Shown: piece by piece, positions 1 to 37,056 of the stretch
Layout of the letters: the number at the start of each line of letters is the position of its first letter
How positions within the stretch are numbered: position 1 is the stretch's first letter
From: a virus
Reading direction: 5' to 3' (one strand)
IMG/VR virus record: IMGVR_UViG_3300033149_006207
Location: 1-37,056 of that record
Length of the DNA: 37,056 nt
Made by a program: the position numbers and the translations under genes
Notes under the pieces: generated by a model
Databases searched by the model: none
Seen by the model: the letters and a program-made list of their open reading frames with translations, nothing else
Told to the model about the DNA's origin: nothing

Positions 1-114
1 CCAAAACCTCAATCGTTGTCGGCATTGACCACCTAGTCATTGAATTATTTTCATAATAAATTGCCAATGACGGATCATTGCCAGAACCAGAAACATAAGC
101 ATAAATCTTTCCTA
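1..114. repeat. Terminal direct repeat, left copy (genome closure)
   Basis: These 114 bases are identical to 36943-37056. The tail-fibre gene reads without interruption through the junction when the ends are overlapped, which shows that the repeat is a genuine closure and that the unit genome is 36,942 bp. It may be an assembler overlap of a circular or circularly permuted molecule, or a real short terminal repeat; the sequence alone does not separate these. Confidence 0.97.
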
Positions 115-648
115 CAATTCTGCTCCCTGAAACAGGGATTTGGTCGGTATCTAAAATCAAAGGCACAATATACTGCTGTTTAGTCGTGCCAATAACATCA
201 CTATAAGAGGAAGTAGCTAAAACATTTTCTGTTCCCCCAGATAATCTTTCAACTAATTCCCAATAAACCTGTATATCCTTATTACCGCCTGTTTTTTCAA
301 GATAAACAACCAAATTATAAATTCCTAATGGCAAAATAGGCGGAGTATCACCATCAGCACTAATCCAGCCAGCAAGATAATCTCCATCTAAAATATTATC
401 TTTAGTAATTGATTGCTGGGTATCTCCTAAATCATTAATATTTGTTGTTGTTAGTTTATAGTCTTCTACTCCAGAGTCAGTGTTTGTAGCATACCAATCA
501 ACAATTAAAGAGGAAACGGCACTATCAACATATCTTTTGTTAACAATTTGATCTAAATGATCAAAATCAGAAATCTCAACATCAAGCAAAGGGATACCGC
601 CTTATCAAGAAAAGATACCGGTCTGACGAGAAATTCTGCTCTTGCCAT
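1..648 (-). CDS. Tail fibre protein, 5' part (gene crosses the closure point; frame change near 602)
   Basis: The gene starts at ATG 648, which overlaps the TAA of the preceding gene (TAATG), and begins MARAEFLVRPVSFLDK. In that frame it soon runs into foreign sequence. One base back, the frame gives GGIPLLDVEISDFDHLDQIV, then NKRYVDSAVSS, the classic N-terminal attachment motif of phage tail fibres. That frame stays open to position 1 and on into 37056-35798. No other good start exists for the long frame, so the start at 648 plus a one-base change (GG for GGG near 600-604) is the simplest reading. It is the last gene of a coupled trio with 648-1016 and 1009-1368. The intact protein would be about 620 aa. 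The frame change could be a sequencing indel, a real mutation or frameshifting; no canonical slippery heptamer is visible. Confidence 0.8.
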
Positions 649-1016
649 TATCTAAGTTCTAATAATCTAAGCAGTATATAATCTGCTTCTGCAATTGCCG
701 TTAGCCCCTCCTGAACATCAATAACCATTTTTTCGTTTGGTTCAAGTAAAATTCCAGTTCCAGAAGCAAGCCCAGAAGCGCCAATATAGCAATCTAGAGA
801 AGCATTTGAATTATAAATAATAATTGATCGCCGGTTATTTAAAGAAACAGCCGGCACAAGGGTTTCTGTGGTTGAAACTGTTACCGTTGATAATTGCGGT
901 CTTATCAACCCTCTAATCGCTACCCTTTTGGCCGCGCTTGAGCCGTCAGGATGATCGTGTTCCTCTCGGCTTATTGCCGGCACTATATTACCAGTATGTT
1001 TTCCTGCTTCACTCAT
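648..1016 (-). CDS. Small tail/fibre-associated structural protein
   Basis: 122 aa, beginning MSEAGKHTGNIVPAISREE. The C-terminal half (LNNRRSIIIYNSN, YIGASGLASGTGILLEPNEK, then a LLRLLEL end) has the short beta-strand pattern of small phage proteins often found next to tail fibres. No catalytic motif or membrane segment is visible. Its start overlaps the end of 1009-1368 by 8 nt, and its stop overlaps the fibre ATG, so translation of the three is probably coupled. Coding status is solid; the structural role is inferred from position and fold pattern. Confidence 0.72.
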   Translation of the reverse strand: MSEAGKHTGNIVPAISREEHDHPDGSSAAKRVAIRGLIRPQLSTVTVSTTETLVPAVSLNNRRSIIIYNSNASLDCYIGASGLASGTGILLEPNEKMVIDVQEGLTAIAEADYILLRLLELR

Positions 1017-1368
1017 TTAATAGTTCCATTTCTTTCTCAATGCGTCGCCTGTCACGATCTAGGCGCACCCATTGATATAACTTTTTAACTAATTCTTCTC
1101 CTTGCAAATTAGTTCCTAAAAAACTTTTAAGGTTTTTTATTGCCATTGAAACATCAACCCGATCACCGTTGCCGTGTAAATTTTCTTTTCCCCAATCATA
1201 GATTGTCGCTATCTTTTGGGCTAAATCGTGATCGCTTCTTAATTCTGCATCAACGCCTAAGAAGTCAGCAAATTTATGATAGTCAGGATTGTATTTATAG
1301 CTATCACCAACTTCTTCAATCCTTACGTCTTCTTTCTTTAATGGTGCTTCATTTTGTGTTTCTTCCAT
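1009..1368 (-). CDS. Hypothetical helical protein, first gene after a terminator
   Basis: 119 aa from ATG 1368 (MEETQNEAPLKKEDVRIEE). A GTG four codons upstream would make the start lie inside the terminator T-run, so 1368 is preferred. The protein is charged, with a helical C-terminus (LYQWVRLDRDRRRIEKEMEL) of coiled-coil character. I do not recognise the family. No Shine-Dalgarno is present: the ATG directly follows the seven T residues of the terminator at 1369-1396. It overlaps the next gene by 8 nt and leads the fibre trio. Confidence 0.75.
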   Translation of the reverse strand: MEETQNEAPLKKEDVRIEEVGDSYKYNPDYHKFADFLGVDAELRSDHDLAQKIATIYDWGKENLHGNGDRVDVSMAIKNLKSFLGTNLQGEELVKKLYQWVRLDRDRRRIEKEMELLNE

Positions 1369-1396
1369 AAAAAAAGCCACGCAATACAGGCGTGGC
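1369..1396 (-). terminator. Intrinsic terminator abutting the start codon at 1368
   Basis: On the minus strand GCCACGC, a 7-nt loop and GCGTGGC form a perfect 7-bp GC-rich stem followed by seven T residues; the next three bases are the ATG of 1009-1368. It separates the glycosyltransferase cluster from the fibre genes. Downstream genes must be reached by read-through, antitermination or processing. Confidence 0.9.
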
Positions 1397-1420
1397 CCTC
1401 AGTTTCTAACTCTCAGGCTT

Positions 1421-2131
1421 TTATAACCATTTTAACACTGGCCAATCGCCACTGTCAATTAATTCCTGTCTTCTTTTTTCATACCCGCCATGAATTAAAT
1501 TATTCTCTTCCCAGTTATCTGATCGGCCATGTTGAACAGTAAATGTTTCATTAGTCTGGTCGATTTTAAAATCATAGCCTGCTTTAAGAGCGGCAATCCG
1601 ATTATTAACTGAATAACCATCCATACCAAAACCAAGGAAATCCATTTTTTCGTCAAAACCGCCAACATCATAAAGCGCTTGTTTTGGCACAGAGCAAAAA
1701 TTCCACTCAATATCTGTCCACATACAAGGATAAAAGCTGCCAAAATCAGTTCTTCTTCTAGGATCAGCCCAAACCCGAACCGACCAGGTATCATCAGCAT
1801 ACTGATCACCAATACCAGTAATTAAAGTCTTGGGCTCATCATTTTGAAAATGAAACCAAAATTTTGATAATGCGTCTGGCCTAGCCCAAATGCTATCCTG
1901 CCAAGAAACAATCAAATCAGCCTTAGAATTTTTAATTAATTTGTTGTAAATCCGATTAAGCGTCCAAAAACCGCCTTTAAAATTATCTTTAATCCATTTG
2001 GCTTCTTTAATTTTAGGATCAAACGGAGAACCAATTAACCACTCAAAATCCTTATGCTCTTGTTGTTTAAGAGCTTTTCTAACAATTGCTAATCTGTCTT
2101 TTCTTATTGTTGGAGTAATTACCGAAATCAT
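1421..2131 (-). CDS. GT-A fold (family 2-like) glycosyltransferase
   Basis: 236 aa. The N-terminus SVITPTIRKDRLAIVRKAL is the first strand and helix of a GT2-type Rossmann domain, and the centre contains ADLIVSWQDS and later VGGFDEKMDFLGFGMDG, resembling the GGFDE acceptor-loop region of GT2 enzymes. It would transfer a sugar from an activated nucleotide sugar; donor and acceptor cannot be read from the sequence. It is the last gene of a six-gene sugar/methyl-transfer cluster inside the virion operon and overlaps the preceding gene by 4 nt (ATGA). The target may be a virion protein or host surface glycan. Confidence 0.8.
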   Translation of the reverse strand: MISVITPTIRKDRLAIVRKALKQQEHKDFEWLIGSPFDPKIKEAKWIKDNFKGGFWTLNRIYNKLIKNSKADLIVSWQDSIWARPDALSKFWFHFQNDEPKTLITGIGDQYADDTWSVRVWADPRRRTDFGSFYPCMWTDIEWNFCSVPKQALYDVGGFDEKMDFLGFGMDGYSVNNRIAALKAGYDFKIDQTNETFTVQHGRSDNWEENNLIHGGYEKRRQELIDSGDWPVLKWL

Positions 2132-2409
2132 TTGTGGGCCCTCATGTGGCTTTTTAAACCGGCGGCTGATTTACAAACTTTGCCGCAAACACTACATTTA
2201 AAACTATCAGCAAATTCAGCCTGCGCCCCTTCTGCTGCCGCCTCAACCGTCTTTCTCATTTCTTTGTTTTCTTGTTTTACTTCATCAGCGCTGATTAGTT
2301 TTACCTTGCCCTGTTGAATAAGGACAGCTGGTTCGGAGATATCAACAATATCACCCTTTTTCCAGCCCTCAACATTATAATAGTCTTTTATAATTTTACA
2401 TATTGCCAT
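2128..2409 (-). CDS. C2H2 zinc-finger protein
   Basis: 93 aa. The N-terminal ~45 residues (VEGWKKGDIVDISEPAVLIQQGKV) look like a small beta-barrel, resembling phage head/tail joining proteins. A charged, Ala-rich helix follows. The last 25 residues are a complete C2H2 finger, C-x2-C-x12-H-x3-H in KCSVCGKVCKSAAGLKSHMR. Classical C2H2 fingers are uncommon in phages. It lies between two GT2 genes and overlaps the downstream one by 4 nt. Nucleic-acid binding or protein docking are both possible; no function is claimed. Confidence 0.78.
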   Translation of the reverse strand: MAICKIIKDYYNVEGWKKGDIVDISEPAVLIQQGKVKLISADEVKQENKEMRKTVEAAAEGAQAEFADSFKCSVCGKVCKSAAGLKSHMRAHK

Positions 2410-2415
2410 ATTTAA

Positions 2416-3123
2416 TCACCCCCTTGTTTTGTTTAAAATATTGTAAAGGTCTTCGTTGCCATAAAAACCTGGAATTGGATCAAATCCGTGTTTTTCTATA
2501 AATCTCTTTTTGTTTTTACTGGTGATCCCTTTATAATCCATTTTGTGCAAAACATCTCCTTCAGCATGATAAATAGATAATGGCGACTTATATAAAAAGA
2601 AATCATTTTTTATCATTCTTACCCAATAATCAGTATCTTCAAATTGAGCCGGCACAAACTGCTCATCAAAATTCTCAAAAAAGCGGTCTTTTTTAAGCAT
2701 AAAACAATAACCGCTAAACCATTTATAATCTTTTACACAATTACCCCCTAGGGCCGGCACTACGGTCGGACCTGCCTGATAAACTCCGGCTACACCACAA
2801 TCATCTTTTTCAAAAGCAAGAGCAAGAGCATCTAGCCAACCATCTGGCACTACAATATCGTCATTGATAATTGCCACAAATTCACCTCTGGCTATATTTT
2901 TACCATCGTTCCAGCTTGGAGCAATTCCCCGATTAGTCGGATTATGCCGAATGTAAGTATCGGCCTCACTTCTTAAAAATCCGGTCAATAGCGTTGAGCC
3001 ATCATCAACAATAATAAGCTCATAATCATCGCTGCTGGCTTTAACGCTTTTAATTGTTGCTTGAACCACAGGAGCGTGGCTGGGATTATTTAAAAAAACC
3101 GGTATTACTACGCTGTATTTCAT
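2416..3123 (-). CDS. Family 2 glycosyltransferase
   Basis: 235 aa with the hallmark order of GT2 enzymes: SVVIPVFLNN at the N-terminus, ELIIVDDGST (nucleotide-sugar binding), GEFVAIINDDIVVPDGWLD (the DxD-type metal/donor site), then a C-terminal acceptor region with AQFEDTDYW. No membrane segment, so it is probably cytosolic. It overlaps the upstream GT4-like gene by 4 nt (ATGA). Donor and acceptor unknown. Confidence 0.88.
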   Translation of the reverse strand: MKYSVVIPVFLNNPSHAPVVQATIKSVKASSDDYELIIVDDGSTLLTGFLRSEADTYIRHNPTNRGIAPSWNDGKNIARGEFVAIINDDIVVPDGWLDALALAFEKDDCGVAGVYQAGPTVVPALGGNCVKDYKWFSGYCFMLKKDRFFENFDEQFVPAQFEDTDYWVRMIKNDFFLYKSPLSIYHAEGDVLHKMDYKGITSKNKKRFIEKHGFDPIPGFYGNEDLYNILNKTRG

Positions 3124-3911
3124 ATTACCCCTCCAATTCCGGCCCTTAAGGCGTTAGCATAATCTTCTTCTGTTGCCAAATTTTTTCGATTTATCTCCAA
3201 TAACTCGACTAACTTTTCATTATCAGGCTCAACTTCAACGGGCAAGCCACAGGCTAATCCTTCTAAAACCGCTCTTTCGCCCCCACCCCATAAATCAGAA
3301 GTAATAACTACTTTCTTGCTGGCATTATAAAGCCAGACCAAAACAGTAGGGGCAACTTGAGGCAAAACAGTAACGCCATTATTAAGGCAAACCTCATAGC
3401 ATTCTTTTTCCCAGCCATCAGGCTGCATATAGCCAACAGCTAATTTTTTCCCTGGCTTTTGGCAAAAAATATAATGATGTTTCCAAAGAGCAAAAGCAGC
3501 CGGATAAATTGCGTCCCAAACTTTAACCTGAGAAGGAATTGGTTTAAATAAAGCGGTGTTTGTTCCAAATGCAAGCCTAGTTTTAATTCCCAGCTTTTGG
3601 TATTCTCTTACGTGCCAAGGGGTTTCTACAAAAACAACATCAAAATCTTTAGCAGTAATTGCTTCAATTGGGCCGCCAGCAACACAAACCCCCTTTTTAT
3701 AAGGCAAATTCTTTACAAAATCTACCTGACTGCTGCCAAATGCTCCCCAAACTAAAACAAAATCATAATTATCATCAGAAAAGAAGGTTTCTTTTAAATT
3801 AAATCGATAGAGCTCCCAGCCTGGAGTTGTCTGAATAATATTTAATGCCGCCCATAGGCCATCCCGCCAATACTGTTCGTCAACATTATAAACAAAAGCA
3901 ATTTTTTTCAT
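3120..3911 (-). CDS. GT-B fold (family 4-like) glycosyltransferase
   Basis: 263 aa starting MKKIAFVYNVDEQYWRDGLW. The C-terminal donor-binding motif GGGERAVLEGLACGLPVEVE matches the E-x7-E region of GT4 enzymes, preceded by strands KLAVGYMQPDG and KVVITSDLW. It is shorter than a typical 350-400 aa GT4, so it may be a compact phage version. It overlaps both neighbours by 4 nt, tying it to the cluster. Confidence 0.82.
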   Translation of the reverse strand: MKKIAFVYNVDEQYWRDGLWAALNIIQTTPGWELYRFNLKETFFSDDNYDFVLVWGAFGSSQVDFVKNLPYKKGVCVAGGPIEAITAKDFDVVFVETPWHVREYQKLGIKTRLAFGTNTALFKPIPSQVKVWDAIYPAAFALWKHHYIFCQKPGKKLAVGYMQPDGWEKECYEVCLNNGVTVLPQVAPTVLVWLYNASKKVVITSDLWGGGERAVLEGLACGLPVEVEPDNEKLVELLEINRKNLATEEDYANALRAGIGGVI

Positions 3912-4096
3912 TTAACTGGTGTTGGTTCAAATTTTCTTTTATCAATAAACTTTTTTGAATACTCCCAGTTGGCCTTACAAGCCTTTGAGCAAAAAGCGCT
4001 GTTCCTGTGTGGATCAACCACATAAACAGTTTTGCCGCAATTAGGACATTTTGCTTTAAAGGGCTCCCAGCCCGACTTCATTCCTGTTTTAGTCAT
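3908..4096 (-). CDS. Small zinc-binding protein
   Basis: 62 aa. Two Cys pairs, C-P-N-C near residue 17 and C-S-K-A-C near residue 36, in KCPNCGKTVYV and SAFCSKACKANW, make a treble-clef/zinc-ribbon motif; the rest is basic. It sits between the methyltransferase (8-nt overlap) and the GT4-like gene (4-nt overlap). Start ATG 4096; an internal ATG at 4081 is an alternative. Its role in the cluster is unknown. Confidence 0.7.
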   Translation of the reverse strand: MTKTGMKSGWEPFKAKCPNCGKTVYVVDPHRNSAFCSKACKANWEYSKKFIDKRKFEPTPVK

Positions 4097-4886
4097 TTTT
4101 CTTTTTAAACTTTATCCAAATTATACCATTTGACATTACTTTTAGCTCGTTTACGTGGCCATTACAACTCTCAATAAGTTCTTTTACTGTTTCCGGAGTA
4201 AAAACCCTTACGTGGCCTCTAACGCCTTCGCCATCCCATTCCCAAAAGCCCCGATTGCCCCAGCCTCTATCATACGGCCCATCAGGAGTAGTAATATAAA
4301 CTGATCCATTATCTGAAACTAAATTAAGAAGGTTTTTAATAAAATCAGCTGGCTCGGCCACATGCTCTAAAATCTCAAACGCAGAAACAATATCAAATTT
4401 CCTATTGTCTTTATATTTAACCGCATTAGCCTGAATAAACTCCACGCCTTCAACCTTAAACTTTTTAGCTCGCTCTCTGGCTATCTCGATTGCTTTTTTA
4501 GTATAATCAACGCCAACCGCCCTAATTCCATATTTGGCGGCCGCAGTTAAAACCATACTGCCAACATAGCAGCCAAGATCAATAAAAGATTTGGCTTTAT
4601 TTTTCTTTATTTCCGCAAGCACCCATTCATATCTAGCATAAATATTTTCTGCTTCCAGCGCCTTTTCCTCTGGTTCAATTTTTTCATAATTCTCGCAACT
4701 ATCTTCAGCGTATATTCGCCGATAAACACTTGGCTCAAATAAGTGTCTAATTGCACCATAAGATTTATTTAGCTCTGGTTTCAGCTCATCAAGGCTTAAC
4801 TCTTTAAGCAAATAATAAGCCTTAAGCGGCTCATCAAGCGTCATTAGCTGTTTTCTGATTAATCTAGCTGCTGATTTTATATCCAT
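4089..4886 (-). CDS. Class I SAM-dependent methyltransferase
   Basis: 265 aa. A helical ~85-residue N-terminal segment precedes a Rossmann methyltransferase domain: motif I SFIDLGCYVGS, motif II AVGVDYTKKA, FIQANAVKY, and motif IV FDIVSAFEILEHV as in UbiE/BioC-type enzymes that methylate small molecules or sugars. The acidic end of motif II (VDY) would bind the SAM ribose. It overlaps the upstream 826-aa glycosyltransferase by 23 nt. Methylation of a transferred sugar or of a virion glycan is an inference from context. Confidence 0.88.
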   Translation of the reverse strand: MDIKSAARLIRKQLMTLDEPLKAYYLLKELSLDELKPELNKSYGAIRHLFEPSVYRRIYAEDSCENYEKIEPEEKALEAENIYARYEWVLAEIKKNKAKSFIDLGCYVGSMVLTAAAKYGIRAVGVDYTKKAIEIARERAKKFKVEGVEFIQANAVKYKDNRKFDIVSAFEILEHVAEPADFIKNLLNLVSDNGSVYITTPDGPYDRGWGNRGFWEWDGEGVRGHVRVFTPETVKELIESCNGHVNELKVMSNGIIWIKFKKKND

Positions 4887-7344
4887 ATCTTTTTTGCAGA
4901 TGAATTGGTAAATATTTAGACAACTTTTCGTTATGTTTTAAAATTATTCTAACAGCCTCATCAATCCGGTCGTCTTCCAAAAACTGTTCGCTCCATTGAG
5001 CCGCTACTTTTTCCCAACTGTAATTTTCTCTTGCCCACTTCATCATCTTTTTTCTATCTTTATCACTTTGCGGGTGCTTTAAAGTGTCAATTAACGCCTT
5101 TTTAAATTCTTCTTTTACCTCTTCATCATAAATATCGCCTTTAATCTTTTTGCCAAATTGAACCGTCTGCTCTAGGGCAGCGTATTCGATCACAACCGGC
5201 GTGCAGCCCCAAAGCTGAGATTTAATAGCAGATATACAACTGATCTCGTAAAAATGGGTTGGATAAGCCCAGACGCCGCATTTTTTATGCCATTTCTCAA
5301 TTTCTGGCTGAGTTACCCGATCGTGGTGAGTAATTCCCTTATATTTCATCATTTCGTTCATTTTAGCCATCCAAGCCATTCGTTCAGGATTGTTTCTGTA
5401 AAACTCCTCAAACAATTTCCAGCCATAGAAAATGTGAAGTTCTGCGTCTGGCACTTCCTTGATTACATCAGGCCAGATTTTAAGCAAATGCTCCAAGCCT
5501 CGATCATAAGAACTAGTCCAAATTACTTTTTTAGGATCGTTTTTAGGTTTAACTTCGGGCAAATGCTCAAAGAAACCATTAGTAGATAATAAGAATTTAT
5601 GATCCGGAACTGCTGGCAAGTTTCGCCGATGAGCATTTGACAAAACAATAATCTTATCTAATTGGTCAACAATCAAACTGGTAAAATCAGCCGGGTTTAA
5701 GACATCATGCGCCCATAAGTATTTTTGTCTTGCCTTAGGCTTATGCTCAAAAAACTTTGGATTTCGCCAACAAACTAAGATATTAAACCTATCTTTTGGG
5801 TTATATTTATAATGCGGTAGCCAATTAACCCCGTCTACTTCCCCCTCATCCTCGCCTGGATCAGCATAAACCGTTACTTTCCAGCCAATTTTTGCTAATT
5901 CTTTAGATAAATAAACAACAGCCTCTTCTGATCCGCCCAAAAAGGTGTCCTCTCCGCCTTCCAGCAATTTTTTCGGGCTCCATTTAGCAAATCCTGGGCC
6001 GCAATAAATAGCAATTTCATTTTTAGCCCATTCTCTTGGCGGAGTAAACTGCCTAAACATCTTCTGAACAGTAGCGTCATCCTGAAGAGTAGAAGGAACG
6101 GCTTTCATAATTTCGGCTACCTTATCCGCTTCACCAATACCAACCAGATATTTTGTTAGCTCAACAATAATCTTTTTGGCCGCCTCTTTTTGTCTTTCGC
6201 TTTGGACATATAAATATCTGTTTTGAAGAGCCTTGTCGTTTGGCTTAAGCTCAAGCAGCTTTTGGGCCGCCGCCCACGCTTCGTCTAACATTCCCTGATT
6301 AATACAAGCGTGATAAATTACCTCAAGCGCCCGACAAGCTAAACCAGTCGGATTATGAACTAAAGTTGTCTTTGGCATTGGAATTGAAGAGCCTAGCTTT
6401 ACCCAAAAAAGGGCATAATCCCACATCTTTTTATAAATATGGGTTAAGGCCATACTAAAATAAGTTGAGGGGAATTTCGGATATTCAGCCAAAGAGTTAA
6501 GCAAAGCCTTAATTGCCTTATTATGCTGGCCCCACAAATTGTAAATCTCAGCCAGATACTCCCAAGCCTGATTTCTTTCCTCAGACCAGCCTGATTTATG
6601 CTCCCCTTCAAGATATTCAAACAAAAGGCCCTCGGCTTTTTTAATTGTTTCTGGGGTTTTAAGATCAAAATAAGCCTTAGCCAAGTAATAAATAGGGCGG
6701 GGATCTTTACGTTGAGTATCCTCTACGTTTTTCTCTAGAATTTTAACGTTTCTTTTGATCGCCTCAGTTCGACGCTCATTGTTAGACAAATGAACTACAT
6801 CGCACAAGTCAAGATCAATATTTTTGGTTTCTCTTTTGCCGATTAAAGTTTCATGAATTGGGGCAACCCAATTAAATACACCATTTCTTACCAATCTTTC
6901 CCGTAAATGTTCAATTAAAATCTTTTTAACTTTATAAACACCGTTTATTTTCTCAGCCTCAACCTGATAAAGATAATTAAAGAAAACCGAGTCAGCCTTA
7001 TTTTTCTCTGCTATATCAACTGCATCCCTAATCCGATTGGCGTTTCGAATAACATCATCAACATCAAGCCATAAAATCCACTCATAATCAGCTGGAACTT
7101 GGCTAAAATTGAAGTTTCTTGCCTTAGAAAAGTCGTCAACCCATTTAAAGTAAGAACAGTTAATTCCTTGTTTTTCACACCAATCTTGGGTTTTTTTAAT
7201 TTTGCTTTTATCAGGAAACGTGAAGGTAATAAAAACGTCATCAACATTACCGTTTCCAAGGCTTTTAAGACAACGTTGGAGCATTGGCAATTCATCATCA
7301 ATTCCCTTGATAATCATTGCCAGCGCAATCTTTGGTTGTTTCAT
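4864..7344 (-). CDS. Bifunctional glycosyltransferase: GT2 - TPR - GT4 fusion
   Basis: 826 aa. Residues 1-~110 are a GT2 domain (KIALAMIIKGIDDELPMLQR, then WILWLDVDDV as the DxD site). About 190-400 is a run of TPR-like helical repeats (PIYYLAKAYFDL, QAWEYLAEIYNLWGQHNKAI, TYFSMALTHIY). From about 440 a GT4/GT-B domain follows: GGSEEAVVYLSKELAK, VIWTSSYDRGLEHLLK, PDAELHIFYGW. The two catalytic domains suggest successive sugar additions, with the TPR holding a protein substrate. Its ATG overlaps the stop of 7341-7496 (ATGA). Confidence 0.87.
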   Translation of the reverse strand: MKQPKIALAMIIKGIDDELPMLQRCLKSLGNGNVDDVFITFTFPDKSKIKKTQDWCEKQGINCSYFKWVDDFSKARNFNFSQVPADYEWILWLDVDDVIRNANRIRDAVDIAEKNKADSVFFNYLYQVEAEKINGVYKVKKILIEHLRERLVRNGVFNWVAPIHETLIGKRETKNIDLDLCDVVHLSNNERRTEAIKRNVKILEKNVEDTQRKDPRPIYYLAKAYFDLKTPETIKKAEGLLFEYLEGEHKSGWSEERNQAWEYLAEIYNLWGQHNKAIKALLNSLAEYPKFPSTYFSMALTHIYKKMWDYALFWVKLGSSIPMPKTTLVHNPTGLACRALEVIYHACINQGMLDEAWAAAQKLLELKPNDKALQNRYLYVQSERQKEAAKKIIVELTKYLVGIGEADKVAEIMKAVPSTLQDDATVQKMFRQFTPPREWAKNEIAIYCGPGFAKWSPKKLLEGGEDTFLGGSEEAVVYLSKELAKIGWKVTVYADPGEDEGEVDGVNWLPHYKYNPKDRFNILVCWRNPKFFEHKPKARQKYLWAHDVLNPADFTSLIVDQLDKIIVLSNAHRRNLPAVPDHKFLLSTNGFFEHLPEVKPKNDPKKVIWTSSYDRGLEHLLKIWPDVIKEVPDAELHIFYGWKLFEEFYRNNPERMAWMAKMNEMMKYKGITHHDRVTQPEIEKWHKKCGVWAYPTHFYEISCISAIKSQLWGCTPVVIEYAALEQTVQFGKKIKGDIYDEEVKEEFKKALIDTLKHPQSDKDRKKMMKWARENYSWEKVAAQWSEQFLEDDRIDEAVRIILKHNEKLSKYLPIHLQKRYGYKISS

Positions 7345-7496
7345 TTAATCATACTTCCAAACCGTGATGCGGCGCTTATTGCTTTTCTAAACGCCTTTTG
7401 AAGCATTCTACCATATTTGTCTTCAATTTTCACCGCCTTGCGCCCATAACCAACTGTTTCCGGCCCGTTTTTCTTTACGCCGATTTTAATTGCCAT
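7341..7496 (-). CDS. Small basic protein upstream of the glycosyltransferases
   Basis: 51 aa (MAIKIGVKKNGPETVGYGRK...). A strong Shine-Dalgarno, AAGGAGGTGAT, lies 6-8 nt before ATG 7496, and the TGA overlaps the next ATG. It is Lys/Arg-rich with a helical C-terminus (RMLQKAFRKAISAASRFG). Family not recognised. It begins the translationally coupled run that leads through the glycosyltransferase cluster. Confidence 0.7.
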   Translation of the reverse strand: MAIKIGVKKNGPETVGYGRKAVKIEDKYGRMLQKAFRKAISAASRFGSMIK

Positions 7497-7508
7497 CTTA
7501 TCACCTCC

Positions 7509-7904
7509 TTAAATTTTCTCTGCTACCCTGAACGCCGGATATCTTTTAGCAAATTCCCTAAAAAACTCCTTGTTCATTGGCAGTTCGTCAACATTATAAA
7601 GTTTTCTTAATACCAGAATAATCCATTGCGGCACATCAACTAAATATCGCATATCCATAATACTGGCTTTTTTCTTTACTTTTCTATTGCTGCCATATTT
7701 ATCAGCTCTTGTTTCTCTTAAATTGCCAACGTCAATAATATGAGACGCCCACTGTTTTGGGTTGCGGCTTTTCCAGGCCTCAATTACTCGATCAACCACG
7801 ACCCAAAAATCAGTCTGGTTTTTTTTCTTTAAATCGATTAGAGCGTCAGCTAGCAATATATCTTTGGCTTTTGCCCATTTGTAATCTTCTATGTTTTCCA
7901 TCAT
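7509..7904 (-). CDS. Hypothetical protein after the capsid terminator
   Basis: 131 aa (MMENIEDYKWAKAKDILLAD...). Helical and charged, with WVVVDRVIEAWKSRNPKQW and a C-terminal NKEFFREFAKRYPAF. The central basic stretch (SNRKVKKKASIMDMRY) resembles phage DUFs found near capsid genes, but I cannot name one. There is no Shine-Dalgarno; the ATG comes 8 nt after the T-run of the terminator at 7913-7982. Confidence 0.72.
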   Translation of the reverse strand: MMENIEDYKWAKAKDILLADALIDLKKKNQTDFWVVVDRVIEAWKSRNPKQWASHIIDVGNLRETRADKYGSNRKVKKKASIMDMRYLVDVPQWIILVLRKLYNVDELPMNKEFFREFAKRYPAFRVAEKI

Positions 7905-7912
7905 TTTAGTTT

Positions 7913-7982
7913 AAAAAACGGGCGGCGCGGTATTTCTATGGTTTATTGTTTCCCCATAAATTGCCGCTCACGCTTCCGCCCA
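7913..7982 (-). terminator. Large branched intrinsic terminator downstream of the capsid gene
   Basis: On the minus strand GGGCGG (7981-7976) pairs with CCGCCC (7925-7920), followed by TTTTTT (7918-7913). Inside, CGG/CCG and TATGG/CCATA helices extend the arm. A separate perfect 7-bp hairpin (GTTAAGG/CCTTAAC, 7987-8006) lies between it and the capsid stop. Expected role: to keep capsid mRNA abundant relative to downstream genes. Eight bases later comes the ATG of 7509-7904. Confidence 0.85.
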
Positions 7983-8019
7983 AAGCGTTAAGGTTACTGC
8001 CTTAACCGTTTATTACAAA

Positions 8020-9594
8020 TTAACCATTCTGGTTATACCCGGTTCTCTTAACTGAGGTTCTCTCAGCAAGATATTCCAAAGTAGCTTCACCAACAACTTG
8101 ACCGTTTTCACGATCACCGTCTTTAGCTAACATCTCAGTCTTAGGCTTCCGGAGGTAAGCAATTCTATACTTGTCCTCTTTAATACCCAAGAATGTGACT
8201 GTTCCAGCAGAATTATCAACGTCTTTGTGCGCCATAATTCTGTGAACACCTCCATCGGACTCATAAACCATGACCGGCCGAACTAACTTTTTATCGCTAG
8301 CATCGACATATCTGGTTGAACCCGCAGTAAAGGTGCTGACCTTTCTTCTTAGCCCGAAAGGCATAATACAAAGATCAAACACATCAGAAGACCCAACGTC
8401 ATCCCAAACTTCTTCAACCATATCATTGAATTCGTTTTCTGACAAAGATGTCCCTGAATTTCTGGCGGTATAGTGTGTGGTGACTACAGAGGTAATACCG
8501 GCCATTTGTCTTGCGACTCCAGAACTACCAGAAGCATTTACACCGTTAACCAGTGCATATTCTAGTTTGTTCTTCCATTCGCGCAAGGCTTTGGCTTTTT
8601 GATAATCCAGCGGATCACCCATTCCGGCAACGCTAACAGCCCGTTCAGTACCCGAAACACGGAAGGTTTGGGTAATGATGTGGGTAAAGTTGCCCCGCCG
8701 TGATGGCTGAGTCAGGTCGCTATAAGTAGCGGCCGCACCTTCAGCAGTAGCGCTTACTGAAGATGGTCGGGAGATATAATCTTCCAACCACTCATGGTAA
8801 GTTCCACTTGCGGTGGTGGTCGTCAGCATTGTGGCTAATGGGTTCTCATCCGGAGAAACATCGGCAATAACGTCGATTAAGTCCTCTCGGCGAGCTGCAT
8901 CATCATCACTTTTGTTACATGCTTTTGCATGGTTAGGTCATTTCTGCCTAACTCTCATGTTTTCACATGAGGTCGGACTATATCTTCACTCTTTCGAGGC
9001 CAAGCGTATAGTCTCTGAGGATATTGCTCCTTTATGCTTAGAATTTAATTCTCTAAGTCTTTCTTTAAAATTTCGCTCAATATCGGAATATCTAGTGTCA
9101 AACTGATTTGTTTTACCACCAGCTTTAGGAACTGAAAGACGGTATTTACAAAACTCATTTAACAGTCTTGCTCTTTCTTTTTTTGCGCTGGGATATTTAA
9201 GAATAAGATCAGTAACCCTCTTTACTCTTTTAATCCCCTTAATTACAACCCTAATTGGTTTCCTTTTCTCTTTTCCGTGTCGCTTAGGGTGCCAAACAAA
9301 ATATGGCAGCCCCAAATAGTCTAAAGCTTCAGCAATTCTATCTATAACTAATTGGTCAGTATTATTTATGTTAATAGACGGGCTGTAATATTTACGATCT
9401 GGGCCTAATTGATAAGCCCCTTCTCCGTCAATAATTCCTAAAAAATATCCGATGTAAAAGTGCAATCTTTCCTGCGGATTGTCCATTTTTTATCACCTCC
9501 GTTTTTACCTAATCAGTAGTCGGCGCTTTAGGAGTTTCCCGCATATAGCTTGGTTAAGACACTATGATGTTAATGTCTGTAATCCAAACGCCAT
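8020..9594 (-). CDS. Major capsid protein, SU10/DUF5309-like, split by a group I intron
   Basis: Join of 9594-9573 and 8906-8020, predicted 302 aa. Exon 1 has a strong Shine-Dalgarno (GGAGGAGGTG) before ATG 9594 and encodes MAFGLQT plus one base. Without splicing it stops after 10 codons. Joining at the P1/P10-defined sites gives MAFGLQTYDDAARREDL, then IDVIADVSPDENPLATML: the REDL...SPDE(N/T)P N-terminus typical of SU10-type HK97-fold capsid proteins. The C-terminal half contains FDLCIMPFGLRRKVSTFTAG and a final LAERTSVKRTGYNQNG. It lies after the scaffold gene, as expected. An isolated downstream start at 8829 would delete the conserved N-arm, so I reject it. Confidence 0.88.
8907..9572 (-). 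ncRNA. Group I self-splicing intron in the capsid gene
   Basis: P1: 5' exon end AGACAT (9578-9573) pairs with intron GTGTCT (9562-9557), ending in the diagnostic U-G wobble at the splice site. P10: intron CATCAT (9569-9564) pairs with the first six exon-2 bases ATGATG (8906-8901). P7: GACTATA (9013-9007) pairs with TATAGTC (8982-8976) in the familiar AAGATATAGTCC context. P9-like hairpin CTCATGT-GAAA-ACATGAG at 8971-8954. The intron ends in G (8907). Length 666 nt. Splicing restores the frame exactly. The P4-P6 core was not fully folded by hand. Confidence 0.9.
8986..9486 (-). CDS. LAGLIDADG homing endonuclease (intron-encoded)
   Basis: 166 aa. One LAGLIDADG motif is visible near residues 13-25 (GYFLGIIDGEGAY), so it would act as a homodimer. 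Downstream are ININNTDQLVIDRIAEALDYLG and a basic saddle region (KRHGKEKRKPIRVVIKG). It cleaves intronless capsid alleles to spread the intron, and may also assist folding as a maturase. A strong Shine-Dalgarno (GGAGGTGAT) precedes ATG 9486. Its 3' end runs through the intron P7/P8 region, a common intron/endonuclease overlap. Confidence 0.92.
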   Translation of the reverse strand: MDNPQERLHFYIGYFLGIIDGEGAYQLGPDRKYYSPSININNTDQLVIDRIAEALDYLGLPYFVWHPKRHGKEKRKPIRVVIKGIKRVKRVTDLILKYPSAKKERARLLNEFCKYRLSVPKAGGKTNQFDTRYSDIERNFKERLRELNSKHKGAISSETIRLASKE

Positions 9595-9616
9595 TTTTCG
9601 TTTTCACCTCCTCCTT

Positions 9617-10372
9617 TTATAATCCAGATTTTTTAAGCCTTTCCACGACGGCATTTAGTTTGCCTTCGCGGGTTTGGCGTTGCAGTTCGCTCATATCATA
9701 CGTCTGTTGACGTCGATCTGAACGTCCTGTCGCCTCCAAGGAAGCTTGCTCCTTGGGTGTCAGTTTCCTGACTGCCTCTTTCGCCCCCTCTTTCTTAGCT
9801 GCTTCTGCATCTTTTGTTACCCACGACTTTACCCGGTCAGCGGCTTCCAAAAATGAAAGCTCTCTGCCCCCGTATTTGTGCGGGTTAACATAAGAGTGCA
9901 AGAGCAACGCCTCAACTTTTTCTGAAAAATCGCGGTCAAACTTATCCTTTTCGTTAGGATTAAGCTCCGGATATTTCTCAAAAGCCTGTTGTTCCTCCAA
10001 TTGTTGGAGTTTTTGCCAAGCGAGAGAACCGGCATCAACGCCCGATGGCGGTGCTGCCATTTGATAATTGGGTTGATAAACAGGCTCTTCCTGTTTAATC
10101 TCACCAATTTGCTCTACCTGCTCTTTCAGCCGGCGATTCTCCTCAAGCAGCTTTTCAAATTGCTCTTGGGTGCGCTTTTTGACCTCTTCAGGTAACTGAT
10201 AATCTGAAGCAGATTCTTCTGGTTCTGTCATTTCAGCTACTTGCTTTTCAGCTTGCGGCTGTTGGACTTCCTCAGCGCTCTCCGCTTCAGGCACTTTTTG
10301 ATCTGAGCTAGGCCTTGGCTCTTGCTGCTGTTGCTCGGCAGCAACTTCTTCTGCCCTGGTATCAGTTGGCAT
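9617..10372 (-). CDS. Capsid scaffolding protein
   Basis: 251 aa, very rich in Glu, Gln and Ala. The N-terminus is disordered and acidic (EEVAAEQQQQEPRPSSDQKV); a coiled coil follows (EQFEKLLEENRRLKEQVEQI), then a helical segment and a basic C-terminus (LQRQTREGKLNAVVERLKK), the usual capsid-interacting end of a scaffold. It lies directly upstream of the capsid gene (22-bp gap), between portal and capsid, as in P22/T7-like phages. Good Shine-Dalgarno (AAAGGAGGT) before ATG 10372. Called from composition, architecture and position. Confidence 0.85.
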   Translation of the reverse strand: MPTDTRAEEVAAEQQQQEPRPSSDQKVPEAESAEEVQQPQAEKQVAEMTEPEESASDYQLPEEVKKRTQEQFEKLLEENRRLKEQVEQIGEIKQEEPVYQPNYQMAAPPSGVDAGSLAWQKLQQLEEQQAFEKYPELNPNEKDKFDRDFSEKVEALLLHSYVNPHKYGGRELSFLEAADRVKSWVTKDAEAAKKEGAKEAVRKLTPKEQASLEATGRSDRRQQTYDMSELQRQTREGKLNAVVERLKKSGL

Positions 10373-10402
10373 TTGATACCTCCTTTCTTTTATGCGAGAT
10401 TA

Positions 10403-10499
10403 CACGCCGCATACGTGGCCAACTTATAATAATTCCAGCCCATAGGCTGGGCGGAGTACCAATTACCTCTTTGCATTTACCCCCTAATTGATACTCCGC
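10403..10499 (-). promoter_or_regulatory. Structured leader upstream of the scaffold/capsid genes
   Basis: Read on the minus strand: a 15-bp stem (arms 10499-10485 and 10465-10451, one U-G pair) enclosing a purine-rich loop; a perfect 6-bp hairpin CCAGCC-TATG-GGCTGG (10450-10435); a TATTATAA box; and a small CACG hairpin. This fills the only sizeable gap between portal and scaffold. It could be an mRNA stabiliser, a processing site or part of a promoter; no T-run follows, so it is not a simple terminator. Confidence 0.5.
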
Positions 10500-10504
10500 T
10501 CAAT

Positions 10505-10747
10505 CTACAGAACTCTTTTTTTGCCTTTATAAATGTGCCCGTTTTTAACGTCCCAGCCTGGTTCTAAAACAAAACCAGCATGGCAGTTCATACACTCCAC
10601 TTCTCTGCCATTTACCCGCCTAAATTCATGCTCACATTCTGGCGGTTGAACTATTTCAATCGTTTGTGTTCTGGCTTTATCCCAAAACTTGCTGCCAGTT
10701 GGCGGCAAATTATCTAAATTACCGCTTTCTTGTTGGTTTCCAGCCAT
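10505..10747 (-). CDS. Small zinc-ribbon protein
   Basis: 80 aa. Cys and His residues in PPECEHEF and VECMNCHAGFVL (C-x-H ... C-x2-C) form a probable zinc knuckle near residues 38-57, followed by a small basic C-terminus (GHIYKGKKRVL). It overlaps the preceding 50-aa gene by 29 nt. A phage protein with this late-cluster position may be a minor head component, but that is inference only. Confidence 0.68.
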   Translation of the reverse strand: MAGNQQESGNLDNLPPTGSKFWDKARTQTIEIVQPPECEHEFRRVNGREVECMNCHAGFVLEPGWDVKNGHIYKGKKRVL

Positions 10748-10871
10748 GTTCTACTGCCATTAACAAACTAATTGCTCTTTTAGCCGCATCAGCGCTGCCG
10801 CATTTTTGTTTTACTTTCCATTTACCACCTTTTTTGTGATAAACAACTGAACCAACTCTTTTATATGGCAT
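10719..10871 (-). CDS. Small basic protein, 50 aa
   Basis: Begins MPYKRVGSVVYHKKGGKWKV and ends in KPTRKR. A Shine-Dalgarno (AAAGGAG) precedes ATG 10871. The pattern K-x2-G-x-W-x-V, a Cys-Gly turn, then SADAAKRAISLLMAVE is the short beta-hairpin plus helix seen in many tiny phage proteins near the portal gene. Function unknown. Confidence 0.7.
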   Translation of the reverse strand: MPYKRVGSVVYHKKGGKWKVKQKCGSADAAKRAISLLMAVEHGWKPTRKR

Positions 10872-10882
10872 TTTGCTCCTTT

Positions 10883-11110
10883 CTAAGATCGTGAACTTTC
10901 AGCCGGATTATAGTCACCAGTATCTTCAACTACCTCGCTTGAATAACTGGCCAAACTCACTAACCGATCTTCAATAATAATTCTGTCACCTGGGCCAACT
11001 GAATATCCTTGACCGTCAGCCTCAATATGAGTTGCTCTCAAGTCGCTAGCATCCATTTCCGGATGATTTAGACTTGTTTTACTTTTTATGTTTGTTAGTC
11101 TTATTGGCAT
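10883..11110 (-). CDS. Hypothetical head-region protein, 75 aa
   Basis: MPIRLTNIKSKTSLNHPEMD..., with a central GQGYSVGPGDRIIIED that suggests a small beta-sandwich. It overlaps the preceding 117-aa gene by 32 nt, so translation is likely coupled. Not recognised; its position between portal and scaffold suggests a minor virion or assembly role. Confidence 0.62.
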   Translation of the reverse strand: MPIRLTNIKSKTSLNHPEMDASDLRATHIEADGQGYSVGPGDRIIIEDRLVSLASYSSEVVEDTGDYNPAESSRS

Positions 11111-11432
11111 TTTTTCTTACACCTCCAATCTTATATTTATTAACTTGTTGACCTTGCTTTTTGGCCAGTAATGTTTTTGCTGTTTCAATCCAATCGTTAA
11201 TCTGTTTTAATATCTCGTTGGCAGCGTTTGCGTGCCCCCAACCAGTTACATACTTATAGAAAAACTCTTTTTCGCTCTCAACCCCCCGCGGGTCCAGCCA
11301 TGAGTGGTTGATTTTGTCCTCCAGAAACGGCTTGACCACCTCCTGCCAACCCTTGGTTTGGGACATTTCCACCACCCAATTGGCTCTGGTCAATGCCTCC
11401 TGCTCCTCCTTGGTTAAGTTGTCCTGGGACAT
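11079..11432 (-). CDS. Helical head-region protein overlapping the portal gene
   Basis: 117 aa. Predicted helices carry VEMSQTKGWQEVVKPFLEDK and VTGWGHANAANEILKQINDW; the C-terminus is very basic (VRKNANKTNKHKK). A strong Shine-Dalgarno (GGAGGGAG) lies ~6 nt before ATG 11432, inside the portal coding sequence. Its first 51 codons use the same DNA as the Gly/Gln-rich portal tail in another frame. The conserved-looking Trp-rich helix argues that it is real. Function unknown. Confidence 0.75.
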   Translation of the reverse strand: MSQDNLTKEEQEALTRANWVVEMSQTKGWQEVVKPFLEDKINHSWLDPRGVESEKEFFYKYVTGWGHANAANEILKQINDWIETAKTLLAKKQGQQVNKYKIGGVRKNANKTNKHKK

Positions 11433-13317
11433 TTAACTCTCCCTCCTGTATCTTCTCAAAGTATTTGTCAGCGTCTTTTTTACCTAGCTGCTCAAAGAAA
11501 TCTTCAAGAAGTTCTTTAAACTTTAATCTATAACCTTGATTAGCCAACATCATTTGGGCTTTTTCATCTAGGGCGGTTTCAATCATTTGTTTTTGCACCG
11601 CCAGCAATTGAGCGTCATCTGGCACACTCATTGACTCAATATCAGGGATATAATCATAATTCCCAGAAATATCATCAGGCTCTATGATTAAATGCCCAAC
11701 TTCACCAGACTCTTCAACCGTAAACTTAGGCAAAACATTGCCATTTAGATTAACCGGATACATTGGCATCATTAGCTCTTCTGGCTTAACATCAATGTCA
11801 GCCAAATTCGGATCAGATAGCAACTCTTCTGCTTCCGGAGATAAAGCCATATCTTTTAAGCCTCTGCTTTCAAAATAACGAATTGCATCTTTGCCAACAA
11901 TTCTGATAATTTTAGCTTGCTCTGCTTCGTCAGAGAATAGAAACTGTTGGTTCATTGAGTGCCAAAGCATCATTTGCCGCTTTAATGCTTCAGTTAAGAA
12001 AATCTGGTTAAAGTTATCTCTGGCGTTTCTTTGTAAGGCAGAATCTCTTATTTCTGTTGCTGTTTTGCTTGATTCGCCTGGCACTAAATTAGAAATTCCC
12101 TGGCTGGTTTCACCAAGAGCTTCTTGCATAGCACCAACAATAAAGCGATAAGTAGAAGTAAACTCTGATACCCCAGCAATACCGGTTTCAAACGGTACTA
12201 CATCAGAAGCCGGATCGTTCATTAACCATTTTGCTCCTGGCGCCCATTGAATTGTGTGCATTTGCACGCCAGTAGTTCTGATTTTGGCAATTGGATTAAG
12301 CCCCATATTAACCGCGTCAAGATATTGACAAATTAAGGCATTAGTGGCTTTCTGTAGTTTCTCCACCGGCTCAATTTCGCTCATACCATAAAGGTCATCA
12401 TCAACTGGATAATACCGAAGCATTACTACTGGAATTTGCCCATGATCGTAAGGATTTGGGATATCACGCAAAATTATCCCGTGCTTTGGGGCAAAAGTAA
12501 CCCAAGAGTCGTTAGAATATTCAGTTACTATTTCAATTACCTGATTATATTCATCCTTACCCAGATAATCAGTTAAGCCTTTAATTTCCTTAGTCTTTGA
12601 CTGCCAGTTGCTATTTCTGGAGTCGCCGCCAATTGTTTTTTTGCCATCTTGTTGTTTTCTAATTTGTTCTTTTAAGGCATCTAGGTTTTTATAAACTGGT
12701 TTGCCTCTGGCAACATCGTTAATTCTGGTTAATTCCTCAATTGTGACATAATCTCGATGTTGAAACCAGCCCTTGATAGTTGAATAACTTGGGTTTGGCA
12801 AACAATCACGGTTAATTAGCGGTTTAAAGTCAGGACCGTCAAAATAAACATATTTTTCTATTTTCCCATTCCGGCGCTTATTTCTTGTTTCATAGTGCCA
12901 TTTACAAATTGCAAAGCTGGCGCCATATTTTCTGGCGTTCATGTCCATCATTGCCCATCTGGCTAGCATTGGCATTTGGTTAATTCGCTCTGCTTCATCC
13001 CATTGAAACCTTAAAAGCTCGTTGTTAATCCGCGCTCCCAAGGCATCGCCGCCCTCCCGAGGTACCATTCTCCCCCGCGGTTTGTTCGCAAAGAGTCGAG
13101 AAGTTTTCTCAAAGATAGCAGTAAATACCCTAGGATCAAAAACTTCGGCCGAATATGGCCAATTGGTGTCATCAATATAAGACCAAAAGAGTTCGTCTTT
13201 AGTGTTCCAATCAGGGATGCGGGCGTTGAGGTCTTCCTCGGCCATAATATAGTGCCGATAAACCTCAGTAAATAACTTTTGTTCTTTTTTAGTTCCGCGG
13301 ACTTGTATTTCTGCCAT
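11278..13317 (-). CDS. Portal (head-tail connector) protein, P22-like
   Basis: About 679 aa from ATG 13317 (MAEIQVRGTKKEQKLF); codons further upstream lie in a terminator and are rejected. Portal features: early FDPRVFTAIFEKTSRLFANK, HGQIPVVMLRYYPVDDDLYGMSE, VEKLQKATNALICQYLDAVN, GESSKTATEIRDSALQRNARDNFNQIF, and a long helical C-terminal domain with a Gly/Gln-rich tail. A dodecameric portal forms the DNA channel at the capsid vertex and docks terminase and tail. It follows terL in the standard order. Its last 155 nt are shared with 11079-11432. Confidence 0.92.
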   Translation of the reverse strand: MAEIQVRGTKKEQKLFTEVYRHYIMAEEDLNARIPDWNTKDELFWSYIDDTNWPYSAEVFDPRVFTAIFEKTSRLFANKPRGRMVPREGGDALGARINNELLRFQWDEAERINQMPMLARWAMMDMNARKYGASFAICKWHYETRNKRRNGKIEKYVYFDGPDFKPLINRDCLPNPSYSTIKGWFQHRDYVTIEELTRINDVARGKPVYKNLDALKEQIRKQQDGKKTIGGDSRNSNWQSKTKEIKGLTDYLGKDEYNQVIEIVTEYSNDSWVTFAPKHGIILRDIPNPYDHGQIPVVMLRYYPVDDDLYGMSEIEPVEKLQKATNALICQYLDAVNMGLNPIAKIRTTGVQMHTIQWAPGAKWLMNDPASDVVPFETGIAGVSEFTSTYRFIVGAMQEALGETSQGISNLVPGESSKTATEIRDSALQRNARDNFNQIFLTEALKRQMMLWHSMNQQFLFSDEAEQAKIIRIVGKDAIRYFESRGLKDMALSPEAEELLSDPNLADIDVKPEELMMPMYPVNLNGNVLPKFTVEESGEVGHLIIEPDDISGNYDYIPDIESMSVPDDAQLLAVQKQMIETALDEKAQMMLANQGYRLKFKELLEDFFEQLGKKDADKYFEKIQEGELNVPGQLNQGGAGGIDQSQLGGGNVPNQGLAGGGQAVSGGQNQPLMAGPAGG

Positions 13318-13323
13318 AATAAT

Positions 13324-13354
13324 AAAAAAAGGCCGGCACATCATAGCACCAGCC
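13324..13354 (-). terminator. Intrinsic terminator directly upstream of the portal start
   Basis: Minus strand: GGCTGGTGC (13354-13346), loop TATGAT, GTGCCGGCC (13339-13331), nine pairs with three wobbles, then seven T residues. Six bases later is ATG 13317. It separates the terminase genes from the abundant head genes or attenuates transcription between them. Confidence 0.85.
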
Positions 13355-13420
13355 CTTTCGATTCTATCGTAAAGAGATTTAATTTAAGTTTATAACACTT
13401 GTTTTACTTCTGTCAAGAGA

Positions 13421-13645
13421 TTAATTTTTAATTGCTGGTTCGTTAATTACGTCACTTTCCTCTGGTTTAATCGCGCTGATCTTCCTGTTTTCCATAAAAA
13501 TTTGGACTCGACCGTAACCAGTGCCATAAGCAAGTTTAGCAACCGCCCTAATTATTCTGGGAATAATTTTTGGATTTATTTTCCACTCACTTAGACAATG
13601 ATAAATATCTAAAATGTCCTGATTTATAGTAGGCAGACTAGTCAT
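13421..13645 (-). CDS. Hypothetical protein coupled to terL
   Basis: 74 aa, start ATG 13645 overlapping the terL TGA (ATGA). Sequence MTSLPTINQDILDIYHCLSE with a following basic helix (PKIIPRIIRAVAKLAYGTGY). No recognised family. The tight coupling and the terminator that follows suggest that it belongs to the packaging unit. Confidence 0.68.
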   Translation of the reverse strand: MTSLPTINQDILDIYHCLSEWKINPKIIPRIIRAVAKLAYGTGYGRVQIFMENRKISAIKPEESDVINEPAIKN

Positions 13646-14964
13646 TTTCCAATTCTCCAATTTCTATTATCAACTGGTAAATCAGCCAGATTTGATTCTG
13701 GTTTGTAAGAACAAGCAAAGTAAGAGATAGCATCCATTAAATGGTCGTTGGCTTTTTCCGGCATATCTGGCTCGTTAAGGTCTTGGGCGGCGGTTGGCGG
13801 TTTTTCTTTCCACCGGTAGCTTTCAAACTCTGAAATGGTATGATGACAATTTTTGAACACAAACAGCGCGGGCAAGCCATATTTTTGTAATTCAGCAGGC
13901 AATTGCACATTGGGCACCAACCGACCAGGTTTTTTCCTGAGCTTGTCTGCCACTTTTTCAATTTTATATTGCACCCAATTTTGCTTGCTTGTTCCGGTTT
14001 CTTTATTAGCTGGGGTGATATAAATGCCTCTTTGAGCAAACTCATCAAACCATTGGGCCCCAGAAGGATCACCAAAGCTCTGCACCACTCGATTAGAATA
14101 ACGATTAGCATTGATAATCCCAGCATGATAATCAATAGTTTCTCCGGATTTATAATATTCGTCAATGATAAACCAGTTTTCATCACCATCAACAGCAATC
14201 CAAGCAACAGCTGTGGGATTAGTAGAACCAAAATCAAAACCACGATAAATTTGCCAATGAGATGGTATTTCAAACGGTTCAATAACGTGAATTTGCCGAT
14301 CAAATTCTTTATAAACCAAGCCAGTATATTTTCTAAAATCTGCCAAATACTCTTGAGCAAAGGTATCTTCTGATAATTCTTGTTTTGCATTATCTATTTC
14401 CTCCTTTGGGATAAACGGGTTGTCATAAGTAGTAAATTGCCAGCTTTTATATAAGTCATTTTCTTCTTGGCCAATTTTAAATAATTCGTAAAAATGATTA
14501 AATCCTTTCGGAGTAGAAATAAAAATTGCCGGCGCTTCATAATCAGTTAGAGTTGGCCGCAAAACTTCATGCCATAGCCAGTCCCAGTTTCTAATTGAAG
14601 CAATTTCATCTACTACCAGACCTCTTAATTTTACTCCTCTGAGAGCATCAGGGTTTTCTGCCCCCTTTAGCTCAATTATTGAACCGTTGTTAAGAGTAAC
14701 TGACAATTCGACTTCGTTTTTTTTAGCTATCCATTCTTTGGGAATTTCTTTTTGAATCTCCCGCCAATGAATCATTTTTGCTTGCTTGTATGTTGGCGAA
14801 ACTACCCAATACAAGCCCTCAGCTTCAGTTGCCCATTTTAAAACTATCATTCGGCTTAAAACTGATTTGCCCCACCGTCTACCAGCGCAGATTACTTTAA
14901 ACCGGTGATTATCATGAGCAACATCATATTGTCCGCCGTTATGCAATTCAACATTAATCGCCAT
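13642..14964 (-). CDS. terL: Terminase large subunit
   Basis: 440 aa from ATG 14964 (MAINVELHNGGQYDVAH), overlapping terS by 11 nt. ATPase domain: Walker A AGRRWGKS (27-34), Walker B LVVDE (116-120), coupling motif STPKG (150-154). Nuclease (RNase H-like) domain: Asp in GFDFGSTNPTAVAW (D244), GDPSGAQW (D299) and a C-terminal NDHLMDAISYF. It pumps DNA into the prohead through the portal and cuts the concatemer. Length is normal and all key residues are present. Confidence 0.96.
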   Translation of the reverse strand: MAINVELHNGGQYDVAHDNHRFKVICAGRRWGKSVLSRMIVLKWATEAEGLYWVVSPTYKQAKMIHWREIQKEIPKEWIAKKNEVELSVTLNNGSIIELKGAENPDALRGVKLRGLVVDEIASIRNWDWLWHEVLRPTLTDYEAPAIFISTPKGFNHFYELFKIGQEENDLYKSWQFTTYDNPFIPKEEIDNAKQELSEDTFAQEYLADFRKYTGLVYKEFDRQIHVIEPFEIPSHWQIYRGFDFGSTNPTAVAWIAVDGDENWFIIDEYYKSGETIDYHAGIINANRYSNRVVQSFGDPSGAQWFDEFAQRGIYITPANKETGTSKQNWVQYKIEKVADKLRKKPGRLVPNVQLPAELQKYGLPALFVFKNCHHTISEFESYRWKEKPPTAAQDLNEPDMPEKANDHLMDAISYFACSYKPESNLADLPVDNRNWRIGK

Positions 14965-15355
14965 TTTTCTTAATAAAATTAACCCGCATTTCTTTGCCGT
15001 CAACATTAAATTGTTGAACCAGCTGTGGTCTTTCAGCAAAATCAGGGTGCCTGTTCTTTAAATAAAAAATCAAGCAAGCATTATCTCCTTCACCTGCTTT
15101 TTTAATTAAAACATCGCGCATTTCGTCATTAAGTTCACCTTCTGCTTCTGCAATTCTTTGGTTAAACTCCGGATATTTTTCCAACCATTTGTAAAAAGTT
15201 AATCTAGAAATTCCCACTGCTCGACAAATATTAGTAATATGACCAAATGTTTGTTGCCATAGCTCAACAATTTTATCCATCTTGATTTTTCTTGCCATTT
15301 CAGACGGAGTTACTTTTTTAGTGTTTACTTTCGTTAATTGTTTACTAGAAGCCAT
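14954..15355 (-). CDS. terS: Terminase small subunit
   Basis: 133 aa. A helix-turn-helix lies at about residues 36-60 (TFGHITNICRAVGISRLTFY, then KWLEKYPEF), followed by IAEAEGELNDEMRDVLIKKA and FYLKNRHPDF, the phBC6A51-type small-terminase pattern. It recognises the packaging site and recruits TerL. It is the first gene of the late operon, with only a weak ribosome site (AAAGTAA) and a TAAAAT box close to the ATG, so its message may have a very short leader. Confidence 0.88.
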   Translation of the reverse strand: MASSKQLTKVNTKKVTPSEMARKIKMDKIVELWQQTFGHITNICRAVGISRLTFYKWLEKYPEFNQRIAEAEGELNDEMRDVLIKKAGEGDNACLIFYLKNRHPDFAERPQLVQQFNVDGKEMRVNFIKKNGD

Positions 15356-15432
15356 TTACTTTATTTTATCATACCGAGGGTCTCTCCAGACCTGCGGGAC
15401 TAATTCCAGGTGACAGAGAGTCAGGTGGACAA

Positions 15433-15453
15433 CTGTTTTGAAAACTAAAACAG
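15433..15453. promoter_or_regulatory. Palindromic operator candidate
   Basis: CTGTTTT-n7-AAAACAG is a perfect 7+7 inverted repeat that ends one base before the -35 box of the rightward promoter at 15455. It has the form of a dimeric repressor or activator site. No cognate regulator can be assigned. Confidence 0.55.
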
Positions 15454-15454
15454 C

Positions 15455-15483
15455 TTGACAAATCAAAAACAAATAACTATTAT
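15455..15483 (+). promoter_or_regulatory. Near-consensus sigma70 promoter
   Basis: TTGACA (15455-15460), 17-bp spacer, TATTAT (15478-15483); predicted start near 15490. No open frame with a start follows at once; the transcript enters the folded stretch at 15519-15580. Confidence 0.7.
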
Positions 15484-15489
15484 TTAATT

Positions 15490-15600
15490 ACATTTGATGA
15501 AGTGATATAAGGTTGGTAAGACTGGGTCAGGGGAGCGGTTACCCGTCTCAAGCCTAAAAACTTGAGCTTAACAATACCGCCTGCAACTCATTATACCATA
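15490..15600 (+). ncRNA. Candidate structured RNA in the control region
   Basis: Downstream of the promoter at 15455. AGAC/GTCT plus GGGT/ACCC form an 8-bp stem with one bulge (15519-15527 with 15541-15548). TCAAG/CTTGA makes a second hairpin (15548-15565). The first loop GCGGT (15535-15539) can pair with ACCGC (15576-15580), a possible pseudoknot. No known family recognised. It lies beside the packaging genes, so a regulatory RNA, a packaging RNA or a pac element are all open. The 3' end is not defined. Confidence 0.45.
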
Positions 15601-15624
15601 CGGAATGATCGGAAAGTTACGCAA

Positions 15625-15656
15625 AAACGCCAAGACCCGCGACTTTTTCGCGGGGC
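15625..15656 (-). terminator. Hairpin with T-run in the leftward leader
   Basis: A perfect 7-bp hairpin CCCGCGA/TCGCGGG (15636-15654). Read leftward it is enclosed by a short CGCC/GGCG pairing and followed by TTTTT near 15623-15627. It lies upstream of terS, so it would stop leftward transcripts started nearer 15800 unless they are antiterminated, as in late-gene control of lambdoid phages. That comparison is inference. Confidence 0.45.
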
Positions 15657-15660
15657 GTCG

Positions 15661-15786
15661 GTAGGGAAAAGAAACCAAGTAGAAAGAAGGAGAACAACAG
15701 AGGAGGAAAGGAAACAACACATTCCGGAGGGAAATAGATTGCTAGAGGGAAGAGAGAAAAGATAGTTTGGGGGGAGGGGGGGTTTT
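15661..15786. other. Strand-biased purine tract in the control region
   Basis: About 125 bp that is overwhelmingly A/G on the plus strand, ending in GGGGGGAGGGGGGG followed by TTTTT. Apparent open frames here have no start context and highly biased composition, so I call it noncoding. Possible roles: replication origin, packaging site, or a C-rich unstructured leader on the leftward transcript. No iterons were seen apart from the pair at 15800/15841. Confidence 0.5.
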
Positions 15787-15799
15787 TATAACCGTTGAG

Positions 15800-15814
15800 A
15801 CGTCGCACAATCTT
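15800..15814. repeat. 15-bp direct repeat, copy 1
   Basis: ACGTCGCACAATCTT, exactly repeated at 15841-15855 (41 bp apart, about four helical turns). On the minus strand a TATAAA box follows 17 nt after AGATTG of this copy, so it may sit at the -35 of a leftward promoter. Likely protein-binding sites. Confidence 0.6.
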
Positions 15815-15840
15815 AAATCTTCTTTTTTTTAGGTATAACA

Positions 15841-15855
15841 ACGTCGCACAATCTT
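15841..15855. repeat. 15-bp direct repeat, copy 2
   Basis: Identical to 15800-15814. It ends seven bases before the -35 box of the rightward early promoter, suitable for an activator or for a repressor acting on both directions. Confidence 0.6.
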
Positions 15856-15861
15856 GTCTTT

Positions 15862-15889
15862 TTGTATTTTTAATATCTTATGTTATAAT
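15862..15889 (+). promoter_or_regulatory. Early promoter with extended -10, predicted leaderless
   Basis: TTGTAT (15862-15867), 16-bp spacer, TGT-TATAAT (TATAAT 15884-15889). Only six bases separate the -10 from ATG 15896, which places +1 on the A of the start codon. Confidence 0.75.
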
Positions 15890-15895
15890 TACAAT

Positions 15896-16084
15896 ATGCA
15901 AGATTTAATTAGAAAACATTGGTTTTTCCATTGCCCTTCTTGCAAACGCTTCGTTAAGAAAGATGACAACCGCTACTTAATCCAAACCAGAAAATTTGGA
16001 GAGATCAAAATCCAATGCTGGCACAGAAACTGTTTAAACTGTTTGTTTAATTACATTGAAAATTCTCTTAAGCTAATAGTATGA
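15896..16084 (+). CDS. Zinc-ribbon protein, first early gene
   Basis: 62 aa from ATG 15896 (MQDLIRKHWFFHCPSCKRFV). An upstream TTG would lie inside the promoter, so it is rejected. Cys/His pairs C-P-S-C (13-16) and C-W-H-R-N-C-x2-C (about 42-50) make a zinc ribbon. No Shine-Dalgarno: the promoter predicts a leaderless mRNA. Early position and size suggest a host-takeover or regulatory protein; function unknown. Confidence 0.75.
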   Translation: MQDLIRKHWFFHCPSCKRFVKKDDNRYLIQTRKFGEIKIQCWHRNCLNCLFNYIENSLKLIV

Positions 16085-16245
16085 ACGAAAAGCAAGAGCT
16101 GGAGCAAATCCTCTCCGGAATGAGAGCAATTTACCGGCATTTAAAAAGCAAGAGCGCTAAAGCAAGGCTGGCCAGATATGCCAATGACTTAAAAAAAAGA
16201 ATTAACAATGAGCTTTATGAACAAGGAAAAGCAATTTTTAAATAA
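16081..16245 (+). CDS. Small helical basic protein, 54 aa
   Basis: MNEKQELEQILSGMRAIYRH... , Lys/Arg-rich and helical throughout (SAKARLARYANDLKKRINNE). Its ATG overlaps the preceding TGA (ATGA), indicating translational coupling. Not recognised. Confidence 0.65.
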   Translation: MNEKQELEQILSGMRAIYRHLKSKSAKARLARYANDLKKRINNELYEQGKAIFK

Positions 16246-16248
16246 TTA

Positions 16249-16257
16249 TGTTATAAT
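16249..16257 (+). promoter_or_regulatory. Second extended -10 promoter, predicted leaderless
   Basis: TGTTATAAT, with TATAAT at 16252-16257 and ATG at 16264, six bases away. 18 of 21 bases around it match those at the 15896 promoter. No good -35 is visible, as expected for an extended -10 type. Confidence 0.65.
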
Positions 16258-16263
16258 ACCATT

Positions 16264-16407
16264 ATGACAAAAAAGAAACATGATCTCGACATTATAGAGT
16301 CGCTTATTTATTATGTTGGTATTCTCGTAACCTTTGGAGCTTTTTGGTTCGCCAAAATTATAATTAAAAAGGCTATTATTGAAGCCAACGACATAATTAA
16401 CGAATGA
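16264..16407 (+). CDS. Small membrane protein, 47 aa
   Basis: MTKKKHDLDIIESLIYYVGI..., with one transmembrane segment (YYVGILVTFGAFWFAKIII, about residues 16-34) and a charged tail. No Shine-Dalgarno; +1 of its promoter falls on the ATG. Its TGA overlaps the next ATG. Function unknown. Confidence 0.68.
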   Translation: MTKKKHDLDIIESLIYYVGILVTFGAFWFAKIIIKKAIIEANDIINE

Positions 16408-16793
16408 AGCCATATAAAATATTAAGCCGATTTGTCAAGCTCGATTTATACGATAAGGGTAATGGTGATCTTTGGCTTAACGACTTGCTATTTACTAAAG
16501 AAGATCAAACCGACGGTAATGAAAATCTTGCTTGGGCATTTAGTAGCCCAGGGGCCTCTCGATGGGAATTTAAACATCCTAAAGCTGGCTTAAGTTGGTA
16601 TATTATTACTTTTTTTGATCTTAGAACCGGCTATTTTAGTATTAGCAACTGGGAGCAGATTACTTGGTTTAAATTATTTATTTTCCCGTTTTGGTTTTTA
16701 AAAGAAAAGATAAGAGAACTTTCTGACAAATTATATGAAACAATTTATCTTTTAAAACATAAAAAATGTGTGCAGGTGGATATTTTAAATTAA
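16404..16793 (+). CDS. Hypothetical early protein, 129 aa
   Basis: MKPYKILSRFVKLDLYDKGN... Mixed alpha/beta with many aromatics and a strongly hydrophobic stretch (WFKLFIFPFWFLKEKIREL) near residues 92-110 that could be membrane-associated. Coupled by ATGA to the 47-aa membrane protein. Not recognised. Confidence 0.68.
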   Translation: MKPYKILSRFVKLDLYDKGNGDLWLNDLLFTKEDQTDGNENLAWAFSSPGASRWEFKHPKAGLSWYIITFFDLRTGYFSISNWEQITWFKLFIFPFWFLKEKIRELSDKLYETIYLLKHKKCVQVDILN

Positions 16794-17005
16794 AAGAAGG
16801 AAAAGAGGTAGAAATTTATCTTGGCTACTGGGGAGCAAAATTCGATTTTATGCCTCTTCAGTCTAAAAATAAAAAAGATAATGAAAAAACAAAAAAGCAT
16901 ATTAAAAATGAACTCCAAAAAATGACAAAAAAAGAAATTATAAATTCATTTATTGAATTTTTAGCAACATCTAATGAATTTTTAGCAACATCTAATGAGG
17001 GATAA
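16766..17005 (+). CDS. Hypothetical lysine-rich protein with a duplicated tail
   Basis: 79 aa. The N-terminus is beta-like (YFKLKEGKEVEIYLGYWGAK), followed by a Lys-rich helix. The C-terminus is an exact tandem repeat EFLATSN-EFLATSN encoded by two 21-bp units. It overlaps the preceding gene by 28 nt and has no clear Shine-Dalgarno, so the start (ATG 16766) is uncertain. Confidence 0.6.
   Translation: MCAGGYFKLKEGKEVEIYLGYWGAKFDFMPLQSKNKKDNEKTKKHIKNELQKMTKKEIINSFIEFLATSNEFLATSNEG
16955..16996 (+). repeat. 21-bp perfect tandem duplication
   Basis: Two identical 21-bp units (16955-16975 and 16976-16996) encoding EFLATSN twice, immediately before the stop codon. The perfect identity points to recent slippage. 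Confidence 0.9.
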
Positions 17006-17008
17006 AAT

Positions 17009-17245
17009 ATGAAAGTAAACCTAAAAGATGTAATCATTTTTGCTTTAATCGGATTAACTTTTTTAATCGCAGTTAGCACCCCCAGCGACCAAGACCTGCA
17101 AGATTTAAAAAGCGAAGTTGGCAGCTTGAGAGAGATAGTCAAAGAAAATGATGACTATATTACCAATATCAGCGAGGTAGTATTAGACCACGAGGATACG
17201 CTAGAGTTAATTATTGAATGCAATCCATACTGTAAGGGGTATTAA
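17009..17245 (+). CDS. Membrane-anchored coiled-coil protein, 78 aa
   Basis: Hydrophobic segment VIIFALIGLTFLIAV at about residues 8-22, then an acidic coiled coil (DQDLQDLKSEVGSLREIVKE) and a C-terminal Cys pair (ECNPYCKGY). Resembles small spanin- or Rz1-like or host-membrane phage proteins only in outline. Function unknown. Confidence 0.68.
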   Translation: MKVNLKDVIIFALIGLTFLIAVSTPSDQDLQDLKSEVGSLREIVKENDDYITNISEVVLDHEDTLELIIECNPYCKGY

Positions 17246-17248
17246 ATT

Positions 17249-17317
17249 ATGAAAATAAAAGGCTATATCACCATAAATGACATTGTCAAAGACACTAAAC
17301 GCAAGGGGAAAATTTAA
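17249..17317 (+). CDS. Possible 22-aa peptide
   Basis: MKIKGYITINDIVKDTKRKG-KI, four bases after the previous stop. It is short and has no clear ribosome site; it may be spurious. Confidence 0.25.
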   Translation: MKIKGYITINDIVKDTKRKGKI

Positions 17318-17359
17318 AACTCTGTGTATATTTAATACGCATTAAGCATAAATTGCCCC

Positions 17360-17388
17360 TTGACAACATTGTAAATAATGTTTACAAT
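17360..17388 (+). promoter_or_regulatory. Consensus promoter containing a palindromic operator
   Basis: TTGACA (17360-17365), 17-bp spacer, TACAAT (17383-17388). The spacer and -10 contain ATTGTAAA-n5-TTTACAAT (17368-17388), a perfect 8+8 inverted repeat, so a dimeric repressor bound there would block polymerase. Predicted +1 near 17395, five bases before the next ATG. Confidence 0.82.
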
Positions 17389-17399
17389 AAGGCAATTAA

Positions 17400-17660
17400 A
17401 TGTTAAAACAAAGAAGAATGAACCAAAAACCTTCAACCAAACAGGAATATGTCGAGCTCCTTAATAAAATCGGCAGGGCTTTACAGGTTATGAGCCAAGA
17501 GGATGAAGATACCTATTGTCCCTTTTGCAATAGCGACATTTCGCATTTACCTCAAAATAAGCGCAAAGAGCATTTACAAGACTGCGCCACGTGGGATCAT
17601 GTTGCAGGAGAAGTGCAAGACGAGTTAATAGCTGAATATGGAGGTAAAAATGAATTATAA
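17400..17660 (+). CDS. C2HC zinc-finger protein
   Basis: 86 aa from ATG 17400 (an internal ATG at 17418 is possible). C-P-F-C near residue 40, followed by H and C in KRKEHLQDCATW, make a BED/C2HC-like finger. Acidic C-terminus. First gene behind the operator-controlled promoter and overlapping the nuclease gene by 11 nt. Possibly a cofactor of the nuclease or a transcription regulator. Confidence 0.72.
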   Translation: MLKQRRMNQKPSTKQEYVELLNKIGRALQVMSQEDEDTYCPFCNSDISHLPQNKRKEHLQDCATWDHVAGEVQDELIAEYGGKNEL

Positions 17661-18321
17661 AAAAAGAGGCGGCTTCTATTGGGTTGATAATAAACCCTAT
17701 GCCAGCGTTACAGATATAATTAGCATTTTGGATAAACCGGCGCTTAGATATTGGTTTGGCCAGCAAGTTTATCGAGCTTTTTCTGCCAACGATCGCTTGA
17801 GCGAAAAAGAGGCCTTATCTGCACCATACAAAGCTAATAAAAAAGCTAAAGACAGGGGCTCAACGGTCCACTCAATTGTTGAAGCGTGGAAGCAAACCGG
17901 CAAATATATTGATAGCATACCAGCAGAATTTAAAGGATACGCCAAAGCCTTTTATTCTTTTGTTAGTCAGCACAAAATTAAGCTAATCGAGCATGAGAAA
18001 CAGGTGGTTAATGATAAATACGGCTATGCCGGAACGCTCGATATTATTTGTCAATTTAATGGCAATGACAAAAAAACAATCCTGGACTGTAAAACCGGCA
18101 AAGGGCTATATCCAGAAGTCGAACTGCAACTATCAGCTTATCGAGCTGCTCTTGGCAAAGACTACGACATCGCCGCCGTTTGCTTAATGGAAGACGGGAC
18201 TTTTCAATTTGCTAAATATAACAAGGATAGATTTAAAGAGTTTTTAGCTTGTTTAACAATTTGGAAGTGGCAAAACGAAGAAAAAATTAAACAATTAAAA
18301 TTATATGGAGGGCAAAAATGA
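17650..18321 (+). CDS. PD-(D/E)XK nuclease, RecB/Cas4-like
   Basis: 223 aa from ATG 17650, which has GGAGG seven bases upstream; an earlier ATG at 17638 lacks one. Nuclease motifs: H74 in GSTVHSIVEAW, E114/E116, GYAGTLD with D131, ILDCKTGKG with D146 and K148, and QLSAY (Q160-Y164). This is the RecB-family order H...E...GxLD...DxK...QxxxY. It probably processes DNA ends in phage recombination or replication. Its TGA overlaps the next ATG. Confidence 0.88.
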   Translation: MNYKKRGGFYWVDNKPYASVTDIISILDKPALRYWFGQQVYRAFSANDRLSEKEALSAPYKANKKAKDRGSTVHSIVEAWKQTGKYIDSIPAEFKGYAKAFYSFVSQHKIKLIEHEKQVVNDKYGYAGTLDIICQFNGNDKKTILDCKTGKGLYPEVELQLSAYRAALGKDYDIAAVCLMEDGTFQFAKYNKDRFKEFLACLTIWKWQNEEKIKQLKLYGGQK

Positions 18322-18635
18322 AAGCAATTATCAGGCTATCAAGCCGAATAACCATTGAAGTCGAAGAAAAAGACGAGATGGAAACCCTAAATCGAGCGAT
18401 TACTTTAACCCAACACCCAAAAAAGTGCAGTAATTGCGGCAACGAAAAAGGCCTTTATTTTACTAGCAATAAAGATAAAGAGGGCAATAACTATGTCAAT
18501 ATCAAGTGTCCGGCTTGTGGCGGCAAAGCAAAGCTCGGCCAGCTAAAGAGTGGCGGATTTTTTTGGCACAGAGAGTTTGAGGTTTATAGGCCAAAAAAAA
18601 TGGAGGAGGTGAACAATAATGGCAAAGAAAAATAA
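18318..18635 (+). CDS. Zinc-ribbon protein coupled to the nuclease
   Basis: 105 aa. The N-terminus is beta-rich (MKAIIRLSSRITIEVEEKDE); a zinc ribbon follows with KCSNCGN and IKCPACGGKAK. Coupled by ATGA to the nuclease, so a DNA-metabolism partner (for example ssDNA or junction binding) is plausible but unproven. Confidence 0.75.
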   Translation: MKAIIRLSSRITIEVEEKDEMETLNRAITLTQHPKKCSNCGNEKGLYFTSNKDKEGNNYVNIKCPACGGKAKLGQLKSGGFFWHREFEVYRPKKMEEVNNNGKEK

Positions 18636-18942
18636 GTTTAAATTAACTGAAAAAGATTTTGAAGTAGTCAAAGAACTGCTAAAGCACATGAAGGGCACTG
18701 AGGTTGCCAGATTAACCGGCTGGTCAATGGCAACTATCTATAATGTTAAGAGGTTTGATACTTATGATGAGTATTATAGCTACAATGTTAGCAGGCTTAA
18801 TAACAAAAAAGCCCCTAGCAAAAAGCCAGAGGCTAACCAAAAGGATAATGAAATTGTAACTGTTTTAAGAGAATTGGTCAATGAGGTTCGGGGCTTAAAA
18901 GAGGCTTGGTTGACAAAGCCAACTAAAAGAAGCATATTTTAA
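18619..18942 (+). CDS. Helix-turn-helix DNA-binding protein
   Basis: 107 aa. HTH at about residues 22-45 (MKGTEVARLTGWSMATIYNV), Lys-rich linker, and a C-terminal helix (IVTVLRELVNEVRGLKEAW) for multimerisation. Shine-Dalgarno GGAGGAGGTGA before the ATG. It could bind the 15-bp repeats or the 17368 palindrome; that is untested. The promoter of the downstream RNA lies inside its 3' end. Confidence 0.78.
   Translation: MAKKNKFKLTEKDFEVVKELLKHMKGTEVARLTGWSMATIYNVKRFDTYDEYYSYNVSRLNNKKAPSKKPEANQKDNEIVTVLRELVNEVRGLKEAWLTKPTKRSIF
18910..18938 (+). promoter_or_regulatory. Promoter for the intergenic RNA
   Basis: TTGACA (18910-18915), 17-bp spacer, CATATT (18933-18938), inside the 3' end of the HTH gene. 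Predicted start near 18945, just after the stop codon and at the first base of the folded region. Confidence 0.6.
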
Positions 18943-18944
18943 AA

Positions 18945-19160
18945 GCTGAAGAATAATCCGCTAGCGGAAACGGGCAAGCCACGGCGGATTATATGAGGGG
19001 TTATCCCCCTCTAAGGTTGTCCGGTGAAGGAAAGAGGCCGGAACTGGGCAACCCTAAAGGGGGAGAACTTTAAAAATTATTATTAGCAGTGTGAGGCTGG
19101 TTTTGGCTGGTTCTTTTCTTCCGGTTCATTCTCGCCGGCCTCACACTAGTGATAATAATT
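18945..19160 (+). ncRNA. Candidate structured noncoding RNA
   Basis: The 236-nt gap between two genes is densely paired. Helices: ATAATCCGC/GCGGATTAT (9 bp, 18953-18961 with 18984-18992); GAGGGG/CCCCTC (18995-19000 with 19006-19011); GGTTGTCC/GGGCAACC (8 bp, 19015-19022 with 19046-19053), with inner GG/CC. AGGGGGA (19058-19064) can alternatively pair with TCCCCCT (19004-19010), giving a possible switch or pseudoknot. A 13-bp stem AGTGTGAGGCTGG/CCGGCCTCACACT (19088-19100 with 19135-19147) follows, flanked by a further AT-rich pairing. No known RNA family recognised. Confidence 0.65.
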
Positions 19161-19178
19161 ATTAATTAAAAAAAAGAA

Positions 19179-19688
19179 ATGAAAAACTATATCTGCCTTA
19201 ATGGTAAAAAAATAAAGATCAGCCAGGAAACAGCTGAAAACCTGAAAAAAAAGCTTGGGGTTGAAGTTATTAAACCAACTCCGTCTAGCGAAATTGCTAT
19301 TTGTGATTTTAAACCTATGAGCATAATTGATTGGGATAAAAAAGAAGAGATTTTAATCAAAGATAAACCTATTAATAAGGTCTTTGTCAACCAAAAGTTT
19401 GCTGATGGCTCTAAATTTGGTGATTATTGTTTCTTTATTAATTGTAAATTTGGAGCAGGATGTGAGTTTGGAGCAGGATGTGAGTTTGGAGCAGGATGTG
19501 AGTTTGGAGCAGGATGTGAGTTTGGGGCAGAATGTGAGTTTGGATCAAATTGTGTTTTTGGAACAGGGTGTAAGTTTAAGTCAGGATGTGAGTTTGGGTT
19601 GTGGTGTGAGTTTGGATTAGGATATGAGCTTGGGAATAACTGTATTAAGAATAAGCCATATTGGGATGAAAACGGATTACATAATTAA
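19179..19688 (+). CDS. Hexapeptide/pentapeptide-like repeat protein
   Basis: 169 aa. The N-terminal ~85 residues are unremarkable (MKNYICLNGKKIKISQETAE). Then come about ten tandem six-residue units of the form C-E-F-G-A-G, which should build a small regular beta-solenoid with a Cys/Phe ladder. The tail is short (NKPYWDENGLHN). No Shine-Dalgarno; the gene directly follows the structured RNA. Function unknown; DNA-mimic or binding roles of related beta-solenoids are only an analogy. Confidence 0.75.
   Translation: MKNYICLNGKKIKISQETAENLKKKLGVEVIKPTPSSEIAICDFKPMSIIDWDKKEEILIKDKPINKVFVNQKFADGSKFGDYCFFINCKFGAGCEFGAGCEFGAGCEFGAGCEFGAECEFGSNCVFGTGCKFKSGCEFGLWCEFGLGYELGNNCIKNKPYWDENGLHN
19444..19634 (+). 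repeat. 18-bp tandem repeat inside a coding gene
   Basis: About ten 18-bp units; four consecutive ones (TGTGAGTTTGGAGCAGGA) are identical and the rest diverged. The in-frame period keeps the hexapeptide. Identity of neighbouring copies suggests recent expansion. Confidence 0.9.
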
Positions 19689-19697
19689 AAAATAAAA

Positions 19698-20327
19698 ATG
19701 AATTACACACAAAACGGCAAACTAGACATGAGATATAGAACCAACAGGGAGCTGGTTAAAAAGGCAAGAACAGCAAAGATTTGGCTGGCTATAATCTTTT
19801 TGCTTATTATTGTTGGCTTTGTTGTCAAAACGACAAGAGAAGCCAATCAGAAATTTGTTAGTCCAATCTCTGATGACAAAGAGTATTGTGTTCCCTGGTC
19901 GACAATTGAGCAAGTAATTGATGAAACAGTTGATGAAGTGATAAACGAATATAAAAACGATAAACAGAGCTCATTAGAGCCAATCTCCGCCCCGAAAATT
20001 AAAAAAGAAGCCAATTCCTTTATTAAAGCAAAAATAAGCCATTACGCTAGGGCTTATGACCTTAATGAGGAGCTGGTTGACTGCATTGTCTTTAGGGAGA
20101 GTTCTTATAACTTTCAGGCGGTTGGTGATAATGGTAAGGCTATTGGGCTGGGACAAATTTGGCCAGAAAGCTGGAAACACCTTAGGCTGGCTATGGGAAA
20201 ATCAACAGCAGATACACGGACAAATCTAGATGATGCCCTAGAAACACTCTGCTGGGGACTAGCTAATGGCTATCATAATTGGTGGTCAACTTATAATGAT
20301 TGTGTTAGTCAGGTTGTTAAAAATTAA
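19698..20327 (+). CDS. Membrane-anchored lytic transglycosylase (SLT-like)
   Basis: 209 aa. Transmembrane segment at about 28-43 (IWLAIIFLLIIVGFVV), a linker, then an SLT/lysozyme-like domain: IVFRESSYN with the catalytic Glu at 134, and GKAIGLGQIWPESW, the GLxQ motif. It would cleave the glycan strands of peptidoglycan for lysis or host-wall remodelling. Its place in the early block rather than with the holin-like genes is unusual. An ATG at 19728 is an alternative start. Confidence 0.85.
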   Translation: MNYTQNGKLDMRYRTNRELVKKARTAKIWLAIIFLLIIVGFVVKTTREANQKFVSPISDDKEYCVPWSTIEQVIDETVDEVINEYKNDKQSSLEPISAPKIKKEANSFIKAKISHYARAYDLNEELVDCIVFRESSYNFQAVGDNGKAIGLGQIWPESWKHLRLAMGKSTADTRTNLDDALETLCWGLANGYHNWWSTYNDCVSQVVKN

Positions 20328-20345
20328 AATTAAAAAGGAGAAAAA

Positions 20346-20711
20346 ATGAAAAAAATTAAAAGGGTTAATAAAAATTATTACAAAATTTTTACAGTGCCTA
20401 TTTGTGGAGTTTTTGTGGATGAATATTTAATGAAAAAATTAAACAAAATTTTGTATAAATGTAAAAACGAAATAGATGGTTTGCTTCAAAATAATATTAA
20501 GCATACCATTAAAGAGGAGTGGGCATTGGCTTATCCAAAAGGAAAACAAGAAAGTTTTTATGGAACTAATTTAGAGCCGCCCGAAAAAGCAAGTGGCCCT
20601 ATATTTAGAACAGTTAAAATTAAAAATTTATATTTTATCGGGAATAAAAATATTTATAGCGACGAAGTAAAAAGAGAGGTGGAAAAGTTAATGGAAAAAG
20701 AGAAAAAATGA
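20346..20711 (+). CDS. Hypothetical early protein, 121 aa
   Basis: Good Shine-Dalgarno (AAGGAG) before ATG 20346. Lys-rich, mixed alpha/beta, with IKNLYFIGNKNIYSDEVKRE near the C-terminus. Stop overlaps the next ATG (ATGA). No family recognised. Confidence 0.68.
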   Translation: MKKIKRVNKNYYKIFTVPICGVFVDEYLMKKLNKILYKCKNEIDGLLQNNIKHTIKEEWALAYPKGKQESFYGTNLEPPEKASGPIFRTVKIKNLYFIGNKNIYSDEVKREVEKLMEKEKK

Positions 20712-20983
20712 CTAAGAAACAAAAAACGATTGAGAAGAAAATAGAAGAACAATTAGAAGATATAGCGGTTAGATTTCCAATTGAAAGCCTAGTGTGGTTT
20801 TTATTGAGAGACAAAATAATTGAAGACTTAAAAGGACTCATCTCCGATATTATTCAAGAGATTGTTGGAAAGGATATTGATCATAACCTAGACTTTGATA
20901 TTAGAGATACGCCTGCTGACGGCTACAATCAAGCCAAACAAGAAATTTATGATCGTGCTAGAAGGTTAGGGATTAAAATTTGA
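20708..20983 (+). CDS. Helical protein, paralogue 1 of 3
   Basis: 91 aa. N-terminal helix KKQKTIEKKIEEQLEDI, central KIIEDLKGLISDIIQEIVGK, and C-terminal helix QAKQEIYDRARRLGIKI. The ends match those of 22533-22823 (KKKTIEEKIKEI ... RAKKLGIKI). Function unknown. Confidence 0.7.
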   Translation: MTKKQKTIEKKIEEQLEDIAVRFPIESLVWFLLRDKIIEDLKGLISDIIQEIVGKDIDHNLDFDIRDTPADGYNQAKQEIYDRARRLGIKI

Positions 20984-20994
20984 AAGGAGGAAAA

Positions 20995-21327
20995 ATGAAC
21001 CTAAAAAGGATTGAGAAAGAGATAGATAAATTGGCAGACGAAATGATATTGACATATGAGGCGCAGGCGAGAAATATGCAAATTGTTCCTATTACAAGAG
21101 ATAAATGGTTATATCACACTTGGACAAAGCATATTGTAAAGCTTATCCGCCAAGTTATCAAACAAGTAGTAGAGAGTGTGCCGACAGAGAATACGCTGGG
21201 GACATACTATGATTTTATCACAGAGGATAAATACCGAGAGCAAGGTTTCAATGCTTGTGTTGAGCAAATCAAACAATGGAAAAAGAAAATATTAAAGGAG
21301 GTGAAGGAAAATGATAAAAGCAGTTAG
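20995..21327 (+). CDS. Helical protein, paralogue 2 of 3
   Basis: 110 aa from ATG 20995, with Shine-Dalgarno AAAGGAGG seven bases upstream; a TTG at 20980 lies upstream of that site and is rejected. Same plan as its neighbour: N-terminal KRIEKEIDKLADEM, central HIVKLIRQVIKQVVESV, and C-terminal GFNACVEQIKQWKKKI. More diverged than paralogues 1 and 3. Confidence 0.7.
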   Translation: MNLKRIEKEIDKLADEMILTYEAQARNMQIVPITRDKWLYHTWTKHIVKLIRQVIKQVVESVPTENTLGTYYDFITEDKYREQGFNACVEQIKQWKKKILKEVKENDKSS

Positions 21328-21466
21328 ATGGATTTTGTTAATTTGGACAATAATAGGCATTCCTTCTGTTTTAAATACGCTAGATTTTGGGGAAGCGTTT
21401 TTTTCTCTTTTTTTTACTATTTTGTTTAGTGGATTAAAAACAGTAGACATAAAAACCCCAAAATAA
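21311..21466 (+). CDS. Small two-helix membrane protein
   Basis: 51 aa, Shine-Dalgarno AAGGAGGTGA before ATG 21311. Two hydrophobic stretches, WILLIWTIIGIPSVL (7-21) and AFFSLFFTILFSGL (29-42). Holin-like in size and topology, but equally any small membrane protein. Overlaps the previous gene by 17 nt. Confidence 0.6.
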   Translation: MIKAVRWILLIWTIIGIPSVLNTLDFGEAFFSLFFTILFSGLKTVDIKTPK

Positions 21467-21516
21467 GGCGATATACAAAAGAAGAGGATAATTTTATCAG
21501 AAAAAATTATTTAATT

Positions 21517-22026
21517 ATGAAATACGCCACTATAGCAAAAATTTTAAAAAGATCAAAAAAGTCATTACAATATAGAATAAGTAAACTTGGTTTAAAAAAG
21601 ATGAAAATGTGGAGCCGTAAAGAGATAAATTATTTAAAGAAACATTATCCAAGGGGAAATAGTAACGCTATTGCTAATGTTTTGGGGCGAACAGTAGATG
21701 ATATTCATAACAAAGCCTCTAAACTTAAGATTAAGAAAGATATTAGTTTTATGAAAATGGGAGCAAAAAATCCACACTGGAAAGGCGGGAAGAAAATGAT
21801 AATGGGATATGTTGCTGTAAGAAAAAACATGAAATATATCCTGGAACATCGCCTGGTGTATAACAAAACTTTTGGCACAAGGCTGTCTTCAGGGGTAATT
21901 ATTCATCATAAAGACGGTAACCCGCTAAACAACAATCCATCCAATTTAGTAGCCATGTCTTTGGAAGAACATAGTAGATTACACAATAAAAATAGAAAAA
22001 GGAGGGACAATGGTCAATTCATGTAG
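21517..22026 (+). CDS. HNH homing endonuclease with N-terminal HTH repeats
   Basis: 169 aa as started at ATG 21517. Two Myb/HTH-like repeats (YATIAKILKRSKKSLQYRIS and SNAIANVLGRTVDDIHNKAS), a KNPHWKGGKK segment, then the HNH core LEHRLVYNKTF, VIIHHKDGNPLNNNPSNLV and EEHSRLH. The frame is open upstream: 18 more codons from an ATA at 21463 (RRYTKEEDNFIRKNY) would complete the first Myb-like repeat, so the original start may have been lost. Probably a free-standing homing endonuclease. Confidence 0.85.
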   Translation: MKYATIAKILKRSKKSLQYRISKLGLKKMKMWSRKEINYLKKHYPRGNSNAIANVLGRTVDDIHNKASKLKIKKDISFMKMGAKNPHWKGGKKMIMGYVAVRKNMKYILEHRLVYNKTFGTRLSSGVIIHHKDGNPLNNNPSNLVAMSLEEHSRLHNKNRKRRDNGQFM

Positions 22027-22345
22027 AAAGGGGAAACGAGGGGAAAGAGAGGTCGTTCGTCTCTTACGAAAAATATTTCCAAATATAAAAAGAAATATTG
22101 TTCAGGCAAGAGAGGGGGGCGTTGATTTAATAAATTGCTCACCGCTAAATATTGAAATTAAGACAGGAAAACAAGCTAATATTAAAAAGATTAGGAAGTG
22201 GTTAAATCAAGTTAAAGAAGAGGGGCGGCCGGAAAACTTTGATTTAATCATTGCCAACCCAGACCGTGAAGATTGGTGGATAGTAATGCCGTTTGATGAT
22301 TTAATAGAATTATTAGAGTTAATGAAAAAGGAAGGAGTTATATAA
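22010..22345 (+). CDS. Holliday-junction-resolvase-like (Hjc/PD-(D/E)XK) nuclease
   Basis: 111 aa. KGKRGEREVVRLLRK (E12), EGGVDL (D39) and IEIKTGK (E49, K51) give the E...D...ExK core of archaeal Hjc and phage resolvases. Normal length for the family. It would resolve branched DNA before packaging. Shine-Dalgarno AAGGAGG before ATG 22010; overlaps the HNH gene by 17 nt. Confidence 0.86.
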   Translation: MVNSCRKGKRGEREVVRLLRKIFPNIKRNIVQAREGGVDLINCSPLNIEIKTGKQANIKKIRKWLNQVKEEGRPENFDLIIANPDREDWWIVMPFDDLIELLELMKKEGVI

Positions 22346-22536
22346 TGAGCGCTAATAATGTAATTTATATTAACCATAAAACACTTGAGGTATTTTATCA
22401 AGCCTGTATTGATAATGGCTTAAATAATGCTGAAAAAATAGGCAAAGGTAAAACGCTAGATGATGCTTATAAAATTGCTGAAAAATGGCTAGATAAACAA
22501 AATTATTTTTTAGAATATGGTATCCAAATTATATGA
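22345..22536 (+). CDS. Hypothetical protein, 63 aa
   Basis: MSANNVIYINHKTLEVFYQA... with KTLDDAYKIAEKWLDKQNYF, a small alpha/beta domain. Shine-Dalgarno GAAGGAG upstream; one-base overlap with the resolvase gene and a 4-nt overlap with the next gene. Not recognised. Confidence 0.68.
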   Translation: MSANNVIYINHKTLEVFYQACIDNGLNNAEKIGKGKTLDDAYKIAEKWLDKQNYFLEYGIQII

Positions 22537-22823
22537 TGAAAAAAAAGACAATTGAGGAGAAAATAAAAGAAATAGTTGCTTATCATAGTGATGATGGAAC
22601 AAGCGGCTGGTTGCTTGATGATAAACAAATTAAAAAACTAGTTAACTTATTCTCTAGCACTCTCCGTGAGGTGGTTGGAGAGGATGAAGAATGCGATCAT
22701 TTTTTTCAAGATATTAAAAAAGATAATTTGTTATTAAGAGAGGATGGTGCTAGAAAATATGGCCGGAATATGCTTAGACAAGAACAACGTCAGCGAGCTA
22801 AAAAGTTAGGGATTAAAATTTAA
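22533..22823 (+). CDS. Helical protein, paralogue 3 of 3
   Basis: 96 aa. KKKTIEEKIKEIVAY at the N-terminus, KKLVNLFSSTLREVVGEDEE centrally, QEQRQRAKKLGIKI at the end; clearly related to 20708-20983. Function unknown. Confidence 0.7.
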   Translation: MMKKKTIEEKIKEIVAYHSDDGTSGWLLDDKQIKKLVNLFSSTLREVVGEDEECDHFFQDIKKDNLLLREDGARKYGRNMLRQEQRQRAKKLGIKI

Positions 22824-22846
22824 CGATTATTAGTTAAAGAAGAAAA

Positions 22847-22999
22847 ATGACTAAAGAGAGAAAGCCTAAACTGCGTCGAGTCGGTTTAGAGCTAAATGAT
22901 ACTCAGCTCTCTTGCGTGCCAATTCCTGCCACTAGAGCGGAAAAGAAGCGCAAAAAGCCCAAAAGAAGACTCGGGTCTTTTTGGACAGATAAATATTAA
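22847..22999 (+). CDS. Small basic protein, last early gene
   Basis: 50 aa, MTKERKPKLRRVGLELNDTQ ..., ending in a Lys/Arg cluster (AEKKRKKPKRRLGSFW). It may bind nucleic acid. Weak ribosome site (AAGAAG). It ends at the convergent junction with the late operon. Confidence 0.6.
   Translation: MTKERKPKLRRVGLELNDTQLSCVPIPATRAEKKRKKPKRRLGSFWTDKY
22959..22984. terminator. Candidate terminator at the convergent junction
   Basis: CCAAAA...AGAC-TCGG-GTCT...TTTTGG, an imperfect hairpin with a T-run inside the end of 22847-22999. It is the only such structure at the meeting point of the early and late transcripts. Moderate to weak. Confidence 0.4.
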
Positions 23000-23000
23000 A

Positions 23001-23183
23001 TTATTTGTCTTCGTTTTTCCTACAAGCAAGGTGGCCTGACCACCAAGCAGTTCTTAACGCCGCTGAAGCAATCTCAAACCTTACTCTAGGCGAATAACTG
23101 CCAAAGTCTTCTGAGCTTAAAATTCTTACCCAGTTTCTAATGCTTTTAATACATTGGTCTTCTTCAGGTTTTCTTTCTATCAT
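23001..23183 (-). CDS. Hypothetical protein at the end of the late operon
   Basis: 60 aa, with IKSIRNWVRILSSEDFGSYS and a helical SPRVRFEIASAALRTAW segment. Overlaps the phosphoesterase gene by 20 nt. Not recognised. Confidence 0.6.
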   Translation of the reverse strand: MIERKPEEDQCIKSIRNWVRILSSEDFGSYSPRVRFEIASAALRTAWWSGHLACRKNEDK

Positions 23184-24227
23184 TGCGTAGAGCGGCTAAT
23201 AAATAATGGGCTTCGTGAGCCAATAATCCTGTTTCAAAATCCAAATGCGTGTCAAGAATTCTTTTTCTTGGGTAGATAGTAACAGACTCGCCTGATGGTT
23301 CGCCAGATACTCCCCTTCTTTGCTGTATCCAAGCGTCAGGAACTTTGCCAATCCCCTTATAAGTGCCGGAACGGATATAAGCAACGATTTTCCTTTCTTT
23401 GCCTTCATAGGACATATGGGTTGCTCCCCAATGCTTGTGAGCTCCGATAATAATATCTGCCTGCATATTTTCATTTAAACGGTTCATTTGCTTAAGAGCG
23501 TGAACTTCATTAAAGTTAGACTCAAACGGACCTACCTGATGATAAAGCACCATCCGGTATTTTTGTTTGGTCCGCCTGCCGTCGGTAAACCTTAAATCAA
23601 GATGGCCGCCATTTTCCAAAATAGGAAATTGCCGTCCCTCATAACCAAATATCAGTTTGTTAATATCTTGTCCAGCCACTTGATAGGTCCAACCTTCATG
23701 GCAAGGCGACTCAACTGCTCCCAAAATCTTGCCTGCCTCATCCAGCTCTTGAATGATTTTTCGCATTGCTATTACCTGCTGATTAGGCGGAATGGCATTA
23801 GCCAACATCCCGTCAGGGTATTTTGCCGGAATAGCATTATCAATTAAGTTGCTCATCAGCACAATATAAGCGTTAGGAGTGGCTATAATCTCTTCCATAT
23901 CTTGGTGGAATTTGTCTGTGTCAGTATAAATCGAACCATAGTGGACATCACCAATAGCAAAGATGGTAATCGGCAGTTCAGTGCCAAATTTAATTTCAGC
24001 CCGTGGCTGGGTAACTTTTGCCTCAAGATAACCCCGCGTTGCCTCAGTAATATTTTTTCTAACTCCTCTAATCGACAATTCGCTTGATTTAATCCCGACA
24101 AACTCCGGCGTAAAATGCTCCCATTTTGACTTTTCTCTTAAGCCCGCTCAAGAGTCTCATCCGGAAGGTCAATGGCTTCTTCTGGGATATACATTTGCTT
24201 TTCAGCCCTAATTTCTTTTATCCCCAT
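23164..24227 (-). CDS. Calcineurin-like metallophosphoesterase, one frameshift
   Basis: The uninterrupted part (from about 24137) carries the metal-binding order of the family: AIGDVHYGS, VLMSNLIDN, SPCHEGW, LYHQVGPF and IIIGAHKHWG. It has no ATG, only a TTG at 24078. Upstream, ATG 24227 with a good GAAAGGA site begins MGIKEIRAEKQMYIPEEAID and stops at TAA 24140-24138. Adding one T there joins ...ETLERA to LREKSKWEHFTPEFVG without a break, giving about 354 aa. So this is one gene with a one-base indel (real or technical). Likely a phage nuclease or phosphatase; substrate unknown. Confidence 0.78.
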
Positions 24228-24456
24228 TTTCTATCCTTTCTATTAACTTATGTAATCGTTGGTGTTCTTTTCTGAGCAACGGGCAAAGGTTTGAAAGCTG
24301 GTCAACATCAAAACCGTAAAGGGGAGAGTTTCTGTTGGCGGCGTCTGAGCGGAAAACTATGTGGTGGATATCGTAGGAGTGATTTTTCGGACTAATACCG
24401 TATATTTTTAAAACACGGCGTTTGTTTTTCAGATAACGCCGCCTTTCTTTACTCAT
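24208..24456 (-). CDS. Small HNH nuclease
   Basis: 82 aa. HNH core YDIHHIVFRSD, LSNLCPLLRKEHQRLHKL (H-H, N, H). Basic N-terminus (ERRRYLKNKRRVLKI). Many phages carry one such protein, often with packaging or recombination roles. Overlaps the phosphoesterase start by 20 nt. Confidence 0.76.
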   Translation of the reverse strand: MSKERRRYLKNKRRVLKIYGISPKNHSYDIHHIVFRSDAANRNSPLYGFDVDQLSNLCPLLRKEHQRLHKLIERIENGDKRN

Positions 24457-24638
24457 ATCGGCCGACTCCTTTCTCTAAGGAAAATTTTAACTTTGTGTTT
24501 TTCGCTTGAGAAACTAAGCGAATGGCTAATAGCTGTATCATAAGCAACTTTTCTGGTAATAAAATCTTCTTTGTCAGCAACATAAAGGCTTTTATTGCAT
24601 CTTAAACAAAAAACCTCAACCTGATGTTCTTTTCCCAT
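24453..24638 (-). CDS. Hypothetical protein, 61 aa
   Basis: MGKEHQVEVFCLRCNKSLYV..., with a single C-L-R-C pair near residues 11-14 and a basic end (FLRERSRPI). ATGA overlap with the HNH gene. No Shine-Dalgarno; it follows the inverted repeat at 24669-24753. Not recognised. Confidence 0.6.
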   Translation of the reverse strand: MGKEHQVEVFCLRCNKSLYVADKEDFITRKVAYDTAISHSLSFSSEKHKVKIFLRERSRPI

Positions 24639-24668
24639 AGCTTTGACTTTTTTTCAAAATATGTATAA

Positions 24669-24753
24669 AATACGCATTGAGGCCAAGTAAAAGCAAATCC
24701 CAAAAAAATACCTGCTTTATGCAAGTCAATGGCTTTTATTTGGCCTCCGTATT
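24669..24753. repeat. Long imperfect inverted repeat between late genes
   Basis: GAGGCCAAGTAAAAGC (24679-24694) pairs with GCTTTTATTTGGCCTC (24732-24747) with one mismatch, and AATACG/CGTATT extends it across a 4-nt bulge. The loop is 37 nt. There is no terminal T-run on either strand, so it is not a standard terminator; an RNase III/processing site or regulatory fold is possible. Confidence 0.7.
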
Positions 24754-24754
24754 T

Positions 24755-24991
24755 TTAAAGTTTTACAATTCCAAAACTTTGTCCCTTGCCGCTTCTGCCG
24801 GCTTCTTGTTTACCGGTTATATGTAAGTATCGGTCAAACGCTCTTAATAAAACTGTTCCGGCAATTGCCCACCAGGCGTTAATATCAGCCAGCATAGTAA
24901 TTCCAAAAGGAATGACTGCCAGCAATAATAACCTGATTGGCTCTTTGACGGCTTCTAATAGCGCTTTTCTTTGAGCTTCTGTCAGCCTCAT
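24755..24991 (-). CDS. Holin-like membrane protein
   Basis: 78 aa from ATG 24991 with GGGAGGT upstream; an earlier in-frame start at 25012 lies before that site and is rejected. Two transmembrane segments (PIRLLLLAVIPFGITMLADI and WWAIAGTVLLRAF) and a charged C-terminus, the class II holin layout. It lies with another membrane protein and a peptidase, so a lysis module is plausible. Confidence 0.65.
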   Translation of the reverse strand: MRLTEAQRKALLEAVKEPIRLLLLAVIPFGITMLADINAWWAIAGTVLLRAFDRYLHITGKQEAGRSGKGQSFGIVKL

Positions 24992-24993
24992 AT

Positions 24994-25314
24994 TTACCTC
25001 CCTGCTACCCAAAAAATAATTTTGTCTAATTTCTCATTTAGCTTTTCAATATGATAGTCTAATTTTTGCCCAACTTCAATAATACTGTCCCTGTTTTTGT
25101 CCGACTGCTGTTCAATTGCTTCAACCCTTTGGGCTAATTCCCCAATACTTTTAAAAACCGGTTGCAACTTATAATAAAAGACAGCGTTAATAATAAGAAC
25201 ACCAAAAGAGATAATAGTAATGATAGCTGGCTTGACTTCATTGATAAATCGCGCCACATCCCTGATGCTAGGAAGCGTTTTATGATGGTTAGTGTTTTTA
25301 CTATTCTTAGCCAT
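24994..25314 (-). CDS. Membrane-anchored coiled-coil protein
   Basis: 106 aa. One transmembrane segment (AIITIISFGVLIINAVFYY, about 30-48), then a coiled coil (IGELAQRVEAIEQQSDKNRD) to the C-terminus. A spanin-like or holin-partner role is possible from position. Overlaps the peptidase gene by 8 nt. Confidence 0.68.
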   Translation of the reverse strand: MAKNSKNTNHHKTLPSIRDVARFINEVKPAIITIISFGVLIINAVFYYKLQPVFKSIGELAQRVEAIEQQSDKNRDSIIEVGQKLDYHIEKLNEKLDKIIFWVAGR

Positions 25315-26193
25315 ATTGTTTTTTTTTGTTAAATATCCTTCTAAATAATTCAGCCAGCAATTCGTGCGGCTTGGCTTTATCTAAGTTTTTCTCCTGAGAA
25401 TTCTCATACCACCTTTTATAGTCCTGCTTTTCTTTTTCTAAAGTTTTTAATTTTTCCTCTAATTTTGCAATTTTATTATTAGCAGTTGAAAGTTTGTCTG
25501 CTAAAGCCCCTGCCTCTTTTTTAATTTCCTCATTTTCAGCCAAAAGTTCTTTGCTCTGTTTAGCCAAATCTTTCCGCACCACTTCAGAAGAATGATACTT
25601 CTTCTGTAAATTTTCTAATTCTTTTATTTTTAACTTTAATTCTTTGTCTTTTTTCTCAAGCTGTTTTAAGAGATCGGCGTGCTGGCGTAAACATTCGCTT
25701 AAGGCGTTGTTAGGCTTATTCTCCGGCTTGTTTTCCTCTTTTTTTGGGGTAAGTATCCTTAGTGATAAAACCTTGTCGTATTTGGCTTTTAAAAAGTATT
25801 CTTCGCCGGTCCAGGGATCAACAATTAAAATATCAGAGGTTTTGTCATCAAAGCCGTGGGCTACGGCAAAATGCATTTGAATTCCCCTTACTTCACGGTT
25901 GAAATCAACTTTAAAAATCGTCGGGTGTCCCTGCCTTATTCTTTGCCTAATAATGCTTCGCAGTTCTTTATCTTCTCCGTCTTTCCATTCAAAATCCATA
26001 TCAAAATGCTTTTTAACCCCACCCCAGTTGATATAAGCGCCATTAAAGCCGCCAACCCGTTTAAGGAGTTCGTTCAAGGATGAGGGGTTAAAGTCAGACA
26101 GCCATACTCCCCAATAGTATTATTGGAATTACCAAGATGAACGCTTTTCCAACTAAACGCTCTTTGACTATATTTTTTAACTTTTAATTTCAT
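25307..26193 (-). pseudogene. C39-like cysteine peptidase, broken by a frame change and deletion
   Basis: The start ATG 26193 overlaps the TGA of the 1129-aa gene (ATGA). The first frame gives YSQRAFSWKSVHLGNSNNTI then GEYGCL, the N-terminus and catalytic Cys of C39-like peptidases, but stops at 26074. Another frame continues with PSSLNELLKRVGGFNGAYIN, the catalytic His in MHFAVAHGF and the Asp region ILIVDPWTGEEYFL, then a long coiled-coil tail of about 130 residues. The Cys-to-PSSLNE distance is shorter than in intact members. As written, no single polypeptide contains both Cys and His. It may have acted as a peptidoglycan endopeptidase. Confidence 0.72.
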
Positions 26194-29100
26194 AATTCTC
26201 CTCTCTTTCTCATTTCGGACAGCTGTTTGTAAACAGTATCCGTAATTATTTTAGCATTTATCCATTTTTTAACCAATGCGTTTTTTTCCTCTCTTGTCTT
26301 AAGTTTTTTTAATTCAGCAGCAATTGCTTTTGCTCGAGTGCCGTCATAAACCGGCAAAGATTTTATAGTTGATTCTTTTCTTGATAAGCCAGCTTTTTTT
26401 TCTTTAACTATCTTTTCTAATTCGCGGTAAAGAAGTGGATCAGTGCTTTTAATTTCCCCAGCTCTCTTGTTTGCTTCAACAGGATCAATTTTAGATAATT
26501 GGTTATAAAGCCTGCTGGCTTGTTGTTTTCTTTTTGCCTGTTCTTTTTGAGATTGTCTTTTAATTTTATAAACCTCATTTAAATCAATATCCTGAAATCT
26601 AAGAGGGGCCTCTGCCATCTTTGCTAAAGTTTCTTCTGGCGAGTCTTGGCCGGTTATTAAACCAGAAACTGCTTGAAGTTGCGGCGGCACTCCAACAAGC
26701 CTACCAGCCTGTTGAGCTAAATTAACCGCTTGTTGACTAACAGTCATTGGCCGGCCATAAACATCCTGACCTAAAATTGGTTTACCACGATAATCAACAT
26801 TAGCTAGCAAACCAACAACAACACCCAAAGGAATTGATAATCTGTTTCTTATTATTCTGGGGATAGCAGAAAAATCGCCTTTAACTAAAGCAGAGACAAT
26901 CTCATAAGGTAATCTGACAAAATCTGCTGCTGTCCCAAATGGTCTAACAAATATTGTTTGTCCTTTAGAGTCTTTTCCAACTGCTACCTCAAATTCCCTT
27001 CCAGCTGGATTTTGGTGCAACCATCTGCCAGTAAAAATTTTATTGGCAAATGTTGCCCCAAGATACATCATTGCTAGGTTTCTTAAAATTGTTCTGTATG
27101 CTTTATATTCTGGCGTTTTTGGGTTGGCAATTGATCTTAATATCCCGCCAGCTGTCCTAACTTGTGTTTCTGCCCAATCAGGAGCCAAAAGTCCAGCCCT
27201 TAATAATGATTGAAGATTTTTATCTCGGCCTAAGGCATCAATGTTAATACCGCCATAAATAGAGTTAGTTATTTTTGCCGCCATTTTTCCTGCCTCTTTT
27301 TTATTTACTCCGCTTGAAACCAAATCATCAAATACTTCTTTAAAATGCTTTAGCTTTAGGGCGGGTATCATTTGTTGAAATAAGGGTTTTTCCATCCAAT
27401 CTTTTCTTAGTTCTCCAGCCTTACCCAAAAGCTTTTTTAATTGTCCTCTCTCCATTTCAACAATACTGTGTCCTTCAGTTGAAATAGTTAAACCGTTTTT
27501 AACTGCAAATTCAGCTAAGGGAAGATTTTTTATTAAGTCCTTTTCGGCAATATCTGGTTTAATCATATATTTAACTCCGGTTAAAAAGCCTTCAACTGGA
27601 TTTTTTGAGGCCATAACATTTCTGGCTAGAATATTAAAGCCGTGAAAGTTAATTGCTGTTTTAGGCACACCAGCAGAAAGGGCAATGTTTTTAACTCTTG
27701 AAGCATAATTTGCCAACTGTTCAATTGGCCCGTCTGGGTTTTTCAAATAATTGTTAATTAAATCAGCCAATGGTTTTGGCGCAGAAAATGTGCCGACATA
27801 AGTTTCTTTGCCGATTTTAACTTTTCTTGTTGGAAATCTATCAGGATCAAGCGTAACCCAACCTAGCCCCTTTGTTTGCGGTGATGGTTGGATCAATTTT
27901 TCTTTAATTAAATAATTAAAGAATTCCCGATCAGCTAGCGTTTTGTTAACTCTTCCCTGATACCAGCCGGCCAATTCTGAAATTGTAGTAAAGCGTGGTG
28001 TTAATCCTTTTTCAATTCCCTCTTTGTAGCTGTCAATTACTTTTTCAAAAGTAAATCCTGGCTTCATTGTAAATGTCCGGCCCAATACTTCGGCTACCTT
28101 TTCTTCTGGTTCTTGCCATAATTGCGGGATATAGTTTTTCTGATAATTGATTTGCTTATCTATTTTCTTTATCTTTTCATAAGCGTTATCAAAAAACCTT
28201 CTTAGCTCTTTATATTTGCCCTTATTTTTACCGGCCTGAACCGCAAATATACCGTCAATTCCGCCTTCATCAAGATAAGCAAATTCTTTTCTTTTAGCAA
28301 AATCTGCTATTTTGGCCGCGTTTCTTTTATTTACCCAGTTCTCAAATTGAGCCTTAATATCTGGGAGAATTGTCGCTCTTGGTCCACGGCCTTGGCCGCC
28401 ATAACTGGCTGTTTCTGCATACCTTCTTGCTGATTCAGTTGTATCAATTTCGGGCAATTTGCCGCCCTTTAATCTTTTTGCTCTTTCTAATTGTGAAATA
28501 AAATCGTCGGCTTTGGTAATTTTTGGAGCTTTTATTTTAGTGGGCTTTGCTTCTAATTTTCTTATGCCAAAACCAACAAAAGGCTCTGGGCTTCTTGCTT
28601 TAGCAAATCTATCATTAGCAAATTTAGCAATTACATTAAGCCATTCTCCTGGCTTTAGAATTGACAGTCGTTTCATTTCCCTAGTGTTGGCTATATCTTT
28701 TAGCGGCCCCTCTGCTAATTCTTGAGCCCATTCAAACATTTTAATTTGGGCTCTAGGGCTCATTTTGTCATAAGTTCCTTTAGCAGACATTACCATACTT
28801 AAAGAATTTGCAATATCTTCAAGATGGCCAAACCTTTTTAAAAAGTTCTTAGCGTCAACGCTACTTTTTATGCCACCAGCAAGCAGTGCGCCAACCCCTA
28901 GCGTTTTACCAATGGCGCTGCCTACTCCTGCCCCAATTAAACCAGTCGCTGTTTCCTCAGCAGTTGTTTTAAAATATGGTTTCTTTTGTAATATAGCCTC
29001 AGCTGGGCCATAAACTAAAGCAGAAGAGGCTAATTCCCCGATGGCAGCCCTTCCTAATCCTCTTGCCACTCTAGAAGCAAGTCTTGTTCCTTGCGGTAAA

Positions 29101-29579
29101 TATTTTCCCAAAGAAGTCGCCGCTGGAGCTTCAAGCCATTTTCCAAATTGGGCATAAAAAGGAGCATTAAAAACAATATCCATTGGCAATGTTTCTCTTA
29201 ATGGGCGCGATTCTCTAATTTTTCTAATTGCTTGCAAGTTAGTTCTCATTCTTTCCCTTGTCTTTGAAGGAAGAAAAGGCGTCATTGCTGCCATTCCTAA
29301 GGTGGCTGGAACACTTTTAATTGCTCCATAAAGGAGTTGTTCATAACGAGGATGTTTGCCCAAAAATTGTTGCAAATTTTGAGTTCTTTCTTCTGCTGTT
29401 GGAAAACGAAGGTATTTCGCCGTTTCAAAGGCTCTCCGAACAGGAGCAACCTTAGAAGAAATAAATTTGCCAATACTAGACAATCTTCGTGAGGCAGCCT
29501 CTTCTTTTTTAAGCTGCCTCCGCTGAAGATCATCAAACAAACTTCTGGCTGCGGACAAAGCGCTCTTAAATATTGCCAT
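26190..29579 (-). CDS. Large polyvalent internal virion protein (LPD38-like)
   Basis: 1129 aa. The N-terminal third has basic helices and Gly/Ala-rich hydrophobic segments (GLIGAGVGSAIGKTLGVGAL). The middle contains NYIPQLWQEPEEKVAEVLGR and SELAGWYQGRVNKTLADREF. Residues ~640-700 contain AINFHGFNILARNVMASKNP, as in LPD38-type regions of giant phage polyvalent proteins. The C-terminus is Lys-rich. Such proteins are packaged in podovirus heads and probably enter the host with the DNA. Coupled to the peptidase by ATGA; no ribosome site is seen at its own start. Confidence 0.78.
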   Translation of the reverse strand: MAIFKSALSAARSLFDDLQRRQLKKEEAASRRLSSIGKFISSKVAPVRRAFETAKYLRFPTAEERTQNLQQFLGKHPRYEQLLYGAIKSVPATLGMAAMTPFLPSKTRERMRTNLQAIRKIRESRPLRETLPMDIVFNAPFYAQFGKWLEAPAATSLGKYLPQGTRLASRVARGLGRAAIGELASSALVYGPAEAILQKKPYFKTTAEETATGLIGAGVGSAIGKTLGVGALLAGGIKSSVDAKNFLKRFGHLEDIANSLSMVMSAKGTYDKMSPRAQIKMFEWAQELAEGPLKDIANTREMKRLSILKPGEWLNVIAKFANDRFAKARSPEPFVGFGIRKLEAKPTKIKAPKITKADDFISQLERAKRLKGGKLPEIDTTESARRYAETASYGGQGRGPRATILPDIKAQFENWVNKRNAAKIADFAKRKEFAYLDEGGIDGIFAVQAGKNKGKYKELRRFFDNAYEKIKKIDKQINYQKNYIPQLWQEPEEKVAEVLGRTFTMKPGFTFEKVIDSYKEGIEKGLTPRFTTISELAGWYQGRVNKTLADREFFNYLIKEKLIQPSPQTKGLGWVTLDPDRFPTRKVKIGKETYVGTFSAPKPLADLINNYLKNPDGPIEQLANYASRVKNIALSAGVPKTAINFHGFNILARNVMASKNPVEGFLTGVKYMIKPDIAEKDLIKNLPLAEFAVKNGLTISTEGHSIVEMERGQLKKLLGKAGELRKDWMEKPLFQQMIPALKLKHFKEVFDDLVSSGVNKKEAGKMAAKITNSIYGGINIDALGRDKNLQSLLRAGLLAPDWAETQVRTAGGILRSIANPKTPEYKAYRTILRNLAMMYLGATFANKIFTGRWLHQNPAGREFEVAVGKDSKGQTIFVRPFGTAADFVRLPYEIVSALVKGDFSAIPRIIRNRLSIPLGVVVGLLANVDYRGKPILGQDVYGRPMTVSQQAVNLAQQAGRLVGVPPQLQAVSGLITGQDSPEETLAKMAEAPLRFQDIDLNEVYKIKRQSQKEQAKRKQQASRLYNQLSKIDPVEANKRAGEIKSTDPLLYRELEKIVKEKKAGLSRKESTIKSLPVYDGTRAKAIAAELKKLKTREEKNALVKKWINAKIITDTVYKQLSEMRKRGEL

Positions 29580-29590
29580 TTTTATTTAAT

Positions 29591-30940
29591 TTAAAAAAGC
29601 TCAGGAAGCCCCTCTTCTTGTTCCTTTTCTTTGTCTCTTTCAGTAAACTGAACGCCCTTTAGGGCCTCTGCTCCAATTGGACCGCCCAGTTCAGCTAAAC
29701 TAGCAAAACTTTCTGGACTAATACCCAAACCAAATCTTTGTGCTGCTAATCCAAGTTCTGGCAATGTTAAGCCCTGATTTGCAACTGTGTATTTTTCTCT
29801 GGCTCTTTCCTTTAACATTTGCATTTCATTAGCAAACGCTTGAGCATCTCTAAACAATTGCTGCTTAAAGGCTGTATTTCTTGCCTGAATGTCATTAACT
29901 TCTTGCCGATATCTTTGCAATACGTCTTGCCTTTGGGCTGCTTTTTGGCTTTCCAGCTCACCCTTTTTCAGGTTAATCTCTGCTAGTCTTTCGTTAAGGC
30001 TTTGTCTTGCCCTGGCGATTAACTCTTGGGTTCTGGAGTCAATATCAGCGATTTTGCTAGTTACTTCAGTTTTTAAATTATTGATCGCTAAATCAACTTT
30101 TCCTAAAGTGTTTTGCAAAGCCGCTGTGTTTTTAGCAATGTTCTGTTGCAATGAGGTTCTATATTTACCAATATTTCTCATTGCCTCAGCGCCTAAAACT
30201 TCAGAAGCAAATCTGCCAGTTCCGGTTGTTCCGCCATATCTGGCCTGAATTGCTTGCTGAATTTGGGCCTGTTGCCTTCTGGCTTCAGCAATTGCTGACT
30301 CAGTTGCGGTTTTTGACTCCCCAATAACCTGTTGGGTTTGTCTTTGAGCTTCTGCTTTTTGCTGTTCAAGTTCACCAAGTCTTGAGCTAAGCTCGGTTTG
30401 CAAACCTGTTTTTGTTCTTGCGGCCTCGCCCCGAATTTCTTGCTCAGTAACCGGTAAGCTCTCTCTTATTGTTTGCTCTAATTGGTTATAGGCTTCAAAT
30501 GCAGGCGCATATAAAGCGTCCCAGTCGATTTGTGGCGCTTCCGGCACTTGCTCTAGCAAACCATATTCTTGAGCCAAGGCTTCATATCCTTGTCCTTGAA
30601 TTGCTGCTTGTGCAGATTCTTGAGTATGGCCAGATTGAACCATTTTATCGATTAAAGCATTCGTGTCTCCACCACCACCTAGGTTTTTTCCACCGCTTAA
30701 TGCCCAACTTAAGGTAGAATCTCCCGCCGTTGTGCCTGGAGCAAAAGATTGGCCACCGCCAATAGTTGCCTGTGGTTCTGCCGCATATGCCGGCTTTACC
30801 AAAGAAAATGGTGTTGGTGTTGGCACAGGCATTGCTGCCGGCCTTGCCGGATATGGTGTCGGTGTTGCTTTGGGTTTGAAAGGATCATCCCAAACAGACT
30901 GTCCGCCGTATTGACTTCCACCTAAATAACTTACTGCCAT
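29591..30940 (-). CDS. Coiled-coil virion protein
   Basis: 449 aa. Pro-rich N-terminus (KPKATPTPYPARPAAMPVPT), Gly-rich linker, then about 250 residues of Gln/Glu/Arg-rich coiled coil (ELEQQKAEAQRQTQQVIGES, RQDVLQRYRQEVNDIQARN) and a short end. Strong Shine-Dalgarno AAAGGAGGTGA. It sits between fibre and internal virion genes, like podovirus ejection proteins. Role inferred. Confidence 0.72.
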   Translation of the reverse strand: MAVSYLGGSQYGGQSVWDDPFKPKATPTPYPARPAAMPVPTPTPFSLVKPAYAAEPQATIGGGQSFAPGTTAGDSTLSWALSGGKNLGGGGDTNALIDKMVQSGHTQESAQAAIQGQGYEALAQEYGLLEQVPEAPQIDWDALYAPAFEAYNQLEQTIRESLPVTEQEIRGEAARTKTGLQTELSSRLGELEQQKAEAQRQTQQVIGESKTATESAIAEARRQQAQIQQAIQARYGGTTGTGRFASEVLGAEAMRNIGKYRTSLQQNIAKNTAALQNTLGKVDLAINNLKTEVTSKIADIDSRTQELIARARQSLNERLAEINLKKGELESQKAAQRQDVLQRYRQEVNDIQARNTAFKQQLFRDAQAFANEMQMLKERAREKYTVANQGLTLPELGLAAQRFGLGISPESFASLAELGGPIGAEALKGVQFTERDKEKEQEEGLPELF

Positions 30941-30980
30941 ATTTCACCTCCTTTAAATTATGTTTTTAATAAACCAATAA

Positions 30981-31937
30981 TCATGCTTTTTCTCCTATAT
31001 AATAAGCAGCAAAAAAACTATCTGTTTGTACTGCTAAATCTCCTCCAGATGTTTGCCAACCAATAGCTTCAACATAGTCATTTGTATCAAACTCACCGAC
31101 AAAAGATGCTTGAACATCTGTTCCTCTTCCAGAAATAGCTGGAATAGTTTGGGCGGCAAGAGCAGTAGTTCCATTTTTTCTAATATATGTTTGCCTGTCG
31201 CCCGTATTATTTGATGGCCAAGCAAGATGAGCAATAACATGATAAATACCGCTTCTTTTAAATGTTATTCTTGAATTATTCGTTGCCGTATTATGCATGG
31301 CGTTTGTATCAAATTCTTCTGTATCCCATGTCATTACTAAATCGGTAGCTGTTGCTACTGTTGCAGCAGAAGAACTAGTTACTTTACATCTATCACCCAA
31401 TCCTCCATCTCTAACTATCATTCCATCAATATTAACGCCATTTCCTGAAACCGACTCATTAATGGTAGCTAAACTTAATGCTCCAGTTAATGTTGCTCCA
31501 CCATCTTTTAATAGAACACTATCAACTAAAACTCCTGCTCCAGCTGTTAACTCGTTAATAGTATCAGATTTAACGGTTCCAATATTCGCTGTTGATATTG
31601 TTGCCGTTTCAATAATCTGCTCTGATGCTAAGCCGTTAAACATTCCTACTGTCATAGTGGCCTCAACCAACGCCCCGTCTGAATGAGCTCTAGCAGTTGA
31701 GCCATCAGCTGCTCTTGTTACACCAGTAAGATCATTGCCAGAAATACCAGTGTAATAAATTACTTCCCGATTATTTGGCGTAGCGTTACCACTGCTATCT
31801 TCTCGGTCGATCACCAAATATCCTGGTGCGTTAAGACCACTGGTAGAATTTAGCGTAATCGTTGTTACCGAGTCGTCAATTGATCCGCTTAGCGTTGTTG
31901 ACCAAAAGTTTGTGCTCGGTGCTCTAATTTTTGTCAT
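30981..31937 (-). CDS. Fibre with C1q/TNF-like C-terminal domain
   Basis: 318 aa. The N-terminus is a beta-rich virion-anchoring module (STTLSGSIDDSVTTITLNST, REVIYYTGISGNDLTGVTRA). The middle has fibre-like heptads (DGGATLTGALSLATI). The last ~120 residues form a jelly roll: FKRSGIYHVIAHLAWPSN, YIRKNGTTALAAQ, FVGEFDTNDYVEAIGWQTSG, SFFAAYYIG, as in trimeric C1q-like receptor-binding heads. Good Shine-Dalgarno (AAGGAGG). A second receptor-binding candidate besides the main tail fibre. Confidence 0.8.
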   Translation of the reverse strand: MTKIRAPSTNFWSTTLSGSIDDSVTTITLNSTSGLNAPGYLVIDREDSSGNATPNNREVIYYTGISGNDLTGVTRAADGSTARAHSDGALVEATMTVGMFNGLASEQIIETATISTANIGTVKSDTINELTAGAGVLVDSVLLKDGGATLTGALSLATINESVSGNGVNIDGMIVRDGGLGDRCKVTSSSAATVATATDLVMTWDTEEFDTNAMHNTATNNSRITFKRSGIYHVIAHLAWPSNNTGDRQTYIRKNGTTALAAQTIPAISGRGTDVQASFVGEFDTNDYVEAIGWQTSGGDLAVQTDSFFAAYYIGEKA

Positions 31938-31954
31938 TTTACCTCCTTAAATTT

Positions 31955-33889
31955 TTAACTAACTCTCCATGAGCTTGGGTTGTAGCCTCTTGATATTTGC
32001 TTTGCCCTTGCTCTAATTCCTAATAATTCATAATTATCAATATTTCCGGTTGTTTTAATTTCAACTTGTAACGATCTAGCTGATTTATTAAGCATTGCCC
32101 ATCTGACAATATCGGTTAAATCAGCTGAGCCGCCAGACTCTTCAGAATCACCAAATTGAGTGTTCCCGAATTGATCTGCTCCCCATCCTGAATTTGATAA
32201 AACAGGATTAAGAGAAAAGCTTTTTTCTGTTGTTACTGTACCATCTCTTTCTTCCAACTTAATATCAACACCCACATCTCCTTTTACACTTCTAAAATTA
32301 AAAAACACATCTTTAATGGTCTTGAAAATCGACCAGTCATCAAAATCTTCCTTCTTAGTTCGAAGAATGGTTTTAATGGCTGTTCCATTATCATCTGAAT
32401 AACCGTTATCCATTTCCATTACATTGGCGTCAGCATAATTGCCAAAAATTAAGTGCCGATTATTATTAGCGTCAAAATATATAGCAAACAGGTTGGGATC
32501 GATTGTCCAGGGCCCAATCCAGGCGGTTCTTTCCCGATCATAAACCATTGCTTGGTTTTTTCCAGGAAATCCAATAATATATTTTTTGTCGTAATAAACC
32601 GCACAAGCGTTCTTTCTTTGGGCAATTGGAGTATTTTCAAAAAATGGCCTGATTTTTACTGATACTTCATTGGTTCGCAAAACATTTAAAATATTGGGCT
32701 CATAGCCTAAAACAAATACTCCTTCTCGTGATAAGAAGAAAATGTCGTTTTCAACCGCAACAATTGATCTTGGGGCAATACAGCCATGAGATTGAGTAAT
32801 TAAGGTTGCTTTTGGCACTGTTACATAGTAATTGCCAACTGTTACCGATCCAAGCGATACTTGCCAGATTGATCTTTCTTTAAAAACAATTATTTTATCT
32901 TCAAAAACTTTCAATCCGGTAATTTCATCACCGGCATCAGGCTCAATTCTAATGTAGTTGCCGCCATAAGAAATAGCGTTGCTTTCATGCAACGGCACTC
33001 GACCAGAAATCACTACTTTGCTGGGATCACCATCAATTCCAGCATAAACTAGCCGGTCTTGATACCGCTCAACATATTTAGCTTTTAGTCCACCGGTTGT
33101 GTCAGCTGTTGGCGGATAAGTAAATTCTTGAGGAATGGCTGTCCCGTCATCAATAAAAGCAGTTGACTGCCAATCTACTGATCCTAAAAACCGCTCATCT
33201 CCTTCGTTCCTACCATAAATATTAAAAGATACCAGTGTTCCGCTGGCTGCTGATGGTGCTGTCCAAGTAACTTTAATTGAACCATCAGTTAAATCTTGCG
33301 GCTGGTTACTTATGGTAAATGCGTCAGTTGCCAAAGTTTCGCCAACATCAGTAGTAACTGATACTCGATAAGAATAAGTATTTGTTCCGCTTGCTCCGGA
33401 TATTTGGGTAGCAAACACTCCGCTCGGTTGAGCAACTGTTGGGAAACTGGTAATTGTTTGAGCGTCAGTTTTAACTAATTCCCTTTGTGGATGAACCACA
33501 TACATCTTGTTGTCAAGTTGCGCCATGTCGGCAAAATAGCCACTGGCCCAAGAGGCGCCAGTTAAAATTGAATAGCTGGCACCACTCTTTTTTACTAAAT
33601 AACCTTCGTCTGTTAAAGCTAAAAGGGCAACTGTTCCGCCTGCATGGTGGTAGTCGCCTAAACCTCTTACAGATCCAGTCGCTCCTGCTAAAAAGTAATT
33701 ATCTGTTCCCCATCTTTTAGTAGGAACGCCCGAACCTACAAGCATTAAATTGTCAGCCTGAGCTAATTCATTTTTTTCAAGTTCTGTTTCTCTAAGCAGA
33801 GTATTAAGTCCGCCTCTAAAATTATCCCAGTCAAACTCAATATCCTTTGATGGTTTATATTTTGGTGCTCTTGTTTCAAATATTGGCAT
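31955..33889 (-). CDS. Tail tube/stabilisation protein, beta-propeller (T7 gp12-like)
   Basis: About 644 aa from ATG 33889; a GTG at 33910 overlaps the previous gene and is less likely. N-terminal FDWDNFRGGLNTLLRETELE with EKNELAQADNLMLVGSGVPTK is the start seen in podovirus nozzle proteins. Repeated blade motifs (VALLALTDEGYLVKKSG, KIIVFKERSIWQVSLGS, DIFFLSREGVFVLGY, YIIGFPGKNQAMVYDRERTA) follow, plus a fibronectin-like insert (GTNTYSYRVSVTTDVGE). It forms the tail nozzle below the adaptor. Confidence 0.82.
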   Translation of the reverse strand: MPIFETRAPKYKPSKDIEFDWDNFRGGLNTLLRETELEKNELAQADNLMLVGSGVPTKRWGTDNYFLAGATGSVRGLGDYHHAGGTVALLALTDEGYLVKKSGASYSILTGASWASGYFADMAQLDNKMYVVHPQRELVKTDAQTITSFPTVAQPSGVFATQISGASGTNTYSYRVSVTTDVGETLATDAFTISNQPQDLTDGSIKVTWTAPSAASGTLVSFNIYGRNEGDERFLGSVDWQSTAFIDDGTAIPQEFTYPPTADTTGGLKAKYVERYQDRLVYAGIDGDPSKVVISGRVPLHESNAISYGGNYIRIEPDAGDEITGLKVFEDKIIVFKERSIWQVSLGSVTVGNYYVTVPKATLITQSHGCIAPRSIVAVENDIFFLSREGVFVLGYEPNILNVLRTNEVSVKIRPFFENTPIAQRKNACAVYYDKKYIIGFPGKNQAMVYDRERTAWIGPWTIDPNLFAIYFDANNNRHLIFGNYADANVMEMDNGYSDDNGTAIKTILRTKKEDFDDWSIFKTIKDVFFNFRSVKGDVGVDIKLEERDGTVTTEKSFSLNPVLSNSGWGADQFGNTQFGDSEESGGSADLTDIVRWAMLNKSARSLQVEIKTTGNIDNYELLGIRARAKQISRGYNPSSWRVS

Positions 33890-33894
33890 TGCAT

Positions 33895-34575
33895 TTAGTT
33901 TCTTCCCCACCTAAAGTTGTAACGCTTTTCCTCATTGGTTCTAATTCGATAATCAACTGAGCCGTCAGAATAAGTATTTTCAAATTCCAACATTCTGGCT
34001 AAGATTTTGTCTGCCTCAGCCTTAGCAGTTGGAAACCTGGCGTCTTCTCTTGCCTCATAGAGATAAGCAATTGCCCGTTGCACCAGAAAATCTGGATTTG
34101 GGCAAACCGACACATCTGTTGGCGAAGCCAAAGAAGTCGGGATTGATTGATAAGGAACAAAAATTGAAGCGCCAGAAACTATTGAGGGCGGATTAACAAT
34201 CAGCTTGTATCCTTCAGACTCATTGCCTAAAACATAACAATATTTGTCAGTACCAAGATATTGCTCCTTCTCCTGCGGCCTGATAACCGGATATTCATCG
34301 GTTGTTGTACCGTCAGCGGTTATTTTAGGATAGCCGACTAACTTTCTAAAATCGCTTGGCAAATCATAAGTTGCCAAAGATGAAGCAGTACTGGCTAAAA
34401 AACAATATTCTTTATAAAGAATTGGCCACTGATAAACTTCGACCCATTCTCGTTGGGCCATGTTAAGGTACTTTAATCGTAAATTCCAATCATCTCCGCC
34501 AGCTGTTGGCAGATCGGTTGTCTGATCCACCAGCGCTGCGATCCGACGTTGGAGCTCGTTTAAATTAGTGCTCAT
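33895..34575 (-). CDS. Head-tail/tail adaptor protein (gp4/gp11-like)
   Basis: 226 aa. Helical N-terminus (LNELQRRIAALVDQTTDLPT, LNMAQREWVEVYQWPILYKE), then YDLPSDFRKLV, and KAEADKILARMLEFENTY at the C-terminus: the layout of podovirus adaptor proteins that dock on the portal. It lies directly before the nozzle gene, the usual order. Confidence 0.82.
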   Translation of the reverse strand: MSTNLNELQRRIAALVDQTTDLPTAGGDDWNLRLKYLNMAQREWVEVYQWPILYKEYCFLASTASSLATYDLPSDFRKLVGYPKITADGTTTDEYPVIRPQEKEQYLGTDKYCYVLGNESEGYKLIVNPPSIVSGASIFVPYQSIPTSLASPTDVSVCPNPDFLVQRAIAYLYEAREDARFPTAKAEADKILARMLEFENTYSDGSVDYRIRTNEEKRYNFRWGRN

Positions 34576-34577
34576 TT

Positions 34578-35036
34578 TTAACTTATTTCGTAAATTGGTA
34601 TATAAGCAATCTTATCTTCTCCCTTTAATCTAACAGGGACTGCTCCTGCCATTGTTGCAATTGATGCATTAGAAACCAGCCCGATATCAAATTCGATAAC
34701 TGCACCAGAAGCCGCTGATGTGCCAAGTTTCAAAGGCGCAACAGTCGGGCTTGCAATTGCGGTTGTATGTTCAATTACCAGCGCGTGTTGCTCTGTTACT
34801 GAACTTTTAAAATAATTCTCCACTGCACTTTCAACTTCGGCTCCAGCCCCACCGCTGGCAATCTTTAATGAAACTGTTGGACAAGAGATAATTGAAAGTG
34901 ATGTTCCGGTTCCTCCGGCATTTTGTAATTTTAAAGTATTTCCAGAGCTGGTGTTCTCTAACGTTAAAGTCGGAGAACTATCATCTCCGATAATGTTTCT
35001 ACCTGACTCTGCTGCTAAATTTAGTGTGTCTGCCAT
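34578..35036 (-). CDS. Beta-rich virion protein, 152 aa
   Basis: Low-complexity Ser/Thr/Ala/Gly composition with repeating beta-strand patterns (SPTLTLENTSSGNTLKLQNA) and VPVRLKGEDKIAYIPIYE at the end. Similar modules occur in small fibre or head decoration proteins. Strong Shine-Dalgarno (GGGAGGTGA). Role inferred only from composition and place. Confidence 0.68.
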   Translation of the reverse strand: MADTLNLAAESGRNIIGDDSSPTLTLENTSSGNTLKLQNAGGTGTSLSIISCPTVSLKIASGGAGAEVESAVENYFKSSVTEQHALVIEHTTAIASPTVAPLKLGTSAASGAVIEFDIGLVSNASIATMAGAVPVRLKGEDKIAYIPIYEIS

Positions 35037-35057
35037 TTATTTATCACCTCCCTGGAC

Positions 35058-35333
35058 TTATGGATAATTACTAATTTTGTGAAACACAGATTTTTCCTCC
35101 TCAATATATTTGCTGTTATTTATGCTCTGACTTCTTAAAAATTCCTCCCATTCATCGTGATAATATTGATGTTCTTTAGTGCTAGAATTCTGCTGGGCGC
35201 TATAGCCAATTATGTCCGTTCTTCTATTACTGCCAAAGAGGGCAGTTCTCTGATCCGACAAATAACGGCTAGTGTCGCCATTCTTTATCGAGAGCTCAGT
35301 TATTTCCTCTTGTGTTTTGTACAAATAAGCCAT
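35058..35333 (-). CDS. Hypothetical protein after a terminator
   Basis: 91 aa from ATG 35333 (MAYLYKTQEEITELSIKNGD). The five codons in front (ending in FF) are the T-run of the terminator and are excluded. Charged, with DEWEEFLRSQSINNSKYIEE. No Shine-Dalgarno. First gene of the tail adaptor/nozzle group; not recognised. Confidence 0.68.
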   Translation of the reverse strand: MAYLYKTQEEITELSIKNGDTSRYLSDQRTALFGSNRRTDIIGYSAQQNSSTKEHQYYHDEWEEFLRSQSINNSKYIEEEKSVFHKISNYP

Positions 35334-35390
35334 AAAAAAAGCGCCCAACTCTTAAACCACACGAAACGTGATCTAAAAGCTGAGCGCGCT
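35334..35390 (-). terminator. Intrinsic terminator abutting the start codon at 35333
   Basis: Minus strand: AGCG, a bulge, then CTCAGCTTTTAGA pairs with TTTAAGAGTTGGG and CGCT (many G-U pairs), with an inner CACG/CGTG loop helix, followed by seven T residues (35340-35334). The next bases are the ATG. Confidence 0.82.
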
Positions 35391-35391
35391 A

Positions 35392-35453
35392 CTTAATTTC
35401 TAATTAAGCCCGTTTCTCAGAGCCTGATAACTCTTTATCAGACTATTCAGTCT
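35392..35453 (-). promoter_or_regulatory. Array of three hairpins before the terminator
   Basis: AGACT/AGTCT (35440-35453), CTGATAA/TTATCAG (35424-35441) and CTTAATT/AATTAAG (35392-35408) lie one after another, the first two overlapping by two bases. With the terminator this makes a continuous folded leader of about 120 nt between two genes. Attenuator, protein-binding leader or RNA processing signals are possible. Confidence 0.55.
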
Positions 35454-35471
35454 AATTTCATTTTAATAAAA

Positions 35472-35669
35472 TCAACTTTTCTTGTCAAGCCGGTCTATCA
35501 TCACCGCCAGCTTGTTAATAATCGGCTTAACCGCCGCATCAAAATCTTTAGCTGATAAACCAAAATTGCCAGAATAAAGCAAATTTGAAATGGTAATCAT
35601 TTCCTGCTTATTTAAGGTCAAGTTCGCTGAAGCTAATGGCTTCTTCTGCTTTTTGTCTTCTGTAGGCAT
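35472..35669 (-). CDS. Small helical protein after the tail fibre
   Basis: 65 aa, MPTEDKKQKKPLASANLTLN..., with ISNLLYSGNFGLSAKDFDAA and a helical end (IINKLAVMIDRLDKK). Ribosome site AAAGGAA. Possibly a fibre chaperone or hinge from position; not recognised. Confidence 0.64.
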   Translation of the reverse strand: MPTEDKKQKKPLASANLTLNKQEMITISNLLYSGNFGLSAKDFDAAVKPIINKLAVMIDRLDKKS

Positions 35670-35721
35670 TTACTATTTCCTTTATAAACTTTGTAATTTT
35701 CTCATTAGCAAAATCTTTCTA

Positions 35722-37056
35722 TTATACTGCAGAGAAATCAACTAATGTAATTGTTTTAACTGTGCCGCCAGCGTTAATTTTCATAATTATATCACCATCA
35801 TCCCCAGTTCCAGTGCCGTCGCTCATCCAAACAACAAACAACATAATTTCCCTCAGCTGGATCAGCTGGATCAGCTGACAATTCTTGTGAAGTATAAGCT
35901 CCAGCAAAATCTAATATTGTTGCTGGTGAGGTTTTACCAATCCCGACTTTGCCAGTTATTGTTGCATCTCCGCTAACCTCTAACGCTCTTGTTGGATAAG
36001 AACCAGTTTTAATACTTAGTCCGCTCGTATTTATATGAAGCACTCCACCACCAAGGCGTATCGCTTTATTAGCAAAAAATCTCGCAACCTCGTTATTACC
36101 ACTATTACCATATAAGTCAAATATGGGCACTCCAATAGAAGCATCAGTTTGTGCTTTAAAAACAGACCCAGTCGCATTAATCTCCAGTTTATATCCTGGA
36201 TCCGTCGTCCCAATGCCAACGTTGCCGTTTTTATCAATTGTCAATCTATCAGAGGCTGTTCCTAAACTTGATGCTGTTGCAATCTTAAATTTATCGGCAT
36301 CACTGTTATCTATTCCCATCGTCCAATCAATCTGACCTGTAATGCCGAAGTTAAATAGGGCATCACCACCACCACCACCTGAATATACACGGATTCCTGC
36401 ATGAGAAGCTGTGTTAGTAGTATCTGTATGCTTTATAAATATTCTTCCAGTAGTCCCAGCGGTTGATTCTTCTACTTCTAAAAGCTCGGAAGGACTCGTC
36501 GTCCCAATGCCCACTTTGCCAGTATCTGTTATCCTCATCCGTTCAACCAATGTCCAAGGCGATTGATTCCAGAGAGTCTCAAACACTAAATTTCCACCAA
36601 CCCAATTACCTGTTCCAGGAACAGCTCGTATTGAGGCAGGGTATTTAGTTGTTCCAATAGTGTCTTTCCCTTGAAACAATAACCTGATAGACTTAGCCGT
36701 CGTATCTGTAGTGCTGGGGTTATCCAAGATTAAAGCGGTAAATTCAGCATCTAGGTTCTTTTGTAGGTGTAGTAACGCCCCTGGCTCCGCCGTTCCTATC
36801 CCGACACGCCCTGTAGAGGTATTAACTATCAAAACATCATCATGAACCCCTGATTGCTCCACATGGAGAGCAGTGGCAGAGTTAGTATTGATTGCCAGCG
36901 CTCCTGTCATTGTATCACCGCTAATATCAACAAACTGATTTGCCAAAACCTCAATCGTTGTCGGCATTGACCACCTAGTCATTGAATTATTTTCATAATA
37001 AATTGCCAATGACGGATCATTGCCAGAACCAGAAACATAAGCATAAATCTTTCCTA
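35722..37056 (-). CDS. Tail fibre protein, 3' part (7-bp duplication shifts the end)
   Basis: Continues the gene started at 648 through the closure point. The repeated shaft motif G-x-V-G-I-G-T-x-x-P occurs four times (GRVGIGTAEP, GKVGIGTTSP, GNVGIGTTDP, GKVGIGKTSP), typical of long phage fibres with trimeric shafts. At 35828-35841 a tandem 7-bp unit makes the frame end in VVCCLDERRHWNWG. Removing one unit restores GNYVVWMSDGTGTGDDGD and IIMKINAGGTVKTITLVDFS, with a stop at 35722, a normal fibre tip. No start for this part lies inside the window end; the true start is 648. Confidence 0.85.
35828..35841 (-). repeat. 7-bp tandem duplication in the tail-fibre tip
   Basis: Two exact copies of CAAACAA (plus strand). 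One copy keeps the fibre in frame to 35722; two copies shift it to a stop at 35798. Confidence 0.85.
35854..35877 (-). repeat. 9-bp in-frame tandem repeat in the tail fibre
   Basis: CAGCTGGAT twice plus six further bases, encoding A-D-P-A-D-P-A. In frame, 13 bp from the frame-shifting 7-bp repeat, so this stretch is prone to slippage. Confidence 0.8.
36943..37056. repeat. Terminal direct repeat, right copy (genome closure)
   Basis: Exact copy of 1-114. Any gene annotation in this segment duplicates the left end. Confidence 0.97.

Follow-up and report, generated by a model that had tools for sequence, protein, structure and literature searches.

In phages such as T7, early mRNAs carry RNase III sites and leader hairpins. 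The phi29-type packaging RNA and the GOLLD and ROOL RNAs are also phage-associated, and HDV-like theta ribozymes of Caudoviricetes are small structured RNAs residing in phage intergenic regions (PMC10879173). In the bacterial chromosome, structured leaders and other RNAs have been found with the GC-IGR pipeline, which exploits long GC-rich gaps in AT-rich genomes as a signature and whose motifs are backed by covariation across homologues (PMC8632094).

The locus considered here is a gene-free gap in a 37056-base IMG/VR phage record (G000), the whole of which was analysed and is referred to as the window. Like the GC-IGR leaders, it is long and GC-rich for the AT-rich genome that contains it, with a strong fold, a promoter side upstream and a gene immediately downstream, but it is represented by one sequence, from a phage. 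With the T7-type sites it shares a long imperfect hairpin located just upstream of an early gene in a polycistronic message; unlike them, it combines three hairpins with an alternative pairing instead of a single processing stem, and there is no evidence of cleavage. Loop-loop complementarity could drive multimers, as in the phi29-type packaging RNA, GOLLD and ROOL. However, at 236 nt the RNA is far smaller than GOLLD or ROOL and has no Rfam match, and the window phage differs from phi29 in packaging, as it encodes a TerL-type terminase.

The resemblance to theta ribozymes is limited to the phage intergenic position and to the string CUGGGCAACC, which recalls HDV-like cores. This assignment was rejected: both the nested double-pseudoknot order P1-P2-P3-P1.1-P4 and the catalytic C at the first position of J4/2 are absent, inspection by eye of ~19043-19070 shows that just 13 nt would separate the strands of a P1 and that a P4 there would not be followed by C, and there is neither an Rfam match nor an adjacent tRNA. 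ARAGORN reported 0 tRNA or tmRNA genes. A hammerhead was likewise discarded; CUGAAGA (18947) and GAAAC (18967) are present, but 18954-18966 forms no stem II closed against them and H1 uses bases of this region. An RNA thermometer does not fit an unpaired start region lacking a Shine-Dalgarno sequence.

Genome setting of the gap

In the window, tail, head and terminase genes are on the - strand, whereas an early-type cluster occupies the + strand. The folded gap sits in this cluster, between an HTH gene and a hexapeptide-repeat gene (Table 1). The original prediction of a 236-nt gene-free stretch is confirmed: only small frames are found in it, namely a 26-codon ATG frame and frames of 20-24 codons. 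The former, in H2 (18993-19073), was rejected as a gene, its length being no greater than chance allows.

The upstream protein matches the phrog_125 HTH family weakly (E 0.003), its AlphaFold model is helical (pLDDT 74), and comparison with the PDB gave generic weak HTH matches only. The downstream hexapeptide gene carries GAGCEF repeats. It has no Shine-Dalgarno sequence and its start region is A-rich; Shine-Dalgarno sequences are also absent from other genes of this phage that have no leader. Relatives of the terminase occur in metagenome-assembled genomes (MAGs) labelled Saccharibacteria, Micrarchaeota and unclassified bacterium, although these labels may be binning errors.

Table 1. Features of the folded gap and its surroundings (window coordinates)
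Feature	Position	Strand	Description	Support
HTH gene, upstream	18619..18942	+	107 aa, HTH and long C-terminal helix	ORF
Promoter-like site	18910..18938	+	TTGACA-N17-CATATT, 10/12 consensus	predicted TSS ~18945
Gene-free gap	18943-19178		236 nt	
H1	18953..18992	+	10-bp stem 18953-18962/18983-18992; purine-rich loop of ~20 nt (AGCGGAAACGGGCAAGCCAC)	pair probability 0.97
Alternative hairpin A	18995..19011	+	GAGGGG-UUAUC-CCCCUC; mutually exclusive with H2 base	
H2	19004..19064	+	7+2+11 bp, 19004-19025/19043-19064	pair probabilities 0.83-1.0
Loop-loop complementarity	19026..19122	+	19026-19044 with 19100-19121; 19 standard base pairs interrupted by a single 3-nt bulge	
H3	19075..19160	+	19075-19101/19134-19160; AT-rich 11-bp base and GC-rich 14-bp stem; 32-nt loop	
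First gene downstream	19179..19688	+	169 aa; hexapeptide-repeat coils of the left-handed beta-helix type, preceded by a small beta-beta-alpha N-terminus	
Second gene downstream	19698..20327	+	209 aa; lytic transglycosylase (SLT) domain, plus a membrane anchor recognised by eye	PF01464, E 4.7e-6

Strength of the fold

The + strand of 18925-19180 folds at -96.7 kcal/mol compared with -65.4 +/- 4.4 kcal/mol in dinucleotide shuffles (z -7.15), and none of the 200 shuffles folds as well. When the whole record is cut into 200-nt pieces, 19001-19200 ranks first out of 369 (z -7.8; runner-up -5.2). In a set of 146 intergenic strands (130-400 nt) taken from the window phage and its relatives, the gap has the best MFE per nucleotide and is second by z (-6.7). 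Extreme folds are nonetheless not unique to it, since L064 8398-8725 reaches z -7.0; strongly folding gaps are found in relatives too. The control region (15356-15853, 498 nt) shows no unusual folding (z -0.1 and -0.6).

Two further elements were noticed along the way. In the window, an intergenic stretch between late genes (10373-10504, + strand) also has an unusually strong fold (z -6.3). In a related locus, an intergenic element resembles tRNA-Leu by eye (L065 4833-4952; z -5.2), with a GGGGCGG...CCGCCCC acceptor and a GCAGGGTGCAAATCCCTGC T-arm; it is detected by neither ARAGORN nor Rfam.

Almost every other gap in the record is shorter and less GC-rich. The expectation that its GC content would be far higher than that of its neighbours holds for H1 (0.55) and H2 (0.56) but not for H3 (0.42), the flanking genes being at 0.35, the whole gap at 0.45 and the window at 0.387.

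The - strand of the gap folds as well (z -5.4), yet 20 kcal/mol more weakly, and its fold contains 4 G-U pairs compared with 11 in that of the + strand. Because the + strand folds better and with more G-U pairs, an RNA read from this strand is favoured over a DNA-level palindrome, which is suggestive but not proof. The same asymmetry speaks against the region being an operator, a replication or recombination site or the remnant of a small mobile element, with inverted repeats that merely look like hairpins. Such an element would agree with H3 being a 31-nt inverted repeat (84%), with the substantial - strand fold, with the adjoining gene for an HTH protein and with the lack of the entire HTH-gap-hexapeptide cassette in the relative L003. 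However, there is no second copy in the record and none in phages or plasmids, and we regard a DNA-level role as unlikely.

Hairpins, alternative pairing and a possible loop-loop contact

The predicted fold consists of three hairpins, H1, H2 and H3, with mean pair probabilities of 0.83-1.0. The strong helices proposed originally (9, 6, 8 and 13 bp) are confirmed as predictions, although the counts were slightly off, the stems comprising 10 bp in H1, 7+2+11 bp in H2 and 11+14 bp in H3. H2 is built from UCCCCCU/AGGGGGA (7 bp), UA/UA and GGUUGUCCGGU/ACUGGGCAACC (11 bp), closed by a 17-nt loop (GAAGGAAAGAGGCCGGA, 19026-19042). The start region of the gene at 19179 is unpaired in this fold.

An alternative involving TCCCCCT and AGGGGGA had also been suspected, and there is indeed a true competition at this site: the base of H2 is contested by hairpin A (GAGGGG/CCCCUC). 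Forcing hairpin A into the full RNA changes the MFE from -95.7 to -89.7, a cost of 6 kcal/mol. When growing 5' fragments are folded, hairpin A is predicted with the first 75-105 nt and is displaced once AGGGGGA has been made.

The complementarity between the loops of H2 and H3 takes in the entire 17-nt H2 loop and two additional bases. The duplex scores -18.6 kcal/mol, whereas opening of the loops costs ~11 kcal/mol. It is equalled by 0.02% of random pairs of stretches from the early region, and by 4.5% of shuffles preserving the loops' own purine-rich/pyrimidine-rich composition. The two loops may engage in a kissing interaction or provide a contact between dimer partners.

Functionless hairpins, produced by chance or by duplication in a fast-evolving phage gap, would account for an orphan that the nearest relatives lack. 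They would hardly account for a fold that is the extreme of the record and comprises three separate stable hairpins with complementary loops, making this explanation highly improbable.

Promoter and transcript end

A TTGACA-n17-CATATT promoter starting exactly at the fold had been proposed. The site is present, overlapped by the last codons of the HTH gene, and it is plausible as a promoter, with a predicted start at ~18945, 8 nt 5' of the first helix. The -10 element is weak (4/6), and promoter-like sites in general are not above shuffles (35 vs 27 +/- 6.4). On the other hand, an exact TTGACA-N17 with an acceptable -10 is found on the + strand of the whole 37-kb record only at 15455 (within the control region that precedes the + cluster), 17360 (immediately ahead of the gene at 17400) and 18910 (immediately ahead of the folded gap). 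In other words, all three are at or beside gaps opening + transcription units, and it is because such sites are so few and so placed that the 18910 promoter, a consensus match only, is credible.

The promoter at 17360-17388 (+ strand; TTGACA-17-TACAAT) carries in its spacer the palindrome ATTGTAAA-TAATG-TTTACAAT, a likely repressor site. The apparent gap 16246-16403 contains an unlisted small ORF (16264-16407, + strand, ~48 aa) with a hydrophobic stretch; a promoter-like match at 16286 falls inside it and hence is probably spurious.

No intrinsic terminator with a U-tract was found on the + strand of 15300-23200, all nine terminator-like sites (9/9) being on the - strand. The next start codon comes 18 nt after H3, and the intervening AATTATTAATTAAAAAAAAG is A-rich, not T-rich. 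A transcript from 18945 should, judging from these features, run into the hexapeptide gene. With no + strand terminator and the next gene 18 nt past H3, a leader of the downstream mRNA is likelier than a free RNA. Thus, of the proposed structured RNA with its own promoter, the fold and a plausible promoter stand, whereas an independent RNA gene fits less well, since no + strand terminator was found in 15300-23200.

The same evidence bears on a small RNA acting in trans on other RNAs or by binding a protein, either independent or freed by RNase III at H3. The promoter-like site and the compact multi-hairpin fold are what such an RNA would have, dimers could form through the complementary loops of H2 and H3, and RNase III could plausibly act on the long helix of H3. 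Yet the + strand of 15300-23200 offers no terminator, H3 being followed by A-rich sequence, and when the loops were compared with the start regions of 54 phage genes, no pairing exceeded chance expectation. The single strong match, of the H2 loop to the portal start, coincides with a terminator hairpin, and windows of this kind make up 0.4% of the genome. We consider a small RNA rather unlikely. As for the portal gene itself, the terminator-like hairpin (AAAGGGCTGG...CCGGCCTTTTTTT, 13324-13374, - strand) is at the annotated ORF start, and the true start is probably further in.

Homologue searches

The original prediction could not match the RNA to any known class, and this remains so. Rfam 15 covariance models gave 0 matches in the window at the gathering threshold, and a permissive search returned chance matches only (best E 0.016, a miRNA hairpin) and no riboswitch. 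Relatives were found neither by blastn against phages and plasmids nor as a second copy within the record. Exact cores searched in viral and genome contigs yielded no homologue, the 10 matches being in unrelated reading-frame-like contexts and not folding like H1. The HTH, lysozyme and hexapeptide proteins used as baits gave no useful relatives; terminase and exonuclease baits yielded ~45 related loci. A covariance model of the single sequence (R1), which detects close relatives only, found none in ~60 related phage loci and 3 genomes with a related terminase, nor in genomes of two phyla considered as candidate hosts (380 sharing a phylum with the Saccharibacteria MAG and 146 with the Micrarchaeota MAG). 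By all these searches the RNA is an orphan, a single sequence. Its status as a novel class is consequently unproven, because no homologue was found and one sequence is not a class.

The possibility of a metabolite or ion riboswitch, or of a protein-binding attenuator, of a new class should be seen in this light. The leader position, the long GC-rich gap and the mutually exclusive pairings A and H2, 6 kcal/mol apart, are all in its favour. However, we could recognise no expression platform, there being neither a U-tract terminator nor a Shine-Dalgarno sequence to hide; Rfam gave no riboswitch match even with permissive filters; and the sequence conservation usual in riboswitches was not found for this RNA. 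Such a regulator is, in our opinion, very unlikely.

Promoter-plus-leader layout in related phages

In the related locus L003, the exonuclease and zinc-finger genes are followed directly by a lysozyme-like gene, without the HTH gene, the RNA or the hexapeptide gene. The closest complete relative, G003 (terminase 67-68%), has nothing resembling the RNA in its exonuclease-to-terminase stretch. Elsewhere in this sister phage (L049 4219-4028, - strand), TTGACA-17-TATATT lies over the end of an upstream gene and is followed by a 157-nt folded gap with three hairpins (z -3.3 to -3.5). Over 23 residues (48%; E 0.001 for this pair alone), the N-terminus encoded by the gene after it is similar to that of the 19179 protein. 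The two leaders share the promoter-plus-folded-leader layout but differ in the order and sizes of their helices, and no homology between them was detected (Smith-Waterman p 0.49; no recognition by the unfiltered covariance model).

A third case is L019 3833-3990, where TTGACA-16-AATAAT precedes a compact 81-nt two-hairpin RNA (z -3.9) before the portal gene. Its candidacy as a homologue through the loop motif GGC(GA)AAGCCAYGG was dismissed, as overall similarity is not above shuffles and unfiltered R1 misses it. Based on these cases, a promoter followed by a folded leader may be customary in these related phages, with the RNA itself an orphan, the comparisons having been chosen after looking.

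Some features of these loci deserve mention in their own right. In the L019 RNA, a GUCCC strand is common to the fold and to a strong U-tract terminator, an arrangement that is riboswitch- or attenuator-like, with no Rfam match. In G003, two early-type promoters (L049 4219 and ~2861, - strand) have a common operator-like spacer, ACATAAC-N6-GTTATRT. Adjoining the G003 leader counterpart is a gene of GGGTCT/GGGTCTAGGTCT-type tandem repeats (L049 3417-3719, - strand; GSGSWAGS...), paralleling the GAGCEF repeats of the hexapeptide gene in the window.

Discussion

Our preferred reading, to which we assign a probability of roughly 0.5, is that the gap is the structured 5' leader (~234 nt) of the early-region hexapeptide/lytic transglycosylase mRNA and acts in cis. 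The fold goes beyond dinucleotide shuffles, and the promoter, identified by consensus, is on the same strand as the gene with no terminator between them. Counting for a leader are the exceptional fold, the length and GC content of the gap, the better folding of the + strand, the promoter-like site, the missing Shine-Dalgarno sequence of the 19179 gene and the G003 layout at a comparable gene; counting against it are the failure of the searches above to find a homologue, the lack of conservation in the relative L003, the weak -10 element, the strong folds in gaps of relatives and the fact that Shine-Dalgarno sequences are absent elsewhere from genes without a leader. We infer transcription of the gap, with the three hairpins folding inside the cell and influencing in cis how stable the downstream message is or how well its genes are translated.

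If so, host RNA polymerase would start at ~18945 from TTGACA-17-CATATT and would transcribe H1, hairpin A or H2, H3 and then the hexapeptide-repeat and lytic transglycosylase genes. H3 would keep the A-rich sequence around the 19179 start codon single-stranded and might shield the message on its 5' side. At the A/H2 exchange, the outcome could be altered by a protein, a ligand or pausing of the polymerase.

It is tempting to speculate further that the RNA represents a new phage-specific class, in which a three-hairpin leader with an A/H2 switch is locked by the long H2-H3 loop-loop contact and either controls the hexapeptide-repeat/lytic-transglycosylase message or forms RNA dimers, though we find this proposal quite unlikely. 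Should both the switch and the loop-loop contact prove true, this would be a new regulatory RNA; at present it is a well-supported single candidate. Structured RNA has barely been looked for in phages of uncultivated hosts, since a large number of homologues is required by most methods. The gap in the window, together with the similar gaps of G003 and L019, suggests that this phage group uses structured leaders which are missed by standard annotation.
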